DNA from: an uncultured Bacteroidota bacterium
GTDB lineage: Bacteria; Bacteroidota; Bacteroidia; Bacteroidales; P3
Direction: 5' to 3'
Assembly: GCA_902774395.1 (NCBI GenBank)
Contig: CACYIK010000007.1
Coordinates: 1-64,000, forward strand
Length of the DNA stretch: 64,000 nucleotides
Shown here: positions 1 to 64,000 of the stretch, in pieces
How positions within the stretch are numbered: position 1 is the first letter of the stretch
Layout: each line of letters starts with the position of its first letter
The notes under the pieces: generated by a model
What the model was told of the DNA's origin: nothing
What the model saw: the letters and a program-made list of their open reading frames with translations, nothing else
The model's database searches: none
Made by a program: the position numbers and the translations under genes

Positions 1-262
1 CACCCCTCCGTCTCCGTTAAAAACGGAGCCACCTCCCCTCTGTCTGGCTCCAACGGAGACATGGCCTGCGACCGCAGTGGAGCAAACTTAGGGGAGGAGT
101 TGAATGGAAGGGGCGGAGCCATATCTCCTAATTCAGGGGAGGGGTTGAAAGGGAATGCAGCTGAGAATAAGGTGGATATACAAAACGAAAGAGCACCTGG
201 GGTGGGGATTAAATTTTCCCCGTCGCTAACATAATCCATCCGAATATCGAGGTCAAAAAAAA
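1..262. repeat. Repeat-rich non-coding stretch
   Basis: No convincing gene lies here. The stretch carries short complementary blocks: CACCTCCCCT near 29 against AGGGGAGGAGTTG near 91 and AGGGGAGGGGTTG near 137, and CTCCGTT against AACGGAG near 12-27. It looks like part of an inverted intergenic repeat cut by the window edge. Similar G/C-rich blocks occur inside the helicase gene near 17.75 kb. Confidence 0.4.
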
Positions 263-294
263 TTGCCAATTGAAATATTTTTCGTATTTTTGCA
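262..294 (+). promoter_or_regulatory. Promoter of toxin-antitoxin pair
   Basis: ATTG at 262-265, a 19-base spacer and TATTTTTG at 285-292 match the Bacteroidota TTTG-N19-TAnnTTTG promoter. The antitoxin start follows about 20 bases later. Confidence 0.6.
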
Positions 295-314
295 ATTTGA
301 AATAGTACAGAAAT

Positions 315-500
315 ATGGATTCGGTAGCATATACAAATGACGCTGAAACAATGAAGATGCCTCGCACAAGGAGCATCGACAAAGTGTCTGCTTCCAAAGC
401 CGCCAAAGTTGCCAAAACTCCTGAGAGCGAGCTGATGACGGTGGAAGAATATTTCGGCATTCTCAGAAAAAGAGTGAACGACTACTATGACAATCTATAA
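315..500 (+). CDS. Putative antitoxin of a RelE/ParE-type pair
   Basis: This 61-residue protein is basic in its first half (MPRTRSIDKVSASKAAKVAK) and acidic and helical at the end (ESELMTVEEYFGILRKR). Small antitoxins often have this layout: one half binds DNA and the other wraps the toxin. I assign the role mainly from context, because the toxin reading frame starts inside its last codons (14-base overlap) and both sit behind one promoter. I do not recognise a named antitoxin family. The product would neutralise the toxin and probably repress the shared promoter. Confidence 0.6.
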   Translation: MDSVAYTNDAETMKMPRTRSIDKVSASKAAKVAKTPESELMTVEEYFGILRKRVNDYYDNL

Positions 501-795
501 TGTCCGATTGCATAGTTCCGCCATGCGTGATATGGACGAGTTGGAGGAATACCTAAAGTCCGTGATGTCGCAGATTGGAGCGAACAAGTACATCGACACG
601 ATGATTGCCGAAGTAATGTCGTTATCGGTGTTTGCCGACCTTTACCGTCCAAGTACAAAAGAAGATATTCTACAGTACCATCCACAAGCCCGACGCATGG
701 TGAGCCACAATAAGCGTTGGGTTTATATTTTCCATGTCGAGGATGAGACAGTCATTGTCGATCGCATCCGTCCATCGAAACTCATCACAAAATAA
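487..795 (+). CDS. RelE/ParE family toxin
   Basis: The 102-residue protein has the RelE/ParE fold signature: an N-terminal strand and long helix (VRLHSSAMRDMDELEEYLKS), then the C-terminal strands HNKRWVYIFHVEDETVIVDRIR typical of plasmid-stabilisation toxins, ending with a basic tail. Members are ribosome-dependent mRNA nucleases (RelE) or gyrase poisons (ParE). The sequence alone does not settle which, although the Arg-rich C-terminal strand (DRIRPSK) is compatible with either. The ATG at 487 lies within the antitoxin gene, so the two are translationally coupled. Length is normal for the family. Confidence 0.8.
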   Translation: MTIYNVRLHSSAMRDMDELEEYLKSVMSQIGANKYIDTMIAEVMSLSVFADLYRPSTKEDILQYHPQARRMVSHNKRWVYIFHVEDETVIVDRIRPSKLITK

Positions 796-858
796 GTTTT
801 TTCGCAGATACATTACGAACTCTTCTCATCAGAAAGGTGTGGAATGAGATTTTTTTTG

Positions 859-868
859 TATCTTTGCA
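859..868 (+). promoter_or_regulatory. -7 element upstream of lipoprotein gene
   Basis: TATCTTTGCA about 28 bases before the start at 896 is a perfect Bacteroidota -7 element. No good TTTG sits 19-20 bases upstream. Confidence 0.55.
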
Positions 869-895
869 CCTTGAAACATAAAAATACATAAAATT

Positions 896-1657
896 ATGAA
901 GAAGATTACTCGTCTCTTTGGTTTTGTGCTCTTCGGAGCATTACTGTCAACTTCGTGTGGCAAAGAGTATGCCTCTAACGAATATCTGGGCAGGCTGCCC
1001 ATGATGGCCCTCGATTACCGTCATGTTGATACAGACGATAATGAAAAAGCCGATATTTTGAGGGAATTTACTGAAGAGGCTGCGACTATTATCGGGAAGA
1101 AATTGCCCTGTAAGATTGACGAGGGTGTTCCGTTGGAAGTCGCAGAGGAGTTGACAGTGACAGGCATCAATCTCGATGGCATCACGTATGCGGGCAAACT
1201 CCGTGTTACAGAAGATATTCCTGTCACCCCTGCAACGGTCAAACAGGATGTCTTCGGTGATATCAGGGCCAAGCAGTACGTTATCGGCCTGGTCCTGTAC
1301 AGCGGCGATAGCATCATCAGTAACGCCGGTGATAGACTTGGTACGCTCCTTCATCACGAAGATGTGAGTGAGGATAAACAAGACTTTATCGACTACTATT
1401 TCTCCATACTGGAGAGAAGGAAATATGAGTACGACGAGCTCTACAAATGGACGGAGCGGAAGTCGTTGAAATATGTTTCCGCACTCGCTTACCACGATGC
1501 CGAAAAAATCCCCGTCAAGAATGTCCAACAGCCATTTGAAGGAGTCAACTACTGGAACAAGGGGGATATCATAGAAGTCACGGCAGTCATCGAACTCGAC
1601 CACTGGTATGAGGAGTTAAGCCGGTTCTCCGGAATCCGCTACACCTTGGCCTACTAG
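896..1657 (+). CDS. Hypothetical lipoprotein
   Basis: A lipoprotein signal peptide is plain: Lys-rich start, hydrophobic core, and lipobox LLSTSC with the lipidated Cys at residue 21. The mature part is about 230 residues of mixed charge with no motif I recognise. It contains a central acidic, helical stretch (HHEDVSEDKQDFIDYYFSIL) and an aromatic C-terminus. It should be anchored in the inner or outer membrane facing the periplasm. It stands alone between the toxin-antitoxin pair and a convergent tRNA. Function unknown. Confidence 0.75.
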   Translation: MKKITRLFGFVLFGALLSTSCGKEYASNEYLGRLPMMALDYRHVDTDDNEKADILREFTEEAATIIGKKLPCKIDEGVPLEVAEELTVTGINLDGITYAGKLRVTEDIPVTPATVKQDVFGDIRAKQYVIGLVLYSGDSIISNAGDRLGTLLHHEDVSEDKQDFIDYYFSILERRKYEYDELYKWTERKSLKYVSALAYHDAEKIPVKNVQQPFEGVNYWNKGDIIEVTAVIELDHWYEELSRFSGIRYTLAY

Positions 1658-1704
1658 CCATACATATTTTGCGGCTAAAAACAGAAAGGGTAGGTTGTGG
1701 CAAC

Positions 1705-1726
1705 AAAAAAGCCCCTTCGTAGGGGC
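1705..1726 (-). terminator. Rho-independent terminator of tRNA-Val(CAC)
   Basis: On the minus strand the hairpin GCCCC-TACGAA-GGGGC is followed by six T residues (AAAAAA at 1705-1710 on plus), directly after the tRNA 3' end. Confidence 0.8.
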
Positions 1727-1730
1727 TTCT

Positions 1731-1808
1731 TGGTGGTCTGTGGGAGATTCGAACTCTCGACCTCTTCCGTGTGAAGGAAGCGCTCTGAACCAACTGAGCT
1801 AACAGACC
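1731..1808 (-). tRNA. tRNA-Val (anticodon CAC)
   Basis: Read on the minus strand, a full cloverleaf is visible. The acceptor is GGTCTGT pairing with ACAGACC, followed by discriminator A and an encoded CCA at 1731-1733. The D arm is GCTC...GAGC, the anticodon stem CTTCC/GGAAG encloses loop TTCACAC (anticodon CAC, reading GUG), and the T loop is TTCGAAT. The T stem has one A-C mismatch. A promoter lies just upstream and a terminator just downstream, so it is a single-gene transcription unit. Confidence 0.95.
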
Positions 1809-1886
1809 ATTTAAATTGAAAATTGAGAATTGAAAATTGAAAATTCTGTCTCGTTTTTCAATGATTTCGTCTGTTGAAATCGGGTG

Positions 1887-1917
1887 CAAAAGTACGAACA
1901 TTTTTGAAACTGGCAAA
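1887..1917 (-). promoter_or_regulatory. Promoter of tRNA-Val(CAC)
   Basis: On the minus strand TTTG (1914-1917), a 19-base spacer and TACTTTTG (1887-1894) match the consensus exactly. The surrounding ~50 bases recur almost unchanged upstream of the second tRNA-Val. Confidence 0.8.
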
Positions 1918-1927
1918 ATTTTTCTTT

Positions 1928-2653
1928 ATGATGAAGCGGGGAAATAGCATGCTGAGTCATTCGCAGGTTGTCGGAATCGTCTGGTTGATAGTTGTTTCTG
2001 TTGTTATCGTGGCGGTGGTAATTTTTTCGCCGGAAGGGGCGGAGGAGGCTGCCGCAAGCGACACATCGAGTGTCTCGAATAGGGTGAAATTGGAGAAAAT
2101 GGAGGACTCTGTGTATCGCTCGCGAGGGGTGGGAAAGAGGCAGTGGAGGGGAACTGACGGCACCGCCAGATACCCCTCGAAGAGGGGAGAGGTAAGACGG
2201 GACACGGGCAGCTACTATGCTGTCACGACGCCGTCGCCGACGCGGCAGCCGCTGACGGTGGAGCTCAACGACGCCGACACCACGACGTTGCAGCTGCTGC
2301 ACGGCATCGGCCCCGTCTTCGCCCGCCGCATCGTGCGCTACCGCGAGCGCCTGGGAGGCTTTACCTCGACGGAACAGCTGCTGGAGGTCTATGGCTTCAC
2401 ACCGCAGCTGCTGGACCACATACGGCCCTATCTGCGTCTCGACGCCGACAGCCTGCGGAAACTCAACGTCAATACGATGTCCCTCAAGCAGCTGATAAAA
2501 CACCCGTATATGGATTACTACTTCGCCCGCGACCTGGTGAGGCTCCGCTCCCGCGGCGTCACCTTCGCCTCGCCCGACGACCTCCGCATCATTCCCTCCT
2601 GCAACGACACCCTCCTCACGCGACTGCTGCCCTACCTGGACTTCGGACAATAA
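1928..2653 (+). CDS. Helix-hairpin-helix (ComEA-like) protein
   Basis: I chose the ATG at 1928 (or 1931) because upstream codons overlap the divergent tRNA promoter. One membrane helix near the N-terminus (VVGIVWLIVVSVVIVAVVIF) is followed by a ~60-residue linker. Two helix-hairpin-helix units then follow: LLHGIGPVFARRIVRYRERL, with the GIG hairpin, and a second around the HPYMDYYFARDLV segment. The fold binds DNA non-specifically; in ComEA it captures incoming DNA at the membrane. ComEC, the uptake channel, lies 1.3 kb downstream, which supports a DNA-uptake role. The linker stretch TARYPSKRGEVRR comes from a palindromic CCCCTCgaaGAGGGG block and looks repeat-derived. Confidence 0.75.
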   Translation: MMKRGNSMLSHSQVVGIVWLIVVSVVIVAVVIFSPEGAEEAAASDTSSVSNRVKLEKMEDSVYRSRGVGKRQWRGTDGTARYPSKRGEVRRDTGSYYAVTTPSPTRQPLTVELNDADTTTLQLLHGIGPVFARRIVRYRERLGGFTSTEQLLEVYGFTPQLLDHIRPYLRLDADSLRKLNVNTMSLKQLIKHPYMDYYFARDLVRLRSRGVTFASPDDLRIIPSCNDTLLTRLLPYLDFGQ

Positions 2654-2677
2654 AAAAAGCAGTCCGTTTGGGACTGC
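2652..2677 (-). terminator. Terminator of tRNA-Val(GAC)
   Basis: GCAGTCC (2659-2665), a 5-base loop and GGACTGC (2671-2677), followed on the minus strand by seven T residues. A short T run on the plus side may also stop transcription of the upstream HhH gene. Confidence 0.8.
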
Positions 2678-2679
2678 TT

Positions 2680-2757
2680 TGGTGATCTGCACAAGATTTG
2701 AACTTGTGACCTCTTGCCTGTCAAGCAAGCGCTCTAAACCAACTGAGCTAGCAGATC
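2680..2757 (-). tRNA. tRNA-Val (anticodon GAC)
   Basis: The minus-strand cloverleaf has acceptor GATCTGC/GCAGATC, discriminator A and encoded CCA (2680-2682). The D arm is GCTC...GAGC, the anticodon stem CTTGC/GCAAG encloses loop TTGACAG (anticodon GAC, reading GUC and GUU), and the T loop is TTCAAAT. It is a second valine isoacceptor placed 0.87 kb from tRNA-Val(CAC), with the same promoter and terminator arrangement. This points to an old local duplication followed by anticodon change. Confidence 0.95.
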
Positions 2758-2788
2758 AAGTGGTGGATTTCACTGTCGAAATCGGGTG

Positions 2789-2819
2789 CAAAAGTACGAA
2801 CATTTTTGATACTGGCAAA
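2789..2819 (-). promoter_or_regulatory. Promoter of tRNA-Val(GAC)
   Basis: Minus-strand TTTG (2816-2819), 19-base spacer, TACTTTTG (2789-2796). Near copy of the tRNA-Val(CAC) promoter. Confidence 0.8.
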
Positions 2820-2838
2820 ATATTTTTGAAAAAAATTG

Positions 2839-2848
2839 TATCTTTGCA
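2839..2848 (+). promoter_or_regulatory. -7 element upstream of DUF2147 gene
   Basis: TATCTTTGCA 24 bases before the DUF2147 start; divergent from the tRNA-Val(GAC) promoter. Confidence 0.6.
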
Positions 2849-2871
2849 TAAAATATTAAAAGCATAATGAT

Positions 2872-3333
2872 ATGAAAAGATTCTTTACTGCACTGATTGT
2901 CACGATGCTTGCGTTTGTTGGAACGCAGGCTCAGAATGTCCTCAATAATTCTGCCGACAATATCGTCGGGACCTATTCCGGGGTACAAAAAGGGGCAAAA
3001 TTCAAGGCAAAAATCACAAAATTGCCCGACGGAACGTATCGTGGACAGGTCATCTGGATGGAGCATGACAAGGATGCCAACGGCAACAAGCTTCTCGACA
3101 CCAAGAATCCGACCAAGGGGCTCCGCAATATCCCCTGCGACCGCATAGTCCTCTTCAATGGGCTGAAGTATGACGCCGAGGAGAAGGAGTGGAACGGTAC
3201 AAAGATCTATGATCCGCAGCGTGGCAAGCGTGCCAAGATGACGGCGCGTTTTGAGAAGGACGGCCGCCTGCGCCTGAAAGGTTCCATCATGGGTATCAGC
3301 GAGTCGGTGTACTGGACGAAGATAGCAGAATAA
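2872..3333 (+). CDS. DUF2147 family secreted protein
   Basis: A classical signal peptide (MKRFFTALIVTMLAFVGTQAQ) directs the protein to the periplasm. The rest, about 130 residues, matches the DUF2147 pattern: an N-terminal strand NIVGTYSGVQKGAKFKAKI, the central ITKLPDGTYRGQVIWMEHDK block with DTKNPTKGLRN, then GTKIYDPQRGK and a C-terminal GSIMGISESVYW. The family is a small beta-rich fold of unknown biochemical role. It starts behind its own promoter and is followed 9 bases later by the nitroreductase, so the two are probably cotranscribed. Confidence 0.8.
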   Translation: MKRFFTALIVTMLAFVGTQAQNVLNNSADNIVGTYSGVQKGAKFKAKITKLPDGTYRGQVIWMEHDKDANGNKLLDTKNPTKGLRNIPCDRIVLFNGLKYDAEEKEWNGTKIYDPQRGKRAKMTARFEKDGRLRLKGSIMGISESVYWTKIAE

Positions 3334-3342
3334 AGCAAGACT

Positions 3343-3978
3343 ATGGCAGACAATTATCTGGAGAAACGTTACGAGGAGACCCTCGGTGCCAACAAGCCGA
3401 AGGTGAAACGCATAGGACATACCGTCGACGAGTTGCTGCTGAAGAACCGCAGCGTGAGGGGCTACAAGAAGGTGTATGCCGTGAGTAGAGAAGAACTGGA
3501 GCGCATCGTCGGCGTGTGCTGCAAGATACCGTCGGCGCGCAACCAGCAGGTGCTGCGTTTCAAGCTGGTGACCAAGGAGAGCGGTGCCGACCGTGTGCTG
3601 CCGCTCATCAAACTTGGCGGTGCCCTGCCCGAGCTGCACCTCCCGTTCCCCGGCACCGAGCCCGAGGCCTTCATCGTCTGTTGCTCGACGGTGCCCGAGA
3701 GTCCGCTGGTGGACGTAGACCTGGGCATCGCCCTGCAGAGCATGCTGCTCAAAGCTGTAGAGATGGGCCTCAACGGATTGATTATAGGCGCTTTCAATCG
3801 CGAGAAGCTGCGCGAAGCTTTCGACCTTCCCTATACGCCGTTGATGGTGCTGGCCATCGGCAAGGGCGACGAGCGCATCGAGCTGACGCCCATCGCCGAA
3901 GGCGAGAGCCACGCCTACTACCGTCGTGACGGTGTGCACTACGTGCCCAAGGTGCGGACGGCAGACCTGATTATCTAA
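3343..3978 (+). CDS. Nitroreductase family protein
   Basis: This is an FMN-dependent NAD(P)H oxidoreductase of the nitroreductase fold, 211 residues. The family signatures are the N-terminal RSVRGYKK (usual RRS[IV]RxY phosphate-binding motif), the IPSARNQQVLRF segment that contacts FMN, and the C-terminal GLNGLIIGAFNREKLREAF region. Substrates cannot be read from sequence; such enzymes reduce quinones, nitro compounds or enones. It is probably cotranscribed with the DUF2147 gene upstream and 15 bases ahead of comEC. Confidence 0.85.
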   Translation: MADNYLEKRYEETLGANKPKVKRIGHTVDELLLKNRSVRGYKKVYAVSREELERIVGVCCKIPSARNQQVLRFKLVTKESGADRVLPLIKLGGALPELHLPFPGTEPEAFIVCCSTVPESPLVDVDLGIALQSMLLKAVEMGLNGLIIGAFNREKLREAFDLPYTPLMVLAIGKGDERIELTPIAEGESHAYYRRDGVHYVPKVRTADLII

Positions 3979-3993
3979 TTTCTTTTTGTCGGT

Positions 3994-5424
3994 ATGAGAA
4001 AGGCCCCGTTGGTACCCGTGGCTATCGCGCTGATGGTGGGCATCGCGGTGGGACATGCGCTGCCCGGTATGGGACGTGGCGTATGGCTGGTGCTGCTGGC
4101 GTCGTCGTCGCTGGCGGGAGGGCTGACGATGGTTGTGCGGAAGCGCCTGTCGCTGTGGCTCCTCTTGCTGTTCGTGCTGCTGACGTCGGTGGCTGTGGGC
4201 GGCCTCCGTGGCCGTGCTGTCGACAGTCCGCGTCATTGGACGCACCTATGCCACCAGCCTTCTTTCTTGGACCTCAGACTGACGGAGACCCCTGTGCCGC
4301 GTGAGCGCAGCTGGAAGGTGGAGGCCGAGGTGGAGCGTGTCGACGGTAGGACGGCTTACGGTAGCTTGCGGCTCTTCCTGCGGCGCGATAGCGCCGCCGC
4401 CACGCTGCGTTATGGCGACCGCCTAACGGTCCACGGCTATGCCGACACCCTTCGCGGCATGCTGTATGTCACCTCAGACCACTATCTTGTCACCGGCCGC
4501 GACAGCACGTCGTTGCGAGCACGCAGTGAGCGACTGCGCATGACCCTTGTGCGGCGTATGCAGGGAGGACCGCTCGACCGGCGCCAGGCGGGCATGGCCG
4601 AGGCGCTGACCCTCGGCTGGCGCGGCGACCTCGACAAAGGACTCCAGCGGCAGTTCCGTGATGCTGGCATCATGCATCTGCTCTGTGTCAGCGGCCTCCA
4701 TGTGGGTCTGCTGGCGGCCATGGTGGGGTGGCTCCTCTTCTGGCTTGGCGAGGAGCGTCGCGGACGTATCGTCAGGGGCAGCCTGCAGCTGCTGGCGGTG
4801 TGGGGCTTCGCGCTGCTGACGGGCCTGGCTCCCGCCACCGTGAGGGCGGCGCTGATGTTCAGCCTCTTCATTGTCAGCCGTATGATGGGCCGTCGCACCG
4901 ACACGATGAACCTGTTGGCCTTTGCCGCCCTTGTGATGCTTATGGCCGCCCCGCTGCTGCTCTTCGACGTGGGGTGGCAGCTGTCGTTCAGCGCCGTCGC
5001 CGGCATCCTGCTGGCCCGACCCCTCCTGCGGCTGTACCACGTATGGGTATGGAAAGCCTCTGTCGTCAGCTTCGCTGCCACGCTGGCTACGTTGCCCGTC
5101 ACCCTCGCCGTCTTCCACCAGTTCCAGCCGTGGTTCCTTGTCGCCAATGTCGTCATTGTGCCTGCCGCCGCCCTCCTCCTGGGCCTCTCGCTGCTCTATC
5201 TGGCGTTGCCCTGTGGTGTGACGGCCTGGCCCCTCGACCAGTTGTTGGGTTTCTGCGACCACTTCACCGCCGCCGTCTCGCGCCTGCCCGGCGCCGTCGT
5301 CGACAGCATCGACCCCGGACCCGTAGGGACGGCACTCATCGCCGTGGCGGTATTTTTCGTTTTTGTGACAATAAACGTGACGCTTCGCCGTTACCAAGAC
5401 AGAAAGAACAGACACCTATGCTGA
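3994..5424 (+). CDS. comEC: ComEC/Rec2 DNA-uptake channel protein
   Basis: This polytopic inner-membrane protein carries the competence domain: the signature GIMHLLCVSGLHVGLLAAMV near residues 223-242 followed by repeated hydrophobic segments up to the C-terminus. Two helices precede a soluble OB-like region around residues 60-170. At 476 residues it lacks the C-terminal metallo-beta-lactamase domain of Gram-positive ComEC, as many Bacteroidota forms do. It would pass single-stranded DNA through the inner membrane. The HhH protein at 1928 is a plausible partner. The stop codon overlaps the next start (ATGCTGA), so the UpxY-like gene is translationally coupled. Confidence 0.88.
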   Translation: MRKAPLVPVAIALMVGIAVGHALPGMGRGVWLVLLASSSLAGGLTMVVRKRLSLWLLLLFVLLTSVAVGGLRGRAVDSPRHWTHLCHQPSFLDLRLTETPVPRERSWKVEAEVERVDGRTAYGSLRLFLRRDSAAATLRYGDRLTVHGYADTLRGMLYVTSDHYLVTGRDSTSLRARSERLRMTLVRRMQGGPLDRRQAGMAEALTLGWRGDLDKGLQRQFRDAGIMHLLCVSGLHVGLLAAMVGWLLFWLGEERRGRIVRGSLQLLAVWGFALLTGLAPATVRAALMFSLFIVSRMMGRRTDTMNLLAFAALVMLMAAPLLLFDVGWQLSFSAVAGILLARPLLRLYHVWVWKASVVSFAATLATLPVTLAVFHQFQPWFLVANVVIVPAAALLLGLSLLYLALPCGVTAWPLDQLLGFCDHFTAAVSRLPGAVVDSIDPGPVGTALIAVAVFFVFVTINVTLRRYQDRKNRHLC

Positions 5425-5954
5425 ACGAGAAACACCAATGGGTGGCCATATATACTAGTCCCCGGGCCGAGAAGCGCACCGCCAGTCGGTTGCAGCAGCT
5501 CGGCATAGAGACCTACTTCCCCATACAGATCAAGCTGCACCGCTGGAGTGACCGCTGGAAGAATGTCGAGGTGCCGCTGCTGCCCTCCTATATCTTCGCC
5601 AAGATAAGTTCCAAGGAGGTGATTCCCGTGCGTGGCACCGAGGGAGTGAGCCATATCGTGTCGTGGCATGGGAAACCGGCTATCATCCCTGAGAAGGAGG
5701 TGATGTCTATCCGCCGACTTGTCGATGCGGACATCGAGTTGCATGTGAGGAACAGCAGTCTGATGAAGCCCGGCACCGAGGTGCGCATCATCGAGGGCCC
5801 GTTCTCCGGCATGGAAGGTACGCTTTTGGAAGACTGTGAGGACGGCAACTTCAGCATCTGCATCAGCGGTCTCAATGTGGCGCTGGTGACCACCATCGAG
5901 CAGAGCCTGCTGCAACCTGTCGTCGACAAAGAAAAAGGCCTCTGGGGAGAGTAA
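5418..5954 (+). CDS. UpxY/NusG-family transcription antiterminator
   Basis: The 178-residue protein starts with the NGN domain (QWVAIYTSPRAEKRTASRLQ, then YFPIQIKLHRWSDRWKNVEVPLLPSYIFAK in pieces) and ends with a KOW motif (KPGTEVRIIEGPFSGMEGTL). NGN plus KOW defines NusG paralogues. The spacing and the CYFP-like block fit UpxY, which in Bacteroides keeps RNA polymerase going through long capsule operons. No polysaccharide genes follow here: a strong hairpin and a convergent gene come next. It may therefore act elsewhere, or be a remnant. The start at 5418 overlaps the comEC stop. Confidence 0.85.
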   Translation: MLNEKHQWVAIYTSPRAEKRTASRLQQLGIETYFPIQIKLHRWSDRWKNVEVPLLPSYIFAKISSKEVIPVRGTEGVSHIVSWHGKPAIIPEKEVMSIRRLVDADIELHVRNSSLMKPGTEVRIIEGPFSGMEGTLLEDCEDGNFSICISGLNVALVTTIEQSLLQPVVDKEKGLWGE

Positions 5955-5967
5955 CCCGAGAGGCCTT
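5931..5967. terminator. Bidirectional terminator between UpxY and Yip1 genes
   Basis: AAGGCCTCT (5935-5943) pairs with AGAGGCCTT (5959-5967), with an inner GGG/CCC pair. The minus strand continues into TTTTTCTTT, so it best serves the Yip1 gene. The 5' arm lies inside the last UpxY codons. Confidence 0.7.
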
Positions 5968-5985
5968 CTGTCTCAAATAATTCTC

Positions 5986-6651
5986 TTAGAACATTTTTCC
6001 CATTGGGACCATCTGCGAGCCCATCTCGGATATAATCCAGATAACTAGGCCCAGCGAGCCTGCGACAATTGCCGGGGCGCTCCACCAGGAGAAGCTGTTG
6101 CAGCCTTCATTGTCGGCGTAATGGAGGTACTGGCGCATCAGGTTGATACCCATCGAAATGGGATAGACCAGCAGGGCGACGGCAAGAACAATGGCGATAA
6201 AGGTTCCCGGGTTGGTGAAAATGAGACCACACAGCTGATAGATGAACCATACCAAGGTGAAGTTCAGTGCGTGGATGCCCGAGTGCCACAGGGCGCCTTC
6301 GGCGTCGGTCTTGCCCTTGATGGCCGTGAAGAGTATGGTCAGGATGGTGAGGAAGGCCGGGAAGAGAAGCGCGATGAGCGATATCTTGAGGAATAGGCCA
6401 AAGCCCATTACTGACAGCATAGACTCGTGACCCCATACCGTTTTTGTGCCGAGGAACAGGACGTTTATCAGCAGCAGAAGCAGGTAGGAAAGCACCCATG
6501 CGCAGATGGGGAACACCACTGACTGCACGGCGCGTTCATTGTTGATTTTCTCCACGGCGGTGGTAGGGAACTTGAAGATGTTCTTGAAGACCGTTTTTAG
6601 GTCGGAGTTGAAGAATTTATTGATGTCTTCGCCCCAGTTGATTTGTGCCAT
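5986..6651 (-). CDS. Yip1-family membrane protein
   Basis: A short soluble N-terminus (FFNSDLKTVFKNIFKFPTTA) is followed by about five hydrophobic helices, the layout of Yip1-domain proteins. The opening helices (VVFPICAWVLSYLLLLLINV) and the long middle pair typify small integral inner-membrane proteins of this superfamily. The bacterial role is unknown. It is a single-gene unit with its own -7 element at 6701-6710 and a shared terminator at 5931-5967. Confidence 0.7.
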   Translation of the reverse strand: MAQINWGEDINKFFNSDLKTVFKNIFKFPTTAVEKINNERAVQSVVFPICAWVLSYLLLLLINVLFLGTKTVWGHESMLSVMGFGLFLKISLIALLFPAFLTILTILFTAIKGKTDAEGALWHSGIHALNFTLVWFIYQLCGLIFTNPGTFIAIVLAVALLVYPISMGINLMRQYLHYADNEGCNSFSWWSAPAIVAGSLGLVIWIISEMGSQMVPMGKMF

Positions 6652-6700
6652 AGTGTTGAATTTTAATGGTTAATACTTTCTTTTTAGAGTTGTTTGTTTC

Positions 6701-6710
6701 TGCAAATATA
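6701..6710 (-). promoter_or_regulatory. -7 element of Yip1 gene
   Basis: Minus-strand TATATTTGCA about 50 bases upstream of the Yip1 start. Confidence 0.6.
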
Positions 6711-6753
6711 GATAATAGTTTATATTTTTACAAGTTTTTTCATAATTTTTATT

Positions 6754-6784
6754 AAAAAAAGCATGCGGTCGAATGGCTGCATGC
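6754..6784 (-). terminator. Terminator of lipoprotein gene
   Basis: On the minus strand GCATGC (6779-6784), a 12-base loop, GCATGC (6761-6766) and a seven-T tract, 40 bases after the stop of the 6825-7424 gene. Confidence 0.8.
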
Positions 6785-6824
6785 TAAAATGATTTTGTTT
6801 TTCTAAAGGGTTTGTGGGTGGCGA

Positions 6825-7424
6825 TCAGTCGTCGCCGGCGGTGAGGGAGGCGTTAGGGGTGGTGCAGTAGGCGCACTTGTCCCATTTGATTTCGCCGTCG
6901 TCGTATTTGACTTTGGCCCAGCCGTAGCAGGTGCCGTTGAAGCCGAGGCGGAAGGCTACGTAGAATTTCTCAGGAAGGGAAGCTGTCGAGGGGAGGTTGG
7001 AGAGGGTAGAGGTGGAGTAGCTGAGGGCGGGGCCTATGGTGGCATGTTTCTGGAGCGGGGCGATGTTGCTGCCCGACAGGGCGACGCCACGGATGAGGGT
7101 GCCGCTGGCGTTGGCAGGTTCGCACTGGAGGGCAGTGCCGTTGTTGACGATGCGGAACTCAAGGATGCCGTCTTTGTTGAAGTCGATGCCGTAGACGTCG
7201 GTATAGGTCATTCCGTCGAGGGCGAAGGTGCCGGTGCCGATGCGGCCTTTGGCGACAGACCCTTCGGCGGGCGTCGTGGCACCGGAGGTGGTGTCGGGCG
7301 TCTCGGTATGGGGAGTGGTGGCACCCGAGGTGGTATCGGGACGATGGTCGTCATCGTCGTCGCTGCAGGCGGAGAGGCTGAGGAGCAGCGCCGCAGCCAT
7401 GAGGGTTCTGAACAGGTGTTTCAT
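6825..7424 (-). CDS. Hypothetical lipoprotein with internal repeat
   Basis: The signal peptide ends in lipobox SLSAC (Cys 20), followed by an Asp run (SDDDDD), which resembles export tags seen on Bacteroidota surface lipoproteins. A linker repeats PDTTSGATTP twice. The DNA copies (about 23 bp, two mismatches) lie near 7274 and 7319. The remaining ~140 residues (TFALDGMTYTDVYGIDFNKD, later CYGWAKVKYDDGEIKW) look like a beta-sandwich with a Cys pair at CAYC. I do not recognise a family. It forms a single-gene unit with a clear terminator. Confidence 0.7.
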   Translation of the reverse strand: MKHLFRTLMAAALLLSLSACSDDDDDHRPDTTSGATTPHTETPDTTSGATTPAEGSVAKGRIGTGTFALDGMTYTDVYGIDFNKDGILEFRIVNNGTALQCEPANASGTLIRGVALSGSNIAPLQKHATIGPALSYSTSTLSNLPSTASLPEKFYVAFRLGFNGTCYGWAKVKYDDGEIKWDKCAYCTTPNASLTAGDD

Positions 7425-7528
7425 GATACGTGCTTTATTTAAGTAAATAACGAATAGTAATACAATATATTATGTATGAGGCAATTTTTTATCAAAGACT
7501 ACGTTACATGAAAAAAGACTTTATTACA

Positions 7529-8812
7529 ATGAAACAAACCCTACTGACTCTGTTGATGCTGTGCTCCGCCGTGGGCGTGTCGGCCCAGTACAGGCCGCGT
7601 CCCGACGCTTTCCCTCCTGTCGAGGAGGATTTCTCTACCAAGTCTGTCTCGATGGCTACCACGGTGGAGGAGATGGCGGACTGGGACCGCTACCCGACGT
7701 ATGAAACCTACCTCGCCATGATGAGCCGCTGGGCGGAGACCTATCCCACGCTGTGTCATGTGGACACGATAGGCACCAGCGTGCAGGACCGTTTGATACT
7801 GAGTATGTATATCGAGGTGCAGACCGACGATGACCTGTACCGTCCCGAGTTCTTCTATTCGTCGACCATCCATGGTGACGAGGTGACGGGTTATGTGATG
7901 ATGCTGAGGTTGATAGACACGCTGCTGTCGAGTTATGGCAGCAGTCCCGAACTCACCGCCCTGGTGAACAGCACGCGTATCAGCATCAATCCCCTGGCCA
8001 ACCCCGACGGCACCTACTACCGTGGCAACAACACGGTGCAGAGGGCTCGGCGCGCCAATGCCAACGGTGTGGACCTCAACCGCAACTACCCCAACCCGTT
8101 TGCTCCCGCCAAAGCGGCGCTGGCGCAGGAGAACCGTGCGATGATGGACTATTTCGAGTCTCACAACTTCCGTCTGAGCGCCAACCTGCATGGCGGTGCC
8201 GAGGTGATGAACTTTCCGTGGGACAGCTATACCAGTGCCCAGAACCCGCACCCCGAGGCCACGTGGTGGAGGGAGGTGGGCCGCCGCTTCGTGGACACGG
8301 TGCAAAGCTATGCCCCCACCCATTTCACTGATGTGCAGGAGGCCGACAACGGCGTCGTCGCCGGTGGCGACTGGTATGTCATCACCGGTGGTCGTCAGGA
8401 TTATGTGAATGCTACCTACAACTGTCTCGAGATGACGATGGAGATCTCCGTCGACAAGACCCTCAGCAGCAACCGCCTGCCGGAGTACTGGCATTTCCTG
8501 GCGCCGTCGTTCATCAACTATATCAAAGAGATACACAACCTGCCTGCCAGCGTAGGCATCGACCCCACCCAGGCACCTGGTTACGCAGCTGCCGGCACGC
8601 TCCATATTTACCCTAACCCCGCCACCGACCGTGTGGTTGTTGATGGCCTTGTGCCGGGCGAGCGGCTATGGATGTACGATATGCAGGGACGTCTGACGGG
8701 TTGCTACCCCTCCGGAGCGGAGAGCACGGAGATAGACATAAAAAAATGTCCGCAGGGCGTTTATCTGCTGCGGACTGAAGGTAGGCAAGTGAAACTTGTC
8801 GTGGAGCGATAG
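7529..8812 (+). CDS. M14 zinc carboxypeptidase with T9SS sorting domain
   Basis: The start at 7529 gives a clean signal peptide (MKQTLLTLLMLCSAVGVSAQ); in-frame ATGs at 7472 and 7508 would add an atypical N-terminus. The M14 fold shows zinc ligands H115 and E118 (IHGDE), H221 (LHGG) and a catalytic Glu at 301 or 305 (CLEMTMEIS). Substrate-recognition NPDG and NxNGVDLNRN motifs lie between. The last ~75 residues (LHIYPNPATDRVVVDGL, then CPQGVYLLRTEG) are a type A T9SS sorting domain, so the enzyme should be exported across the outer membrane and its tail removed. The last four codons, including the stop, lie inside a convergent tRNA gene. Confidence 0.9.
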   Translation: MKQTLLTLLMLCSAVGVSAQYRPRPDAFPPVEEDFSTKSVSMATTVEEMADWDRYPTYETYLAMMSRWAETYPTLCHVDTIGTSVQDRLILSMYIEVQTDDDLYRPEFFYSSTIHGDEVTGYVMMLRLIDTLLSSYGSSPELTALVNSTRISINPLANPDGTYYRGNNTVQRARRANANGVDLNRNYPNPFAPAKAALAQENRAMMDYFESHNFRLSANLHGGAEVMNFPWDSYTSAQNPHPEATWWREVGRRFVDTVQSYAPTHFTDVQEADNGVVAGGDWYVITGGRQDYVNATYNCLEMTMEISVDKTLSSNRLPEYWHFLAPSFINYIKEIHNLPASVGIDPTQAPGYAAAGTLHIYPNPATDRVVVDGLVPGERLWMYDMQGRLTGCYPSGAESTEIDIKKCPQGVYLLRTEGRQVKLVVER

Positions 8813-8877
8813 ACGGGGTTCGAACCCGCGACCTGCGGCTTGGGAAGCCGCCGCTCTGCCAACTGAGCTACTATCGC
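8802..8877 (-). tRNA. tRNA-Gly (anticodon CCC)
   Basis: On the minus strand: acceptor GCGATAG/CTATCGC with U73 and encoded CCA (8802-8804), D arm GCTC...GAGC, anticodon stem GCGGC/GCCGC with loop TTCCCAA (anticodon CCC, reading GGG), T arm CGGGG-type with TTCGAAC. U73 is the expected discriminator for tRNA-Gly. Its 3' end overlaps the carboxypeptidase stop by 11 bases. No consensus promoter is visible immediately upstream. Confidence 0.95.
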
Positions 8878-8952
8878 ATGGCGCGTCGTGCTGTCACGAA
8901 CGCCCCCTATTAACGGCACATATATTTTATTATTGTGCCAAGAGGATTTTTT

Positions 8953-9651
8953 TTAATTGCGCTTGCTGAGGATGGCCAGCAGGCGGATGAAGAGGTTGAT
9001 GACATCGAGGTAGATGTCGAGTGCCGAGTCGACGGCGTTGTCGAGGGTCTTGGGGTAGGCCTGAGACTTGGCGATATCGTAGCCGATATATCCAGAGAAG
9101 AGGATGACGAAGAACCAGTCGAACAACTCGCCGCGGTAGCCCAGCAGGAAGGTTGCCACGAGTTCGGCGATGATGCCGATGAGGAGGGCGATGCCGAGGG
9201 TGCGGCCGAGGCCGAGGAAGAAAGCGGGCTTGATGGCCGCCAGCAGCATCATGGTGGCGGTGACCATGGCGGTGAGTAGCATGGCTTTGGTGACGATCGT
9301 GGCGGGCAGGCCGGGGATGAGGATGGCCAGCATCACGCCGATGGGAAGCACCACGAGGTTATAGCCCAGGAAGCTGATGAGGGGGTTGTCCGACTTGGCG
9401 GCCATGAAAACGCCGATGAGCATGGGGGCGACAAATATCAGCAGCATGCCCCAGAAGCCCATGCCGGCCATCAGGTTCATCAGCGGATAGGAGAAATAGT
9501 AGACCATCACGGTATTGACCAGCAGGCCATAGACCAGCAGGCCCGTGAGGACGAGGTTGAAGGTGCGCGACGAGAGGCGGTCGGCTTCGCCAGACTGGAG
9601 CCGTAACTTTTTACGGTCGTTGAAGGTGTCGAGAAATGTTGCTTCTGCCAT
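8953..9651 (-). CDS. Bax inhibitor-1/YccA family membrane protein
   Basis: Seven hydrophobic helices and the family signature near the C-terminus (SGYIGYDIAKSQ, then ALDIYLDVINLFIRLL) identify the Bax inhibitor-1 superfamily. Bacterial members such as YccA and BsYetJ are inner-membrane proteins linked to FtsH control or pH-dependent calcium leak, with paired aspartates in the last helices (the D of GYDIAKS and those of ALDIYLD). The gene follows purM by 44 bases on the same strand and is probably read from the purM promoter. No separate -7 element is seen. Confidence 0.88.
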   Translation of the reverse strand: MAEATFLDTFNDRKKLRLQSGEADRLSSRTFNLVLTGLLVYGLLVNTVMVYYFSYPLMNLMAGMGFWGMLLIFVAPMLIGVFMAAKSDNPLISFLGYNLVVLPIGVMLAILIPGLPATIVTKAMLLTAMVTATMMLLAAIKPAFFLGLGRTLGIALLIGIIAELVATFLLGYRGELFDWFFVILFSGYIGYDIAKSQAYPKTLDNAVDSALDIYLDVINLFIRLLAILSKRN

Positions 9652-9695
9652 GGTAGTTGATACGTTTTACGTTGATATGTTGATAGGTTTTTGTT

Positions 9696-10868
9696 TTATG
9701 CAAAATAATCGTAGGTGCCGTTTTCGCTCTTGACGGTGACCTGGGCTTTGTCGGCGTTCTCGACGCGGCCGATGATGCGTGCGTCGACGTTGAAGGAGCG
9801 GCTGATGTCGATGATGCCGCGGGCGGTCTCCTCGTCGGTGTAGAGCTCCATGCGGTGACCCATATTGAAGACCTTGTACATCTCCTGCCAGTCGGTGTGG
9901 CTCTCCTCATGGATCATCTTGAAGAGGGGAGGCACGGGGAAGAGGTTGTCCTTCACCACGTGCAGCGGACGGCCGCCGATGAAGTGGAGCACCTTGGTCT
10001 GTGCGCCACCGGAGCAGTGGATCATGCCGTCAATCTTGGGACGGTATTCGTCGAGCACACGGCGGATGATGGGGGCGTAGGTGCGGGTGGGGGAGAGCAC
10101 CATGTGGCCGGCGTCGACACCCGGCACCTCGGTGGGGTCGGTGAGCAGCTTGGTGCCGCAGAAGACCACGCTGTCGGGGAGGTTGCGGTCGTAGCACATG
10201 GGGTATTTCTCGGCATAGACATGCGAGAAGACGTCGTGGCGTGCCGAGGTGAGGCCGTTGCTGCCCATGCCGCCGTTGTAGGCGGTCTCGTAGGAGGCCT
10301 GGCCGTAGCTGGCGAGGGCCACAATCACGTTGCCAGCTTTGATATTGGCGTTGTCGATGACATCGGCGCGGCGCATGCGGGCGGTGACGGTGGAGTCGAC
10401 GATGATGGTGCGCACGAGGTCGCCCACGTCGGCTGTCTCGCCGCCGGTGAGGACGATGTCGATGCCCATGTCGCGCATGGTCTGGCAGAACTCCTCGGTG
10501 CCGTTGATGACTGCCGAGATGACCTCGCCGGGTACCAGCTGTTTGTTGCGTCCGATGGTGGAACTCAGCAGGATATGGTCGAGGGCGCCGACGCACAGCA
10601 GGTCGTCGGTGTTCATCACGATGGCGTCGATAGCGATGCCTTTCCACACGGAGAGGTCGCCGGTCTCGCGCCAGTACATGTAGGCCAGGCTCGACTTGGT
10701 GCCTGCGCCGTCGGCGTGCATGATGTTGCAGTAGGCCGGGTCGCCGCCCAGGAGGTCGGGAATGATCTTACAGAAAGCCTTGGGATAAAGGCCTTTGTCG
10801 ATATTCTTAATGGCGTTGTGTACATCCTCTTTCGAGGCGGAAACGCCGCGTTGGTTGTATTTGTCCAT
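9696..10868 (-). CDS. purM: Phosphoribosylformylglycinamidine cyclo-ligase (AIR synthase)
   Basis: PurM closes FGAM to aminoimidazole ribonucleotide with ATP in the fifth step of purine synthesis. Recognisable blocks are SKEDVHNAIKNI at the N-terminus, the HADGAGTKSSLAY substrate loop, AIDAIVMNTDDLLCVGA, and the strongly conserved LTGGETADVGDLVRT. At 390 residues it is longer than the ~345-residue E. coli enzyme, as in other Bacteroidales. The promoter upstream is a full consensus match. The downstream Bax-inhibitor-like gene is probably cotranscribed. Confidence 0.9.
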   Translation of the reverse strand: MDKYNQRGVSASKEDVHNAIKNIDKGLYPKAFCKIIPDLLGGDPAYCNIMHADGAGTKSSLAYMYWRETGDLSVWKGIAIDAIVMNTDDLLCVGALDHILLSSTIGRNKQLVPGEVISAVINGTEEFCQTMRDMGIDIVLTGGETADVGDLVRTIIVDSTVTARMRRADVIDNANIKAGNVIVALASYGQASYETAYNGGMGSNGLTSARHDVFSHVYAEKYPMCYDRNLPDSVVFCGTKLLTDPTEVPGVDAGHMVLSPTRTYAPIIRRVLDEYRPKIDGMIHCSGGAQTKVLHFIGGRPLHVVKDNLFPVPPLFKMIHEESHTDWQEMYKVFNMGHRMELYTDEETARGIIDISRSFNVDARIIGRVENADKAQVTVKSENGTYDYFA

Positions 10869-10885
10869 GCATTTGAATTTGGCTG

Positions 10886-10916
10886 CAAAAGTACGAACTT
10901 TATTTCAATTGACAAA
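10886..10916 (-). promoter_or_regulatory. purM promoter
   Basis: Minus-strand TTTG (10913-10916), 19-base spacer, TACTTTTG (10886-10893), divergent from bcp. Confidence 0.75.
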
Positions 10917-10923
10917 ATATTTG

Positions 10924-10933
10924 TATATTTGCA
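10924..10933 (+). promoter_or_regulatory. -7 element of bcp
   Basis: TATATTTGCA 56 bases before the bcp start; only a weak -33 candidate. Confidence 0.5.
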
Positions 10934-10988
10934 CATTGAAAAAAGTACACTGATAACCTTTTGTTAGTATATTAAAGTATTAAGAATC

Positions 10989-11432
10989 ATGCTACAGAAA
11001 GGAACAAAAGCGCCCTACTTCGAGGGTGTTGACGAGAATGGAAATACCGTGAAGCTGACCGATTTCGCGGGCAAGAAACTGGTGCTCTATTTCTATCCCA
11101 AGGACAGCACTCCGGGCTGCACTGCCGAGGCCTGCGACTTGCGAGACAACTACGAACGGTTCCTCGCTCTGGGATACCAGGTGCTGGGCGTGAGCAAAGA
11201 CAGCGCCGCCAGTCACCAGCGTTTCATCGAGAAATACCAGTTGCCGTTCCACCTCATCGCCGATACCGACATGACTATCCTCAAGGCCTACGAGGCTTGG
11301 GGTGAGAAGAAAAATTATGGCAAAGTCAGCATGGGCACCCTCCGCACCACCTACGTCATCGACGAGCAGGGGGTTATCGTCGACGCCATCGGCAAGGTCA
11401 ACACCAAAGCCCATACGGAGCAGATACTGTAG
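10989..11432 (+). CDS. bcp: Thioredoxin-dependent thiol peroxidase (Bcp/PrxQ)
   Basis: The 147-residue peroxiredoxin has YFYPKDSTPGCTAEACDLRD, with peroxidatic C44 and resolving C49 five residues later, the atypical two-Cys PrxQ layout. It reduces hydrogen and alkyl peroxides using thioredoxin in the cytoplasm, which fits an anaerobe that needs oxygen protection. Length is normal. It is the first gene of a likely operon with the TonB-type protein four bases downstream. Confidence 0.93.
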   Translation: MLQKGTKAPYFEGVDENGNTVKLTDFAGKKLVLYFYPKDSTPGCTAEACDLRDNYERFLALGYQVLGVSKDSAASHQRFIEKYQLPFHLIADTDMTILKAYEAWGEKKNYGKVSMGTLRTTYVIDEQGVIVDAIGKVNTKAHTEQIL

Positions 11433-11435
11433 TTT

Positions 11436-12257
11436 ATGCAACGAGGAAAGTATAAGTGTAAGCAGTTGAAGGCGATACGTAAGCGTATCGCCGACGAGAA
11501 CGGCATCCCACTGGAGCAGAGAGAATGTACCTACGAAGGTCCCTGTCGCGGCACCTGCCCGCATTGCGAGGCCGAGGTGAGATACATCGAGAAAGCTTTG
11601 ACAGAGCGTATCCGTCTTGGCCGTGTCGCCACTGTGGCTGGCCTCAGCCTGGGGTTGGCGGCTTGTGGTGGGGAGACACCGAGAGAGGTTTCCAACATAC
11701 TGACCACCGACAGCAGCCTGAAGATCGACACCCTTCCAGTCGTCGACACCACCCTTCCAGTAGCCGACAGCACCGTTCCTGACGAGAACACGGTGTGTCC
11801 AGAGGTCACCACTATGGGACTTATCATCGCCACTGACGACGAAACGCCACCACCGGAAATTCTTGACGAGGAAGGAAAAATCAACATTGTCGACGTCATT
11901 ATTAAGGAGGACGATATCGAGGACGATACCGAGGGCGAGGTACGGCCTTTCGTAGTGGTGGAGCAAGATCCTGAGTTTCCCGGCGGCATGGACTCGCTCT
12001 ACGCGTGGATTGTCCGCAACTTAAGTTATCCTGAGCAGGCCCGCAAAGAGAACATCACAGGCAAGGTATTCGTTACCTTCGTCGTGGAGAAAGACGGCAG
12101 CATCACTAACCCCAAAATCCTGCGCGACATCGGCGGCGGCTGCGGTGCCGAAGCCATCCGTGTGGTCAAGAATATGCCCCGCTGGAACCCCGGCAAGCAG
12201 CGTGGCAAACCCGTCCGCGTACAGTTCAACCTGCCCATTAATTTCAGCCTCAAATGA
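11436..12257 (+). CDS. TonB C-terminal domain protein with Cys-rich N-terminus
   Basis: The C-terminal ~85 residues are a TonB_C domain (DPEFPGGMDSLYAWIVRNLS, later GKVFVTFVVEKDGSI and the GGGCGAEAIRVV helix), which touches the TonB box of outer-membrane receptors. The N-terminus is unusual. A cytoplasmic-looking helix (CKQLKAIRKRIADENG) is followed by C31, C37, C41 and C44 (zinc-ribbon-like), then a hydrophobic segment GRVATVAGLSLGLAACG that could be the membrane anchor or a late lipobox. An acidic, Pro-containing periplasmic linker joins the two. The stop overlaps the next start (ATGA). Confidence 0.8.
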   Translation: MQRGKYKCKQLKAIRKRIADENGIPLEQRECTYEGPCRGTCPHCEAEVRYIEKALTERIRLGRVATVAGLSLGLAACGGETPREVSNILTTDSSLKIDTLPVVDTTLPVADSTVPDENTVCPEVTTMGLIIATDDETPPPEILDEEGKINIVDVIIKEDDIEDDTEGEVRPFVVVEQDPEFPGGMDSLYAWIVRNLSYPEQARKENITGKVFVTFVVEKDGSITNPKILRDIGGGCGAEAIRVVKNMPRWNPGKQRGKPVRVQFNLPINFSLK

Positions 12258-12655
12258 AAAAAACACTCCTGCTACTCCTTTTGCTGTCCTTCGGCCTTGT
12301 CGTTGCGGCGCAGACCTACGTCGGCACCATGAACGTCGACGGCTACAAGCGCGAGGAGGTCAAGGTGACGCTCCGCAAGACTGATGCCGGCGACTATGTG
12401 CTTACCATGTACCGTGTGAAATTCGCACGCCTGATGCCAGTGAAAATCGACTTTGACATCCCGCAGATGAAACTCGACAATGGCCGCCTCACGGCCGACG
12501 GTGTTGTCCCCGTTTCCAAAGGCAAGCGCTACGAGAAATACACCATCCACAACCTCACTGGCGCCGCCTCCAGCAACGCCCTCGTCTTCACCTGCAAGAT
12601 GGGCGACAAACCCTTCTCCTTCACGGGCAAACGCCAGGATGACAAAATGGACTGA
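12254..12655 (+). CDS. Calycin-like secreted protein
   Basis: A signal peptide (Lys-Lys, poly-Leu, cleavage near VAAQ) precedes about 115 residues of alternating strands (QTYVGTMNVDG, VKVTLRKTDAGDYVLTMYR, VKIDFDIPQMKL). This resembles the calycin or lipocalin-like small proteins common in Bacteroidales. There are no catalytic motifs. It would be a periplasmic or exported binding protein of unknown ligand. It is coupled to the TonB-type gene by a four-base overlap, suggesting a shared envelope function. Confidence 0.65.
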   Translation: MKKTLLLLLLLSFGLVVAAQTYVGTMNVDGYKREEVKVTLRKTDAGDYVLTMYRVKFARLMPVKIDFDIPQMKLDNGRLTADGVVPVSKGKRYEKYTIHNLTGAASSNALVFTCKMGDKPFSFTGKRQDDKMD

Positions 12656-12705
12656 TTCTATACCGTATTAGATAATAAAAAAGGTGCCGATACGTTAATG
12701 CCGAT

Positions 12706-13590
12706 ATGAATCGCGAAAGGGAGATATACAAGGTGACGTTGGTGGGCAGCGCGGCCAATGTGCTGCTCACAGTCTTCAAGTTTGTGGCGGGCATCGTCGG
12801 CCATAGTGCGGCGATGACGGCCGACGCCATACATTCGCTCTCCGACCTGTTGACGGATGCTGTGGTGCTGCTTTCCGTGCATATCAGCAGCAAGCCTGAG
12901 GACCGTGACCACGACTACGGCCACGGGAAATACGAGACCCTTGCCACCACATTCATCGGCTTTGCGCTGGCTGCGGTGGCTGTAGGCATCGGATGGAAGG
13001 CCGTCGAGGCTCTGCTCTTGTGGTACGGTGGGGGAACGCTGGAGGCTCCCGGCATGCTGGCGCTCTGGGCGGCGTTGGTATCAATCATATTGAAAGAGCT
13101 TGTCTACCAATACACCGTGCGGCGCGGACGCGACTTAGATTCGCCCGCCGTAGAGGCCAATGCATGGCATCATCGCAGTGACGCTTTCTCCTCGCTGGGT
13201 ACCCTCGCAGGTATCGGCGGCGCCATATTGCTCGGCGACCGCTGGGCGGTGCTCGACCCGATAGCCGGACTTGTGGTGACAACCTTCATCCTCCGTGTGG
13301 CATACCGGTTGCTCAAGCAGGGACTTAACGAGCTGCTGGAGGCTTCGCTGCCCGACGAGGTGGAGAAAGAGATACTGGATGTCGTATCCGCCTTCCCCGA
13401 TGTGAGCGACCCGCATCATCTGCGTACCCGCCGCATCGGCAGCCGTTATGCCATCGAACTCCATATCCGCATGGATGGCACCCTTTCCCTCGCCGTCACC
13501 CATGCCCGTGCCTGCGAAATAGAGCAGGCGCTCAAAAACCGCTTCGGCAACCATACCCACATCACCCTTCATGTGGAGCCTAAAAAATAG
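12706..13590 (+). CDS. Cation diffusion facilitator (CDF) metal transporter
   Basis: Six-helix CDF exporters swap protons for Zn, Fe or Mn. The metal-site motifs are present: SAAMTADAIHSLSDLLTDA in helix 2 (HxxSD) and ANAWHHRSDAFSSL in helix 5 (HxxxD), with the cytosolic HDYGHGKYETL loop after helix 2. A ~75-residue cytoplasmic C-terminal domain with the usual HHLRTRRIG and HITLHVEP segments follows. Which metal is carried cannot be read reliably. It is a single gene, not obviously linked to its neighbours. Confidence 0.92.
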   Translation: MNREREIYKVTLVGSAANVLLTVFKFVAGIVGHSAAMTADAIHSLSDLLTDAVVLLSVHISSKPEDRDHDYGHGKYETLATTFIGFALAAVAVGIGWKAVEALLLWYGGGTLEAPGMLALWAALVSIILKELVYQYTVRRGRDLDSPAVEANAWHHRSDAFSSLGTLAGIGGAILLGDRWAVLDPIAGLVVTTFILRVAYRLLKQGLNELLEASLPDEVEKEILDVVSAFPDVSDPHHLRTRRIGSRYAIELHIRMDGTLSLAVTHARACEIEQALKNRFGNHTHITLHVEPKK

Positions 13591-13608
13591 TGGTTTGTGC
13601 AAATAAAT

Positions 13609-13639
13609 TTTGCCAGATTAAAATTTTTGTGTATATTTG
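13609..13639 (+). promoter_or_regulatory. Promoter of the DRTGG/ATPase/HydS-like module
   Basis: TTTG (13609-13612), 19-base spacer, TATATTTG (13632-13639): a full consensus match 40 bases before the DRTGG gene. Confidence 0.8.
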
Positions 13640-13678
13640 CACTCTGAATTATTTAACTTTTTTTAATAAAATCGCTAT

Positions 13679-14020
13679 ATGACTTTAAAGGAAATAGTAG
13701 ATAAACTGGGCGCAACGGTTGCCTTGGGAGAAGACCGTCTCGACATGGAAGTGGAGCATGCTTTCGCCTCCGATCTGATGAGCGATGTGTTGACGCTCAA
13801 GGACACTCCTGTGCTTGTTACCGGCCTCTGCAACGTGCAGACCATCCGCACCTGCGACATGGCCAACCTGGAAGTGGTCATCTTCGTGCGCAACAAAAAG
13901 CCGACGGAGGATATGGTAGAGCTGGCAGAGGATAACGACATGGTACTCATCTGCAGCACCTATTCCATGTTCAAGACCTGCGGTCTCCTTTGGGACCTCG
14001 GAATGAAACCCTTGTATTAA
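13679..14020 (+). CDS. DRTGG-domain protein
   Basis: This 113-residue protein resembles stand-alone DRTGG domains (named after a motif in phosphotransacetylase-linked and CBS proteins). It opens with TLKEIVDKLGATVALGEDRL, has the VEHAFASDLMSDVL block, and ends near the ICSTYSMFKTCGLLWDLGM segment with a Cys that several hydrogenase-associated homologues share. Such genes are repeatedly found next to [FeFe]-hydrogenase-like proteins and a small histidine-kinase-type ATPase, exactly as here. It presumably has a regulatory ligand-sensing role. First gene of the module. Confidence 0.75.
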   Translation: MTLKEIVDKLGATVALGEDRLDMEVEHAFASDLMSDVLTLKDTPVLVTGLCNVQTIRTCDMANLEVVIFVRNKKPTEDMVELAEDNDMVLICSTYSMFKTCGLLWDLGMKPLY

Positions 14021-14106
14021 TGCTTGAATGCTTGAATGTGTTAATGCTTGAGTGCTTGCGCAATCAAATACTCAAACAATCGAGCAATCAAACAATCAAA
14101 CAATTA
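14021..14106. repeat. Short tandem repeats between module genes
   Basis: TGCTTGAATG-type units (14021-14058) are followed by CAATCAAACAATCAAAC-type units (14074-14105). They lie between two genes of one transcription unit. The CAATCAAACAA unit recurs inside the flavodoxin lipoprotein gene near 22750. Confidence 0.6.
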
Positions 14107-14111
14107 GAAAA

Positions 14112-14525
14112 ATGCATCAGGAATATACAGTAGTTGAAGGCGATTTTGTGAATGCCGGCAAGGCCTCGAGTTCGGTCAAGAAGACGCTGAAACAGTTGAA
14201 CGTGAACCCGCAGGTGGTGAAGCGTGTGGTGGTGGCCCTGTATGAAGCCGAGGTCAACGCCATAGCCCACGCCTATGGCGGAAAAGTGCTTGTCGATATC
14301 GACGCCGACAAGATAAAGATGGTCGTCGCCGACAAGGGTCCGGGTATCCCCGACATCGCTTTGGCCATGCAGGAAGGCTACTCCACCGCCCGCCCAGAAG
14401 TGCGCGACATGGGCTTCGGCGCCGGCATGGGTCTGCCGAATATGCAGAAGAATGTCGACAAACTCAACGTCACTTCCGAAGTCGGCGTCGGCACCACCGT
14501 CGAAATGGAAGTGAACTTCAATTAA
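14112..14525 (+). CDS. RsbW-like (histidine-kinase-type) ATPase
   Basis: The 137-residue protein is a bare GHKL ATP-binding domain: N box EAEVNAIAHAYGG, G1 box VADKGPGIPD, and a G2-like GFGAGMGLPNM lid motif. This is the layout of anti-sigma factors (RsbW, SpoIIAB). No kinase dimerisation helices or sigma-binding extension can be recognised. It sits between the DRTGG gene and the hydrogenase-like sensor gene, and probably passes the signal on by phosphorylation or partner binding. I start it at 14112; upstream codons are repeat sequence. Confidence 0.8.
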   Translation: MHQEYTVVEGDFVNAGKASSSVKKTLKQLNVNPQVVKRVVVALYEAEVNAIAHAYGGKVLVDIDADKIKMVVADKGPGIPDIALAMQEGYSTARPEVRDMGFGAGMGLPNMQKNVDKLNVTSEVGVGTTVEMEVNFN

Positions 14526-14611
14526 GAATTATGAATTATGAGTGATGAATTATGAGTGAATTGACGCAGCCTGCGTAGCCACTCTAAAATCATAAATCAT
14601 AGATCATAAAT
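14525..14611. repeat. R1 hairpin repeat, copy a
   Basis: Left arm of TTATGAA-type units, core with GACGCAGCCTGCGTAGCCACTC, right arm of CATAAAT units complementary to the left. The core carries its own palindrome ACGCAG-C-CTGCGT and GAGTG/CACTC ends. Other copies at 20.4, 22.0, 34.1 and 38.8 kb. Confidence 0.75.
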
Positions 14612-14621
14612 ATAAATCATT

Positions 14622-15986
14622 ATGGCTTTCTACCACGCATTACAAATAGAGGAAACACGCTGTATCGGCTGTTCGCGCTGTATGAAGATATGTCCCACCG
14701 AGGCTATACGCATCGGCGGCGGCAAAGCCGCCATCCAGGAACACCGCTGCATCGACTGCGGCCGCTGCTATGAAGTCTGCCCCGCTCAGGCCATCAGCAT
14801 CAAGGACGATGACTTCAGCATTTTCCGCAAGTACCCCCATTCTGTGGCGTTGCTGCCGTCGGTATTCTTAGGGCAGTTTCCCGACGACATCAGTGTGTCG
14901 AAGGTCTACGCCTCCCTCTATGAGCTGGGCTTCGCCCATGTCATGGAGGTCGAGAGTGCCGCCATTATCTACAAGGAAGCCAAGGAAAAGTACGCCCGCG
15001 AGCACCCCGACATACGCCCCCTCATCTCTTCTTTCTGTCCCGCCATCGTGCGTCTCATACAGATCAAATATCCCTCGCTGGCCGAGAATATCATGCCCAT
15101 CAAGGTGCCCCTCGACCTCAGCGCCATGTATGCCCTCGAGGAACTCACTCGCCGCGGTGTGCCGCGCGAACAGATAGGCCTCTTCTATATAACCCCCTGT
15201 GCCGCCAAGGTTGCCGCCGTCAAAGCCCCTGTCGGCGAGGAAAAGAGCATCATCGACGGCGTCATCAACATGAATATGCTCTACAACGGCGTCTACAAGC
15301 ACATCAAGGACGTCGGAAAAAGTCACCAGTTCCCTCCCGTTACGCGCCACCGCCTCAGTGCCGACGCCATACTCTCCACCCTTACCAATGGCGAGCGCCG
15401 TCTTTGCTCCGCCAAGCGCTCCTATGCCATCGACGGCATACAGAATGTGATGGACTTCCTCGACAAACTCGAGAACGACGAGGTCGAGGGTGTCGAGTTC
15501 CTCGAACTCCGCGCCTGTGACCAGGGTTGCGCCGGTGCACTGCTCTCCTGCGACAACCGTTTCCTCTGTGGCGAACGCATGTATGCCCGTGCCCGCCGTG
15601 CCGCCGAGCGCGAACGCAACGGCGAGATGCCCCGCGACCGCGAGATGGACCAGTACAAGGATTACCTCATAGACAACTCGCAGCTCGACGAGGTGCAGCC
15701 GCGCTCCATGATGGTCCTTGACGAGAATATCTCCAAGGCCCTCGAGAAGATGGAGCGTATCGAGCGACTCAAAACCCATCTGCCGCAGATTGACTGCGGT
15801 GTCTGCGGCGCTCCTACTTGCGAAGCCTTCGCCACCGACGTCGTCTGCGACAAAGCACACCTCCAGCAGTGTGTCTTCTATCGCCTACACCTCGAGGCAC
15901 AAGGCAAGATGACCCTCAACGAAGGCCGCTCCAACATGTACTCCGTCTGGGGCGACGACCGCATCAGCGGCGAAATAGATGTTTAG
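14622..15986 (+). CDS. Sensory-type [FeFe] hydrogenase-like protein (HydS/group C-like)
   Basis: Two 4Fe-4S motifs open the 454-residue protein (CIGCSRCMKICP and CIDCGRCYEVCP). A shortened H-cluster domain follows, with motif L1 SSFCPAIV (C139), L2 TPCAAK (C193) and L3 RACDQGCAG (C299, C303), so all four H-cluster ligands are kept. In catalytic enzymes L1 is TSCCP; here F138 replaces the proton-relay cysteine. A C-terminal Fe-S motif (CGVCGAPTCEAFA, then a later Cys) completes it. No PAS domain is visible. Loss of the relay argues for sensing H2 or redox state rather than turnover. The DRTGG and ATPase genes upstream are the likely output partners. Confidence 0.82.
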   Translation: MAFYHALQIEETRCIGCSRCMKICPTEAIRIGGGKAAIQEHRCIDCGRCYEVCPAQAISIKDDDFSIFRKYPHSVALLPSVFLGQFPDDISVSKVYASLYELGFAHVMEVESAAIIYKEAKEKYAREHPDIRPLISSFCPAIVRLIQIKYPSLAENIMPIKVPLDLSAMYALEELTRRGVPREQIGLFYITPCAAKVAAVKAPVGEEKSIIDGVINMNMLYNGVYKHIKDVGKSHQFPPVTRHRLSADAILSTLTNGERRLCSAKRSYAIDGIQNVMDFLDKLENDEVEGVEFLELRACDQGCAGALLSCDNRFLCGERMYARARRAAERERNGEMPRDREMDQYKDYLIDNSQLDEVQPRSMMVLDENISKALEKMERIERLKTHLPQIDCGVCGAPTCEAFATDVVCDKAHLQQCVFYRLHLEAQGKMTLNEGRSNMYSVWGDDRISGEIDV

Positions 15987-16007
15987 TAGCCGGTAGCTAA
16001 TAGCTTT

Positions 16008-16095
16008 TGTTAATGTTGAATGAGGAATGAGGAGTGAGGAATTAAATGGCGTGTCAACCAATTCCTCATTCCTCATTCAACATTCCTCATTCTCT
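16008..16095. repeat. Inverted repeat between convergent genes
   Basis: Units of GAATGAG/GGAGTGAG (about 16014-16044) face their complement AATTCCTCATTCCTCATTC (about 16059-16077, with a further CATTCCTCATTC) around the core AAATGGCGTGTCAACC. It lies between the HydS-like and helicase genes and could act as a bidirectional hairpin. Confidence 0.7.
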
Positions 16096-18051
16096 GCTGC
16101 CCGCTACCTGCTCAATGAAGTCTCCTTTTTCTTTGATATGTTCGATGAGTGCGCGGTAGAAGCGGTGGTGGCTTAGCGTCTGTGCGTTGCCCACAATGAT
16201 GAGCTTCATGCGCGCCCGTGTCATTGCGACGTTCATCCTCCGCAGGTCGCGCAGAAACCCTATCTGTCCATCGGCATTGTCGCGCACCAGCGAGATGACG
16301 ATGACGTCGCGTTCCTGTCCTTGGAAGCCGTCGACGGTGCCCACTGTGATGTGACGCTTGAGTTTTCTGAAATAATGCTGCATCTTCAGCAGGCGGCGGA
16401 TCAGGCGTGCCTGTCCGCGGTAGGGGGTGATGACGCCGAAGTCTACCCGTTCGCTCTCGATCTTCTGCGGCGACACCATCTCGATGTAGTCGCGCAGCGC
16501 GTGGATGACGAGGCGGGCTTCCTGAGCGTTGGTGAGGGAGCCGGTGTGGGTTCTTTTTTCGGAATAATCAGAATGATCGGAGTTTTCAGAGTTCTCGGAG
16601 GTGTCCAGCCATGTGAGCGGTGTATCCAGCGGGCTCACCAGCCTGTGGGCTGCCTCGGGGGCCGCTTGCAGTTGGCTGTGGTAGAACCAGCGCGACGAGA
16701 AACTCATGATGTCCTCGTTCATGCGGTATTGTGTGGTGAGGAGTGTGACGCAGCGGGGATGGAGGCCGACGAGTTTCTGCATCAGCGTGGTAGATAAACC
16801 GCCAGCAACAGCCTCTTTGCTTTTCACTGTTGGCGGCAGCTGCTGGTGGTCGCCGCTCATGATGACTCGGTCGGCCTTCAGTATCGCTGCCCAGCAGGCG
16901 GGCTCCAGCGCCTGTGCCGCCTCGTCGATGAAGAGGGTGCTGAAATGGCGTCGCTCCAGGATGCGGTAGGCGCTGCCAATCAGCGTACAACTCACCACCC
17001 GCGCCTGGTCGAAGAGATCGGCGTTGATCTTGATTTCCAACTCTGTGGCTCGCTGCTGCAACTTCTGCCTCCGCTCTCCACTCGTCACTCTGCGTTCTCC
17101 ACTCAGCACCTTGCGTATGTTCCACAGTTCGTGGTAATCGGGATGTGCCGCATAGCGGCGTTCATAGCTGCAGTCGAGCATCTCGTCGCTCATCCTCAGT
17201 GGGTTGCCAATACGCAGCACGTTGACGCTGCGCCGCATCAGTTGCTCGCAGATCCAATCCACCGCCGCATTGCTCGGCGCGCAGACGAGCACCTGTGTCT
17301 CACGCTCCAGTGTCTCGATGATGGCCTCTACCAATGTCGTCGTCTTCCCTGTCCCTGGAGGTCCGTGGACGATGCTTACCTCCTGCGCCTCCACGACCTT
17401 CTGTATGGCGTCGTTCTGGCTGCCGTTCAGCCAGGGGAAGGAGAGGGGTGGCAGTGTCCGGAAGCCAGGCTGTGCATTGCCCAGCAGCACGTCACGGAGA
17501 CGGATGAAGCGTTCGTCGTTGCCCCCTTGTGTTCCTTTCTTCTCGGCTTCCGAGAGGGATTCCAGCATCACGCGGTAGCTGGTGTTGTCTACCCCCAGCT
17601 GCACTCCCAGTAGATGTCGTTCGCCGATATCTTTGATGCTCTGAAATGCTGCTTTCGACGGCAGGCTAATGCTCATCACGCCGTTGCCTACCAGCTCGAC
17701 ATAGCACTGGTGGGGCAACTCTTTGGCGGCACCCCCTTTGCCCCCCTCGTGGAGAGGGGACGAGGGATAGGAGTCGTTGAGGTAGAACAGTGTGACGGGT
17801 TTGCCGGGCTCGAAGTCCAGCTCCAGCTCGTCTTCGTCGACCTCATAGTGTAGCTCCAGGGTCAGCTGTCCGAGCGCGTTGTAGGTGTTGTTCCCCAGCC
17901 GCACAGGGTAGCGACAGGCGGGCTCATGGATGCTACCCGTCAGTGACAGCCCTTTAGCTTCGAGGCTTTTCTGGTAGGCTTGCTGTTCCTCGCGGAGCTC
18001 CAGCGTCACCAATTCGCGCAAGCGACTGAAATAGGCGCTGGGATTGATCAT
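16087..18051 (-). CDS. IGHMBP2-like superfamily 1 helicase
   Basis: This SF1 DNA/RNA helicase of 654 residues has Walker A (HGPPGTGKTTTLVEAI, near residue 231), motif II DEAAQALEPA, motif III SGDHQQLPPTV, motif V-VI TVDGFQGQERDVIVISLVR and NVAMTRARMKLIIVG. The N-terminal ~200 residues form the beta-barrel region seen in IGHMBP2/SMUBP-2 proteins. Three stretches look repeat-derived and probably lie in loops: SPLHEGGKGG (~17.75 kb), SGERRVTSGERR (~17.09 kb) and TSENSENSDHSDYSEK (~16.57 kb). It overlaps the metal-binding gene upstream by four bases and is the last gene of that minus-strand operon. Confidence 0.88.
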   Translation of the reverse strand: MINPSAYFSRLRELVTLELREEQQAYQKSLEAKGLSLTGSIHEPACRYPVRLGNNTYNALGQLTLELHYEVDEDELELDFEPGKPVTLFYLNDSYPSSPLHEGGKGGAAKELPHQCYVELVGNGVMSISLPSKAAFQSIKDIGERHLLGVQLGVDNTSYRVMLESLSEAEKKGTQGGNDERFIRLRDVLLGNAQPGFRTLPPLSFPWLNGSQNDAIQKVVEAQEVSIVHGPPGTGKTTTLVEAIIETLERETQVLVCAPSNAAVDWICEQLMRRSVNVLRIGNPLRMSDEMLDCSYERRYAAHPDYHELWNIRKVLSGERRVTSGERRQKLQQRATELEIKINADLFDQARVVSCTLIGSAYRILERRHFSTLFIDEAAQALEPACWAAILKADRVIMSGDHQQLPPTVKSKEAVAGGLSTTLMQKLVGLHPRCVTLLTTQYRMNEDIMSFSSRWFYHSQLQAAPEAAHRLVSPLDTPLTWLDTSENSENSDHSDYSEKRTHTGSLTNAQEARLVIHALRDYIEMVSPQKIESERVDFGVITPYRGQARLIRRLLKMQHYFRKLKRHITVGTVDGFQGQERDVIVISLVRDNADGQIGFLRDLRRMNVAMTRARMKLIIVGNAQTLSHHRFYRALIEHIKEKGDFIEQVAGSRE

Positions 18052-18338
18052 ACACTCTTGTCGCTCACCACCTTGGTGTCGTAGCCTATCTTCTTCATGC
18101 CCTTCTGCAGACCTTCGACGTTGTTCTTTGCAGGGTCGTAGGTGATGGTGACATGCTGCTTCTCGCGGTCTGTCTCCACTTTCTTGACTCCCTTCTCAAA
18201 GCGCATGTTTTTCTTGATTTTCTTCTCGCAATTCTCGCATTGCATCTGAGGTGTCGGCGTGAGCACCAGCTGGCGCAGCTCCTTGCCGCCCAAAGCCAGA
18301 ATCATGCTGGCCATAATCATTAAAAAAGTCCGTTTCAT
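18048..18338 (-). CDS. Heavy-metal-associated (HMA) domain protein
   Basis: The 96-residue protein has an N-terminal hydrophobic signal or anchor (TFLMIMASMILALGG) followed by one HMA ferredoxin-like fold. The metal site is MQCENCEKKI (CxxC); the rest (GVKKVETDREKQHVTITYDP, GLQKGMKKIGYDTKVV) follows the fold closely. It would bind Cu(I), Zn or a similar ion in the periplasm and hand it on. Directly upstream on the same strand are a TonB receptor with a His/Asp-rich loop and a Cys-rich protein, which supports a metal-uptake or handling operon. Confidence 0.85.
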   Translation of the reverse strand: MKRTFLMIMASMILALGGKELRQLVLTPTPQMQCENCEKKIKKNMRFEKGVKKVETDREKQHVTITYDPAKNNVEGLQKGMKKIGYDTKVVSDKSV

Positions 18339-18388
18339 ATGTTGATACGTTGATATGTTTTTCGTTCATCATTCATCACTCCTCACTC

Positions 18389-20362
18389 TCAAAGGTTCGC
18401 TCGGATTCCCGCGTAGACCATCATGCCGTGGACGGGGCCCCAGACCAGTGTCGGTTCGAAGTCGGCACTCCAGGGGGTTGCGGCGTTGATGATGGGGTTC
18501 GGCTGGCGGTAGCCCGTCAGGTTCTCGCCTCCGATGTATACCGAGAAGTGGCGGAATTCGCGCGTCAGCTGGGCGCTGAGCTGCGGGTATGCAGGGAACT
18601 CCTTGTCCCACGACGCGCTGCCGTCTCCCAGCGTGTAGGGTGTCGGCATGCGGCCGCCGCCGTTCAGCGACAGCGTGACGTCCAGCTGCCAGATGCCCAT
18701 CATGGGTTTCCAGCCGACGGTGACGAGCCCCTTGTAGCGGCTCTGCAGCGGCTTCTCCATGAGCACTCCACCGTAGGTGCAGCGCACATGGTTGTAGCGG
18801 AAGGCGGCGAGGATGTTCAACTCGTCGGTGATGTCGCAGCTTGCGTCGAGCTGAAGGGTGTGTGAGTATGATTTGCCGTTCAGGTCCGCGATGGTGATTT
18901 TCGTGGGGTCGCTGTCATAGTCTACCACCGCCTGGTGCAGGAAGTCGGTGTAGTAGTATTCCGCGTTCACCTGCACGCTCTTCTCCCAGAGGTGAAGGTA
19001 GAGCGTGGCGGAGAGGCCGCTGTTCCAGGCCTCTTCCTGCGGCAGTACGGCGGGAGCCGTCAGCGTACGCCCCGAGGCCAGCAGGTAGTGCTGCTCCGCC
19101 ATTGCATGGGGGGTGCGGTAGCCTTTGCCCACCGAGGCACGGAGCGTCAGATGGTCGCCGGTTACCCACTTCACATGCATGCGTGGTGTCACGTAGCTGC
19201 GGTCGTAGAGTGTGCTGTGGTCCACCCGCAGGCCTCCCATGAGGGTGAACTTATAAGAGGGTGTGTAGGTGTATTGCACATACGCGCCGGGCGTATATTC
19301 GGTCAATAGGCTGTAGTCGTTGGACAACAGCGTCTCGTCGTAGCGGTCGCCGTTGAGGCTCAGGCCTGTCGACAGCAGGTGGTCCTCTGTGAAGTCGTGC
19401 TCCAGCATCAGCTGGCTGTTGAACGACCGCTGGTCGACAGCGTAGTCCTTCGGGCCGAAGGTGCCGTCAAGCTGGTAGACGAAGGCGTTCGCCGCCAGTG
19501 CGATATTAGTGTTGTGGTCGCGGTCAAGGATGAAGGCGTGCTTCATGTATCCCTCGGCGCGTCGGCTGTCGATAAGCACACGGTAAGGGTTCGTCACCGT
19601 AAGCATCTGTCCTCCTTCGCGCTCCTCTTGCAGGTATCCGGCACCGGCATGCATGATGTAGCGGTCGCCCACATATTTCCAGCGGCTCATCAGGTGCAAC
19701 TGTCGCACCGTCGGCGAGTCGTGCCAGAGGTCCCCGTCGTCGTCGTGGTGGCCGAAGTCGTGCTCGTAGTGCACCATCAGGTTCCCACTGAACCGCTCGG
19801 TGAAGTGCTTGTTCGCCGTAGCGTTCACCTCGCCCTTCAGACGGCTGTCGCCATAGAGGTTCACGCTCACCCCCTCCTCGTCGTCGGGTTTGAGGTATTC
19901 CACGTTGATTTGCCCCGTGATGCTCTGAGGACCGTTCTTCACACTCGCCGCGCCCTTGCTCACCGAGATGCTCTTCATCCAGCTTCCCGGCACGTAGCCT
20001 AGCGAATAGGGTAGGGAGGCGCCTACCGATGTCGGCAGCATCTCGCACAGCATCTGCACATATTGTCCGCTGAGACCCAGCAGTTTGATTTGACGGGCTC
20101 CCACGGCGGCATCGTTGTAGTTTACGTCCACCGACGGGTTGGTTACAAAGCTCTCGCCCAGGTTGCAGCAGGCGGCGCGGCAGAGCTCTGCGAGTCCCAG
20201 GTTCTGTCCGTTCTCGGCACCGCCCAGGCGGCTCACACCTTCGGCGCGCCGCGTGCTGATGCTCACCTCGTCGAGTGTCGAATTCTTGATACTATCTTCT
20301 TTCTGTGCCGCGGCGGTGAAAAAGCACGCCACCGACAGACACAATATTATATAATGTTTCAT
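18389..20362 (-). CDS. TonB-dependent receptor, probable metal or metallophore receptor
   Basis: The 657-residue protein has a signal peptide ending near TAAAQ, a plug domain (QIKLLGLSGQYVQMLCEMLP, SISVSKGAASVKNGPQSITG) and a 22-strand barrel whose last residue region MMVYAGIRANL is typical. No carboxypeptidase-like N-terminal domain or SusC features are present, so a small ligand is likely. The extracellular loop HDFGHHDDDGDLWHDSP, rich in His and Asp, suggests metal binding. Neighbouring HMA and Cys-rich genes support this. Confidence 0.85.
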   Translation of the reverse strand: MKHYIILCLSVACFFTAAAQKEDSIKNSTLDEVSISTRRAEGVSRLGGAENGQNLGLAELCRAACCNLGESFVTNPSVDVNYNDAAVGARQIKLLGLSGQYVQMLCEMLPTSVGASLPYSLGYVPGSWMKSISVSKGAASVKNGPQSITGQINVEYLKPDDEEGVSVNLYGDSRLKGEVNATANKHFTERFSGNLMVHYEHDFGHHDDDGDLWHDSPTVRQLHLMSRWKYVGDRYIMHAGAGYLQEEREGGQMLTVTNPYRVLIDSRRAEGYMKHAFILDRDHNTNIALAANAFVYQLDGTFGPKDYAVDQRSFNSQLMLEHDFTEDHLLSTGLSLNGDRYDETLLSNDYSLLTEYTPGAYVQYTYTPSYKFTLMGGLRVDHSTLYDRSYVTPRMHVKWVTGDHLTLRASVGKGYRTPHAMAEQHYLLASGRTLTAPAVLPQEEAWNSGLSATLYLHLWEKSVQVNAEYYYTDFLHQAVVDYDSDPTKITIADLNGKSYSHTLQLDASCDITDELNILAAFRYNHVRCTYGGVLMEKPLQSRYKGLVTVGWKPMMGIWQLDVTLSLNGGGRMPTPYTLGDGSASWDKEFPAYPQLSAQLTREFRHFSVYIGGENLTGYRQPNPIINAATPWSADFEPTLVWGPVHGMMVYAGIRANL

Positions 20363-20367
20363 TATGA

Positions 20368-20475
20368 TTTTTGAGTTATGAGTTATGAATTATGAGTAAT
20401 GGATTTATGAATTATGAGTGAATTGACGCAACCTGCGTAGCCACTCTAAAATCATAAATTATAGATCAAAAATCC
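20368..20475. repeat. R1 hairpin repeat, copy b
   Basis: Same structure and orientation as the copy at 14.5 kb: TTATGAA units, core GACGCAACCTGCGTAGCCACTC, then TCATAAAT units. It separates the Cys-rich gene from the receptor gene. Confidence 0.75.
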
Positions 20476-20483
20476 AAATAATC

Positions 20484-20882
20484 TCAAACTCTCAAAACCG
20501 TTGTCGTCTCTGCCCCTCGCAGAAAGAATGATGAATGAGGAGTGAGGAATGATGAATGAGAAATATAAGTGGGTAGTGGGTGGTTGATAGTGGGTAGCGC
20601 TTGACCGCTAAACACTAAACACTGACCACTAAACACTGTCTGCTGCTCGCTGCCCGCTAGATAATCTGACAGGCTCACAATCACTACTGTGTCGCAGCCG
20701 TCGTTGCAGTCCTCGTCGTCACCACAGCAGTCTTCTTCGTCGGTGCAAAAATCCTGTCCTCCAGGCAGCACCAGCGTCGTCTTGCCCGTACAAAAACACC
20801 GCTCCATGCCGATGCCGCTGGCTCCGAAGAGCAACAGTATCAGTGTGGTAAATGTGACGGATATGTTGGCAAGCACTTTCAT
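20484..20882 (-). CDS. Small Cys-rich envelope protein with repeat-derived tail
   Basis: The ATG at 20882 gives one hydrophobic segment (VTFTTLILLLFGASGIG). It is followed by a Cys cluster in an acidic setting (CFCTG, QDFCTDEEDCCGDDEDCNDG), which looks metal-binding and is reminiscent of the small Cys proteins placed before metal TonB receptors in Bacteroidota. After DYLAGS the sequence (QQTVFSGQCLVFSGQALPTI, then HSSFLTPHSSFF) is encoded by simple repeats of the kind found between genes, so the original protein probably ended earlier. The -7 element ends only nine bases before this ATG, implying an extremely short leader. Confidence 0.55.
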   Translation of the reverse strand: MKVLANISVTFTTLILLLFGASGIGMERCFCTGKTTLVLPGGQDFCTDEEDCCGDDEDCNDGCDTVVIVSLSDYLAGSEQQTVFSGQCLVFSGQALPTINHPLPTYISHSSFLTPHSSFFLRGAETTTVLRV

Positions 20883-20891
20883 TTTCGGCTG

Positions 20892-20899
20892 CAAAGATA
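20892..20899 (-). promoter_or_regulatory. -7 element of Cys-rich gene
   Basis: Minus-strand TATCTTTG, nine bases from the start codon. The position where -33 should be is occupied by TTATGATT-type repeat sequence. Confidence 0.6.
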
Positions 20900-20911
20900 C
20901 GCTTTTTTTTA

Positions 20912-21056
20912 GAATTATGATTTATGTTTTAAATGTTTAAGTGGTTTGAAAGGTTAGAAGGGTTTAAGAGGTGACAGGTTCAAACCTTTCAAGCGAAGCG
21001 TGGTTAGCCCCACGAACTTGTTGAGTGAACCTTTCTAACCTTTTCAACCATAACTC
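20912..21056. repeat. R3 repeat, copy 1 (downstream of beta-barrel gene)
   Basis: GGTTTGAAAGGTTAGAAGGG-type units, a core around CAAGCGAAGCGTGGTTAGC and CCCACGAACTTG, then complementary GAACCTTTCTAACCTTTTC units. The first ~105 bases are nearly identical to 21813-21926, giving direct repeats around the beta-barrel gene. Confidence 0.8.
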
Positions 21057-21076
21057 ATAAATCATAATTCATAAAT

Positions 21077-21787
21077 CTACAACGTGTAGCTGATATTGAA
21101 GTTGATGGAGAGGGTGTTCAGGTAGCGCGGGTCGGAGAGCTGATTGTTGCCACGGTGGTGCGAGACGAGGTCGTAGTAGTAGATGGCGTCGAGCCCTAGC
21201 TCCAGCTTGTCGCCCAGGGGATAGGACAATGCAGCGCCGAAGGCCAGGCCGGCATTCAGACGGACATCCTCGTCGGTGAATGTGCGCTCCTCGTCGAAAG
21301 GCTCGAAGTAGACGTAGTAGTCTGTCATCCAGTAGGTCACGCCCTTGCGGCGGTCGGAAAGCCAGTAGCCGGCATAGGTGCCGGCGAGCAGGTGGCCGCG
21401 CAGCCGCTGCCCACCGAAGGAGAAGTCGGCCAGTACGGGCAGCATCAGATAGGCGTTGGTGTGCTCGGTATAGACGGGGTCGAGGTAGTTGAGGTTGCGG
21501 TCCATGCGGTGTGAGCGCTGCATAAAGCTGAGGTTGGCTCGCAGGGAGAACCATTCGTTGAAAGCGTAAGCCCCCTGAAGTCCCACCTCGAAGCCGCCGA
21601 GCGCCGAGTAGGCCTCGTCGATGCGGCTGGCGTTGTAGCGGCTGAGGGTCGTGGAGGACCATCCGCCGCGCAGCCCCACGGTCCACGGCGAAGGGGAGGG
21701 GATGTCGTTTTGTGCCTGTGCGCCGAGGGTGCACAGCAGCAGGAGAATATAGGTGGCGATTCGTTTCATGGGTGTTTTCTTAGTCAT
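21077..21787 (-). CDS. Outer-membrane beta-barrel protein
   Basis: A signal peptide (KRIATYILLLLCTLGAQAQ) and an alternating-strand body with aromatic girdles (WTVGLRGGWSSTTLSRY, WFSLRANLSFMQRSH, ending LNTLSINFNISYTL) mark a small PorT/OmpW-size barrel of about eight to ten strands. The function cannot be read. The start may be 21787 or 21769 (MKRIATY); the second is more typical and leaves a longer leader after the -7 element at 21798-21805. The gene is bracketed by direct repeats of about 110 bp. Confidence 0.75.
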   Translation of the reverse strand: MTKKTPMKRIATYILLLLCTLGAQAQNDIPSPSPWTVGLRGGWSSTTLSRYNASRIDEAYSALGGFEVGLQGAYAFNEWFSLRANLSFMQRSHRMDRNLNYLDPVYTEHTNAYLMLPVLADFSFGGQRLRGHLLAGTYAGYWLSDRRKGVTYWMTDYYVYFEPFDEERTFTDEDVRLNAGLAFGAALSYPLGDKLELGLDAIYYYDLVSHHRGNNQLSDPRYLNTLSINFNISYTL

Positions 21788-21812
21788 TTTCGGAGTGCAA
21801 AAATACTATTTT

Positions 21813-21926
21813 TTTTTGAATTATGATTTATGAGTTAAATGTTTAAGGGGTTTGAAAGGTTAGAAGGGTTTAAGAGGTGACAGGTTCAAACCTTTCAAGC
21901 GAAGCGTGGTTAGCCCCACGAACTTT
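21813..21926. repeat. R3 repeat, copy 2 (upstream of beta-barrel gene)
   Basis: Near-identical to 20912-21019, including the GAAGCGTGGTTAGCCCCACG core, but ending in a poly-T run instead of the right arm. It starts just behind the -7 element of the beta-barrel gene, as copy 1 does for the Cys-rich gene. Confidence 0.8.
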
Positions 21927-21930
21927 TTTT

Positions 21931-22020
21931 GAATTATGATTTATGAGTTATGAATTATGAGTAAACTGATGCAGCCTGCGTAGCCACTCTAAAATCATAA
22001 GTCATAAGTCATAAATCATT
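21931..22020. repeat. R1 hairpin repeat, copy c
   Basis: TTATGAA units, core TGATGCAGCCTGCGTAGCC then ACTC, then CATAAGT/CATAAAT units; same orientation as the other R1 copies and directly abutting the R3 copy. Confidence 0.75.
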
Positions 22021-22070
22021 AATGCAATATTATTTGTCCATTGGCGTTATCCTATTGTTATATTGGAGAT

Positions 22071-22598
22071 ATGGGGAAGCAACTGATCATATATGGTAGC
22101 CGGTACGGTTCGGCGAAGCGCTATGCTGAGCGGCTGGCGCAGATGACGGGTCTCGAGGCCGTCGAATACAAGGAGGTGAAAGCCCTGGGCGATTACGACA
22201 GGATTGTCTACCTCGGCAGCCTTTATGCCGGAGGTGTCACGGGACTGAAGCAGACCGTCGGGAAGATGACCCCGCAGCAGGAGCTTATAGTGGCCACCGT
22301 CGGTCTGGCCGACCCTACGGACGCCGCCAATGTCGCCCATATCAGACAGTCCGTCAAGGGCCAGGTACCGGTGTATCTCTATGACGAAAGCAGGATCTTC
22401 CATCTCCGTGGCGCCATCGACTACACAAAGCTTAACCTCAAGTACCGCCTGATGATGTCGCTGCTCGCCAAGAAAGTCGCCAAACTGCCCGACGAGCAGC
22501 AGAACGCCGAAACCAGGGCGATGCTCGAGACCTACGGCAAGCAGGTGGACTTCGTGGACTTCAGTACGTTGCAACCGATTGTGGAGAGGATTAGATGA
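22071..22598 (+). CDS. Flavodoxin-fold (HemG-like) protein
   Basis: The 175-residue protein begins with the FMN phosphate loop LIIYGSRYGSAKRYAERLA and continues with the flavodoxin strands IVYLGSLYAGG and LIVATVGLADP. The overall pattern fits the Flavodoxin_5/HemG group, in which E. coli HemG oxidises protoporphyrinogen. Whether it does so here is uncertain, since no other haem-synthesis genes are nearby. The ATG at 22071 follows a GGAG-like sequence. It lies upstream of a second flavodoxin-like gene. Confidence 0.75.
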   Translation: MGKQLIIYGSRYGSAKRYAERLAQMTGLEAVEYKEVKALGDYDRIVYLGSLYAGGVTGLKQTVGKMTPQQELIVATVGLADPTDAANVAHIRQSVKGQVPVYLYDESRIFHLRGAIDYTKLNLKYRLMMSLLAKKVAKLPDEQQNAETRAMLETYGKQVDFVDFSTLQPIVERIR

Positions 22599-22599
22599 A

Positions 22600-22640
22600 T
22601 GAGGAATGGTGAATGAGGAATGGTGAATGAGGAATGATTA
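22600..22640. repeat. Tandem TGAATGAGGAATGG repeat
   Basis: About three copies of a 13-14 base unit between the two flavodoxin genes; the same unit type forms the arms of the 16.0 kb inverted repeat. Confidence 0.65.
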
Positions 22641-22678
22641 TAAACGTATCAACGTAAAACATATAAAAGTTATCCAAT

Positions 22679-23206
22679 ATGAAGAAAATATCATTAATCA
22701 TCGCCGCTTGCTGCCTGATATTGGGTGCTTGTGCACAAAATAATTCAAGCGATCAAACAAATAAACAATCAAGTAATATGAAAAAGACCTTAGTAGTTTA
22801 CTTCTCGGCCACGGGCACCACCAAGGCCGCAGCGCGGGACCTTGCCAAAGAGCTGGGTGCCGACCTCTATGAAATCGTCCCCGAGCAGCCCTACACCGCC
22901 GCCGACCTCGACTGGCGCGACAAGAGCTCGCGCTCGACGCTGGAGATGAAGGACAAGTCGTCGCGTCCCGCCATCAAGGGCCGCTGCGAGAACATCGCCG
23001 ACTATGACACCGTCTGGATCGGCTTCCCCGTGTGGTGGTACACCGCCCCCACCATCGTCAACACCTTCATCGAGGCCCACAACCTCAGCGGCAAGGTGCT
23101 CAATGTCTTCGCTACCAGTGGCGGCAGCACCGTCGAAGGCTCCGCCAACGACCTCAAGAAAGCCTATCCGCAGTACACCTGGTTCGACAGCCGTCTGATG
23201 AACTGA
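22679..23206 (+). CDS. Flavodoxin with lipoprotein signal
   Basis: A lipobox signal (SLIIAACCLILGAC, Cys 17) precedes a flavodoxin domain of the Flavodoxin_4 type: TLVVYFSATGTTKAAARDLA (FMN phosphate loop), the W-containing DTVWIGFPVWWYTAPTI loop and VFATSGGSTVEG. As written, the flavodoxin would sit in the envelope. An internal ATG before KKTLVVYF (near 22778) would instead make a cytoplasmic protein. The intervening NNSSDQTNKQSSN is encoded by CAATCAAACAA-type repeats. The domain is slightly short at its end. Role: electron carrier or quinone reductase, unproven. Confidence 0.75.
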   Translation: MKKISLIIAACCLILGACAQNNSSDQTNKQSSNMKKTLVVYFSATGTTKAAARDLAKELGADLYEIVPEQPYTAADLDWRDKSSRSTLEMKDKSSRPAIKGRCENIADYDTVWIGFPVWWYTAPTIVNTFIEAHNLSGKVLNVFATSGGSTVEGSANDLKKAYPQYTWFDSRLMN

Positions 23207-23248
23207 CGGGGAAGGCAGTAGTAGTTGTTTTTGTCTTTTGCTGCATAA

Positions 23249-23268
23249 AATCACCAATAGTGGTGATT
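23249..23268. promoter_or_regulatory. Palindromic operator overlapping the porin promoter
   Basis: AATCACCA-ATAG-TGGTGATT is a perfect 8-base inverted repeat. Its right half overlaps the -33 element of the porin operon. A near-identical site (TCACCAATTATGGTGA) lies ahead of the hydrogenase operon at 38247-38262. The regulator is unknown. Confidence 0.65.
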
Positions 23269-23299
23269 GCCCATTCGTGGGAGTCCCTGTATTTTTGCA
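23266..23299 (+). promoter_or_regulatory. Promoter of the porin operon
   Basis: ATTG (23266-23269), 20-base spacer and TATTTTTGCA (23290-23299), 21 bases before the chosen start. Confidence 0.7.
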
Positions 23300-23320
23300 G
23301 CAGACAAAAACGACTACGTT

Positions 23321-24637
23321 ATGCGATTAACTCAAAGTGTACTAATTCTTTGTGCGGTTTCTGCACTAGCTTTCCAATCCCCGGTTTCGGGACAAAATGA
23401 TACAATACCCGCTAAGCAGGGGACAAATCAAACTACCAAGAGCCGCCTGACCTTGGGCGGATACGGTGAGGCGGTCTACAGCCGCCATTTCTACAGCGAC
23501 GACGTCCATCGTTACATGTACCCCGCCAAGTATAAAGACGCCGCGGGTCACGGACGTGTGGACCTGCCGCATGCCGTCATTATGCTGGGCTATGATTTCG
23601 GCCACGGCTGGAGCATCGGCACGGAGATAGAGTTCGAACACGGCGGCACCGAGGTGGCCACGGAGATGGAAGCCGAGGAGGCTGGCGAGTTCGAGCAGGA
23701 GGTGGAACGTGGCGGTGAGGTGGCGCTGGAGCAGTTCTGGGTCCAGAAAAGTTTTAATAAGTCTTTCAATATCCGCGCCGGACACATCGTGGTACCCGTG
23801 GGAATGACCAACAACGGCCACACCCCCAACCAATTCTTCAGCGTCTACCGCCCCGAGGGCGAGAACACCATCATGCCCTGCACCTGGCATGAAACGGGCA
23901 TCTCCTTCTGGGGCAAGGCTGGCAGCTGGCGCTACGAGGCACAGCTGCTGCCCGCCCTGAACGCCTATTTCTTCAATAACGCGGGTTGGATACATAACGG
24001 CAGCGCGTCGCCTTACGAGTTCCGTCCCGCCAGTAGCCTGGCCTGCGCCGCAAGGGTCGACTGGTCGGGCGTGCCGGGTCTGCGTCTCAGCCTCAGCGGC
24101 TATATCGGCAACAGCTTCAACAACGACATCAAGACCGATAACTATGGCGAGGCCTCGAAGTATCACGACGTGAAGGGTACGGTGCTGATAGGTGCCTTTG
24201 ATTTCGCCTACAAGGATCGCTATGTGATTGTAAGAGGCAACGTCGACTACGGCCACCTGAGCGATGCCGTGCTCATCTCACAGCACAACATGAACCAGAC
24301 CACGATGACGGGCAACCCCTATCCCCATACCGCCGTGGGCGAGAGTGCCTGGGATGCCTCCATCGAGGCGGGCGTCAACGCTCTGGCCTGGAGCAATACC
24401 AAACAAAAACTCTTCGTTTTCGGCCGCTACGACCACTACGATAGTTTTGTGCCTGGCGGCGTGATGACCGACATCGGCTGGTGCCGGCGGCAGGTCATCT
24501 CCGGCGGCCTCAACTACAGCCCCATCCCCGAAGTGACCCTCAAGGCCGAAGGTGGCGTCCGCCTCTTCGACAGCCAGTACAACAACGAACCCTTCTTCGC
24601 CCTGGGCATCACCTGGACGGGCTTCTTTAAGAATTGA
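23321..24637 (+). CDS. Outer-membrane porin-like protein
   Basis: The start at 23321 places a signal peptide (VLILCAVSALAFQSPVSGQ) directly after the promoter. The mature ~410 residues form an OprO/OprP-like or phosphate-selective-porin-like barrel: LTLGGYGEAVYSRHFYSDD, then RVDLPHAVIMLGYDFGHGWS, IRAGHIVVPVGMTNN, and a C-terminal strand EPFFALGITWTGFF. An acidic loop (EMEAEEAGEFEQEVERGGE) could attract cations such as iron. It leads an operon with imelysin, di-heme oxidoreductase and ResB-CcsA, which suggests uptake linked to periplasmic redox work. Confidence 0.78.
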   Translation: MRLTQSVLILCAVSALAFQSPVSGQNDTIPAKQGTNQTTKSRLTLGGYGEAVYSRHFYSDDVHRYMYPAKYKDAAGHGRVDLPHAVIMLGYDFGHGWSIGTEIEFEHGGTEVATEMEAEEAGEFEQEVERGGEVALEQFWVQKSFNKSFNIRAGHIVVPVGMTNNGHTPNQFFSVYRPEGENTIMPCTWHETGISFWGKAGSWRYEAQLLPALNAYFFNNAGWIHNGSASPYEFRPASSLACAARVDWSGVPGLRLSLSGYIGNSFNNDIKTDNYGEASKYHDVKGTVLIGAFDFAYKDRYVIVRGNVDYGHLSDAVLISQHNMNQTTMTGNPYPHTAVGESAWDASIEAGVNALAWSNTKQKLFVFGRYDHYDSFVPGGVMTDIGWCRRQVISGGLNYSPIPEVTLKAEGGVRLFDSQYNNEPFFALGITWTGFFKN

Positions 24638-24665
24638 AAATTGATAAATAAAAAAAAATAATATA

Positions 24666-25829
24666 ATGAAAAGTATCTTCAAAACTTTAGCGGTGGTCTT
24701 AGCGGCCACCTTGACGCTTGCCTCGTGCAGCAAAGACGATGACAGCGATGTGATGACAACCGACCAGAAGGCTGCCGCCATCGCCGAACAGTTTGTGGAC
24801 CACACCGTGGTGCCTACCTACAAGGCGCTGGCCGCCAATACCGAGCAGTTGGTTGAGCAGTTGGCGGCGCTGAAAGCCAACCCCACCCAGAGCGGCCTCA
24901 ACGCCGTCTGCGAGAAGTTCCTTGCTGCCCGCGAGCAGTGGGAGAAGAGCGAGGCCTTCCTCTTCGGCCCGGCCTCCAATTTCGGCATCGACCCCCACAT
25001 CGACAGCTGGCCCCTTGATGCCGACCGTTTCGACGCCCTCATGAGCAATGCCAACCAGCTGGCTCAGCTCGACGGTCAGGACGGCGACATCGTCGCCAAC
25101 GGCCTCGAGACCACCCTGCTGGGATTCCACGGCCTCGAGTACGTGCTCTTTGCTAACGGCGCTCCCAAGAACATCTCCGACATCACCGCTAGCCAGCTCA
25201 CCTATGCCGTCGCTGTGGCTGGCGACCTGCGCAACTGCTGCTACCGCCTGGCCATCAGTTGGGCTGGCGACGACAATGTGCCCGCCCACTATGCCGAGAA
25301 GATGGAAGAGTGCGAGTGGGAGTACACCGTGGGGGGTGGCAACTACAGCTACGGCGAGAACATGAAGAACGCTGGCAAAGCCGGCAGCATCTACCCCTCC
25401 AGCAAGGCCGCCCTGTTGGAAATCATCCAGGGCTGCATGGACATCGCCGACGAGGTGGGCACCCAGAAGATTGGCCGCCCCTATGAGGGCACCTCCGACG
25501 AGGACATCCACTACATCGAGAGTCCCTACAGCCAGAAGTCGGTCGAGGATTTCTACGACAACATCCTCAGCATCCAGAACGCCTATATGGGAGGCAATGA
25601 GGGTCAGCGCGACGAGAGCCGCTCGCTCCACAGCTATGTGAAGGAACTTAACGCCTCCGTCGACACCGAGGTCCGCGAGGCTATCGCCGCAGCCCTTGCC
25701 GCCATCGACGCTATGCCGCGCCCCTTCGTCAACAACCGCACCGACGAGCGCAACGGCGTCGCCGCACAGGCCTGCGCCACCCTGAGCGAGAAACTCGAGA
25801 AGGCAGGCGAGGTTATCAGGGAAAACTAA
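24666..25829 (+). CDS. Imelysin family lipoprotein (EfeO/M75-like)
   Basis: A lipobox signal (LTLASC, Cys 21) is followed by a helical imelysin domain of ~360 residues. The diagnostic GxHxxE motif is present as GFHGLEYVLF, with PHIDSWPLD and the long DESRSLHSYVKEL helix. Imelysins, including the EfeO core domain, are periplasmic proteins implicated in iron uptake; the former M75 peptidase label is doubtful. The order porin, imelysin, di-heme oxidoreductase recurs in Bacteroidota and Proteobacteria and supports an iron or haem-linked role. Confidence 0.9.
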   Translation: MKSIFKTLAVVLAATLTLASCSKDDDSDVMTTDQKAAAIAEQFVDHTVVPTYKALAANTEQLVEQLAALKANPTQSGLNAVCEKFLAAREQWEKSEAFLFGPASNFGIDPHIDSWPLDADRFDALMSNANQLAQLDGQDGDIVANGLETTLLGFHGLEYVLFANGAPKNISDITASQLTYAVAVAGDLRNCCYRLAISWAGDDNVPAHYAEKMEECEWEYTVGGGNYSYGENMKNAGKAGSIYPSSKAALLEIIQGCMDIADEVGTQKIGRPYEGTSDEDIHYIESPYSQKSVEDFYDNILSIQNAYMGGNEGQRDESRSLHSYVKELNASVDTEVREAIAAALAAIDAMPRPFVNNRTDERNGVAAQACATLSEKLEKAGEVIREN

Positions 25830-25887
25830 CCCGTTGTAACGAGAATTTGTTATAACGTTATAACGAAATAACGTAATACCGAAAAAG

Positions 25888-27453
25888 ATGAAAAAGTCAG
25901 CAATAATCCTTTCCGCAGCGGCGCTGGCGTTAACCTTCGCCGCCTGCAACCGCGACGAGGAACCGCGGCCCGAGCCCGAGGGTGTCAGCGAGGAGACCTA
26001 TGCCGGCGGCAAGCTAGGCACCACCTTCAACCAGTCGGCTTCGGCCTACGAGGACCCCACGCCCGCCGTCATCAACGCCGGCATGGTCAACGCCTTCAAG
26101 TACGGCGAGATGTTCTTCGAACACACCGTGACGCAGAACACCCCGCCCTTCAACGGCCTCGGACCGCTCTATGTGCGCTCCAGCTGCGAGAGCTGCCACC
26201 CAGGCTACGGCCACGGCCGCCGCATGGAGCGCTACCGCGCCGACGACTGGGGCAACGGCTACCTGCTGGTGGTCTACAACAGCGCTACCAATGCCTATGA
26301 GTCCTCTGTGGCAGGCATGCCGCAGACCAAGGCTGTGGCACCCTTCAAGCCCTCTATCGACGAGGAGAAAATCACCATCGCCTGGCTGCCCTACACCGAC
26401 GACTGGTGCAACCGCTTCCCCGACGGCGAAAGCTACGACCTCATCTACCCCGAGGTCAACATCCCCGAGGACGCCTTCTACGCCCCGCTCTCCACGCCGT
26501 ATGCCCAGCTGGCTTTCCGCCTCGAGAGCACCATTGGCATCTACGGCACGGGCCTCCTCGACGCTATCCCCGACGACTCCCTGAAGGCACAGTACCTGCG
26601 TGAGCAGCAGGCCGGCGCAAACCTCAACCCCGCCATCTGGGCCGGTGGCGACTGGGCCTCGCTCTACGGCAACACCACGCATCCCAAACGTTTCACCTAC
26701 GCCCTCAGCCGCGGCCCCCTGCAGGATGCCGCCGGCGCCAACGCCATCTGGAACATCACCAATGTCACCCGCAGCGACCGCCGCAAGCACTACCTCAGCC
26801 TCGACCCCACCATCTACGCCACCGCCGCCTCGCAGGATCCCGACGTGCAGGCCCAGTTCTACCAGTACTTCCCCGAGTGGAACCGCACTGGTAACGTGCA
26901 GCAGGACATCTACAACTACCTCACCTCCACCGAGCTGCCCGTCGAGATGAGCGACCAGGACTACGTGAACTTTATGGTCTGGCACCGCGGTCTGGCCGTT
27001 CCTGCTGCCCGCAACATCACTGACGCCGAAGTGCAGCGCGGCAAGAAACTCTTCATCGAGTCGGGCTGCGCCACCTGCCACCGTCCCAGTTGGGAGACGG
27101 GTCCCGACAACTTCACCGACCCCAACGGCTTCTTCAGCGACGGCGACGCCCGCCTGCCGCGCTACCCCTACCAGAAGATCTGGCCCTACACCGACATGGT
27201 GCAGCACCGCCTCTTCATGAAGAACGACATCCGCACCGGATGGTGCCGCACCACTCCCCTGTGGGGCCGCGGACTGGCACCCATCTGCTCCGGCCACGCC
27301 GACCGTCTGCACGACTGCCGCGCACGCAACGTCATCGAGGCCATCATGTGGCACGGCTCCGCTCAGAGCGACGCCCGCTGGAGCGTGGAAAAATTCCGCC
27401 AGCTCAGCAAGAAGGACCGCGACGCTGTGGTGAAGTTCATTAATGCGATTTGA
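25888..27453 (+). CDS. Di-heme oxidoreductase (DUF1111 family) lipoprotein
   Basis: The protein is a lipoprotein (LTFAAC, Cys 20) of 521 residues. It has two c-type haem sites, SSCESCHPGYGHG near residue 105 and SGCATCHRPSW near residue 395, which fits the family name. The ALSRGPLQDAAGANAIW, GFFSDGDARLPRYPY and CRTTPLWGRGLAPICSGHAD stretches are family landmarks. It should reside in the envelope and carry out an oxidation, possibly of thiols or iron, passing electrons through its haems. The next gene encodes the cytochrome c maturation factor needed to attach those haems. Confidence 0.9.
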   Translation: MKKSAIILSAAALALTFAACNRDEEPRPEPEGVSEETYAGGKLGTTFNQSASAYEDPTPAVINAGMVNAFKYGEMFFEHTVTQNTPPFNGLGPLYVRSSCESCHPGYGHGRRMERYRADDWGNGYLLVVYNSATNAYESSVAGMPQTKAVAPFKPSIDEEKITIAWLPYTDDWCNRFPDGESYDLIYPEVNIPEDAFYAPLSTPYAQLAFRLESTIGIYGTGLLDAIPDDSLKAQYLREQQAGANLNPAIWAGGDWASLYGNTTHPKRFTYALSRGPLQDAAGANAIWNITNVTRSDRRKHYLSLDPTIYATAASQDPDVQAQFYQYFPEWNRTGNVQQDIYNYLTSTELPVEMSDQDYVNFMVWHRGLAVPAARNITDAEVQRGKKLFIESGCATCHRPSWETGPDNFTDPNGFFSDGDARLPRYPYQKIWPYTDMVQHRLFMKNDIRTGWCRTTPLWGRGLAPICSGHADRLHDCRARNVIEAIMWHGSAQSDARWSVEKFRQLSKKDRDAVVKFINAI

Positions 27454-27492
27454 TGAGTAGTTAAGTAGATAGTAGTTAAGTAGTTAAGTCAA

Positions 27493-29613
27493 ATGAAAAA
27501 GGCAAGGATTATTGTTATGGTGCTTGTCGCCGTGGTACTGGCTGCAGGCACCGTTTTTGAGCGCTACCGCGGGGCGGAATGGGTCGCCGACCACTTCTAC
27601 GGCTCGTGGTGGTTCGCAGTGCTGCTGGGACTGGTGGCCGTAGGAAGCCTATCGAGGGTTTATACGTTGATACGTTCAAAGTTGATACGTTCCCATATCC
27701 CCTCCCTGCTCATCCATATTGCCATTCCCGTCATTCTGTTGGGCGGTGCCCTCACCTCCTGGACGGGCGAGCACTACAGCATCACCCTTGCCCCCGGCGA
27801 GACCAAGGAGGGTATCACCCTCGAGCGCTTCGAGGTGCTCTATTATCCCGGCACACGCACCCCCATGGACTTCGTCAGCCACGTCACCGTGGCGGACGGT
27901 TCGGCCGTCCGCAAAGCCGACATCTCCATGAACCACATCCTTCGCTACGACGGCCGCCGCTACTACCAAGAGGACTACGACGACCAGGGCCGCACCACCC
28001 TCAGCGTCAGCCACGACCCCTGGGGTATTCCCGTCTCCTACACCGGCTACGCCCTGCTCCTCCTCGGACTGGGTTGGCTTGTTATCAAGAGGAGTGAAAG
28101 GGGAGTGAATAAGGGGAGTGAAAGGGGAGTGAAAGGGACAATAGCATCGGCAGACAATAATGCTGACAAAAACATTTGTCCCCCTCACTCCACCTTCACT
28201 TCTCCCTCACTCCCCTCTCACTCCCTATCCCTTTCACTCCTTTTCCTATTACTCTTCCCCCTTGCTGCCAACGCTGCACCACGTACTTTGCCTCGCGAAA
28301 CCGCCTCGAAGATGGGCGAGATGTACACCCTCTACAAAGGTCGCATCTGCCCCCTGCAAACCTTCGCCAAGGACTTTACAACCAAGCTCACCGGCAAAGC
28401 CACCTACGAAGGTCTCTCCTCCGAGCAGGTGCTCAGCGGTTTCATCTTCTATTACAGCGACTGGGCACCTATCCTCGACGAGGTGAGCCCCAAGCGGCAG
28501 AAAGAAAGCAGGGCGCTGGTAGAGATGCTCCTCTCCGGCCGCAGCTTAAAACTCTTCCCCGTGGCCGACAGCACCGGCACCCTCGGCTGGTACGCCCAAA
28601 ACGACGACCTGCCGATGACCGTCTCCGACGACGAGTACATCTTCATCCGCAAGCACCTCAGCTACTGCCAGGAACTGGTCGTGAAGGGCGACTTTGCGAC
28701 CTTGGAAAAAGTCTTCGAAAAGATAAAACTCTTCCAGGAAAAACGTGCCGCCGACGTGCTCCCTTCTCCCACGAGGGTCAAAGCCGAGCGCCTCTACAAC
28801 GCCCTCACCACCGGCCGCTGGCTGGCGATGCTCACCCTCACCCTAGGCATCCTCCTCTTCGCCTATAGCCTTTGGAAAAAGGGGAGTCTCCTCTCTCACT
28901 CCCTTGCACTTCTATACCTCATCCTTCTTACCTCTTACCTCTTACTTATCTTCATACTCCGTTGGATAGCCGGCGGCCACATCCCCATGGCGGGTGGCTT
29001 CGACAGCATGAACCTCATGGCTATTGCCATCGGCATCTTGGGCTTGGTCTTTTCGTTCCGCTCCAAGAAATTTTCAATTTTCAATTTTCAATTTTCAATT
29101 TCTGCAGCTATGCTCTCCATGGGCTTCTGCCTTCTGGTCGCTATGATGAGCGGTAGCAACCCGCCCGTCACCAACCTCATGCCCGTCCTCAGCTCACCCC
29201 TGCTCTGCCTCCACGTCGCCGTCATCATGATGTCCTACGCCCTCTTCTTCTTCCTGATGATCATAGGCATCGCCGGATTGATAAGCGGCAAGAAAACTTT
29301 CAATTTCCAATTTTCAATCTTCAATTTGGCAAAGCGCCTCCTCTATCCCGCCGTCTTCCTCCTCACCCTCGGCATCATTATTGGCGCCCTCTGGGCCAAC
29401 ATCTCGTGGGGAAACTACTGGACCTGGGACCCCAAGGAGGTCTGGGCCCTCATCACCCTCATCGTCTACGCCTTCCCCCTGCACCCCTCCCTCTCCGTCA
29501 GCCGCGAGCCCAAGAAATTCTTCCTCTACTGCACCCTCGCCTTCCTCAGCGTCATCATCACCTACTTCGGCGTCAATATCCTCCTCGGCGGCATGCACTC
29601 CTATGGCGGCTAG
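27493..29613 (+). CDS. ResB-CcsA fusion cytochrome c biogenesis protein
   Basis: System II haem lyase: the N-terminal ~190 residues are ResB-like (two helices, then the periplasmic ITLAPGETKEGITLERFEVL region), the C-terminal ~270 CcsA-like. The CcsA haem-handling motif WGNYWTWDPKEVWALI is near residue 637. It would attach haem to the CxxCH sites of the upstream oxidoreductase. Oddities: an in-frame hairpin repeat of ~170 bp (28085-28255) sits in the linker and encodes a Ser/Leu/His-rich stretch. Two simple-repeat segments encode FSIFNFQFSI near 29072 and TFNFQFSIFNL near 29299. GATACGTTCAAA repeats lie near 27665. Confidence 0.88.
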   Translation: MKKARIIVMVLVAVVLAAGTVFERYRGAEWVADHFYGSWWFAVLLGLVAVGSLSRVYTLIRSKLIRSHIPSLLIHIAIPVILLGGALTSWTGEHYSITLAPGETKEGITLERFEVLYYPGTRTPMDFVSHVTVADGSAVRKADISMNHILRYDGRRYYQEDYDDQGRTTLSVSHDPWGIPVSYTGYALLLLGLGWLVIKRSERGVNKGSERGVKGTIASADNNADKNICPPHSTFTSPSLPSHSLSLSLLFLLLFPLAANAAPRTLPRETASKMGEMYTLYKGRICPLQTFAKDFTTKLTGKATYEGLSSEQVLSGFIFYYSDWAPILDEVSPKRQKESRALVEMLLSGRSLKLFPVADSTGTLGWYAQNDDLPMTVSDDEYIFIRKHLSYCQELVVKGDFATLEKVFEKIKLFQEKRAADVLPSPTRVKAERLYNALTTGRWLAMLTLTLGILLFAYSLWKKGSLLSHSLALLYLILLTSYLLLIFILRWIAGGHIPMAGGFDSMNLMAIAIGILGLVFSFRSKKFSIFNFQFSISAAMLSMGFCLLVAMMSGSNPPVTNLMPVLSSPLLCLHVAVIMMSYALFFFLMIIGIAGLISGKKTFNFQFSIFNLAKRLLYPAVFLLTLGIIIGALWANISWGNYWTWDPKEVWALITLIVYAFPLHPSLSVSREPKKFFLYCTLAFLSVIITYFGVNILLGGMHSYGG
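28085..28255. repeat. R2 hairpin repeat inside ResB-CcsA (copy A)
   Basis: Left arm of GGGGAGTGAAA units, core 28135-28182 starting GGGACAATAGCATCGG and ending AACATTTGTCCCC, right arm of CTCACTCCC units complementary to the left. The reading frame stays open throughout. The core is nearly the same as that at 31427-31473. Confidence 0.85.
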
Positions 29614-29674
29614 CCGGTAGCACAATAAATTCTCAAAGACTCCGTTATCTCAAAAAACAATAATAAAAAAAGAT

Positions 29675-30217
29675 ATGGAAACTATTTATGATTTCAAAGC
29701 CCTCGCCAGCAACGGCAAGGAGATCGACTTTGCCGACTTCCGCGGCAAGGTGCTGCTCATCATCAACACCGCCTCCAAGTGCGGCTTCACACCCCAGTTC
29801 GACGGCCTCGAAGCCCTCAATGAAAAATACCGCGACCGCGGACTCGTATGCATCGGCTTCCCCTGCAACCAGTTCAAGGAGCAGGACCCCGGCAGCGACG
29901 GCGAAATCGAGGAGTTCTGCCGCCTCAACTATGGCGTCTCCTTCCAAATCATGAAGAAAATCGACGTCAACGGCCCCCAGGCACACCCCATCTTCGAGTA
30001 CCTCAAGCAGCAGGCTCCCTCCGAAGAGTACCACGGCATCAAGGCCAAAGCCGCCGCCACCCTCTTCAAGACCATCAGCACCTCCGTCGAAAAGCCCAGC
30101 GACATCAAGTGGAATTTCACCAAATTCCTCATCTCCCGCGACGGCACCGTGGTCAAGCGCTACGCCCCCACCACCGAACCCAAAGACTTCGAGAAAGACA
30201 TTGAAATAATGTTATAA
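29675..30217 (+). CDS. Glutathione peroxidase family thiol peroxidase
   Basis: The 180-residue thioredoxin-fold peroxidase has the active Cys in NTASKCGFTPQF (C36, a TGC codon and not selenocysteine), the Gln in FPCNQFKEQDPG and the Trp in IKWNFTKFLI: the catalytic triad of Cys-type Gpx. Such bacterial forms usually take electrons from thioredoxin. It has no signal peptide, so it is cytoplasmic. It follows ResB-CcsA by about 60 bases and its stop abuts the convergent ZIP gene stop. Confidence 0.93.
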   Translation: METIYDFKALASNGKEIDFADFRGKVLLIINTASKCGFTPQFDGLEALNEKYRDRGLVCIGFPCNQFKEQDPGSDGEIEEFCRLNYGVSFQIMKKIDVNGPQAHPIFEYLKQQAPSEEYHGIKAKAAATLFKTISTSVEKPSDIKWNFTKFLISRDGTVVKRYAPTTEPKDFEKDIEIML

Positions 30218-31003
30218 CTACCCCAGCACCACGTCCATCACCATCATCAGCACGAAGCCCACGGCGAAGCCGATGGTCGAGAGGTTCGTGTGGCGCCCCT
30301 GCGCGGTCTCGGGGATGAGCTCCTCCACCACCACGTACATCATTGCCCCTGCGGCGAAAGCCAGCAGGTAGGGTAGCGCTACCCCCAGCACTCCTGCCAG
30401 CAGCAGTATCGCCACCGACCCCACGGGCTCCACCACGCCGCTCAGCGTGCCGATAAGGAACGACTTCTTCCGCGAATTACCCTCGGCATACATAGGCATC
30501 GAGATGATAGCCCCTTCGGGAATGTTCTGTATGGCGATGCCGATACTCACCGCCAATGCCGCGCTCAGCGTCAGCCCGTGCGTCTCGCCGGCGAACACCA
30601 CGCCCACAGCCATACCCTCCGGCAGGTTGTGTATCGTCACCGCCAGCGCCAGCATCATCGTCCGCGACAGGCGGCTGCGCGGCCCTTCGGCCTTCTGCGA
30701 CCCCACATGCAGGTGCGGCGTCAACTCGTCAATCAGCAGCAGGAACACGATACCCGCCAGAAAACCCACAGCGGCAGGCACCACCCTCCATCCATCCCCT
30801 CCCTGCGGGGTGGGGGTAGCCATCTCTATCGCCGGTATCAGCAGCGACCACACGCTCGCAGCCACCATCACCCCGCTCGCAAAGCCCAGCAGCGTCTTCT
30901 GCAGCCGGTCGGGGATCTCCTTCTTCATGAAGAACACGAACGCCGACCCCAGCATCGTCCCCGCCAGCGGCAGCAACAGTCCTATGATTGTTGAAACATT
31001 CAT
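30218..31003 (-). CDS. ZIP family metal transporter
   Basis: I start at 31003 (MNVSTIIGLLLPLAG), where the start overlaps the DUF4491 stop (ATGA). Eight hydrophobic helices and the ZIP metal-site motifs are present: TIHNLPEGMAVGVVFAG in helix 4 and IGIAIQNIPEGAIISMPM in helix 5 (HNxPEG/xNxPEG). A short His-containing loop (DELTPHLHVGSQ) lies between helices 3 and 4. The 261-residue protein should import zinc or iron across the inner membrane. The TonB receptor and His/Cys-rich protein upstream on the same strand make a metal-uptake region plausible. Confidence 0.92.
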   Translation of the reverse strand: MNVSTIIGLLLPLAGTMLGSAFVFFMKKEIPDRLQKTLLGFASGVMVAASVWSLLIPAIEMATPTPQGGDGWRVVPAAVGFLAGIVFLLLIDELTPHLHVGSQKAEGPRSRLSRTMMLALAVTIHNLPEGMAVGVVFAGETHGLTLSAALAVSIGIAIQNIPEGAIISMPMYAEGNSRKKSFLIGTLSGVVEPVGSVAILLLAGVLGVALPYLLAFAAGAMMYVVVEELIPETAQGRHTNLSTIGFAVGFVLMMVMDVVLG

Positions 31004-31290
31004 AAATCCTCCCTCTTCGGGTTCTTCGGAAACCATCCTTTCGCCACACGCTCTTTCTGCTTGAAAAGCTCCAGGATAGACCAGAAAGCCGAGAATGCCA
31101 CCACCCCCAGGATGGTCGAAAGGATCACCTCCGCCACCAGCAGCGACGCCGCGATGCACGCCACCCCCAGCAGCAGGAACATCCACCAGCAGCGCACGCC
31201 CAGATAATACTCCGCCTTGATCACGACGGGATGGAAAAGCCCAATGCAAAGGAAGGAAGCCACTCCGATGATGATTCCGGTAAAGTTCAT
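31000..31290 (-). CDS. DUF4491 family membrane protein
   Basis: The 96-residue protein has three hydrophobic helices (FTGIIIGVASFLCIGLFHPVV, CWWMFLLLGVACIAASLLVA, VILSTILGVVAFSAFWSI) and a basic C-terminus. This is the compact DUF4491 pattern known from Bacteroidales; the function is unknown. It is translationally coupled to the ZIP transporter and has its own -7 element (TATCTTTG, minus, 31334-31341), so the pair forms an operon. A 57-base piece of this gene is duplicated near 34.3 kb. Confidence 0.8.
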   Translation of the reverse strand: MNFTGIIIGVASFLCIGLFHPVVIKAEYYLGVRCWWMFLLLGVACIAASLLVAEVILSTILGVVAFSAFWSILELFKQKERVAKGWFPKNPKREDL

Positions 31291-31374
31291 TCAGTCAGTT
31301 GTTTCGTGGTTTATGAAGAAAAAAAATACACTGCAAAGATACAACTTTTTTTTCAGTGTGTAGTTGAGATAATG

Positions 31375-31520
31375 TTGGAAAAGGGGAGTGAAAGAGGAGT
31401 GAAAGTGAAGTGAAGGGGGAGTGAAAGAGACAATAGCATCGGTAGACAATAATGTAGGCACAAGCATTTGTCCCCCTCACTTCCCCCTCACTCCTCCTTC
31501 ACTCCCCCCCTCACTCCTCA
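31375..31520. repeat. R2 hairpin repeat, copy B (intergenic)
   Basis: Arms of GGGGAGTGAAA units and CCCTCACTCC units surround core 31427-31473 (AGACAATAGCATCGGTAGAC ... GCATTTGTCCCC). About 42 of 49 core bases match the copy inside ResB-CcsA. It lies between the receptor gene and the DUF4491 promoter. Confidence 0.85.
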
Positions 31521-31521
31521 T

Positions 31522-33588
31522 TTATATCGTCAGTCTGGCTCCAAACATCAGGCTGCGGGGTAGGGCGGGGCCGTAGATATAGGCTGCATCGCGTTCGGGG
31601 CCGCTGTCGAGGTCGCGTTGATAGCTGTTGAACAGGTTCTGGATCCCGAGGCTGAGCTCCAGCTCCGTGCTCTCGCCGAAGGGGATGCTGTAGGCCGCCT
31701 TGAGCGAGAGGTCGACGAAAGCGTCGGTGATCACCTTCTCTACCTCGCTGCTGCCGCCGTGCTTGGTCTCGTCTGCCACATGGTGGTACACCAGCATGGG
31801 ACCCGTGAAGATGCCCGTGGCGGTAAGGTGCAGGTGCTTCACAGGGGTGTATACGCCCATGAGGTAGGCGTAGACGTCCGGCGTGCGCTCCATGCGGCGT
31901 TCGTGCCGTCCTTCGTCCCACTCCTTGCCCTCGCCGGTGTAGAGGCTGCGCTGCCAGGTGCCGCCCAGCTGGAGGCGCATAGCCTCGATGGGCGAGAGGG
32001 TCACCTCGACATTGACACCCATCACCTCGGCTCCGTCGGCATTGCGCCGCTCATAGTGCAGGTATCCGCTCGTGGTGTCGTCGAATAACAATTCATTAAC
32101 GAAGGCGTCGTTGATGCGGGTGTAGAAACCCTCGATCAGCACGTCGGCCTCGAGGCTTCCCATGTGCAGGCAGATGTCGGCGGAGCCGCTGAGGGAGTGC
32201 GACCGCTCCATGCGCAGGCCCGGGGCGTTGGTGATCTTGTACAGCTCGCCCCCCACGGCACCCACGTGGAGGTCTTCGTCGTACACCTGCGGGGCGCGGA
32301 AGCCCGAGGCGTAGCTGGCGCGCAGGGCGACGTGGTCGTCGGGAGCATAGCGCAGGTTGAGGCGCGGGCTTACCACGGGGGCGTCAATCATCGTATGTTT
32401 GTCTATGCGACCGCCCACGAGGAGGCTCCACCGCTGGCTCTTCCACTCGTTCTGCAGGTAGGCGCTCAGCATCCCTACCTCCTGACGCAGGGTGTCGGGA
32501 CTGCCGTAGGTATGGTCCTGCAGGCCGTCGAGAGTGTGCTCCACTCCCGCGGTCAGCTCGGCGGGCATGAGCCACAGGGTGTCGAAGTGGCGGCTGTATT
32601 GGGCGCCGTAGTTCAGCGTGAGGCCCTGCGTGTAGCCGTAGGCGGTGCCGTAAGGCTCGCTGTCCTCGCGCTCGCCGTAGTAGCTCTGGCGGTCGACATG
32701 CTGCAGCGAGGCGAAGAGCGAGGCGTGGCGCAGGCCGCTGGCCGGCAGCCAGTCCCATTTCAGGTTCGCACTGTGGATGTCGTGTTCGCCGCCCTCGCTG
32801 ATGTGTGCCATTGGCGACGGCAGGTCGAAGCGGTCGCCGCCGCGGCGGAAATCGTGGATGTTGTGGTACTCGAGGTTCAGCTTCGTGAAGTCGGAGGTGC
32901 GTAGGTAACCGCGGAAGCCCACCATGCGGCCCTTGAGGAGCCCCACCTCTGAGTATCCGTCGCCGTTGTGGTCGTAGGCCTCGCGGTGCCGGTTGTGGCC
33001 GAAGACGGCGACGCCCGCACGGTGGTCGTCGCTCACCACCGAGGCGTTGAACGACTGGCCCATGTCCCAGCTGCGGCCGCCGATGAGGCTCGTGGTGTTG
33101 CCGACACTGGCGCTATTGCTGTGGGGCTCGCGGGTGATCACGTTCACCACGCCGGCAATGGCGTTGCTGCCATACAGCGCCGAGCCGCCGCCGCGCAGCA
33201 CCTCGACGCGGTCGATCAGGACCGTCGGCAACTGGTCGAGCAGGTACACTCCCGCCAGCGCGCTGTTCACCGGTCGGCTGTCGATCAGAATCTGCGAGTA
33301 GGCCTGCCCCAGGCCGTTGATGCGCACCTCGTTGGTACCGCAGTTCTGGCAGGTGTTCTCCACCCGCAGGCCCGTGCCGAAATTCAGCGCCTGCCCCAGG
33401 TTCACGGCACTCACGGCCTCCATCTGGCCGCCATCGATGACACCCACCGCCGTGGGGGCTTCGCTGCGCGTGGTGGCGTGCTGGGTGGCTGTCACCACCA
33501 CCTGGCGCAGACGTATCGTGTCGCCGTGTCCCTGCGCCACAGACACCAACGGCAATAATGATATGATTGTGATGATTATCTTCTTCAT
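31522..33588 (-). CDS. TonB-dependent receptor
   Basis: The 688-residue receptor has a signal peptide (IISLLPLVSVAQ), a TonB box region (DTIRLRQVVVTATQ), a plug (EVRINGLGQAYSQILIDSRP, ALYGSNAIAGVVNVITREP) and a barrel ending in SLMFGARLTI. The plug holds a Cys pair in ENTCQNCGTNEVRI, seen in a subgroup of Bacteroidota receptors near metal genes. A gene for a His/Cys-rich protein directly upstream and the ZIP transporter downstream suggest a metal ion or metallophore as ligand. Confidence 0.88.
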   Translation of the reverse strand: MKKIIITIISLLPLVSVAQGHGDTIRLRQVVVTATQHATTRSEAPTAVGVIDGGQMEAVSAVNLGQALNFGTGLRVENTCQNCGTNEVRINGLGQAYSQILIDSRPVNSALAGVYLLDQLPTVLIDRVEVLRGGGSALYGSNAIAGVVNVITREPHSNSASVGNTTSLIGGRSWDMGQSFNASVVSDDHRAGVAVFGHNRHREAYDHNGDGYSEVGLLKGRMVGFRGYLRTSDFTKLNLEYHNIHDFRRGGDRFDLPSPMAHISEGGEHDIHSANLKWDWLPASGLRHASLFASLQHVDRQSYYGEREDSEPYGTAYGYTQGLTLNYGAQYSRHFDTLWLMPAELTAGVEHTLDGLQDHTYGSPDTLRQEVGMLSAYLQNEWKSQRWSLLVGGRIDKHTMIDAPVVSPRLNLRYAPDDHVALRASYASGFRAPQVYDEDLHVGAVGGELYKITNAPGLRMERSHSLSGSADICLHMGSLEADVLIEGFYTRINDAFVNELLFDDTTSGYLHYERRNADGAEVMGVNVEVTLSPIEAMRLQLGGTWQRSLYTGEGKEWDEGRHERRMERTPDVYAYLMGVYTPVKHLHLTATGIFTGPMLVYHHVADETKHGGSSEVEKVITDAFVDLSLKAAYSIPFGESTELELSLGIQNLFNSYQRDLDSGPERDAAYIYGPALPRSLMFGARLTI

Positions 33589-33603
33589 TCTCTGTATTGC
33601 TAA

Positions 33604-33672
33604 ATGATTAAAAATCTAGAAAAACTAGAAAATCTAGAGATACTAGATAATCTAGAAAATCTAAAAAAGAAA
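33604..33672. repeat. Tandem AATCTAGAAA repeat
   Basis: About six 8-11 base units built on TCTAGA/ACTAGA between the receptor gene and the His/Cys-rich gene. Confidence 0.65.
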
Positions 33673-33688
33673 CAAAAAATTGGGAAAA

Positions 33689-34015
33689 TTACGCCACCGG
33701 CGGAGCCCGCAGTTGGGCAACCCCGTGGCGGAACTGCTTCGCCAGTGCCTGTGTCGGCAGGGTGATGCATTCCGTCACGTGGAGGATGGCCGCTGGCTGT
33801 CCCTCGCTCGTCACATAATAGCTCTCGCCGAGGAATTCGCAAAACAGACAGTCGTGGTCGTGATGATGAGCCTTCTCGAAGTGCCCCGTGCAATGCAGAC
33901 ACTCGTCCTGGACATCAATTGTATCGTGATGCACATGCAGCGACGACATCACCACCATCGGCAAGTAGCTCGCCAACAGCACAAACGGTACGATGTGTCG
34001 CAACAATCGGTTCAT
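33689..34015 (-). CDS. Small His/Cys-rich envelope protein
   Basis: A signal-like hydrophobic start (RHIVPFVLLASYLPMVVMSS) precedes a metal-binding-looking region, SLHVHHDTIDVQDECLHCTG then HFEKAHHHDHDCLFCEF: two CxxC pairs and eight His within 40 residues. The pattern suits Zn or Cu binding in the periplasm and resembles the small accessory proteins encoded before metal TonB receptors. The start is only 11 bases from the -7 element (34027-34034), so its mRNA leader must be very short or absent. It is cotranscribed with the receptor. Confidence 0.7.
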   Translation of the reverse strand: MNRLLRHIVPFVLLASYLPMVVMSSLHVHHDTIDVQDECLHCTGHFEKAHHHDHDCLFCEFLGESYYVTSEGQPAAILHVTECITLPTQALAKQFRHGVAQLRAPPVA

Positions 34016-34039
34016 CTTTCGGCCTGCAAAGATACGATT

Positions 34040-34262
34040 TTTTATGATTTATGACTTATGATTTATGAATTATGAGTGTAGGGACTGCGTAACCACTCTT
34101 TTTGAATTATGACTTATGATTTATGAATTATGAGTGTAGGGACTGCGACTTATGATTTATGAATTATGAGTGTAGGGACTGCGTAGCCACTCTAAAATCA
34201 TAAGTCATAAATCATAAGTCCTCACTCCTCACTCCCCACTCCCCACTCCTCACTCCTCACTC
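34040..34262. repeat. R1 hairpin repeat, three tandem copies (d)
   Basis: TTATGAATTATGAGTG then TAGGGACTGCG occurs three times, complete only in the last copy, which reaches GTAGCCACTC and the CATAAGT/CATAAAT right arm. A run of CACTCCTCACTCCC follows to 34262. Direct multiplication of the left half is visible. Confidence 0.75.
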
Positions 34263-34263
34263 A

Positions 34264-34407
34264 TCACTCCCCACTTCCTCCGCCACCAGCAGCGACGCCG
34301 CGATGCACGCCACCCCCAGCAGCAGGAACATCCGCCAGCATGTGCATGGCAAATCCAACCATGATAATTACCCAGATAAGGGATACTTTAGATACTTTTG
34401 TTTCCAT
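34264..34407 (-). pseudogene. Chimeric small ORF carrying a DUF4491 gene fragment
   Basis: The reading frame starts METKVSKVSLIWVIIMVGFA, like the beginning of a membrane protein. After HMLAD it runs into a ~57-base sequence identical to part of the DUF4491 gene (31127-31183), here read in another frame as DVPAAGGGVHRG. It then stops in CACTCC repeats. It looks like a membrane-protein gene whose body was replaced. It lies 17 bases behind the methyltransferase gene. Confidence 0.55.
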
Positions 34408-34424
34408 AGTTTTATTTTTTATTG

Positions 34425-35057
34425 TTATTTCGTTGCGATAACTGTCAGCCAGTGGTGCTGGTCGTCGGTGTGGACGGTGATGTCCTTGAAGCCTGCGGCG
34501 GCGAGGTGGGTGCGCAGCTCGTCGGGGGTGTAGGTGTGCATGCCGTCGATCATCTTCTCCCACTTCTCGTTGTTGCCCGTCAGGCCGTCGTCTTCGTTGA
34601 CGATGAGGAAGCGGCCGCCCTCCTTGAGCACGCGGCGCACGCCGCGGAAACAATCCTCTATGCCCGGCCAAAAGTAGACCGTCTCGAAGGCGGTGACGAC
34701 GTCGAACTCGCCCTCGCCATACGGCAGCGCTGCGGCGCTGCCCTCGAGGATGCGGCAGCGTCCCGCGGTAATGGCCGCGGCATTCACCTCCTGCGATTTC
34801 TTTACCGACACCGGCGAGTAGTCGATGCCCTGCACGTTGCCCTTGGAGGCCAGCGCCAGCAGCCGTGCGACATTGGCACCGCCGCCGCAGCCGATATCGA
34901 GGACATGGGCCTCGTCGGCGACATCAATAAAAGAAAGTCCCCACTGCGCCATCCGTGCGTGGGAACCTCCGTTCATACCATTTACCATCATGCGACCGAA
35001 GAAGCCCTCGGGCTTTCGGGCATTGCTGAAAATCTTAGAAAACAGTTTGTTACTCAT
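34425..35057 (-). CDS. Class I SAM-dependent methyltransferase
   Basis: The start at 35057 (MSNKLFSKIFSNARKPEGFF) gives 210 residues. SAM-binding motif I is HVLDIGCGGGANVARLL, with the acidic NVQGIDYSPVSV, motif II GEFDVVTAFETVYFW and RVLKEGGRFLIVNED after it, the Methyltransf_11 layout. The N-terminal ~45 residues and the DDQHHWLTVIATK end are like Bacteroides small-molecule methyltransferases; the substrate is unknown. A -7 element (TAATTTTG) lies at 35082-35089. Confidence 0.9.
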   Translation of the reverse strand: MSNKLFSKIFSNARKPEGFFGRMMVNGMNGGSHARMAQWGLSFIDVADEAHVLDIGCGGGANVARLLALASKGNVQGIDYSPVSVKKSQEVNAAAITAGRCRILEGSAAALPYGEGEFDVVTAFETVYFWPGIEDCFRGVRRVLKEGGRFLIVNEDDGLTGNNEKWEKMIDGMHTYTPDELRTHLAAAGFKDITVHTDDQHHWLTVIATK

Positions 35058-35190
35058 ATAGTGTATGTTTTTTTTCTGCTGCAAAATTACATCCCTTCCC
35101 ACGACCCCACAATACCCAAAAATAGGGATTTGTCAAATAATTTTACTATTTTTGTACTTTTGGAATTATAGCACACATCATAATAATGAT

Positions 35191-38013
35191 ATGAAAATGA
35201 GAAAGATTGCCATTTTCGCAACCCTGTTGATTTTCAGTTTTGAGTTTTCAATCCTCCATTCCCAGAAAACCCTCATGTCGCCCTCGGCGGCATTGAAGAC
35301 GCTGGAAATCCGCGACGGTAGATGCCAGGAAGAGAGTCTCCACGCCTTCGTTACTCTCGCCGAGGGCACCGACCTCAAGGCCTTCGACGCCTACGGAGTG
35401 AAGGTGAACTCAATCGTCCCACTCAGTCATCACTCATCACTCATCACTCATCATTCAATGATGACAGTACAGATCCCCACCAAGCACTACCTCGACTTCG
35501 TGGCTTCGGGACTTTGCGACTACATAGAGCTTGGCAATGAACTTCACCCCTATCTGGACAAGGCCTGTGCCGACATGGGTGTCGACTATATCCACCAGGG
35601 CGTCAACCTGCCGCAAGGCTATGACGGCACCGGCGTGGTGGTGGGCATCATCGACGGCGGCTTCGACTACGGTCACCCCACCTTCTTCGACACCACAGGC
35701 ACCACGTTGCGTATTAAGCGAGTGTGGCAGCAGTTCGACGACAGCGGTAACCCGCCCGCAGGCTTCAGCTATGGCACCGAATATGCTACCCCCGACGCCA
35801 TCCTCGGCGCTGTTACCGACCTCGCCAACCAAACGCATGGAAGCCATGTGGCTGGCATCGCCGCCGGCAGCGGCCCCAGTCGCAGTCACCGCGGTATGGC
35901 TCCGGGAGCCGATATCGTGATTGTCGCCTCTGCCTGGATGGAAGCCACCACTTTCGACGCCATCCAATACATCCATGAATATGCCCGCTCGGTACACAAA
36001 CCCTGCGTTATCAATATGAGCTTCGGTACTTTGGCTGGCCCACACGACGGAACCGACGCTTTCAGCACTATCCTCCAAAACTATCTGCGCGACTCGAGCG
36101 GCGTGGCGCTCGATAGCCTTATCATTGTTGCTTCGGCGGCCAACAGCGGCAGCACGATGAACCATTTCCGCCACCAGTTCTCGGCAACCGATACTATGTC
36201 ATTCACCTATACCTGCAACACGAGGACTGGCAACGTTAACTTAGCGATAGACAGCTGGGGCGCCGTGGGCGACACCTTCAGTGTCTCGTTGGCCCTGTAT
36301 GACTATGGCATTAATACCGACCACACATTCGTGATGGATATGCCTTTCGTCTCGAGTGCTGTCGATACGGTCTTCACAGTCGACTTCACCTCGCCGCGCG
36401 ACAGCGTCTATCACTGCAACATCGTCGTAACCCATGACAATCCCCGCAACCATCGCCCCTCCATTATTCTCAATCTCTATAAGAATGGCTTTTACAATAC
36501 GCGAGATATCTTCCGTATCACCCTCAAGTCCACTTCGGCCGATGTCCACCTTTGGAGCGACGATGTCTATTTTTACAAGGCAAACACCCCGCAGGCTCAG
36601 GACGGAGACTACGATTATCTGATTGGCGGCGAGGGCGCCAACGGCGACGATGTCATCTGTGTGGGTAGCTATGCCACCCGTACCAAGTTCTATGGCGACG
36701 ACGGCACTTACCGCAGTCTTTCGAGTGACGTGGAGGGCGACCTCTCCTACTTCTCGTCGCACGGCCCCACCTGGGATGGTCGTGTGAAACCCGACATCTG
36801 CGCACCCGGCCAGAAGTTAGCTTCTGCAGTCAATGCCAGCGCTTTGGGGCCTCTCGACGATGTGGTCGACTCCACCTTCTTTGGCGGCTCGATGCGCTAT
36901 TACGCTTTGATGCAGGGCACCTCGATGTCGTCGCCGGCAGCGGCTGGCATCATTGCCCTCTGGCTCCAGCATAACCCCGCTCTCAACGTCGACTCTGTGC
37001 GTACGCTGCTCCACGACAACGGCATCCGCGACCGTTTTGCCCGCGATATCCCTGCCGAAGGCAGCAACGAATGGGGCTGGGGCAAGATTGACGCTTTCGC
37101 CGGACTGCCCACTCCTTCGGCGCCGTTGCACTACGTCTACACCTATCCCTACGACCCCACGACGGGACATGTTGTCGGACGAGGCCGTCACCCCGAAGGT
37201 CAGCTCACCATCGAAGCAGCCCCCACCTCAGGCTATGGCTTCGACCACTGGAATAATACCCATGAGGATATCACCGGCAACCCCTTTACTTTCAATCTCG
37301 TCAGCGACACCGTTTTGCTGGCCCGTTTCGTGGAACTTCCTTGCGACACCATCAGCCAGTTTCCCTGGGAAGCTGTTTTTGACCAGGGCTCCCTCATCTG
37401 CTGGGAGAGATATTCGCAGAATGTTTCTCTGTCGGGTTGGAGGGAATATTCACAGGGCTCGATGGTTTCGGTCGGATTGGTATCGTCGGGTGGTCCTGAC
37501 GCCATGTTGATTACTCCTCCTGTGCGTGTAGAGTCTCAGACTGCCCTCTTCTACAATGCCACTTCCTCCAGCCGGGAACCCAACTTCGACAGTCTGGCCG
37601 TCGTGGTCTTCAACGCCGACGGTGAGACCATCGGTCTTTACCCCCAGCACCTCAGCACGAGCAACAGTGGCGACTTCATCGTCAGCCTCGACCCCTATGC
37701 CGGACAGGTGGTGAAGCTTGGATTCCATCACTTTGCCTGTAGTGCAACGAGCATGGTCGTTCTTTCCAATGTGAAGATTGACCATCATGTCGGTATCATG
37801 GAAGTTGAGAATTCAAACCTGAAGATTATAACCTCCGGACTCGACCTCCGCATTGATAATCCTGACGGCGAGACCGTGAGCCTCTACGACATCACCGGCC
37901 GCCACCTCGCCACTCAACACTCAACTCACATCACTCATCACTTCTCAACTCCCGGAGTCTACATTGTCAAGGCCGGTAACCGTCCGGCAAGGAAACTTGT
38001 GGTGCTTCGATAA
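35191..38013 (+). CDS. S8 subtilisin-like peptidase with T9SS sorting domain
   Basis: The 940-residue secreted protease starts after a -7 element at 35147-35154. Signal peptide, then the S8 triad: D155 (GIIDGGFDYGHPTF), H216 (THGSHVAGIAAG) and S578 (GTSMSSPAAAGI). A beta-sandwich separates H and S. After it come an InlB-like repeat (HPEGQLTIEAAPTSGYGFDH) and a jelly-roll region. The tail (GETVSLYDITGRH, GVYIVKAG, KLVVLR) is a type A T9SS signal. Two stretches are repeat-coded: SHHSSLITHHS near residue 82 and QHSTHITHHFS near residue 912. Confidence 0.9.
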   Translation: MKMRKIAIFATLLIFSFEFSILHSQKTLMSPSAALKTLEIRDGRCQEESLHAFVTLAEGTDLKAFDAYGVKVNSIVPLSHHSSLITHHSMMTVQIPTKHYLDFVASGLCDYIELGNELHPYLDKACADMGVDYIHQGVNLPQGYDGTGVVVGIIDGGFDYGHPTFFDTTGTTLRIKRVWQQFDDSGNPPAGFSYGTEYATPDAILGAVTDLANQTHGSHVAGIAAGSGPSRSHRGMAPGADIVIVASAWMEATTFDAIQYIHEYARSVHKPCVINMSFGTLAGPHDGTDAFSTILQNYLRDSSGVALDSLIIVASAANSGSTMNHFRHQFSATDTMSFTYTCNTRTGNVNLAIDSWGAVGDTFSVSLALYDYGINTDHTFVMDMPFVSSAVDTVFTVDFTSPRDSVYHCNIVVTHDNPRNHRPSIILNLYKNGFYNTRDIFRITLKSTSADVHLWSDDVYFYKANTPQAQDGDYDYLIGGEGANGDDVICVGSYATRTKFYGDDGTYRSLSSDVEGDLSYFSSHGPTWDGRVKPDICAPGQKLASAVNASALGPLDDVVDSTFFGGSMRYYALMQGTSMSSPAAAGIIALWLQHNPALNVDSVRTLLHDNGIRDRFARDIPAEGSNEWGWGKIDAFAGLPTPSAPLHYVYTYPYDPTTGHVVGRGRHPEGQLTIEAAPTSGYGFDHWNNTHEDITGNPFTFNLVSDTVLLARFVELPCDTISQFPWEAVFDQGSLICWERYSQNVSLSGWREYSQGSMVSVGLVSSGGPDAMLITPPVRVESQTALFYNATSSSREPNFDSLAVVVFNADGETIGLYPQHLSTSNSGDFIVSLDPYAGQVVKLGFHHFACSATSMVVLSNVKIDHHVGIMEVENSNLKIITSGLDLRIDNPDGETVSLYDITGRHLATQHSTHITHHFSTPGVYIVKAGNRPARKLVVLR

Positions 38014-38040
38014 GCACTAAAAATCAACCAGATAACAAGT

Positions 38041-38076
38041 CCCTGCGGAAAATGTGTCAACGCAGGGGATTCTTTT
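38041..38076 (+). terminator. Terminator of the S8 peptidase gene
   Basis: CCCTGCG (38041-38047), 13-base loop, CGCAGGG (38061-38067), then GATTCTTTTT. Confidence 0.75.
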
Positions 38077-38125
38077 TCAGTATTTTATATTTTCCCCACT
38101 TTTGTAACACACTCATAACTCTTTC

Positions 38126-38185
38126 AAAACCAAGAGCAAAGTAAGAGCAGAGTAAGAGGGGAGTAAGAGAGGAGTAAGACCTAGA
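38126..38185. repeat. 11-bp tandem repeat ahead of hydrogenase operon
   Basis: Four successive 11-base units, AAGAGCAAAGT, AAGAGCAGAGT, AAGAGGGGAGT, AAGAGAGGAGT. The rest of the 38014-38395 stretch holds the peptidase terminator and the hydrogenase control region and no gene. Confidence 0.7.
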
Positions 38186-38246
38186 GGCTTAAAGGGTTGA
38201 TAATCAAGACTACTTTTTAGGGTTATGTTAAGTAGCCTCCCGGGGG

Positions 38247-38262
38247 TCACCAATTATGGTGA
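38247..38262. promoter_or_regulatory. Palindromic operator upstream of hydrogenase operon
   Basis: TCACCA-ATTA-TGGTGA, 14 of 16 bases the same as the site at 23251-23266. Its centre lies about 50 bases upstream of the -7 element, where an activator could contact RNA polymerase. The -33 region of this promoter does not match TTTG. Confidence 0.65.
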
Positions 38263-38303
38263 TAAAATTTTGTTAAAATGGGCTGAATGTCATTTTTATT
38301 TTG

Positions 38304-38311
38304 TATATTTG
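38304..38311 (+). promoter_or_regulatory. -7 element of hydrogenase operon
   Basis: TATATTTG with no TTTG 19-20 bases upstream, leaving an untranslated leader of about 80 bases. Confidence 0.6.
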
Positions 38312-38395
38312 TCCCGTCATACACAACCCCCTGTTCGTGTATGCTATTGATAATTAGTTAAATAAATATAATATTAATCCTAAAAAGTCACATCT

Positions 38396-38791
38396 ATGAC
38401 AAAAGTTAAATCTTTGGCTGACCTCAAAGCCATGCGCGAGAAGCTCCAGTCCTCCCTCGACATCCGCGAGAAGGCTGAGAACCCCGAGAGCCTGGTCCAG
38501 ATCAAGGTCGCTATGGCTACCTGCGGTATCGCCGCCGGCGCCAAGCAGGTTATGGAACACATGATGCAGAAAGCCGACGAACTCGGCATCCAGGCCGTCT
38601 TCACCCAGACCGGCTGCATGGGCTACTGCCACGCCGAACCCACCCTCGAGGTGCGCGTCCCCGGCAAAGACCCTATCGTCTTCGGCCACGTCGACAACAA
38701 CCGCGCCGATGAAATCCTCACCAAGTACGTCCAGCAGGGCGAACTCGTCGAGGGCATCATCCCCGTCAACTACGAAACCATTGACAAGTAA
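38396..38791 (+). CDS. hndB: HndB-like (2Fe-2S) ferredoxin-domain hydrogenase subunit
   Basis: The 131-residue protein resembles HndB of the NADP-reducing hydrogenase of Desulfovibrio: a helical N-terminus (LADLKAMREKLQSSLDIR), then a thioredoxin-like ferredoxin fold with MATCGIAAGAKQVMEHM and TQTGCMGYCHAEPTLEV. Only three cysteines are present; the position of the usual second ligand is occupied by Ala within CGIAAGA. As far as I recall this is typical of HndB and not a local defect. It probably stabilises the complex or carries electrons. First gene of the operon. Confidence 0.82.
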   Translation: MTKVKSLADLKAMREKLQSSLDIREKAENPESLVQIKVAMATCGIAAGAKQVMEHMMQKADELGIQAVFTQTGCMGYCHAEPTLEVRVPGKDPIVFGHVDNNRADEILTKYVQQGELVEGIIPVNYETIDK

Positions 38792-38793
38792 AT

Positions 38794-38892
38794 TGAATTA
38801 TGAATTGTGATTTATGAATTATGAGTGCTTGATGCGACTTCAAAAGAAAAAGACTGCGTAGCCACTCTAAAATCATAAATCATAAATCAAAA
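38794..38892. repeat. R1 hairpin repeat, copy e
   Basis: TTATGAA units, a core whose left part is replaced (CTTGATGCGACTTCAAAAG), then GACTGCGTAGCCACTC and CATAAAT units, placed between two genes of the hydrogenase operon. Confidence 0.7.
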
Positions 38893-38901
38893 ATCTTAAG
38901 T

Positions 38902-40716
38902 ATGGCAAAATACAAAATGCATATTCTGATCTGCGGCGGTACCGGATGCAAATCCAGCAACAGCCTCCAGATCATCGACAATTTCCACAAGATCCTCGCC
39001 GAGAAGGGTCTCACGGACGACGTCCAGGTCATCAAGACCGGCTGCTTCGGCTTCTGCGAGAAGGGCCCCATCGTCAAGATCATGCCCGACAACACCTTCT
39101 ACACCCAGGTGAAACCCGAGGATGTGGAGCGCATCGTCAACGAGCACATCATCAAAGGCCGTAAGGTCCCCGAGCTGCTCTATACCAACCCTGAGAACAA
39201 AGAGCACGTCAGCGACTCGAAGCACATGGACTTCTATCGCAAACAAATCCGTATCGCCCTCCGCAACTGCGGCTTTGTCGATCCCGAGAACATCGAGGAA
39301 AGCATCTCCCGCGGCGGCTACGAAGCCCTCGCCAAATGCTTGACCGAGATGACCCCCCAGCAGGTTATCGACGAAATCACCAAGTCCGGCCTCCGCGGCC
39401 GTGGCGGCGCTGGCTTCCCCACCGGCGTCAAATGGGGCCTCTGCGCCAAAAACCAGGCCGACCAGAAATACATCATCTGCAACGCCGACGAGGGTGACCC
39501 CGGCGCCTTCATGGACCGCTCCATCCTCGAGGGTGACCCCAACAGCATCGTCGAAGCTATGGCCATCGGCGGCTACGCCATCGGCGCCACCAAGGGTCTC
39601 GTCTACATCCGTGCCGAATATCCCCTCGCCATCGACCGCCTCAAGATCGCCATCGAGCAGGCCCGCGAATACGGCCTCCTCGGCGAGGACATCCTCGGCA
39701 GCGGCTTCAACTTCGATATCGAACTCCGCTACGGCGCCGGCGCCTTCGTCTGCGGCGAGGAAACCGCTCTGATCCACTCCATGGAAGGCCAGCGCGGCGA
39801 ACCCACCCTCAAGCCCCCGTTCCCCGCTGTCCGCGGCTATATGGACAAACCCTCCAACGTCAACAACGTCGAGACCTTCGCCAACATCCCCGTCATCATC
39901 ACCAAGGGCGCCGACTGGTTCCGCACCATCGGTACCGAGAAATCCCCCGGAACCAAGGTCTTCGCCCTCGCCGGCCAGATCAACAACGTCGGCCTCATCG
40001 AGGTCCCCATGGGCATCACCCTGCGTGAGATCATCTACGAGATCGGTGGCGGCATCAAGGACGGCCGCGAATTCAAAGCCGTTCAGACCGGTGGCCCCTC
40101 CGGCGGCTGCCTCACTGCCAAACACCTCGACACCGAGATCGACTACGACAGCCTCGTCGCTGCCGGCTCCATGATGGGCTCCGGCGGTATGGTCGTCATG
40201 GACGAAACCTCTTGCATGCCCGCTATCGCCAAGTTCTATCTCGAGTTCACCTGCGAAGAAAGCTGCGGTAAGTGCAGCCCCTGCCGCATCGGTAACAAAC
40301 GCCTCTGCGAACTCCTCGAGAAAATCACCAACGGCACCGGCACCATGGACGACCTCAACGCCCTCCGCAACCTCGCCGCCGTCATCAAAGACAGCGCCCT
40401 CTGCGGCCTCGGCCAGACCTCGCCCAACCCCGTCCTCAGCACCCTCGACAACTTCTGGGACGAATACGTCGAGCACGTCGTCGACAAGAAGTGCCGCGCC
40501 GGCGTCTGCAAGAAACTCATGCAGTACGTCATCGACCCCGAGAAGTGCATCGGCTGCGGCAAGTGCGCCAAGAACTGCCCCGCCGAAACCATCACCCGCA
40601 CCGACTACATCGCCCCGGGCCACAAGCTCGCTTCCATGGTGATCGAGCAGTCCAAGTGCGTCAAGTGCGGTGCCTGCTACCAGAACTGTAAGTTTGGTGC
40701 CATCTCGATTAAATAA
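38902..40716 (+). CDS. hydB: NuoF-like NADH-binding subunit of [FeFe] hydrogenase
   Basis: HydB/HndC, 604 residues. The N-terminal thioredoxin-like 2Fe-2S domain has ICGGTGCKSS and KTGCFGFCEKGP. The central NuoF domain has the FMN/NADH site (GLRGRGGAGFPTGVKWGLC, CNADEGDPGAFMDR), an SLBB domain and the 4Fe-4S site ESCGKCSPCRIG. Two 4Fe-4S motifs close it (CIGCGKCAKNCP, CVKCGACYQNC). It binds NAD and FMN and, in bifurcating enzymes, is the centre where NADH and ferredoxin electrons are combined. All expected ligands are intact. Confidence 0.95.
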   Translation: MAKYKMHILICGGTGCKSSNSLQIIDNFHKILAEKGLTDDVQVIKTGCFGFCEKGPIVKIMPDNTFYTQVKPEDVERIVNEHIIKGRKVPELLYTNPENKEHVSDSKHMDFYRKQIRIALRNCGFVDPENIEESISRGGYEALAKCLTEMTPQQVIDEITKSGLRGRGGAGFPTGVKWGLCAKNQADQKYIICNADEGDPGAFMDRSILEGDPNSIVEAMAIGGYAIGATKGLVYIRAEYPLAIDRLKIAIEQAREYGLLGEDILGSGFNFDIELRYGAGAFVCGEETALIHSMEGQRGEPTLKPPFPAVRGYMDKPSNVNNVETFANIPVIITKGADWFRTIGTEKSPGTKVFALAGQINNVGLIEVPMGITLREIIYEIGGGIKDGREFKAVQTGGPSGGCLTAKHLDTEIDYDSLVAAGSMMGSGGMVVMDETSCMPAIAKFYLEFTCEESCGKCSPCRIGNKRLCELLEKITNGTGTMDDLNALRNLAAVIKDSALCGLGQTSPNPVLSTLDNFWDEYVEHVVDKKCRAGVCKKLMQYVIDPEKCIGCGKCAKNCPAETITRTDYIAPGHKLASMVIEQSKCVKCGACYQNCKFGAISIK

Positions 40717-40724
40717 AATAATGA

Positions 40725-40850
40725 TAAATGGAAGATAACGGTAGATAAAAGAAGATAAAAGGAGATAACGGACAAATGCACACATCAGCAAAAGGTATTG
40801 TCCTCTATCTTCCCCTATCTCCCTCTATCTCCCTCTAACTCCAAAAAGAA
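40725..40850. repeat. R2 hairpin repeat, copy C (reversed)
   Basis: Core GGACAAATGCACACATCAGC to GGTATTGTCC (40770-40803), the reverse orientation of the 28 and 31 kb cores. Left arm AGATAAAAGGAGATAAC-type units and right arm CTATCTCCCTCTATCTCC units are complementary to each other but unlike the arms of the other copies. Confidence 0.8.
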
Positions 40851-40857
40851 TAAAAAG

Positions 40858-42651
40858 ATGATTAATGTCACTATAGATAACAAAGCGATCCAGGTCCCCG
40901 AAGGCACCACTATCCTGAAAGCTGCCCGCATGGCCGGTATCGATATCCCGACGCTCTGCTACTTCGAGCTCGACGGAATGAAATTTGAAAACAAACCCGG
41001 CGGATGCCGCGTCTGCATGGTTGAGGTCACCAAGGACTTCAACGGCAAACCCCGCCGCAATCTGGCCCCCGCCTGCGCCACCGATTGTGTCGAAGGCATG
41101 GAGGTCCTCACCGCTTCGCCCCGCGCCCTCAACGCCCGCAAGACCGTCCTCGAGCTGATCCTTAGCGACCACCCGAACGACTGCCTCCAGTGCGAGAAGA
41201 GCGGCGACTGCGAACTCCAGGCCCTCGCCGCCAAGATGGGCATCCGCGAGATCCCCTTCAAAGGCGAACAGAGCCACTATGAGAAAGACACCACCCTCAG
41301 CGTCTACCGCGACATGGACAAATGCGTCTACTGCCGCCGCTGCGAGACCATGTGCACCAAGTTCCAGAGCGTCGGCGCCCTCAGCGGCGTCAACCGCGGC
41401 TTCCCCTCGGTCGTCGCTCCCGCCTTCGAGCAGAAACTCGGCGACAGTTCCTGCGTCAACTGCGGCCAGTGCGTCCAGGTTTGCCCCGTGGGTGCCCTCA
41501 CCCTCGTCGACAACATCAACGACGTGCGTAAGGCCCTCGCCGACCCGACCAAGAAAGTCGTCGTCCAGACCGCTCCCGCCGTCCGCGTCGCCCTCGGCGA
41601 AGAGTTCGGCATGGAACCCGGCACCATCGTCACTGGCAAGATGGCCGCTGCCCTCCGCCGCCTCGGCTTCGACTATGTCTTCGACACCGACTGGAGCGCC
41701 GACCTCACCATCATGGAGGAAGGCACCGAGCTCCTCGGCCGCGTGAAACAGCTCCTCGCTGGCGACAAGAACGTCAAGATGCCTATGTTCACCAGCTGCT
41801 GCCCCGCTTGGGTCACCTTCTACGAGAAGAACTTCCCCGACCTGCTCGGTCACCCCTCGACCGCCAAGTCGCCCCAGGGTATGTTCGGCGCCGTCACCAA
41901 GAACTACTTCGCCCCGAAGATTGGCGTGAAGCGCGAGGATGTCGTCTGCGTCTCCATCATGCCCTGCCTGGCCAAGAAGAGCGAGTGCGCCCGTCCCGAA
42001 CTCGGCAACGGCACCGACCAGGATGTCAACTTCAGCCTCACCACCCGTGAGCTCGCCCACATGCTCAAACAGAGCAACATTGACCTCAACAGCATGCCTG
42101 AGGAGGACTTCGACAGCCCGCTCGGCCAGTCCACTGGTGCTGCCGTCATCTTCGGTGCTACCGGTGGTGTTATGGAGGCTGCCCTCCGTACCGCCTACGA
42201 GGTGCACACCGGCAAGACCCTCCCGAAGATCGACTTCGAGGAGTGCCGCGGCATCTTCGGCGAGAGCATCCGCGAGGCCACTGTCGACTTCGCCGGTCTG
42301 CCCGTGAAGATCGCTATCTGCTACGGCCTCAGCAATGCCCGCAAACTCATGGAAGAAGTCCGCGCCGGCAACCCCAACGGCTACCACTTCATCGAGGTGA
42401 TGGCCTGCCCGGGTGGCTGCATCGGCGGTGCTGGTCAGCCCTACCACCACGGCAAGAGCGACATCATCAAGCGCCGTATGGACGCCATCTACCGCGAGGA
42501 TGCTGGCAAGCCCATCCGCAAGAGCCACGAGAACCCCGACATCATCGCCATCTACAAGGAGTACTACGGTGAACCCTGCGGCCACCTCAGCCACGAGCAG
42601 CTCCACACCCACTACTTCGACAAGAGCGACAAAGTCGAGATCACGAAATAA
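40858..42651 (+). CDS. hydA: [FeFe] hydrogenase catalytic subunit (group A, NAD-linked)
   Basis: HydA/HndD, 597 residues. In order: plant-type 2Fe-2S domain (GGCRVCMVEV, LAPACATDC), His-ligated 4Fe-4S (HPNDCLQCEKSGDCELQ), two 4Fe-4S motifs (CVYCRRCETMC, CVNCGQCVQVCPVG), then the H-cluster domain. L1 is FTSCCPAW (C314 proton relay, C315 ligand), L2 MPCLAKKSE (C370), L3 EVMACPGGCIGGAGQP (C517, C521), and a C-terminal small subunit-like tail. All catalytic residues are present. It makes or consumes H2 in the cytoplasm. The maturation genes hydEFG are not in the window. Confidence 0.97.
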   Translation: MINVTIDNKAIQVPEGTTILKAARMAGIDIPTLCYFELDGMKFENKPGGCRVCMVEVTKDFNGKPRRNLAPACATDCVEGMEVLTASPRALNARKTVLELILSDHPNDCLQCEKSGDCELQALAAKMGIREIPFKGEQSHYEKDTTLSVYRDMDKCVYCRRCETMCTKFQSVGALSGVNRGFPSVVAPAFEQKLGDSSCVNCGQCVQVCPVGALTLVDNINDVRKALADPTKKVVVQTAPAVRVALGEEFGMEPGTIVTGKMAAALRRLGFDYVFDTDWSADLTIMEEGTELLGRVKQLLAGDKNVKMPMFTSCCPAWVTFYEKNFPDLLGHPSTAKSPQGMFGAVTKNYFAPKIGVKREDVVCVSIMPCLAKKSECARPELGNGTDQDVNFSLTTRELAHMLKQSNIDLNSMPEEDFDSPLGQSTGAAVIFGATGGVMEAALRTAYEVHTGKTLPKIDFEECRGIFGESIREATVDFAGLPVKIAICYGLSNARKLMEEVRAGNPNGYHFIEVMACPGGCIGGAGQPYHHGKSDIIKRRMDAIYREDAGKPIRKSHENPDIIAIYKEYYGEPCGHLSHEQLHTHYFDKSDKVEITK

Positions 42652-42655
42652 GTTA

Positions 42656-42702
42656 AACACTAAGGACCTTAAGGTCCCTAAAGTCCTTAAGGTCCTTAAC
42701 AA
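42656..42702. repeat. AAGGTCCTT tandem palindromic repeat
   Basis: AAGGACCTTAAGGTCCCTAA then AGTCCTTAAGGTCCTTAA: 9-11 base units that are themselves nearly palindromic. The same unit occurs at 63.1 kb. Confidence 0.65.
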
Positions 42703-42713
42703 TAAAGAACAAA

Positions 42714-43190
42714 ATGGCAAACATCAAAATATCCGAAGAAAAGATCAACGTTATCAAAGACATCTGCAAGAGCTTTGGTAACCGTGCCGGTGAGGTCATC
42801 AACGTCCTCCACCAGGTGCAGGGCCGTTTCGGCTACCTCCCCGCCGAGGTCCAGGAAGTCGTCGCCCACGAGTTGAACATCCCCGTGGCTAAGGTCTATG
42901 GTATCGTCTCCTTCTACAGCTTCTTCACCATGGAGCCCAAGGGCGAGCACCCCATTGACATCTGCCTCGGTACCGCCTGCTACGTGCGTGGCGCCGAGAA
43001 GGTCCTCGATGCCTTCCAGCGTAACCTGGGCATCCAGGTCGGCAAGTGCACCCCCGACGGCAAGTTCTCCCTGAATACCCTCCGTTGCGTCGGTGCCTGC
43101 GGTCTCGCCCCCGTCGCCATGATTGGTGACAAGGTCTACGGCCGTCTCACCCCCGACCTCGTCCCCGGCATCCTCGCCGAGTACAAATAA
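42714..43190 (+). CDS. hydC: NuoE-like 2Fe-2S subunit of [FeFe] hydrogenase
   Basis: HydC/HndA, 158 residues, thioredoxin-like fold. The 2Fe-2S ligands are in ICLGTACYVRGAEKV (Cx4C) and LRCVGACGLAPVAMIG (Cx3C), preceded by the helical NuoE N-terminus with LHQVQGRFGYLPAEVQEVVA and VYGIVSFYSFF. It works with HydB in electron transfer. Last gene of the operon hndB-hydB-hydA-hydC, closed by a strong terminator 20 bases later. The subunit set is that of trimeric or tetrameric NAD-dependent bifurcating enzymes. Confidence 0.95.
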   Translation: MANIKISEEKINVIKDICKSFGNRAGEVINVLHQVQGRFGYLPAEVQEVVAHELNIPVAKVYGIVSFYSFFTMEPKGEHPIDICLGTACYVRGAEKVLDAFQRNLGIQVGKCTPDGKFSLNTLRCVGACGLAPVAMIGDKVYGRLTPDLVPGILAEYK

Positions 43191-43210
43191 GTCAACAGTG
43201 ACTTAACAAC

Positions 43211-43245
43211 AAAGAGGGCACCCACATGGGTGCCCTCTTTTAGTT
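43211..43245 (+). terminator. Terminator of hydrogenase operon
   Basis: AAAGAGGGCACCCA-CA-TGGGTGCCCTCTTT (43211-43240) followed by TAGTTTT: a 14-base perfect stem. Confidence 0.92.
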
Positions 43246-43309
43246 TTCTATCGGCAAGTTTTTCATATTAACACCTCATTCTGAGGAACATTTTTTTTGC
43301 AATGTTTCA

Positions 43310-43512
43310 CGGAAGTCGGCACCAAGTCAGCACCAAGTAGGCAAGAGGTCGGTACCCCGACATGTGATGTAAGCACGGCATCGGGGCAGAGAACGGGAAC
43401 AAACGCATTCATACATACACTAACGCTTTAACACATTCCAGCAATTCCGCATTCATTCTCCTTTCTTCGTGGCTTCTTCGATCCTTCTTTGAGGGTTCTT
43501 TGTGCCTTCTTT
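43310..43512. repeat. 11-bp-period inverted repeat element
   Basis: Left arm of GGCACCAAGTC-type 11-base units (43314-43357), a centre with CCCCGA...TCGGGG, and right arm of five 11-base TTCTTTGTGCC-type units (43463-43512) whose complement (GGCACAAAGAA) resembles the left unit. No gene is seen in the 43191-43600 gap. Confidence 0.6.
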
Positions 43513-43565
43513 AGAATTAACAAATGTGTTGATAAATATGATGTATTTATTCCACCACTTTTTTG

Positions 43566-43575
43566 TATCTTTGCA
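43566..43575 (+). promoter_or_regulatory. -7 element of KAP NTPase gene
   Basis: TATCTTTGCA about 26 bases before the KAP gene start. Confidence 0.6.
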
Positions 43576-43600
43576 AAAATAAATTTAAACAAGTATCAGA

Positions 43601-46162
43601 ATGAAAACAAATCAAATAACAAAAATATTTATATACATTTTTTTATTGCTGTTATTATATTTTACATCCGATATGCAAAACGAATGGGTGTTTGTGCATT
43701 GGGGGGAAACGATATCTAACATCAGCAACTATCTAAATGAAAATGGTGATGTGAACACATTACTATCATTAGCAACCATATTTATAATGTTTTATTTCTC
43801 CTATATAAACCTTACTGATTATTCTAAAAAGTATTTTGGCCTATATATTGTAATAGTTTTAGATTGCATATTATTGTTTTCAACTAAATATTGGGTATGG
43901 AACAGGTCCTTATTTGGAATAAAATGGTGGCTTTTATTGTTGTTGTCAATTACAGTTCCTGTCGTTGTCTCATTGATTTTCTCAAAGAAAAGCAAAAGAA
44001 GTTTTATAAAATGGTCTGAGCAAGGCATTCGGAATATTCAATCAAAAGCAAAAGGCATAATAAATAAAAACTTTGAGAAATCTAATATAGACTCAATTGA
44101 GGAAGATGATATTTCAGGATTCTGCATAGATAATGTCGAAGAAAATACAACAGACCCGCATATTCGACAACCTTATGCAGATTTAATTATTAAGAAAGTC
44201 CTTGCGACCAAACAAAAAGACTCCTTGGCAATTGGTATTTCCGGAGATTGGGGGTCTGGAAAAACGCTTTTCCTTAAGCATATAGAAAACTCCATAGTAC
44301 AACAACAGAAGAACAATAGTAATATTTTGATAGTCAATTTCTGTCCATGGGAGAGTTCAGATAGCAGGCAAATAATTGTGGATTTTTTTAACACATTATG
44401 CGAAAAGGTTGCTCCGCATTATTCGGCAGTAAAAAAGCCAATACTGAAATATGCCGAATTACTCACAATGGTGGATGCACCTAATTGGCTGGTTTCAGTA
44501 TCAGAAATACTGGAAAAGAAAAAACATCCAACCATTAGCAAGCTGAAAGAAAGAATTTCTGTTCTTCTTTCCGAATTGGGTGGAAGGATTTTTGTCCTCA
44601 TTGATGATGTCGACCGATTAAATGAACAAGAAATATATGAAACATTTAAACTAATCCGAAATACAGCAGACTTTGCTAATGTTGTTTATATTGTTTCATA
44701 TGATAAAGGATATGTCTGTGAGCAATTGACAGCTTTGGGTATCAAATCATCAAATTTGTATATTGAGAAAATATTCCCTATAGAGCTTAAACTTCAGTGC
44801 CCTGAGCCGCACTTCCAGTCAAGATGTTTGGTTGAATCTTTTCAATTGATGACAAAGGATGAAATAATAAAGGAATCCGCAGTAAGTGTGATAAAGTATT
44901 ACAATGATATAATTAGTAATATTCTTAACACATATCGCCAAGTAAAAAGATTTGCAAGGCAACTCGCATTAAACGTTGAGGCACTAAAAGAAAATAGACT
45001 ATATAATGAAATTAGTTTTGAAGATTTTTTCTTGCTTGAGCTACTTTACTATCACAATGCGGATCTGTATAATACGTTAAGGAGCAATCCAACGAAGATC
45101 TTGGTTGCAAAAAAAGATTCAAAATACAATATAAACATATTTACCCTTCGCGCAGGATTTGATGGAGCTCCTGTTAATCCTGCTGAATTATTTCCCTACA
45201 AGGGAGTTCCTGTGGATGAACAAAGTGCTGTAATACTTAAACAAATATTTAATAAACATACCAAATATAGAAAAGTCATACAATTGGCATATACAGAATC
45301 ATACCATAAATACTTTTCATTTGGAATAAGCTTTGATCAAATATCACAAACGGAGCTTTATGGCTTCGTAAATGGGACAAAAGACATTGACCCACAGGTT
45401 GAAGAATGGTGTTTGAATCACAAGCACAATTCCCTTTATAGGTTATTAATATCTTATGTTCTAAATGATGATGTTTTTGTATGCAAAAGATATATAACTG
45501 TAGTTTTGTCATTTGTCGCACATTATCCTTCAAGTAAAATGGAGGTTGAAAGATTTCTTTCTGTGACGTTAAGGGCAAAAAAATATGATGAAAAAAAAAT
45601 ACAGGAATTACAACAATTCACAATTTCGGAACTAAAAAGATTCATTTATGGATTTGCTCATATTCAAGAATATGTACTTTTTTCTAAAGGACTCGCACGA
45701 ATATTTCGTGATGAATATGAAGAATCTCAACGTACCGGAAATGAAGGATATTCACTTGTGGGCAGCTGCGACAATGCCAAATCTTTGATAATAGAGAATG
45801 TTGAGACTTTCCTGTCAAAAAATCCAAATTCAGCAGATAATCTGTTTGATGACACTTGTGCAATTAACGCATTGGTGAAGGCTTCTGCTATTTCTTTGGA
45901 CACAGACGGTGCGGAAGACTACCATATGTCTGTGCTTTTTGACACTTTGCTCAGATACTTCTCTGTCCATAAAGGGCATAATAAACATAGAGCCGAAATG
46001 TATTTTGAAGTTAACATTTCGGATTCTCCGTCGGAAGAAGAATTGGAAGATAGACAATTGGAAATCAATAGACTGCTGGATCAAATGTTCACGAAACGGG
46101 AGAATTATATAAAGATATTAAAAGAATGTTTTGATGCCGGAACTGACAAAGTCATGTCATAA
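43601..46162 (+). CDS. KAP family P-loop NTPase, membrane-anchored
   Basis: 853 residues encoded by AT-rich DNA unlike the operon before it. Four N-terminal helices (IFIYIFLLLLLYF, LATIFIMFYFSYI, YIVIVLDCILLF, WLLLLLSITVPVVVSLIF) precede a KAP NTPase domain: HIRQPYADLIIKKVL, Walker A IGISGDWGSGKTLFLKHI near residue 207, and Walker B FVLIDDVDRLNEQEIYETF near residue 330. The last ~450 residues are helical without a known domain. KAP proteins are membrane-associated ATPases found in Pif-type phage exclusion and defence islands, so a defence role is plausible but unproven. Confidence 0.85.
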   Translation: MKTNQITKIFIYIFLLLLLYFTSDMQNEWVFVHWGETISNISNYLNENGDVNTLLSLATIFIMFYFSYINLTDYSKKYFGLYIVIVLDCILLFSTKYWVWNRSLFGIKWWLLLLLSITVPVVVSLIFSKKSKRSFIKWSEQGIRNIQSKAKGIINKNFEKSNIDSIEEDDISGFCIDNVEENTTDPHIRQPYADLIIKKVLATKQKDSLAIGISGDWGSGKTLFLKHIENSIVQQQKNNSNILIVNFCPWESSDSRQIIVDFFNTLCEKVAPHYSAVKKPILKYAELLTMVDAPNWLVSVSEILEKKKHPTISKLKERISVLLSELGGRIFVLIDDVDRLNEQEIYETFKLIRNTADFANVVYIVSYDKGYVCEQLTALGIKSSNLYIEKIFPIELKLQCPEPHFQSRCLVESFQLMTKDEIIKESAVSVIKYYNDIISNILNTYRQVKRFARQLALNVEALKENRLYNEISFEDFFLLELLYYHNADLYNTLRSNPTKILVAKKDSKYNINIFTLRAGFDGAPVNPAELFPYKGVPVDEQSAVILKQIFNKHTKYRKVIQLAYTESYHKYFSFGISFDQISQTELYGFVNGTKDIDPQVEEWCLNHKHNSLYRLLISYVLNDDVFVCKRYITVVLSFVAHYPSSKMEVERFLSVTLRAKKYDEKKIQELQQFTISELKRFIYGFAHIQEYVLFSKGLARIFRDEYEESQRTGNEGYSLVGSCDNAKSLIIENVETFLSKNPNSADNLFDDTCAINALVKASAISLDTDGAEDYHMSVLFDTLLRYFSVHKGHNKHRAEMYFEVNISDSPSEEELEDRQLEINRLLDQMFTKRENYIKILKECFDAGTDKVMS

Positions 46163-46181
46163 GCTCTTCTTTTAGTAAAAC

Positions 46182-46260
46182 CATGAGCATGATTCCGGAA
46201 ATCATGCTCATGATTGGTGTATAATTATGCTCATGTTTTTCTGAAATCATGAGCATGTTT
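46182..46260. terminator. Double hairpin between convergent genes
   Basis: CATGAGCATGATT pairs with AATCATGCTCATG over a five-base loop, followed by a second CATGCTCATG...CATGAGCATG pair. The motif CATGAGCATG thus appears four times in alternating orientation, with T and A runs after it. It probably ends both convergent transcripts. Confidence 0.65.
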
Positions 46261-46268
46261 AAAAAAAA

Positions 46269-48035
46269 TCAAAAAGGTAGGTCATCGTAGTCTTGCTTGT
46301 CTTTAATCTCGTCCGTATTCACTCCCTTTTGCATCTCCAATATTCTTTTATAAATGTGTGCCTTCAGATTCCGTACTATATCATTTTGTGTCGGACACTC
46401 GTTTAGATATGCATAGGCCTTAAGCAGGTCTGCAAATTCATCCTTCAAGCCATAGAATAAACCCAAATCGTGCCTTTTGTATTCTCCATAGTCTCGAAAG
46501 TATAACAACCCTAAATTATATAGCGCATATTGCAGAACCATATTGCAATAGCTATCCTTTTCATTCTGGTTCTCGTTTTCATCTTCTATCTGCTTGTAAC
46601 ATTCATCAATTGTTTTTTGGTATAGTTCCTCTGCTTTGTCAATCAATGGTGCTCCACTAAAAACGACGGAATGATATGTCACAGCATCATTGTATAATCC
46701 AACGAGATGTCCAGACATTGCTGCCTGATGAGTGTAGTTAAGAAAGCGAGAGCTTTCACCTTCTGCGTAGTACCATAGTGACAGGTTCAGCATGGCATTT
46801 GCAACACCATGGTTTGCAGCTTTTGAGAAGTAATCGATGGCTTTTTCGATATCTTTGCTAAGCAGTTTCACTGCAAGATTGTTATATGCTTCATATACTC
46901 CATTGTTTGCGGCATTCAACAGTTTTTCTTCTATCGTTCCTTCTATAGGATTATCGCATTGTTTCAATACATCCCATATTGTCTCCAAATAGACCTGACC
47001 ATGAATACCTATCGGTTCTGGGTCTTTCAACTCCACAAGGCCATCTTCTGAACTCAATGCATTTTCGATGTACTCATTATTACCTATTTTGGGGGAGCGA
47101 TACCCCGGTGCAACAGAATAGTGAATGTCACGATAGTGCTCCACAATATCTTCGCAATGGGGACAGAATGATACTTTGCCGCAGAGCGGTAAACTGTCAT
47201 AGCCGAACCATAAGAGTTTCGAAGACTCTAATCCGCATTTTGGACAAGGGAGATGCTTTCCAATGTCAAAACCAGTCATCACCGAGTCAGGTACCAATGA
47301 TTCCAATGTGGATAACAAATCTTGTTTTCCCTCAAGGAAATGAGTGTACCCGATATTTGTACCTGTGAAAATAATCTGATGAATCTTTTCTTGAGCATCA
47401 AAAGAAAACAGCACAAGCAATGCACCGCAATAACGCTTGTCCTTATCGTATAATCCAATCTGTAAGGCGGCAGTCTGGAAGTATTTAGCCCTTATGATTT
47501 TGTATTTATGTGTCATTCCATTCTCGGATTGTTGGATCAACCATCCGTTCCAATATCCTTCAATATCTGACTTGCCTTTGATTTTTTCAAACGTTTTTTT
47601 ATTATTTCTTTCGTCGTATACTGTTTGGAGTACATTGTCATCCACTAAGGACAAGAATATAGAGAGGTTTTTGTCAAGAAGACCTCTTGCTAACAACCAA
47701 GATGCATTTTTATGTAATGATTCCTCTAAGCCATCTTCGAAATCCACCTTGTCGACATTCAGTTCCTTATATTCTTTTCCAAGATCATACTCCGTCTTTA
47801 GATACTTCTTTACATTTCTTCTGCGACGCTCTTTGGGGTCAAAAGCCTGTATCAACACATAAAATATGCCGACGATAGGATATATGGGTAATGGCAAGAT
47901 TATTTTCCAAAGAGGTTTCTTCTCTATTAAATCACTCCAAGGCCTAGGGTCATGTTGTCTACGGTATATGACAATAGACATTATGGCAATCGCCACAACG
48001 AAATAGACGATTAAGATAATACCAAGAGTACTCAT
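46269..48035 (-). CDS. Membrane protein with zinc ribbon and Sel1/TPR-like repeats
   Basis: 588 residues. Two N-terminal helices (LGIILIVYFVVAIAIMSIVIY and IILPLPIYPIVGIFYVLIQAF) anchor it. A middle domain follows, then a zinc ribbon (LPCPKCGLESSK and SFCPHCEDIVEH). The C-terminal half is Sel1-like: LLNAANNGVYEAYNNLAV, AIDYFSKAANHGVANAMLNL, HQAAMSGHLVGLYNDAV. Such repeats make protein-protein contacts. The middle domain is unknown to me. Together with the two small membrane-protein genes that precede it on this strand it may form an operon. Confidence 0.65.
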   Translation of the reverse strand: MSTLGIILIVYFVVAIAIMSIVIYRRQHDPRPWSDLIEKKPLWKIILPLPIYPIVGIFYVLIQAFDPKERRRRNVKKYLKTEYDLGKEYKELNVDKVDFEDGLEESLHKNASWLLARGLLDKNLSIFLSLVDDNVLQTVYDERNNKKTFEKIKGKSDIEGYWNGWLIQQSENGMTHKYKIIRAKYFQTAALQIGLYDKDKRYCGALLVLFSFDAQEKIHQIIFTGTNIGYTHFLEGKQDLLSTLESLVPDSVMTGFDIGKHLPCPKCGLESSKLLWFGYDSLPLCGKVSFCPHCEDIVEHYRDIHYSVAPGYRSPKIGNNEYIENALSSEDGLVELKDPEPIGIHGQVYLETIWDVLKQCDNPIEGTIEEKLLNAANNGVYEAYNNLAVKLLSKDIEKAIDYFSKAANHGVANAMLNLSLWYYAEGESSRFLNYTHQAAMSGHLVGLYNDAVTYHSVVFSGAPLIDKAEELYQKTIDECYKQIEDENENQNEKDSYCNMVLQYALYNLGLLYFRDYGEYKRHDLGLFYGLKDEFADLLKAYAYLNECPTQNDIVRNLKAHIYKRILEMQKGVNTDEIKDKQDYDDLPF

Positions 48036-48062
48036 TGTTTCTATGTATTATAATGTTTATAA

Positions 48063-48608
48063 TTAAGGTCTGCGTATTGGCTCCGGCGCGTACTCTTCCA
48101 TTTCTTCTTTGCAGCAGTCGCAGAATTCCAGGCCTTTGTCTCTAAGCTCATAACCTTTGGCAACATAGGTAGAAGAACTCATCCTCTCGCATTTATTGTT
48201 CCAATGATAAATGCCATTTGGCTCGTCCACATACCATTCGGCACATTCAAACCTGTATTGTTTTTTGTGATTATTGGTTAAAATGCACGCTCCAATTCCT
48301 GCCAATATCAAAGCAATACCCCATATTGTCGTTACCGAATATTTTGGAGATTTTGACTTGAAGACACGATATAGTAGCAATCTGTCAATGACAAATATTG
48401 CCGAAATGATGTATGCAATGAACAGGATAGAAAAACCACTGGCAATAGAGTACAGATCACATATAATGCTCCAATGACATATATAGGATAGACCCAACAG
48501 TATAAAGAATACTGGAGTACCAATGCAAACTATTGGTATTGCAAAATCTGAGACGAAGTCATAGAAATTGCCCATTATACGCATGAAGAATGATTCTCGT
48601 TGTTCCAT
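48063..48608 (-). CDS. Hypothetical membrane protein with C-terminal Cys motif
   Basis: 181 residues with three hydrophobic segments (IPIVCIGTPVFFILLGLSYIC, ASGFSILFIAYIISAIFVI, TIWGIALILAGIGACIL). A ~70-residue soluble tail follows, holding HWNNKCERMSSSTY and LEFCDCCKEEMEE. The Cys/His spacing suggests one metal site, similar to zinc-binding tails where HxxxC and CDCC meet. I do not recognise the family. Same strand and 27 bases upstream of the Sel1/zinc-ribbon gene. Confidence 0.6.
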   Translation of the reverse strand: MEQRESFFMRIMGNFYDFVSDFAIPIVCIGTPVFFILLGLSYICHWSIICDLYSIASGFSILFIAYIISAIFVIDRLLLYRVFKSKSPKYSVTTIWGIALILAGIGACILTNNHKKQYRFECAEWYVDEPNGIYHWNNKCERMSSSTYVAKGYELRDKGLEFCDCCKEEMEEYAPEPIRRP

Positions 48609-48621
48609 TGTTTATGTAGTT

Positions 48622-48819
48622 TTACCAAATATATATTATCCAAAGCATTCCTTTTAGTGCAGATAGTATCGGCCCAAGAAAGATAATTTTAATAATAGAA
48701 TCCCATTCCTTACAATATTCAATAAAGAAGACGATTGTGGAAATTGAAGCAACTATGCCATATATCCAATAAAGGATAGCAAGTAGACCTCCCCAAAAAG
48801 ATGAATTGTTTTCGCCCAT
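48622..48819 (-). CDS. Small two-helix membrane protein
   Basis: Sixty-five residues from the ATG at 48819: a short polar start (MGENNSSFWGG) then two helices (LLAILYWIYGIVASISTIVFF, IIKIIFLGPILSALKGMLWII). No family is recognised. It is 13 bases ahead of the next membrane-protein gene. Longer in-frame extension upstream would run into the structured element at 48.9 kb and is unlikely. Confidence 0.5.
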   Translation of the reverse strand: MGENNSSFWGGLLAILYWIYGIVASISTIVFFIEYCKEWDSIIKIIFLGPILSALKGMLWIIYIW

Positions 48820-48885
48820 AAGATACTGCCGTTTCTCCAGTTGGCTCTTCTGTATTTTGCCATCCAACCCATGATGGCGGGTATA

Positions 48886-49090
48886 CAAAAGAAGCGTGGG
48901 CCTGTATGTCTCACATTGTACTTGAAGGTCGTAGGAAAACCCGAATGGATAATGTAATAACAGTCCACGCTAAAAGCGTTGAACCGTTATACATCCTCAT
49001 CCATGGCTTGAAAATTTCCTACGTTCTCAAGTACAAGGAAGCATAACGCTTCTAATCATTAACTTTCGGCCTTGAGATTTCACCCTCAAA
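48886..49090 (-). ncRNA. Candidate structured RNA: long imperfect hairpin
   Basis: A consensus minus-strand promoter (49099-49129) points into this region, which holds no plausible gene. The DNA 48891-49052 folds on itself end to end: GAAGCGT with ACGCTTC; TTGTACTTGAAGG-TCGTAGGAAA with TTTCCTACG-TTCTCAAGTACAA; ATGGATAATGTAATAAC with GTTATACATCCTCATCCAT; and a tip CACGCT-AAA-AGCGT. The transcript would end near CACGCTTCTTTTG. The long hairpin with interruptions is reminiscent of 6S RNA. A repeated palindromic element or an mRNA leader for the small genes downstream are alternatives. Confidence 0.45.
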
Positions 49091-49098
49091 ACCGACTG

Positions 49099-49129
49099 CA
49101 AAAATACAAACTTTTCCCGATACGGCAAA
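49099..49129 (-). promoter_or_regulatory. Promoter of candidate structured RNA
   Basis: Minus-strand TTTG (49126-49129), 19-base spacer, TATTTTTG (49099-49106): exact consensus. Confidence 0.8.
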
Positions 49130-49194
49130 ATATCTTTTTTCAATCCGATAAAAAATTGTATCTTTGCAAATAAAAAAACAAATATCCTGTATAT

Positions 49195-50046
49195 ATGAAA
49201 AAATGTAAACTATTGTTTGCTATTGTTTTTTTCATTCTTTGCGCGATATCACCTATAGCTGCAAGCCCTGTTGATTCTATCGTCAATATGGGAAATGATA
49301 CATCCGCTCGTGCACAAATAGACAGTCTTTTGTCTGCAGAATTGAATCTTGCAGTAAAAAAAGAAGTGTCCAGACAGATTGACGGTGAAATACTGGAATT
49401 AAAAATAGATAGAATTTCCAATGACAAATTGAGTAAAATACAGGCGACACATGATGGATGGGTAATTGGAATTGTTACAATTCTGGTTGCATTAACAGGT
49501 ATTGTTATTCCCTTAATATTAAATCAAAATCGAGAAAAAAAGATAAATGAGCTGGAAAAAAAACTTAAAGACATTGTCACGATAGTTCAAAAGTCCGCTG
49601 ATACTGCGGAATATTCAGCTAAATATGCGGAGTTTTCCGTAAAGCTTTCCCGTGCATTAAGTAACACTAACGTTGGAGTAAAAATTGGATATTATACAAG
49701 TATTATCAAAGAATATCAGCAGTTCGACTATGTCTCAGTAGCATATAATTGTCGTGGAACATGTTATCATGGAATGGGTAAATTCGATAAGGCTATAGAG
49801 AATTATACAATGGCAATTGAAAGAAGTCCAAACTTTGACATGGCATATTATAACCGGGGAAATGCTCAAGCAAAAAAAGGCCTGTTTAATAATGCCATTG
49901 AGGATTATACAAAATCACTAAAGGTAAACCCTGAATTTGCAATAGCTTATTGGAGTCGAGGAAAAATGTATGAAAAAATTGGTGAGCACCAAAAAGCTAT
50001 AGACGATATTGAAAAAGCCAAATTGCTTGACCCAAACTTGAAATAG
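49195..50046 (+). CDS. TPR protein with signal peptide and membrane helix
   Basis: 283 residues. A signal peptide (LLFAIVFFILCAISPIAASP) is followed by a ~60-residue helical region, one membrane helix (WVIGIVTILVALTGIVIPLIL), a coiled coil (REKKINELEKKLKDIVTIVQ) and three TPR units (YNCRGTCYHGMGKFDKAIEN, YYNRGNAQAKKGLFNNAIED, YWSRGKMYEKIGEHQKAIDD). With a cleaved signal, the TPRs would face the cytoplasm, so it could link an envelope event to an inside partner. TATCTTTG at 49159-49166 is its -7 element. AT-rich like the rest of the island. Confidence 0.7.
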   Translation: MKKCKLLFAIVFFILCAISPIAASPVDSIVNMGNDTSARAQIDSLLSAELNLAVKKEVSRQIDGEILELKIDRISNDKLSKIQATHDGWVIGIVTILVALTGIVIPLILNQNREKKINELEKKLKDIVTIVQKSADTAEYSAKYAEFSVKLSRALSNTNVGVKIGYYTSIIKEYQQFDYVSVAYNCRGTCYHGMGKFDKAIENYTMAIERSPNFDMAYYNRGNAQAKKGLFNNAIEDYTKSLKVNPEFAIAYWSRGKMYEKIGEHQKAIDDIEKAKLLDPNLK

Positions 50047-50071
50047 GCTAATTTTTCTATATGCCTAAAAA

Positions 50072-50125
50072 ATGCATATCGACCTTGCGCCGTTGCAAGG
50101 GTACTTGGATTGTGTTTACTGGCAG
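50072..50125 (+). pseudogene. Remnant of a dus (tRNA-dihydrouridine synthase) gene start
   Basis: The first codons read MHIDLAPLQGYLDCVYWQ, which matches the Dus N-terminus seen intact at 53890 (AFAPLQGYTDAVYRR). The similarity then stops and no Dus catalytic motif follows, so this is a truncated copy. Confidence 0.6.
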
Positions 50126-50246
50126 GTGAGCTACAGACCTTTGTGCAGCTGGCGTTGCTGCAACTCCTTGGATGGCAGTTCGGTCATTTCTGACGATAGG
50201 TACGGTTGCGGTTACCGCCATGAGTTTCCTGATGGCTGGACTCAGA
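50126..50246. other. Degenerate coding remnant
   Basis: On the plus strand short open pieces (QLLGWQFGHF; TIGTVAVTAMSFLMAG) in broken frames look like the remains of a membrane protein. They lie between the dus remnant and the fic gene, consistent with a site of repeated insertion and decay. Confidence 0.35.
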
Positions 50247-51755
50247 TTACATTAGACTCTGTACAAATTGTGCAAACGATTCGATGTTCTCTCCCACACT
50301 CGCTTGTTCCAGTGTTTCCATATATTCTTGACGACGATTCATGGGAACCACAACCCAAGGATAGCCAGCCGTAACTAACTGGCTGTTCATCACAAATCGA
50401 GCGGTGCGACCGTTGCCATCCATGTATGGATGGATATACACAAAGAAGAAATGCCCTAAAATAGCACGCACCAACGCATTGTCCTCCTTTGTCATCAAAT
50501 CAGACAAGGTGCTCATTGCATCCAGAACGGCATCTGGATTCAAAGGTGTATGCATCGAGTTTCGGATATACACCTGACTTCTACGGTATCCTAACAGGTC
50601 CGATGCTTTCACAATGCCAGCTCTAATGCATGGTTCAAACAACTGAAAGTGCCAGTCCTGATGCGTTTTCACATACAACAGCGCTGGTGGCTGACCCGAA
50701 AAGCATTCTGCTACCCCTTGCTTCAGTAGTTCATACGCTTGGTAGTATCCTCTTGCTGCCAACGCATTCCGACGTTCTTTGTCCTCCTCGTCTTTCTCCG
50801 GGTTCCAGTTGCCACTTCGGACACGCTCCAGCAACTCTTCTGTAATCTTATACCCCTCTATCGACAAGGAGTTGTAGCTATCTTTCACATACGTGGCATC
50901 CATCATGGCTAACACGGATGCAGCATCTTTCTTCGTCGGTTTGACTTTCACGATTTCCAGTACCACTTTCCGCATCTGCATCCACATCAGACGGATACGC
51001 GATGCATATGGAGATTCTGCAAATATCTCCATCTTTATATTCTCCTCAAACGGATTCTCCTCCGATACCGTATAACCCACCTGACGCATCATACGCAGTA
51101 TCTCATCGGCCATCTCCTCACGACCAATGGAGCGCAACGCGCCAGCAACACGCCCCGCGCGGGTAGTGTGCCCCCCATCAATTGCTGCCGACACCAATGG
51201 CGACACATCCTTCAAGCTGGCCAGACAAGTCCTTGCCTCCAATGCATTGCATCGATAATAATCTGGCCCCACCATCAACAGAGCATATTCCTTTGGATAT
51301 ATCCGAAATCCATAGCGAGATTCCTGAACTACATTTGGAGGCAATGTAGCTTTGATGTCCACAATGGATGTCCCAAAAGGTAGTTGAAGAACATTGTTCG
51401 TTCCGGATTCGCTTCGCACAATCAGCTGCTTGGAAATCACCGTCTTGCCACTGTAGAAATAGAGCGAAAGTTCTGGCGACAGGCACCATGCCCCATTGAA
51501 TTTCTTGTTTAGATAAGCCGTCACAAAACTCCAGTACGACACATACCATACTGTGGAGTCTCCTTCTCTTCCCGGCATTGACGGAATATACCAGCCTTTG
51601 ATGACCATTTGCAAATAGCCACTATTCACCAATCGTTCGGTATGAATCCTGCCCAATGTATCAGCTCCGTGAATCACCAAATTGTCTCCATGGGCATCCT
51701 GAAATGTCTTCAGTATCTCCATAGATTCAGCCAGTTTTTCCTGTATCGTTGCCAT
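50247..51755 (-). CDS. Fic family protein with AbiEi-like N-terminal domain
   Basis: 502 residues. The Fic core motif is HPYMDGNGRTARF (H442), which transfers AMP or a related group to target proteins. The inhibitory helix motif S296xxxE300G301 (SLSIEG) precedes it, so it is a class II self-inhibited Fic. The N-terminal ~200 residues (GADTLGRIHTERLVNSGYLQ, KGWYIPSMPG) resemble the winged-helix antitoxin/regulator domain of AbiEi, giving a fusion that may both sense and act. Target unknown; a toxin-antitoxin-like or defence role fits the island. Consensus promoter upstream with a ~185-base leader. Confidence 0.85.
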   Translation of the reverse strand: MATIQEKLAESMEILKTFQDAHGDNLVIHGADTLGRIHTERLVNSGYLQMVIKGWYIPSMPGREGDSTVWYVSYWSFVTAYLNKKFNGAWCLSPELSLYFYSGKTVISKQLIVRSESGTNNVLQLPFGTSIVDIKATLPPNVVQESRYGFRIYPKEYALLMVGPDYYRCNALEARTCLASLKDVSPLVSAAIDGGHTTRAGRVAGALRSIGREEMADEILRMMRQVGYTVSEENPFEENIKMEIFAESPYASRIRLMWMQMRKVVLEIVKVKPTKKDAASVLAMMDATYVKDSYNSLSIEGYKITEELLERVRSGNWNPEKDEEDKERRNALAARGYYQAYELLKQGVAECFSGQPPALLYVKTHQDWHFQLFEPCIRAGIVKASDLLGYRRSQVYIRNSMHTPLNPDAVLDAMSTLSDLMTKEDNALVRAILGHFFFVYIHPYMDGNGRTARFVMNSQLVTAGYPWVVVPMNRRQEYMETLEQASVGENIESFAQFVQSLM

Positions 51756-51833
51756 AATATTTAGAGGTGTTTATACTATTAATATTAATATTAATTATAT
51801 GTTTATAATATTAAATTATTGATCATTATTACT

Positions 51834-51934
51834 ATTAGTATATTTTGTATTATGATTATTAGTATATTTTGTATTATGATTATTAGTATATTTTGTAGTA
51901 TGATTATTAGTATTTTCTGTATTAATATTAGTGG
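51834..51934. repeat. 24-bp tandem repeat in the fic leader
   Basis: ATTAGTATATTTTGTATTATGATT occurs in three contiguous copies from 51834 plus a decayed fourth. It lies inside the predicted 5' leader of the fic transcript. The rest of 51756-52136 is AT-rich without a gene. Confidence 0.85.
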
Positions 51935-51946
51935 TTTTTGACCCTG

Positions 51947-51977
51947 CAAAGATACAAACTTTTTCTTAATCAGCAAA
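51947..51977 (-). promoter_or_regulatory. fic promoter
   Basis: Minus-strand TTTG (51974-51977), 19-base spacer, TATCTTTG (51947-51954): exact consensus. Confidence 0.8.
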
Positions 51978-52136
51978 ATATTTTTTTATTATAGATTTAT
52001 ATGTTTTTACTACTTTTACTATTATAGTAAAAGAATGTGTTTCTATTATTAGTATTTGGTGTTATTTTATTATGTATAATCCATATCATTGCAAAATAAT
52101 TCATCTTATCCCAAAGAAAATCCGTATCTTTGCAAA

Positions 52137-52748
52137 ATGAAAATTAATATGGAAATGGAATCTATCAACACCGCCAATATGTGCTCACACCTGCAGCGGA
52201 AGCTGTTTGACGCTGACGGCGAATACCACCAGATATGGCTGGATTTGCAGGAGGACCCCGAGCTGACCGCCGTGGTGCGCGCGCGGCAGCTGCATATTTA
52301 TCGTGATGGAAGAAAAGTGCTGGTGCTGGCAGGCAAGTCGGCTCCCAAGATTCTCCGTGAGGACCCCATCTGCGAGATGCTGAAGCAGGTAGAGACCACA
52401 GAGCTTTTCCGTACGTCGCGGAGTTGGGACGGGGCCGCGCTACCCGACTATCCAAAGGGGCGCCCCGAGCTGGTGGCGGTGAAATATGTCATTCCGCAAG
52501 GCAGGAAGCTCGGCTGGCACCACCACGACGCCATGAACCATGGCGTGCTGGTGCAGGGCGAGCTGACCATCGTTGCTGTGGATGGCACCGAGAAGGTCGT
52601 CCACGAGGACGAGGCCATCGTCGAGATGGTCGGCACCGTCCACCATGGCGAAAATCGAGGCTCCAAGCCCGTCGTCCTCTACATGTTCTACCTCTCGCAG
52701 AAAGGCATGCCACTGTCTGTGCCGCATCCCGAAATACCAATCGAATAA
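52137..52748 (+). CDS. Cupin-domain protein
   Basis: 203 residues from the ATG at 52137; ATGs at 52149 and 52155 are also possible. The N-terminal half is helical (SHLQRKLFDADGEYHQIWLD). The C-terminal half is a cupin barrel with metal-site residues in GWHHHDAMNHGVLVQGELTI and VGTVHHGENRGSKP. Substrate unknown. The -7 element TATCTTTG ends at 52132, only four bases before the first ATG, so that start would be leaderless; a start at 52155 would have a short leader. GC content returns to the genome norm here, marking the island edge. Confidence 0.75.
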   Translation: MKINMEMESINTANMCSHLQRKLFDADGEYHQIWLDLQEDPELTAVVRARQLHIYRDGRKVLVLAGKSAPKILREDPICEMLKQVETTELFRTSRSWDGAALPDYPKGRPELVAVKYVIPQGRKLGWHHHDAMNHGVLVQGELTIVAVDGTEKVVHEDEAIVEMVGTVHHGENRGSKPVVLYMFYLSQKGMPLSVPHPEIPIE

Positions 52749-52766
52749 ACAAGATAACAAAGATAT

Positions 52767-53819
52767 ATGAAACAAATACTTATGATGACTATGTTTGCGG
52801 CCTTGTTTTGTGGCTGCGGAAATTCAAAAAACAATGAGTCGGTGAAGACCGTCAATGTAGAGGAGTTCGCTGAAAAGATGGCACAGCAGGATGTGCGGCT
52901 CATCGACGTGCGGACCCCCAAGGAGTATGCCGAAGGACACCTCGCGGGGGCGGAGAATATTGACGTGAAGGCCGATGACTTCGCGGAGCGCATAAAAGAC
53001 ATCAAGGGTACGGTGGCCGTCTACTGCCGTGGCGGCAGGAGGAGCCTCAAGGCAGCCGAGCAACTCGCCAAGCAGGGCTGCACGGTGTACAACCTCGACG
53101 GCGGCATCCTCGCCTGGCAGAAGGCCGGAAAGGCGACAACGACGGTGGAGACGGACGTCTTTATTACCCAGAGTGGGAAGCTGGTGAAGATCCACGCGCT
53201 GATGCACTCGAGCATACGTATCGAGTACGACGGGCGCGAGATAGAGATTGACCCTTGCAGTAACCTGCGCGGCCGCACGGTGGATTACGCCACGATGCCC
53301 AAGGCCGACATTATCCTTGTCACCCATGAGCATTTCGACCACTTTGATACCGTCGCACTTCGACAGCTTGACGCAGAAGAGACAATGTTGTTAATGAACC
53401 AACGATGCGTAGACCTGTATGGTGGAGACCGTCACTCTTTGAAAAATGGCGACCGATTGGAATTCGCCATGTGTCCCGCACTTTACCTCGAAGTGGTTCC
53501 TGCCTACAACACCACCGCTGAGCATCTGCAGTTCCACCCCAAGGGGCGCGACAACGGCTATATCCTCACCCTCGACGGCCTGCGCATCTACATCGCTGGC
53601 GACACCGAGGACATCCCCGAGATGGCCGACATCAAAGACATCGACATTGCCTTCCTGCCCTGCAACCAGCCCTTCACGATGACGCCGGAGCAGCTGGTGA
53701 AGGCCGCCCAGATGGTGAACCCCAAGGTGCTGTTCCCCTACCATTACGGCGAGACCGACGTGAGAGGCATCCCTGCCCAGCTGCCGGGCATTGACGTGCG
53801 TATCCGCCACTACGAATAG
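52767..53819 (+). CDS. Lipoprotein fusing rhodanese and metallo-beta-lactamase folds
   Basis: Lipobox ALFCGC (lipidated Cys near 16) precedes a rhodanese domain (RLIDVRTPKEYAEGHLAGA, active loop VYCRGGRRS with the sulfur-carrying Cys) and then a UlaG/RomA-like metallo-beta-lactamase domain. That domain has VTHEHFDHF for the first metal site, later GDTED and FPYHYGET. Rhodanese plus MBL pairs are known in persulfide dioxygenase systems, but there the order is usually MBL first and cytoplasmic. Here both are secreted and the MBL part is of the UlaG type. Cotranscribed with the cupin gene 18 bases upstream. Confidence 0.82.
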   Translation: MKQILMMTMFAALFCGCGNSKNNESVKTVNVEEFAEKMAQQDVRLIDVRTPKEYAEGHLAGAENIDVKADDFAERIKDIKGTVAVYCRGGRRSLKAAEQLAKQGCTVYNLDGGILAWQKAGKATTTVETDVFITQSGKLVKIHALMHSSIRIEYDGREIEIDPCSNLRGRTVDYATMPKADIILVTHEHFDHFDTVALRQLDAEETMLLMNQRCVDLYGGDRHSLKNGDRLEFAMCPALYLEVVPAYNTTAEHLQFHPKGRDNGYILTLDGLRIYIAGDTEDIPEMADIKDIDIAFLPCNQPFTMTPEQLVKAAQMVNPKVLFPYHYGETDVRGIPAQLPGIDVRIRHYE

Positions 53820-53889
53820 GTATCTCCTGCTCGCTTCACTCACGAAATTTTGTAAATCTCGTAAATTTATTGCTGACGCAAGATTAACG

Positions 53890-54822
53890 ATGGGAGAATA
53901 TTACATCGCTTTTGCGCCGCTGCAAGGGTATACCGATGCGGTGTACCGGCGGGCACACTGGGAGTGTGTCGGCGGGGTGGACGAGTATTATACGCCGTTC
54001 GTAAGGATCGAAAAGGGGGAAATCAGAAAGAAAGATTTGCGGGATACCGACCCTGCTGCCAACGCCGGTGTGCCTACGGTGCCGCAGGTGATAGCCAAGG
54101 ACGGCGACGAGTTCGTCCGATTGTGCGATGCGTTGCAAGGGCAGGGGTGGGGTAGGATAGACCTCAATATGGGCTGTCCCTTCCCCATGCAGGTGAAGGC
54201 TGGACGAGGAAGCGGACTGCTACAACATCCTGAACGCGTGGAGGAGATACTTAAAGAGATGCAAAGACGGCCCGAGGTGACCTTTTCTGTCAAGATGCGC
54301 TTGGGGCAGGAGAGCGAGGAAGAAGGATTAATGGTGATGCCGATTATCAACGAGATGCCGCTGCTGCATGTCACGCTGCATCCACGCTCGGGAAAGCAAC
54401 AATACAAAGGCATGGCCGACCGCGAGGCATTCGCAAGATTTATGGAAAATATTACTCACCCGCTAATATTCAATGGAGACATTCTTCAATTGTCCTCTCA
54501 CTCCCTCTCACTCCCTTTCACTCCCTCTCACTCCAAAGAAAAAGTCAAAGGTATGATGATTGGCCGCGGGCTGTTGGCTCGGCCGTGGATGCTCAGCGAC
54601 AAAGAGCCGCACGAGGTTGTCAGGGATATGCACACCGTTGTCTACCGTCACGCAGTAGAAAGCCTTTGCGGCGACAGCCAAATTCTCTCGCGACTCCATG
54701 CCTTTTGGGAGTATCTCGACATCCCGCACAAGCAGAAAAAGGCCATAATGAAAGCCGCCACGCTACCTCGTTATCGTGAGGCGGTGGCGGCTGCAATCTC
54801 ATCGGTTCTACATGGTGAGTGA
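53890..54822 (+). CDS. tRNA-dihydrouridine synthase family protein
   Basis: 310 residues from the ATG at 53890. The FMN-binding TIM barrel starts AFAPLQGYTDAVYRRAHW, has the active-site motif DLNMGCPFPMQVKAGRGSGL (catalytic Cys), VKMRLG and HVTLHPRSGKQQYKG, and the GMMIGRGLLARPWML phosphate loop. It reduces uridines in tRNA using NADPH. Between FNGDILQ and MIGRGLL, where relatives have a variable linker, the DNA is CTCTCACTCC tandem repeat and encodes LSSHSLSLPFTPSHS. The enzyme frame remains open. Confidence 0.9.
   Translation: MGEYYIAFAPLQGYTDAVYRRAHWECVGGVDEYYTPFVRIEKGEIRKKDLRDTDPAANAGVPTVPQVIAKDGDEFVRLCDALQGQGWGRIDLNMGCPFPMQVKAGRGSGLLQHPERVEEILKEMQRRPEVTFSVKMRLGQESEEEGLMVMPIINEMPLLHVTLHPRSGKQQYKGMADREAFARFMENITHPLIFNGDILQLSSHSLSLPFTPSHSKEKVKGMMIGRGLLARPWMLSDKEPHEVVRDMHTVVYRHAVESLCGDSQILSRLHAFWEYLDIPHKQKKAIMKAATLPRYREAVAAAISSVLHGE
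54489..54534. repeat. Half R2 element inside dus
   Basis: ATTGTCC, the right core end of the R2 family, followed by four 10-base units of CTCTCACTCC type. The left half is missing. Confidence 0.7.
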
Positions 54823-54846
54823 TGTAGTAGCCTGAGTTTTATGCCA

Positions 54847-56043
54847 TTATTTATCTCCGTTCATTAATGCTATCATTGTAGCCAAGGCCTTAAATCCAAA
54901 AGTGGTGGCAGCTTTCTTGTGGGCGGGGGTGTCGCCGGAGGGACCGATTTCCTCGATGTCCAGGTCGATATTATCGGAGGGTAAGCCATTTTCGATGAGG
55001 AAACTATACATATTCTCGGTGTTGACCACCGGCACATAGTCGTCCAGGCTGCTGTGGAAGAGCATAATCTTCTCGTTGCCACGGGGCGTCCAGCCTTTGC
55101 AGAGATTGTCGAGGTCGAGGGCCGCCATCATGGTATTGGAGAGGCTGCTGGTGCTATCGCGCATGGCTTCGGTGGTGTACTGGTCGATGGTGAGTGGGCC
55201 AATCATTGCGTCAATTTCCTCGAGAGTATAACGCTTGCTGAGAATCCATTCGTCGATGTGGCTGAGTACGGGTTCGGTGAGCATTTCCTCGCGCGCGATG
55301 CCGAGTTTTTTGTACTGGTTGTAGGCGAGCATCACGCTGACCACCGTGCTGGGCGCGCCTGCGAAGGTGGCGGAGATGAACTGGCGGTAGGTCTCGGGGA
55401 GGTCGTAGACACCGGCACCGGCAAAGGAGTAGGTGATGTCGATGTCGGGATACTTTTCCGCCACCAAGCGTACCACACCCAAGGTGGTCTGCCCACCCTG
55501 CGAGTAGCCGAGATTGAACAACCGGTCACCCCAGGAGTAGCCCTTGGCGGCCATGATTTGCTTGGCGGCGAGCAGGGCATCGACAGCAGCTTGAGCGTTG
55601 GCCTGCGAGATGCAATAGCCTTGGTTTTTCGACTCTGTGGCGCCGAAGCCATAGTAATCGGGCGAAATGGTGATGAGGCTCAACAGCGAGAAGGATTTCT
55701 GTTCCGACAGATTCCCCTTCGACGGACATTGGTCGGCACGGTAGACGGTGTAGTGGTTGTAGAGCAGCAGTCCCTTGGCGTAGGCACTGTCTTTCACTTC
55801 GTCGCCGATGGTGATGGTGCCCGAGAGCATCACATCGTTGCCGTAGGGGTCCTTCGAGGGGTAGACGAAGTTGTAGGCGGTGAAGGATTTGTCCGAGTAG
55901 TAGGTCGAGTCGGTGATGTGAGCTTCAGTAATCAAATAGGGGTCGAAGCCACGTCCGTGGGGGTCGTCGTCTTTGGTGCATCCGACAACGGTCAGGATGG
56001 CGGAAATCAGCATATAGGTGCTGATCTTCTTAAATTTGGACAT
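54847..56043 (-). CDS. Secreted alpha/beta-hydrolase lipoprotein (lipase-like)
   Basis: The start at 56043 gives a lipobox VVGC (Cys 22) and an acidic start of the mature part. The alpha/beta-hydrolase fold shows the nucleophile elbow FNLGYSQGGQTTLGV, an oxyanion region ISPDYYGFGATES, and a late HSSLDDYVPVVNTENM acid loop; the last His is harder to place (TPAHKKA). The overall layout matches secretory lipases and prolyl-type esterases of the LIP family. It should act at the cell surface. -7 element at 56081-56088. Confidence 0.8.
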   Translation of the reverse strand: MSKFKKISTYMLISAILTVVGCTKDDDPHGRGFDPYLITEAHITDSTYYSDKSFTAYNFVYPSKDPYGNDVMLSGTITIGDEVKDSAYAKGLLLYNHYTVYRADQCPSKGNLSEQKSFSLLSLITISPDYYGFGATESKNQGYCISQANAQAAVDALLAAKQIMAAKGYSWGDRLFNLGYSQGGQTTLGVVRLVAEKYPDIDITYSFAGAGVYDLPETYRQFISATFAGAPSTVVSVMLAYNQYKKLGIAREEMLTEPVLSHIDEWILSKRYTLEEIDAMIGPLTIDQYTTEAMRDSTSSLSNTMMAALDLDNLCKGWTPRGNEKIMLFHSSLDDYVPVVNTENMYSFLIENGLPSDNIDLDIEEIGPSGDTPAHKKAATTFGFKALATMIALMNGDK

Positions 56044-56109
56044 GGTATGCTGTTTTGTTAAATGGTGCTTTCCTTGGCTGCAAAGATACAAATATTGGGT
56101 GATGTGGCA

Positions 56110-57309
56110 TTATTTTGAGAACATCACCTTCTCGCTGTTGAACATGCGAGTGAGGCCCCAGACGGCAATACTGGTATAGACGATGTTGGCGGCCAGGGTG
56201 ATGAGGACGGGCGTCCACTGCAGTTCGTGGGCGAAGACGGCGGTCATCACCTCGATGCTGTTGTAGAAGGGGATGAGGTAGACGGCGAGGTTCTCGCTGG
56301 CGCCGTTCTGGAACATAGGCATGAGGCCGCAGAGCATCACCACAAGCATGAAGGGGGTGATCATGGTGCCGGCATTCTTGACGTCTTTGGCCAGTGCCGA
56401 GAGGAGGCTGACGGCGGAAGCCATGATGAGTACCGAGGCCAGGATGATGAGCAGCAGTACAATGTAGTCGGAACCGGTGTAGTTGAGGCCCAGTTCCACG
56501 CCTTCCGCGTCGGCTTGTATCATCTTGGGCAGCGAGAGGACGATGCCGATGAAGCTGGAGAGTCCGCTGAGGAGTGCTATGGCACTGAGTGACACAATCT
56601 TTCCGAGGGCTAGTTCGTTGCGCTTCATCGGGGTGACGAGGAGTGTTGCGATGGTGCCGCGCTCTTTCTCGCCAGCAATGGCGCTGGGGGCTATGGCCAT
56701 GACGCCGCTGAAGAGCATCATGAGGATAAGCATGGGGATGAGTTTGGAGAGGATGTTGCCCAGCACGTCGTCGCTGCTGGCTTGGTCGAAGGTCTGCTCT
56801 TCGCAGTCGGCGCGGTTGATGTCGAAGCGGTTGCTCATCTGGTCCTCGAAGGAGGTGAACATGGTCTCGAGCATGGTATAGACGCGTTGAGAGGCGTTAT
56901 TGGCCGAGTTGTAGTAAATCTCGATATTGGGGGCCAACTCACCGCTCTGAGGGTCGTAGGTGACGAGCAATGTGTCGAAGTCGGTCGGGAAGCGCAGGAG
57001 CACGGTGTTAATCTCTTTGTCTTCCAGGAGGTCGATGTCCTTCTGTGTGAAGGGGGAGGGGAGGACCTTGATGTTGAGGCTGTCGGTGTCGGCGAACATT
57101 GGTGCTAAGGTCTCGGGCATATTCTCCACGCGGACGGTGACGTTCTCGTCCATGCCTTCGGTCATCATCTGGCTCATGCCGTTGCCCATGAGGGTGTAGA
57201 TGAGGTAGATGAGCAGGCCGGGCATGATGATGGCGGTGAATATCAGTTGGCGGTCGCCGAAGAAGCGGGCGAACTCTTTCTTGATTATCGTTAAGGTATT
57301 TGATTTCAT
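56110..57309 (-). CDS. ABC transporter permease (NatB/YhaP-like)
   Basis: 399 residues: one helix near the N-terminus (IIMPGLLIYLIYTLMG), a periplasmic domain of ~140 residues (MPETLAPMFADTDSLNIKVL), then five more helices with the EKERGTIATLLVTPMKRNEL coupling segment that identifies the ABC2 permease family (NatB, CcmB-like). With the ATPase upstream on the same strand it forms an exporter, possibly for sodium or small compounds. An R2 repeat lies between the two genes. Confidence 0.88.
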   Translation of the reverse strand: MKSNTLTIIKKEFARFFGDRQLIFTAIIMPGLLIYLIYTLMGNGMSQMMTEGMDENVTVRVENMPETLAPMFADTDSLNIKVLPSPFTQKDIDLLEDKEINTVLLRFPTDFDTLLVTYDPQSGELAPNIEIYYNSANNASQRVYTMLETMFTSFEDQMSNRFDINRADCEEQTFDQASSDDVLGNILSKLIPMLILMMLFSGVMAIAPSAIAGEKERGTIATLLVTPMKRNELALGKIVSLSAIALLSGLSSFIGIVLSLPKMIQADAEGVELGLNYTGSDYIVLLLIILASVLIMASAVSLLSALAKDVKNAGTMITPFMLVVMLCGLMPMFQNGASENLAVYLIPFYNSIEVMTAVFAHELQWTPVLITLAANIVYTSIAVWGLTRMFNSEKVMFSK

Positions 57310-57334
57310 GATGATATTATTTTTGTTAGTAGTT

Positions 57335-57475
57335 AAAGAAGTTAAATGTAGTTAGCTCACTGCGTTCGCCTGGGTAGTTAAAGGACAATAGCACCAGCAA
57401 TAAGCAATGACCGCGCCAGCCTTCATTTGTTCTTTAACTACTTTTGACTACCTTTAACTACCACAGTTTATTGTT
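57335..57475. repeat. R2 hairpin repeat, copy D
   Basis: Core GGACAATAGCACCAGC to CATTTGTTC (57383-57431) with GTAGTTAAAG units to the left and CTTTAACTAC units to the right. The core matches the 28 and 31 kb copies at its ends; the arms do not, yet are complementary to each other. Confidence 0.8.
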
Positions 57476-58251
57476 TATTCTTCGTTGCCCTTCACTTCTT
57501 TATAAATTTCGAAGAAGCGGTCTTCGAGCGAGAGACCGTTGCATACTTCGTCGAGGGAGCCGCAGGCTATCATGCGGCCGTCGATGATGACGCCTACGCG
57601 GTCGCAGAGGCGCTCCACGAGGCTGAAGATATGGGTGCTGAGGATGATGCTCTTGCCCTCGGAGCGGAGCTCCTGGAGGTAGTCGGTGACGGTGCGGGCC
57701 GTCAGCACGTCGAGACCGTTGGTGGGCTCGTCGAAGATGATAATCTCGGGGTCGTGGACCAGCGAGATGACGAGGGAGAGCTTCTGCTTCATGCCGGTGC
57801 TGAGGTTCGCGACCTTCACCTCGGCGAATTTGTCTATGCCGAAGCGCTTGAACATGCGCTCTTTTCGTTCTGCCATCGTGCTTTCGTCGACGCCGTGGAG
57901 GCGGCTGAAGAAGTCGAAGAGGTAGTTAGGGGTGAAGAAGTCTTCGAGCTTGAGCTCGGAGGTGAGGAAACCTATCTTGGCGCGCACCTTCTCGGGCTCT
58001 TGCACGACGCTGCAGCCGTCGAGGATGGCGTCGCCCTCGTCGGGACGGATGAGGGAGGAGAGCATGCGGAGCGTGGTGGTCTTGCCGGCACCGTTGGGGC
58101 CGAGAAGGCCGAAAATTTCTCCGCGGTAAGCGGTGAAACTCAGATGGTCCACCGCGGTCTTTCTCTTGTTGTCGGTGTGCTCGATTTTCTGTTGTTTTCG
58201 CGAGAGTGTGAAGGTTTTGCACAGACTCTCGGCATGAAGGATTTCTTCCAT
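57475..58251 (-). CDS. ABC transporter ATP-binding protein (NatA-like)
   Basis: 258 residues from the ATG at 58251. Walker A GLLGPNGAGKTTTLRML, Q loop GFLTSELKLEDFFT, signature NLSTGMKQKLSLVISLV, Walker B EIIIFDEPTNGLDVLTA and H loop ILSTHIFSLVERL are all intact. It energises the permease encoded next on the same strand. The N-terminal spacer KQQKIEHTDNKRKTAVDHL is slightly longer than usual. -7 element TACTTTTG at 58273-58280. Confidence 0.93.
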   Translation of the reverse strand: MEEILHAESLCKTFTLSRKQQKIEHTDNKRKTAVDHLSFTAYRGEIFGLLGPNGAGKTTTLRMLSSLIRPDEGDAILDGCSVVQEPEKVRAKIGFLTSELKLEDFFTPNYLFDFFSRLHGVDESTMAERKERMFKRFGIDKFAEVKVANLSTGMKQKLSLVISLVHDPEIIIFDEPTNGLDVLTARTVTDYLQELRSEGKSIILSTHIFSLVERLCDRVGVIIDGRMIACGSLDEVCNGLSLEDRFFEIYKEVKGNEE

Positions 58252-58434
58252 GGTTGAATGTTTTTTTGACGTGCAAAAGTACACTTTTTTTTTAATAATG
58301 GTGGCAAGTTTTTTATTTTTCCCGTCACAAAATACTAAAAGCGTCTGAAAGACGTTAAGATAGTGAAGAGAGAGGAATTATGATTTATGATTTATGAGTG
58401 AGGAGTGATGAATGTAAAACATTAAACGTAAAAC

Positions 58435-59115
58435 GTGAAAGGTTATAGCTTTGCTCCACTACGGCCGCAGGCCTGCGAGGCAGGTAGATCGGTTAAAGGT
58501 TATAGAGGACTGCCGCAGGGTCGGTGGTTAGTCTACCTTTTACTTTTTACTTTTTCCCTTTTTCCTTTTGCCTCGAGGGGGCAGGATGCGGCCGTTCGGG
58601 GACATCACACCTTTGGCACGATACTGGACGGCGATACGATTCCGCTGTATTTCCTGCGCGAGGTGACAATCTACTCTTCGGGGATGTTGCTGACACCCAA
58701 GGAAATCAAGAGCAATGCCAAACTGATACGCAATGTGAAGCTGATGCTACCCTATGCTCGTGAGGCGAAGCGGCGTCTCGACGCTTTAGAGATAGAGATT
58801 GCGAATATGCCCAAGAAGCAGCGGAAGGCGGCACTGAAGCAGGCGGAGAAGGATATTGAGGCGGAATATAAGCAGGACCTGAAGAAGCGCACCTACTCGC
58901 AGGGACTGGTGTTGATCAAGTTGATAGACCGTGAGACGAACCGCTCTGCCTACGCCCTTGTCGGCGATTTGCGGGGCTCGTTCCGAGCGGGTCTCTATCA
59001 GGCCTTCGCACGCCTTTTCGGCTTCAATTTGAAGACGAAGTTCGACCCGGCGCACGACAAGAAGGACAATATGATAGACCGTATCGTGCGCTCGATTGAA
59101 CGAGGGCAACTGTAG
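58435..59115 (+). CDS. DUF4294 family secreted protein
   Basis: The conserved part begins around FGTILDGDTIPLYFLREVTI and continues through TYSQGLVLIKLIDRETNRSA and FRAGLYQAFARLFGFNLKTK, the DUF4294 pattern of Bacteroidota; function unknown. Upstream, residues 1-45 are encoded by repeat-like DNA: AAGGTTATAG occurs twice (58439, 58496), and TTTACTTTTTACTTTTTCCC supplies the hydrophobic signal segment LLLFTFSLFPFASRG. The start and signal peptide may therefore be recent acquisitions. Cotranscribed with the NlpC/P60 gene 20 bases downstream. Confidence 0.7.
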   Translation: MKGYSFAPLRPQACEAGRSVKGYRGLPQGRWLVYLLLFTFSLFPFASRGQDAAVRGHHTFGTILDGDTIPLYFLREVTIYSSGMLLTPKEIKSNAKLIRNVKLMLPYAREAKRRLDALEIEIANMPKKQRKAALKQAEKDIEAEYKQDLKKRTYSQGLVLIKLIDRETNRSAYALVGDLRGSFRAGLYQAFARLFGFNLKTKFDPAHDKKDNMIDRIVRSIERGQL

Positions 59116-59135
59116 GAGTTAAAAGTTAATAGTTA

Positions 59136-59696
59136 ATGAAAGGATATTGTTTTTTGTCGGCGGTGCCGATGCGAGGAGAGGCCAGCGACAGGGCCGAGAT
59201 GGTAAACCAGCTGGTGCTGGGCGACACGGTGGAAGTCATTGACCGCCAAGAAAAATGGTCGAAGGTGCGTTGCGTCTACGACGGCTATGAGGGCTGGTTG
59301 GACAACAAGCAGTACATCCCCTTCGAGGACGCCGCCTCGCTGGCGGAGCGCCACTTCCTCGGCACGCCCTATCTCTGGGGTGGTCGCTCGAAGGCGGGCA
59401 TCGACTGTAGTGGCCTCACACAGATATGCTTCAAAGCCAAGGGTGTGTGGCTGCCGCGCGATGCCTCGCAGCAGGCCACCTGCGGCGACGAGGTCTGCCT
59501 CTGCGACATCCAGCGCGACGACCTGGCCTTCTTCCAGAACGACCAAGGCCGCGTTATCCATGTGGGCATCTGCATGGGTGACGGCCGTATCGTCCACTCG
59601 TCTGGTTTCGTGCGCATTGACAAGCTCGACTCCACGGGAATCTTCAACGGCGAGACCTACACTCACCGGCTCCATTCTATTCGCAGGGTCCGTTGA
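59136..59696 (+). CDS. C40 (NlpC/P60) peptidase with SH3b domain
   Basis: 186 residues: an SH3b domain (AVPMRGEASDRAEMVNQLVL, RQEKWSKVRCVYDGYEGWLD) then an NlpC/P60 domain with catalytic Cys in GGRSKAGIDCSGLTQ, His in GRVIHVGICMGDG and a second His in RIVHSSGFVRID. Such enzymes cut between D-Glu and the diamino acid of peptidoglycan stems. No signal peptide is visible, so it may act on recycled muropeptides in the cytoplasm, as proposed for similar Bacteroidales enzymes. Confidence 0.88.
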   Translation: MKGYCFLSAVPMRGEASDRAEMVNQLVLGDTVEVIDRQEKWSKVRCVYDGYEGWLDNKQYIPFEDAASLAERHFLGTPYLWGGRSKAGIDCSGLTQICFKAKGVWLPRDASQQATCGDEVCLCDIQRDDLAFFQNDQGRVIHVGICMGDGRIVHSSGFVRIDKLDSTGIFNGETYTHRLHSIRRVR

Positions 59697-59699
59697 ACT

Positions 59700-59870
59700 G
59701 AACGGCGAATAATTTTTAACGGCGAATTAAACGAATTAAGCTTGCGCAGGTCAATTTAAGGCTAATTACTCAAATAAGGGCATGCGCCAGCCCAATTAGG
59801 GTAATTAGCTTGCAATTGGACCGCGCCAGCAATTAGTCAAATAAGTTAAATTAGCCGTTAAAAAAAGAGA
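59700..59870. repeat. Long inverted repeat upstream of lysS
   Basis: AACGGCGAATTAAACGAATTAAG on the left faces its near-complement AATTAGTCAAATAAGTTAAATTAGCCGTT on the right, around a centre with three TGCGCCAGC or CTTGCGCAG-like motifs. GCGCCAGC also occurs in R2 copy D at 57.4 kb. Confidence 0.6.
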
Positions 59871-59944
59871 AAATGACCGCCGTTTTCTTTTTTTTTATTA
59901 TTTTTGCATTTTATTTATAGAATACAAAAATACAATAAGATATT

Positions 59945-61663
59945 ATGGCAGAACTTACTGAGCAAGAACAGATACGCCGCAATTCGCTGGCAGAGTTGAA
60001 GAATCTGGGTATCAACCCTTATCCCGCCGCCCTCTATGAGGTGAACGCCAAGAGCAGCGAGATTCTTGAGAAATTCCCGCAGGACAATAGCCTTTTCCAG
60101 AACGTGAGCATCGCTGGCCGCATTATGAGCCGCCGCATCATGGGCGCCGCCTCCTTCGTGGAGCTGCAGGACAGCTACGGCCGTATACAGCTCTATATCA
60201 AGCGTGACGAGATATGCCCCGGTGAGGACAAGACCCTCTACAACACCGTCTTCAAGCGCCTGCTGGACATCGGCGACATCATCGGTGTGACGGGATATGT
60301 CTTCGTGACCCAGATGGGTGAGACTTCCATCCATGTGAAGAGCCTCACGGTGCTCAGCAAGAGCCTGCGTCCCCTGCCCATCGTCAAGGAGAAGGACGGC
60401 GTGGTGTACGACGCCTTCAGCGACCCCGAGCTTCGCTACCGCCAGCGTTATGTTGACCTCATCGTCAACCCGCAGGTGCGCGAGACTTTTGTGCAGCGCA
60501 CCAAGATAATCAACACGATGCGCTCCTTCTTCAACGAGCAGGGCTACCTCGAGGTGGAGACACCGGTGCTGCAGGTAATCCCCGGCGGCGCTGCGGCGCG
60601 CCCCTTCATCACGCACCACAACGCGCTGGACATGGAGCTCTACCTGCGCATCGCCGACGAGCTGTACCTCAAGCGCCTTATCGTCGGCGGCTATGCCGGA
60701 GTGTACGAGTTCAGCCGCAACTTCCGCAACGAGGGCATCGACCGCACACACAACCCTGAGTTCACCTGCATGGAAATATACGTGGCCTACAAGGACTACA
60801 ACTGGATGATGACCTTCGTCGAGACCATGCTGGGACGCATCGCCCAAGAGTTACACGGCACCACCAAAGTGAACGTGTGGGGTCACGAGATTGACTTCGG
60901 CGGTCCCTTCCGCCGCGCTCCGATGTGCGAACTCATCAAGGAACAGACTGGCTACGACGTGGAGAACATGGACGAGCAGCAGCTGCGCGACACCTGCAAA
61001 GCCCTCAACATTGAAGTCGACGAGACGATGGGCAAAGGCAAGCTGATCGACGCCATCTTCGGTGAGAAGTGCGAGCCCACGTTGATACAGCCCACCTTCG
61101 TCACAGACTACCCCATCGACATGTCGCCCCTCTGCAAGCGCCACCGCGACAATTCCAACCTCACCGAACGCTTCGAGCTCTTCGTCTGCGGCAAGGAACT
61201 GGCTAACGCCTATAGCGAGCTCAACGACCCCATCGACCAGCTGGAGCGCTTCCAGGAGCAGCTGCGTCTGAGCGAGAAAGGCGACGACGAGGCCATGTTT
61301 ATCGACATGGACTTCGTGCGCGCCCTCGAGTACGGCATGCCACCCACTAGCGGCATGGGCATTGGCATCGACCGCTTGGTGATGATGATGACAGACGAAC
61401 AGAACATTCAGGACGTGCTCCTCTTCCCCCTGATGAAGCCCGAGAAGAAAGCCGCCGTCACCACCGACGAGGATTTCGTCAAGCACGGCGTCCCCGCCGA
61501 ATGGGTGCCGGTAATCCGCAAGGCAGGTATCAATACCATATCCCAGCTCAAAGCCGCCAACCCCAACAAGCTCCTCAACGACCTGGGCGGCCTCCGCAAG
61601 AAAATGAAACTCGACATCCCCGCTGTTCAGAAAGAACAGATTGAAAGTTGGATTAACAATTGA
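59945..61663 (+). CDS. lysS: Lysyl-tRNA synthetase, class II
   Basis: 572 residues. N-terminal OB anticodon domain ([20 protein letters not shown]), class II motif 1 around [14 protein letters not shown], motif 2 [20 protein letters not shown] and motif 3 [14 protein letters not shown]. It charges tRNA-Lys. It is ~65 residues longer than the E. coli enzyme because of a C-terminal helical extension ([20 protein letters not shown] and [13 protein letters not shown]), as in other Bacteroidota. TATTTTTG at 59899-59906 is its -7 element. The lipoprotein gene follows at once. Confidence 0.97.
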
Positions 61664-61668
61664 ATACA

Positions 61669-62469
61669 ATGAAGAAGATTTTTTTGATGCTGGCTCTCGT
61701 GGCCATGGCTTTTGTCTCCTGCTCTGAAGACGACGAGTTGAATATCGAGAACCTCCAAGAGCGGATGGTGGGCAAGTGGATGCTGTCTCAGTTGGATGGA
61801 GTCGACTTGCCGACCAACGGGAAAATAGTATACACCATAGAATCGCCGACCAGTGGCTATGTGAGTGCCTCTATGGTGGGCTACTCCGAGACCAATCCGA
61901 GGTGGACCTACAAGGCGCCGTGCAACGTCTCTGTGGAAAATAACAAGATTATCGTGAGCGGTAATATCAACAAGACCACCACCTTCGTGGCCGAATTCGA
62001 CATCAAGTCCTTTTCCGATACGGAGATGCTTGCCTATGTCGAAAACACTACCTATCGCAACGGCGAACCTGTGAATGTCAACACTGGCACCACCATGTGG
62101 AAAAGGGTTGAAGAGGACTTCAGCACCGACATTCTCGGCCTGTGGGAAGGTCGTGTCACCAGCGATGATGGCTCGGAGTTTGACGACGGCGGGCTGCACC
62201 GCTGGGAGTATCTTGCCGACGGCACCTATCTCTACTACAGCCTGGATGCCGACAGCAATTGGAACTCGGAAGTCAACTCCTTCGCAGCCTATTTTGTTGA
62301 CGGCACCTTGCTCTGCACCCGTTGGAAAAACGGTGGCGAGGAGGTGGAAAACCGCGAGTGGTGGGAGATTGCCTCCATCGCCGATGGCGTCATGAACTGG
62401 ACCGCCCTCCGTCAGCAAGACGACGGCACCACCTATACCGCCACCTTCCAAATGACCAAGGTGCAGTGA
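61669..62469 (+). CDS. Lipocalin-like lipoprotein
   Basis: 266 residues; the ATG at 61669 lies six bases after the lysS stop. Lipobox MAFVSC (Cys 18) then SEDDEL. Two repeats of a calycin-like pattern are suggested: ERMVGKWMLSQLDG near the start and DILGLWEGRVTSDDG near residue 162, each followed by strands (GYVSASMVGY, TYLYYSLDADSNW). Proteins with the GKW/GLW motif are common Bacteroidales lipocalin-like lipoproteins, ligand unknown. Confidence 0.7.
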   Translation: MKKIFLMLALVAMAFVSCSEDDELNIENLQERMVGKWMLSQLDGVDLPTNGKIVYTIESPTSGYVSASMVGYSETNPRWTYKAPCNVSVENNKIIVSGNINKTTTFVAEFDIKSFSDTEMLAYVENTTYRNGEPVNVNTGTTMWKRVEEDFSTDILGLWEGRVTSDDGSEFDDGGLHRWEYLADGTYLYYSLDADSNWNSEVNSFAAYFVDGTLLCTRWKNGGEEVENREWWEIASIADGVMNWTALRQQDDGTTYTATFQMTKVQ

Positions 62470-62470
62470 T

Positions 62471-63109
62471 ATGATTAAGCAGTTTACTTTCAATCATTTT
62501 GAGGTAAATACATATTTGATTGTCGACGAGGCGACACGGCAGTGCGCTATCGTCGACCCTGCTGCCGAGGCTTCCTACGAGGATAGTCAGCTGGCTGACT
62601 ATGTGACGTCGTCGTCGCTACAGGTGGTGGGCATATTGCTCACCCACGCTCATGTCGACCACATCGCTGGGCTGCGCCAGTGCTGCGAGCATTACGGGCT
62701 GCCGGTCACCATGCATCCGGAAGGGCGGAAGTTGCTCAACCAGGCAGAGGCCTACGGCAGCGTCATGGGCTTTGCTGTCGACAATATGGGCGACCTCGAG
62801 GTGCTGGAAATCAACGACAACGACATCATTAAGGTGGGGGAAACCGAGGTGGAATGCCGCTATGTGCCCGGTCATTGTCCGGGAAGCATCTGCTATGTCG
62901 TTGCCTCCGACAAGGCCGTCATCAGCGGCGACGCCCTCTTCCATTTCAGCATCGGCCGCACCGACCTGCCTGGTGGCGACTACCCCACGCTCATCTCCAA
63001 ACTCAAGGAACGCATCCTTGTCCTCCCTGACGACTACCGTGTCTTGCCCGGTCACGGCATCGCTAGCCAGATTGGCAAAGAAAAGAAGTATAACAGTTTC
63101 CTAGTGTAA
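62471..63109 (+). CDS. MBL-fold hydrolase (glyoxalase II-like)
   Basis: 212 residues with the full metal set: [15 protein letters not shown] (HxHxDH), [30 protein letters not shown] and VLPGHGIAS. This is the YcbL/GloB-like group that hydrolyses thioesters such as S-lactoyl compounds in the cytoplasm. It lacks the C-terminal substrate domain of true glyoxalase II, as YcbL does. It starts one base after the lipoprotein stop, so the two are tightly coupled. Confidence 0.92.
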
Positions 63110-63142
63110 CGACCTTAAAGTCCTTAAGGTCCTTAAAGACTT
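63110..63142. repeat. AAGGTCCTT-type tandem repeat
   Basis: ACCTTAAAGTCCTTAAGGTC-type 10-11 base units between two genes; the same unit occurs at 42.66-42.70 kb in the hydrogenase operon. Confidence 0.6.
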
Positions 63143-63144
63143 TA

Positions 63145-63825
63145 ATGCCCATGGTAAAGATTGACCCCTCCTGGTACGCCGTGCTGCGGCCGCAGTTCGA
63201 GGCGCCGTATTTTGCGCAGCTCAAGGAGTTCCTCGTCGCCGAGCGTCAGCAGCATACCTGCTATCCTCCCGGGAGCAAGATTTTCAATGCTTTCGACAGC
63301 ACCCCCTTCGACAAGGTGAAGGTGGTTATTCTTGGCCAGGACCCCTACCACGAGCCCGGTCAGGCCATGGGGCTCTGTTTCTCTGTGCCGCAGGGCATAC
63401 AGGTGCCGCCCTCGTTGGTCAATATCATCAAGGAAATCAACGACGACCTAGGGACGCAGATCCCCGTCGCCTGTGGCGACCTCAGCGGCTGGGCCGCACA
63501 GGGGGTGTTGCTGCTCAACGCCACCCTCACCGTCCGAGCCCATCAGGCGGGAAGCCATCAGAAGCATGGGTGGGAGACCTTCACCGATGCCGCCATCCAG
63601 GCCCTCAGTCAGCAGCGTACGGGCCTCGTCTTCCTCCTCTGGGGAAGTTATGCCATTGCCAAGAAATCATTGATTGACACCACGAGACACTGTGTCCTCA
63701 CGGCCCCGCATCCCTCGCCCCTGTCGGCGTATAGGGGCTTCTTCGGCTGCCACCACTTCAGCCAGGCCAACAGCTACCTCTTCGCCCAAGGGCAGCAGCC
63801 CATCGACTGGACGAAGATAGGCTAG
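63145..63825 (+). CDS. ung: Uracil-DNA glycosylase
   Basis: Family 1 UDG, 226 residues. Motifs: water-activating [20 protein letters not shown], the [17 protein letters not shown] stretch with uracil-recognising Asn, and the DNA-intercalating [13 protein letters not shown] with the catalytic His. It removes uracil from DNA ahead of base-excision repair. The start may be 63145 or 63151. Its stop overlaps the stop of a convergent receptor gene (CTAG). Confidence 0.97.
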
Positions 63826-64000
63826 AAGGTCAGCGTACCGCCGAAGCAGACGAGGATGGGCAGCTGATTGACGCGCTCGAAGGTGGCGCGGTTGAAGTAG
63901 AAGATGTTCTCGCGGCTGTAGACGTTGGTGGCCGAGAGGCTGAGTTCGAGGATGGAGCGTGTTCCAAGTGAGAATTTACGTTTGACGCCGAGGTCGAGGC
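63822..64000 (-). CDS. TonB-dependent receptor, C-terminal end (partial)
   Basis: Only the last 59 codons are inside the window. They read as barrel strands, [37 protein letters not shown] and [17 protein letters not shown], ending in Phe as outer-membrane beta-barrels do. The ATNVYSREN segment (usual xxNLFNxxY) is the second-last strand of TonB receptors. The ligand cannot be inferred. The gene continues beyond the right edge. Confidence 0.75.

Follow-up and report, generated by a model that had tools for sequence, protein, structure and literature searches.

We analyzed a 64,000-nucleotide stretch of contig C7 (the window) from G000, a 2.35-Mb MAG in 26 contigs. Among named relatives, uncultured rumen Bacteroidales MAGs come closest to it, and the genomes with which it was compared are MAGs throughout. 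An uninterrupted ORF of 706 codons at 27493-29613 contains both a ResB domain (PF05140) and a Cytochrom_C_asm domain (PF01578), each above cut-off. A single ORF thus holds the ResB and CcsA domains, as is characteristic of CcsBA fusions, and it has the domain order and the conserved WGNYWxWDPKEVWAL motif in common with the natural fusions of System II. Compared with these, the linker between the two domains is the sole unusual part. The aligned linker segment comprises 78 residues, versus typically 42 in the orthologues, whose linkers are unrelated in sequence and typically read SPxGxFRxLLKG before the next hydrophobic segment. The linker peptide found here includes, for example, the stretch GTIASADNNADK. 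Both gene halves are under purifying selection (dN/dS 0.14-0.35). The linker harbors a palindromic repeat, which is one of several inserts in the gene, there being four further in-frame tandem arrays (Table 1).

Table 1. Repeat elements in the window and the gene that hosts the linker insert.
Feature	Position	Strand	Basis
ResB-CcsA (CcsBA-type) cytochrome c maturation fusion, 706 aa, host of the insert	27493..29613	+	ORF, domain matches, 50 fused orthologous loci
In-frame GTTGATAC array, ResB loop; part of a block replaced relative to L078/L040/L041/L042	27658..27691	+	
Full palindromic element, in frame, encodes IKRSERGVNKGSERGVKGTIASADNNADKNICPPHSTFTSPSLPSHS	28084..28224	+	Fold, copies, empty orthologue sites, 1/6 frames open
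Left arm: tandem units AGTGAAAGGGG, one 13-bp unit (AGTGAATAAGGGG) keeping TGA out of frame	28087..28137	+	
Core between arms, GGGACAATAGCATCGG..ACATTTGTCCC	28134..28181	+	
Right arm: inverted units CCCTCACTCCA	28182..28224	+	
In-frame TTACCTC-type array	28908..28945	+	
In-frame AATTTTC array, 4.7 units; most orthologues without it	29069..29101	+	
In-frame TTTCAAT array; close relatives have other heptamers at the same loop	29298..29327	+	
Intergenic second full copy, closed in all six frames	31381..31517	+	
Single right-arm copy (SSHSLSLPFTPSHS), in frame, tRNA-dihydrouridine synthase (Dus) loop	54484..54534	+	

The linker insert is a 141-bp palindrome made of two inverted arrays with units of about 11 bp, which read GGGGAGTGAAA in the left array and as its complement in the right one. 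They enclose a core of the form GGGACAA..TTGTCCC, which starts with GGGACAATAG and ends with ACATTTGTCCC. An earlier note on this DNA had described a hairpin repeat at 28085-28255, in frame within the ResB-CcsA gene. This observation is confirmed: the 706-codon ORF is open, and the repeat is real, with a second copy and a strong fold, and encodes the peptide SLPSHSLSLSLLFLLLF as claimed. Its position at the ResB/CcsA linker is borne out by the orthologues, which carry a shorter, unrelated linker there. The repeat proper covers about 28084-28224, however, and the remainder up to 28255 is the start of the next hydrophobic segment. An intergenic copy described as near-identical in its core does exist, but identity is only about 85-89%: the 137-bp copy at 31381-31517 is 85% identical to the coding copy, the coding repeat matches 31403-31507 with 86% identity over 105 bp, and positions 3-140 of the 171-bp query align at 85%. 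As single-stranded DNA, both copies fold far more strongly than shuffled sequence, with -43.3 kcal/mol for the coding one (z = -8.5) and -31.3 kcal/mol for the intergenic one (z = -5.8). Only one of the six frames is open through the coding copy. It is the frame used by the gene, and the 13-bp left-arm unit contributes to this; none of the six is open in the intergenic copy.

The insert is located between the two domains, as would be expected if the repeat had bridged separate resB and ccsA genes and thereby created the fusion, which is what the earlier note proposed. The orthologues contradict this. By our own count in the species collection, 50 orthologous loci have one ORF across both halves and no such element. 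These insert-free fused orthologues reach identities of about 34%, in Prevotella and Paludibacteraceae MAGs, and at least five further families of the order have fused ORFs as well. The two halves are thus joined without the insert, and a repeat-made fusion can be practically dismissed. As judged from these sequence comparisons, the fusion predates the repeat, which would have entered a pre-existing linker, because fused orthologues without the element carry a shorter one. We therefore favor, with a probability of roughly 80%, the view that a dispersed repeat was inserted in frame into an already existing ResB-CcsA fusion.

At the same site, the element is present only in two sister genomes, L039 and L048, with the same left-arm arrangement. 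Outside the repeat blocks, the ResB halves of the filled L048 and the empty L078 are 95-99% identical; L048 has, and L078 lacks, a GTTGATAC block near 27650-27740 as well as the palindrome. Between the host genome and either L039 or L048 the insert diverges by about 6%, compared with a flanking synonymous divergence to L039 of about 0.4, which indicates that the insert is younger than the split or else has been exchanged or homogenised. In our own reading of the alignment, rather than a formal test, the L048 and L040 linkers are similar at their right ends, suggesting recombination inside the linker. As the data come from MAGs and the sequences are repeats, an assembly artefact has to be considered, but three MAGs (G000, G021/L048 and G061/L039) have the same element in the same position, and it is short and leaves the frame intact in the window, making this explanation very improbable.

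In both sister genomes the ResB-CcsA frame breaks near other repeats, at about 5620-5830 in L048 (linker) and at about 5110-5130 in L039 (upstream repeat); these may be real splits or assembly errors. Such breaks, like the strong fold of the coding copy, would fit a selected function, either as an RNA or DNA regulatory hairpin or through phase variation, as a switch of frame between the ResB and CcsA halves. We regard a function of this kind as decidedly improbable, since most orthologues are without the element and similar inserts are found in unrelated genes. A frame switch is further disfavored by the L048 linker, in which we read no ATG, GTG or TTG start before the conserved part of the second half.

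Five full or nearly full copies of the element occupy unrelated sites in the host genome (C7:28085, C7:31381, C3:80654, C6:65652 and C4:104257). The copy on C6 is in frame in a radical-SAM gene and encodes the same peptide pattern (KGSERGV..VKGTI..DICPSHSSLTSPSLP); aligned radical-SAM orthologues in the genus are without the element and have GCREADQYC in its place. Single arms are in frame in genes for UvrC, dihydrouridine synthase, MtaB, a YgiQ-type protein, TilS, an O-antigen ligase and an FAD protein, and UvrC orthologues are mostly without the in-frame repeat. Other arm families form in-frame palindromes in LpxH-, TruA-, RlmI-like methyltransferase-, lipoate ligase-, amidohydrolase- and ABC-F ATPase-like genes of a 300-kb contig stretch, several of these names (e.g. 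LpxH, lipoate ligase, amidohydrolase) resting on scores below the model's curated cut-off; DXS in the same stretch contains a single array. In UvrC, Dus, the radical-SAM protein, MtaB, TilS, TruA, LpxH, lipoate ligase and ABC-F the repeats would occupy loops, so that repeats would keep altering protein loops in many essential enzymes of this bacterium.

This 300-kb stretch, with genes from our own simple caller, also served as the sample for an array survey. It contains 188 tandem arrays of non-triplet period, versus 3 in a Markov-1 control, and the commonest class is that of heptamer arrays (141 arrays with a period that is a multiple of 7). Called genes make up 71-79% of the sequence of the stretch and the window, yet 5 of the 34 inverted pairs found there lie strictly within one, a pattern to be anticipated if coding insertions are mostly lost. 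When stops in coding arrays are counted on both strands, the sense strand has fewer in 31 cases and the antisense strand in 12, a bias explained by selection for an open frame. The motifs CATTTGTC and GCTACGCA are enriched about 45-fold and about 18-fold near arrays. We considered one common core for all arm families and rejected it, as this enrichment does not establish a single family. Several other arrangements were seen. One coding gene in the window has a 64-bp piece duplicated with 98% identity (31128-31191 and 34277-34340) right beside a TCCTCAC array, as though an array had picked up a gene fragment, and a TCACTCA array (35423-35457) lies within a large ORF (35191-38010). Long intergenic arrays of 11-mers, some of about 20 units, are located on C5 (L138:2256-2771 and L143:2657-2919).

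The same loops carry different repeats in different species. The UvrC loop of G001 (L205) contains an in-frame AGTGGCC-armed palindrome with a GGCTGACGCAG core, and the radical-SAM loop of G011 (L238) an ATAGTGG palindrome. Heptamer peptides of the ENGKWK type are found in the Dus loop of several species. In the ResB/CcsA linker itself, L040 has in-frame GC-rich REP-like hairpins (L040:5560-5760) and L086 another hairpin repeat. Different array families at the same loops across species indicate that these loops serve as recurrent landing or replacement sites, as far as can be concluded from sequence. Cores similar to GGCTGACGCAG recur between other arm families. AlphaFold2 models gave a pLDDT of 34-51 for the ResB-CcsA insert (residues 201-260), versus about 80-97 for most of the protein, and of 53-66 for the Dus insert (about 201-217), versus about 90 in most neighbours, values that may also stem from a thin alignment at the inserts. 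The inserts are thus predicted to sit in disordered loops.

We compared the element to known repeat systems. The palindromic elements of Rickettsia and Wolbachia (RPE and WPE) measure 100-150 bp, occur in many copies and lie in frame in housekeeping genes, in solvent-exposed loops that are possible hotspots where different families meet (PMC3767692). Our element resembles them in size, copy number, in-frame coding sites, loop position and the meeting of several families in one loop. It is a palindrome in the range of about 100-150 bp with several copies per genome, it is in frame in intact genes that have orthologues without it (ResB-CcsA, radical-SAM, UvrC), and its inserts in ResB-CcsA and Dus fall in exposed or disordered loops, the latter in predicted models only. 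The parallel with Rickettsia drawn in the earlier note is supported to this extent, as in-frame palindromic insertion. The arms, in contrast, are tandem arrays of 7-11-bp units, the host belongs to a Bacteroidales genus of gut and rumen MAGs rather than being an obligate intracellular bacterium, and family turnover within the genus is fast. The best reading is of a coding-tolerated palindromic repeat that would work like an RPE, and we do not file it as a member of that group. RPE, WPE and intragenic REPs are its closest parallels, and BrickBuilt and heptamer simple repeats have parts of the anatomy in common with it. We found no account of these repeats in rumen Bacteroidales in the open-access literature.

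The short tandem units, above chance in number, satisfy the description of simple sequence repeats (5-11-nt unit). Heptanucleotide repeats such as TAACTGA and GGGAATC are common in bacteria as dispersed, short non-triplet tandem units (PMC4679880, PMC4692102), yet those are mostly intergenic single arrays, whereas here inverted pairs and a core are in frame in housekeeping genes. Because heptamer arrays are the commonest class in our sample as well and unit number varies, arrays could arise by local slippage alone, independently in each loop and without dispersal. We consider this improbable. The arm sequence is common to five unrelated sites and pairs in inverted orientation, and the arm family is confined to few genomes: a three-unit 11-mer arm occurs in 8 of the 79 genus genomes (60 exact matches here and a maximum of 69 in another of them), and the 197 further genomes sampled from the order are all without it. 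The 65-bp core, found at high identity twice in the host genome and once each in G021 and G061, weakens the slippage explanation further by its presence at two places in one genome, leaving arm length as the remaining role of slippage. We see the insert as one copy of a palindromic repeat specific to this lineage, with short tandem arrays as arms, and not as a gene in itself.

Movement of a MITE or REP by a host transposase, by cut-and-paste or copying, would account for the defined inner ends (GGGACAA(A)TG/CATTTGTCCC) and the dispersed copies, and the genome has three Y1_Tnp genes. These RAYT-like genes (L131, L132 and L133, at C19:19628, C1:282822 and C3:74588) are, however, each surrounded by a short GC-rich hairpin family of their own and not by the 11-mer palindrome, so RAYT mobilisation was rejected. 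Intragenic GTAG/CGTC-tagged REPs with RAYT also lie inside ORFs, uvr genes included, where they encode 20-30 residues (PMC3733652), but they consist of 20-40-bp units tied to Y1 transposases, and the hairpins flanking the three Y1_Tnp loci here differ from our element. Its arrays moreover vary in unit number, unlike REPs. As to MITEs, inverted arms exist, but they are tandem arrays of variable length with the fixed motif at the inner end. The BrickBuilt MITE of Porphyromonas gingivalis, likewise a Bacteroidales, combines tandem and inverted repeats (PMC4596501); it is a minisatellite within a MITE with IS-like terminal inverted repeats and lies between genes, whereas our element has inverted arms that are themselves arrays, as well as coding copies. 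Comparison of filled and empty sites at two genes revealed no target-site duplication, the loop being replaced rather than simply split, and no enzyme was found linked to the element. Viral contigs had no exact match to the core or the arm pattern, and phage carriage was rejected on this ground. Transposition by a host enzyme is thus unlikely.

Insertion into the pre-existing fusion, which we prefer, can be outlined as follows. The repeat would have entered the linker of the already fused ResB-CcsA in its sole stop-free frame, and its persistence there would reflect a linker that can accommodate one more disordered loop. Copies that disrupt the frame or hit conserved parts are presumably lost, so that those remaining are for the most part intergenic, and coding copies are found in variable loops. 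For spread and turnover, both inside the genome and from one sister species to another, the main route may be short-tract recombination or template switching at the arrays, while local slippage would alter arm length. We give the recombination route about even odds; the replaced loops, the absent target-site duplications, the inverted pairing and the exchange between sister species fit it. At odds with this outline, in a threonine-aldolase-like gene (L167:1884-2999, C1:16884-17999) two inverted arms with GACAAATG/ATTGTCC inner ends surround apparently native sequence, from which it appears that arms can act as separate units. A wider possibility, which we hold tentatively and with more doubt than confidence, is that loops are written in this manner throughout the genus: palindromic arrays of many families, some with a GGCTGACGCAG-like core, would enter the same variable loops in essential proteins again and again, displace each other and travel as in-frame cassettes from one sister species to the next, and many loop peptides in the genus would thus be repeat-made.

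In-frame palindromic insertions are known chiefly from Rickettsia and Wolbachia, which are difficult to study. The genus described here offers many close genomes, filled and empty sites with 95-99% identical flanks and competing repeat families, making tractable the question of how selfish repeats become protein. It could show how loops gain peptides and which enzyme or repair route moves the repeats. Caution is also advisable with linker length and with odd Ser/His/Leu-rich loops in these bacteria, which may be repeat-derived rather than functional innovations.
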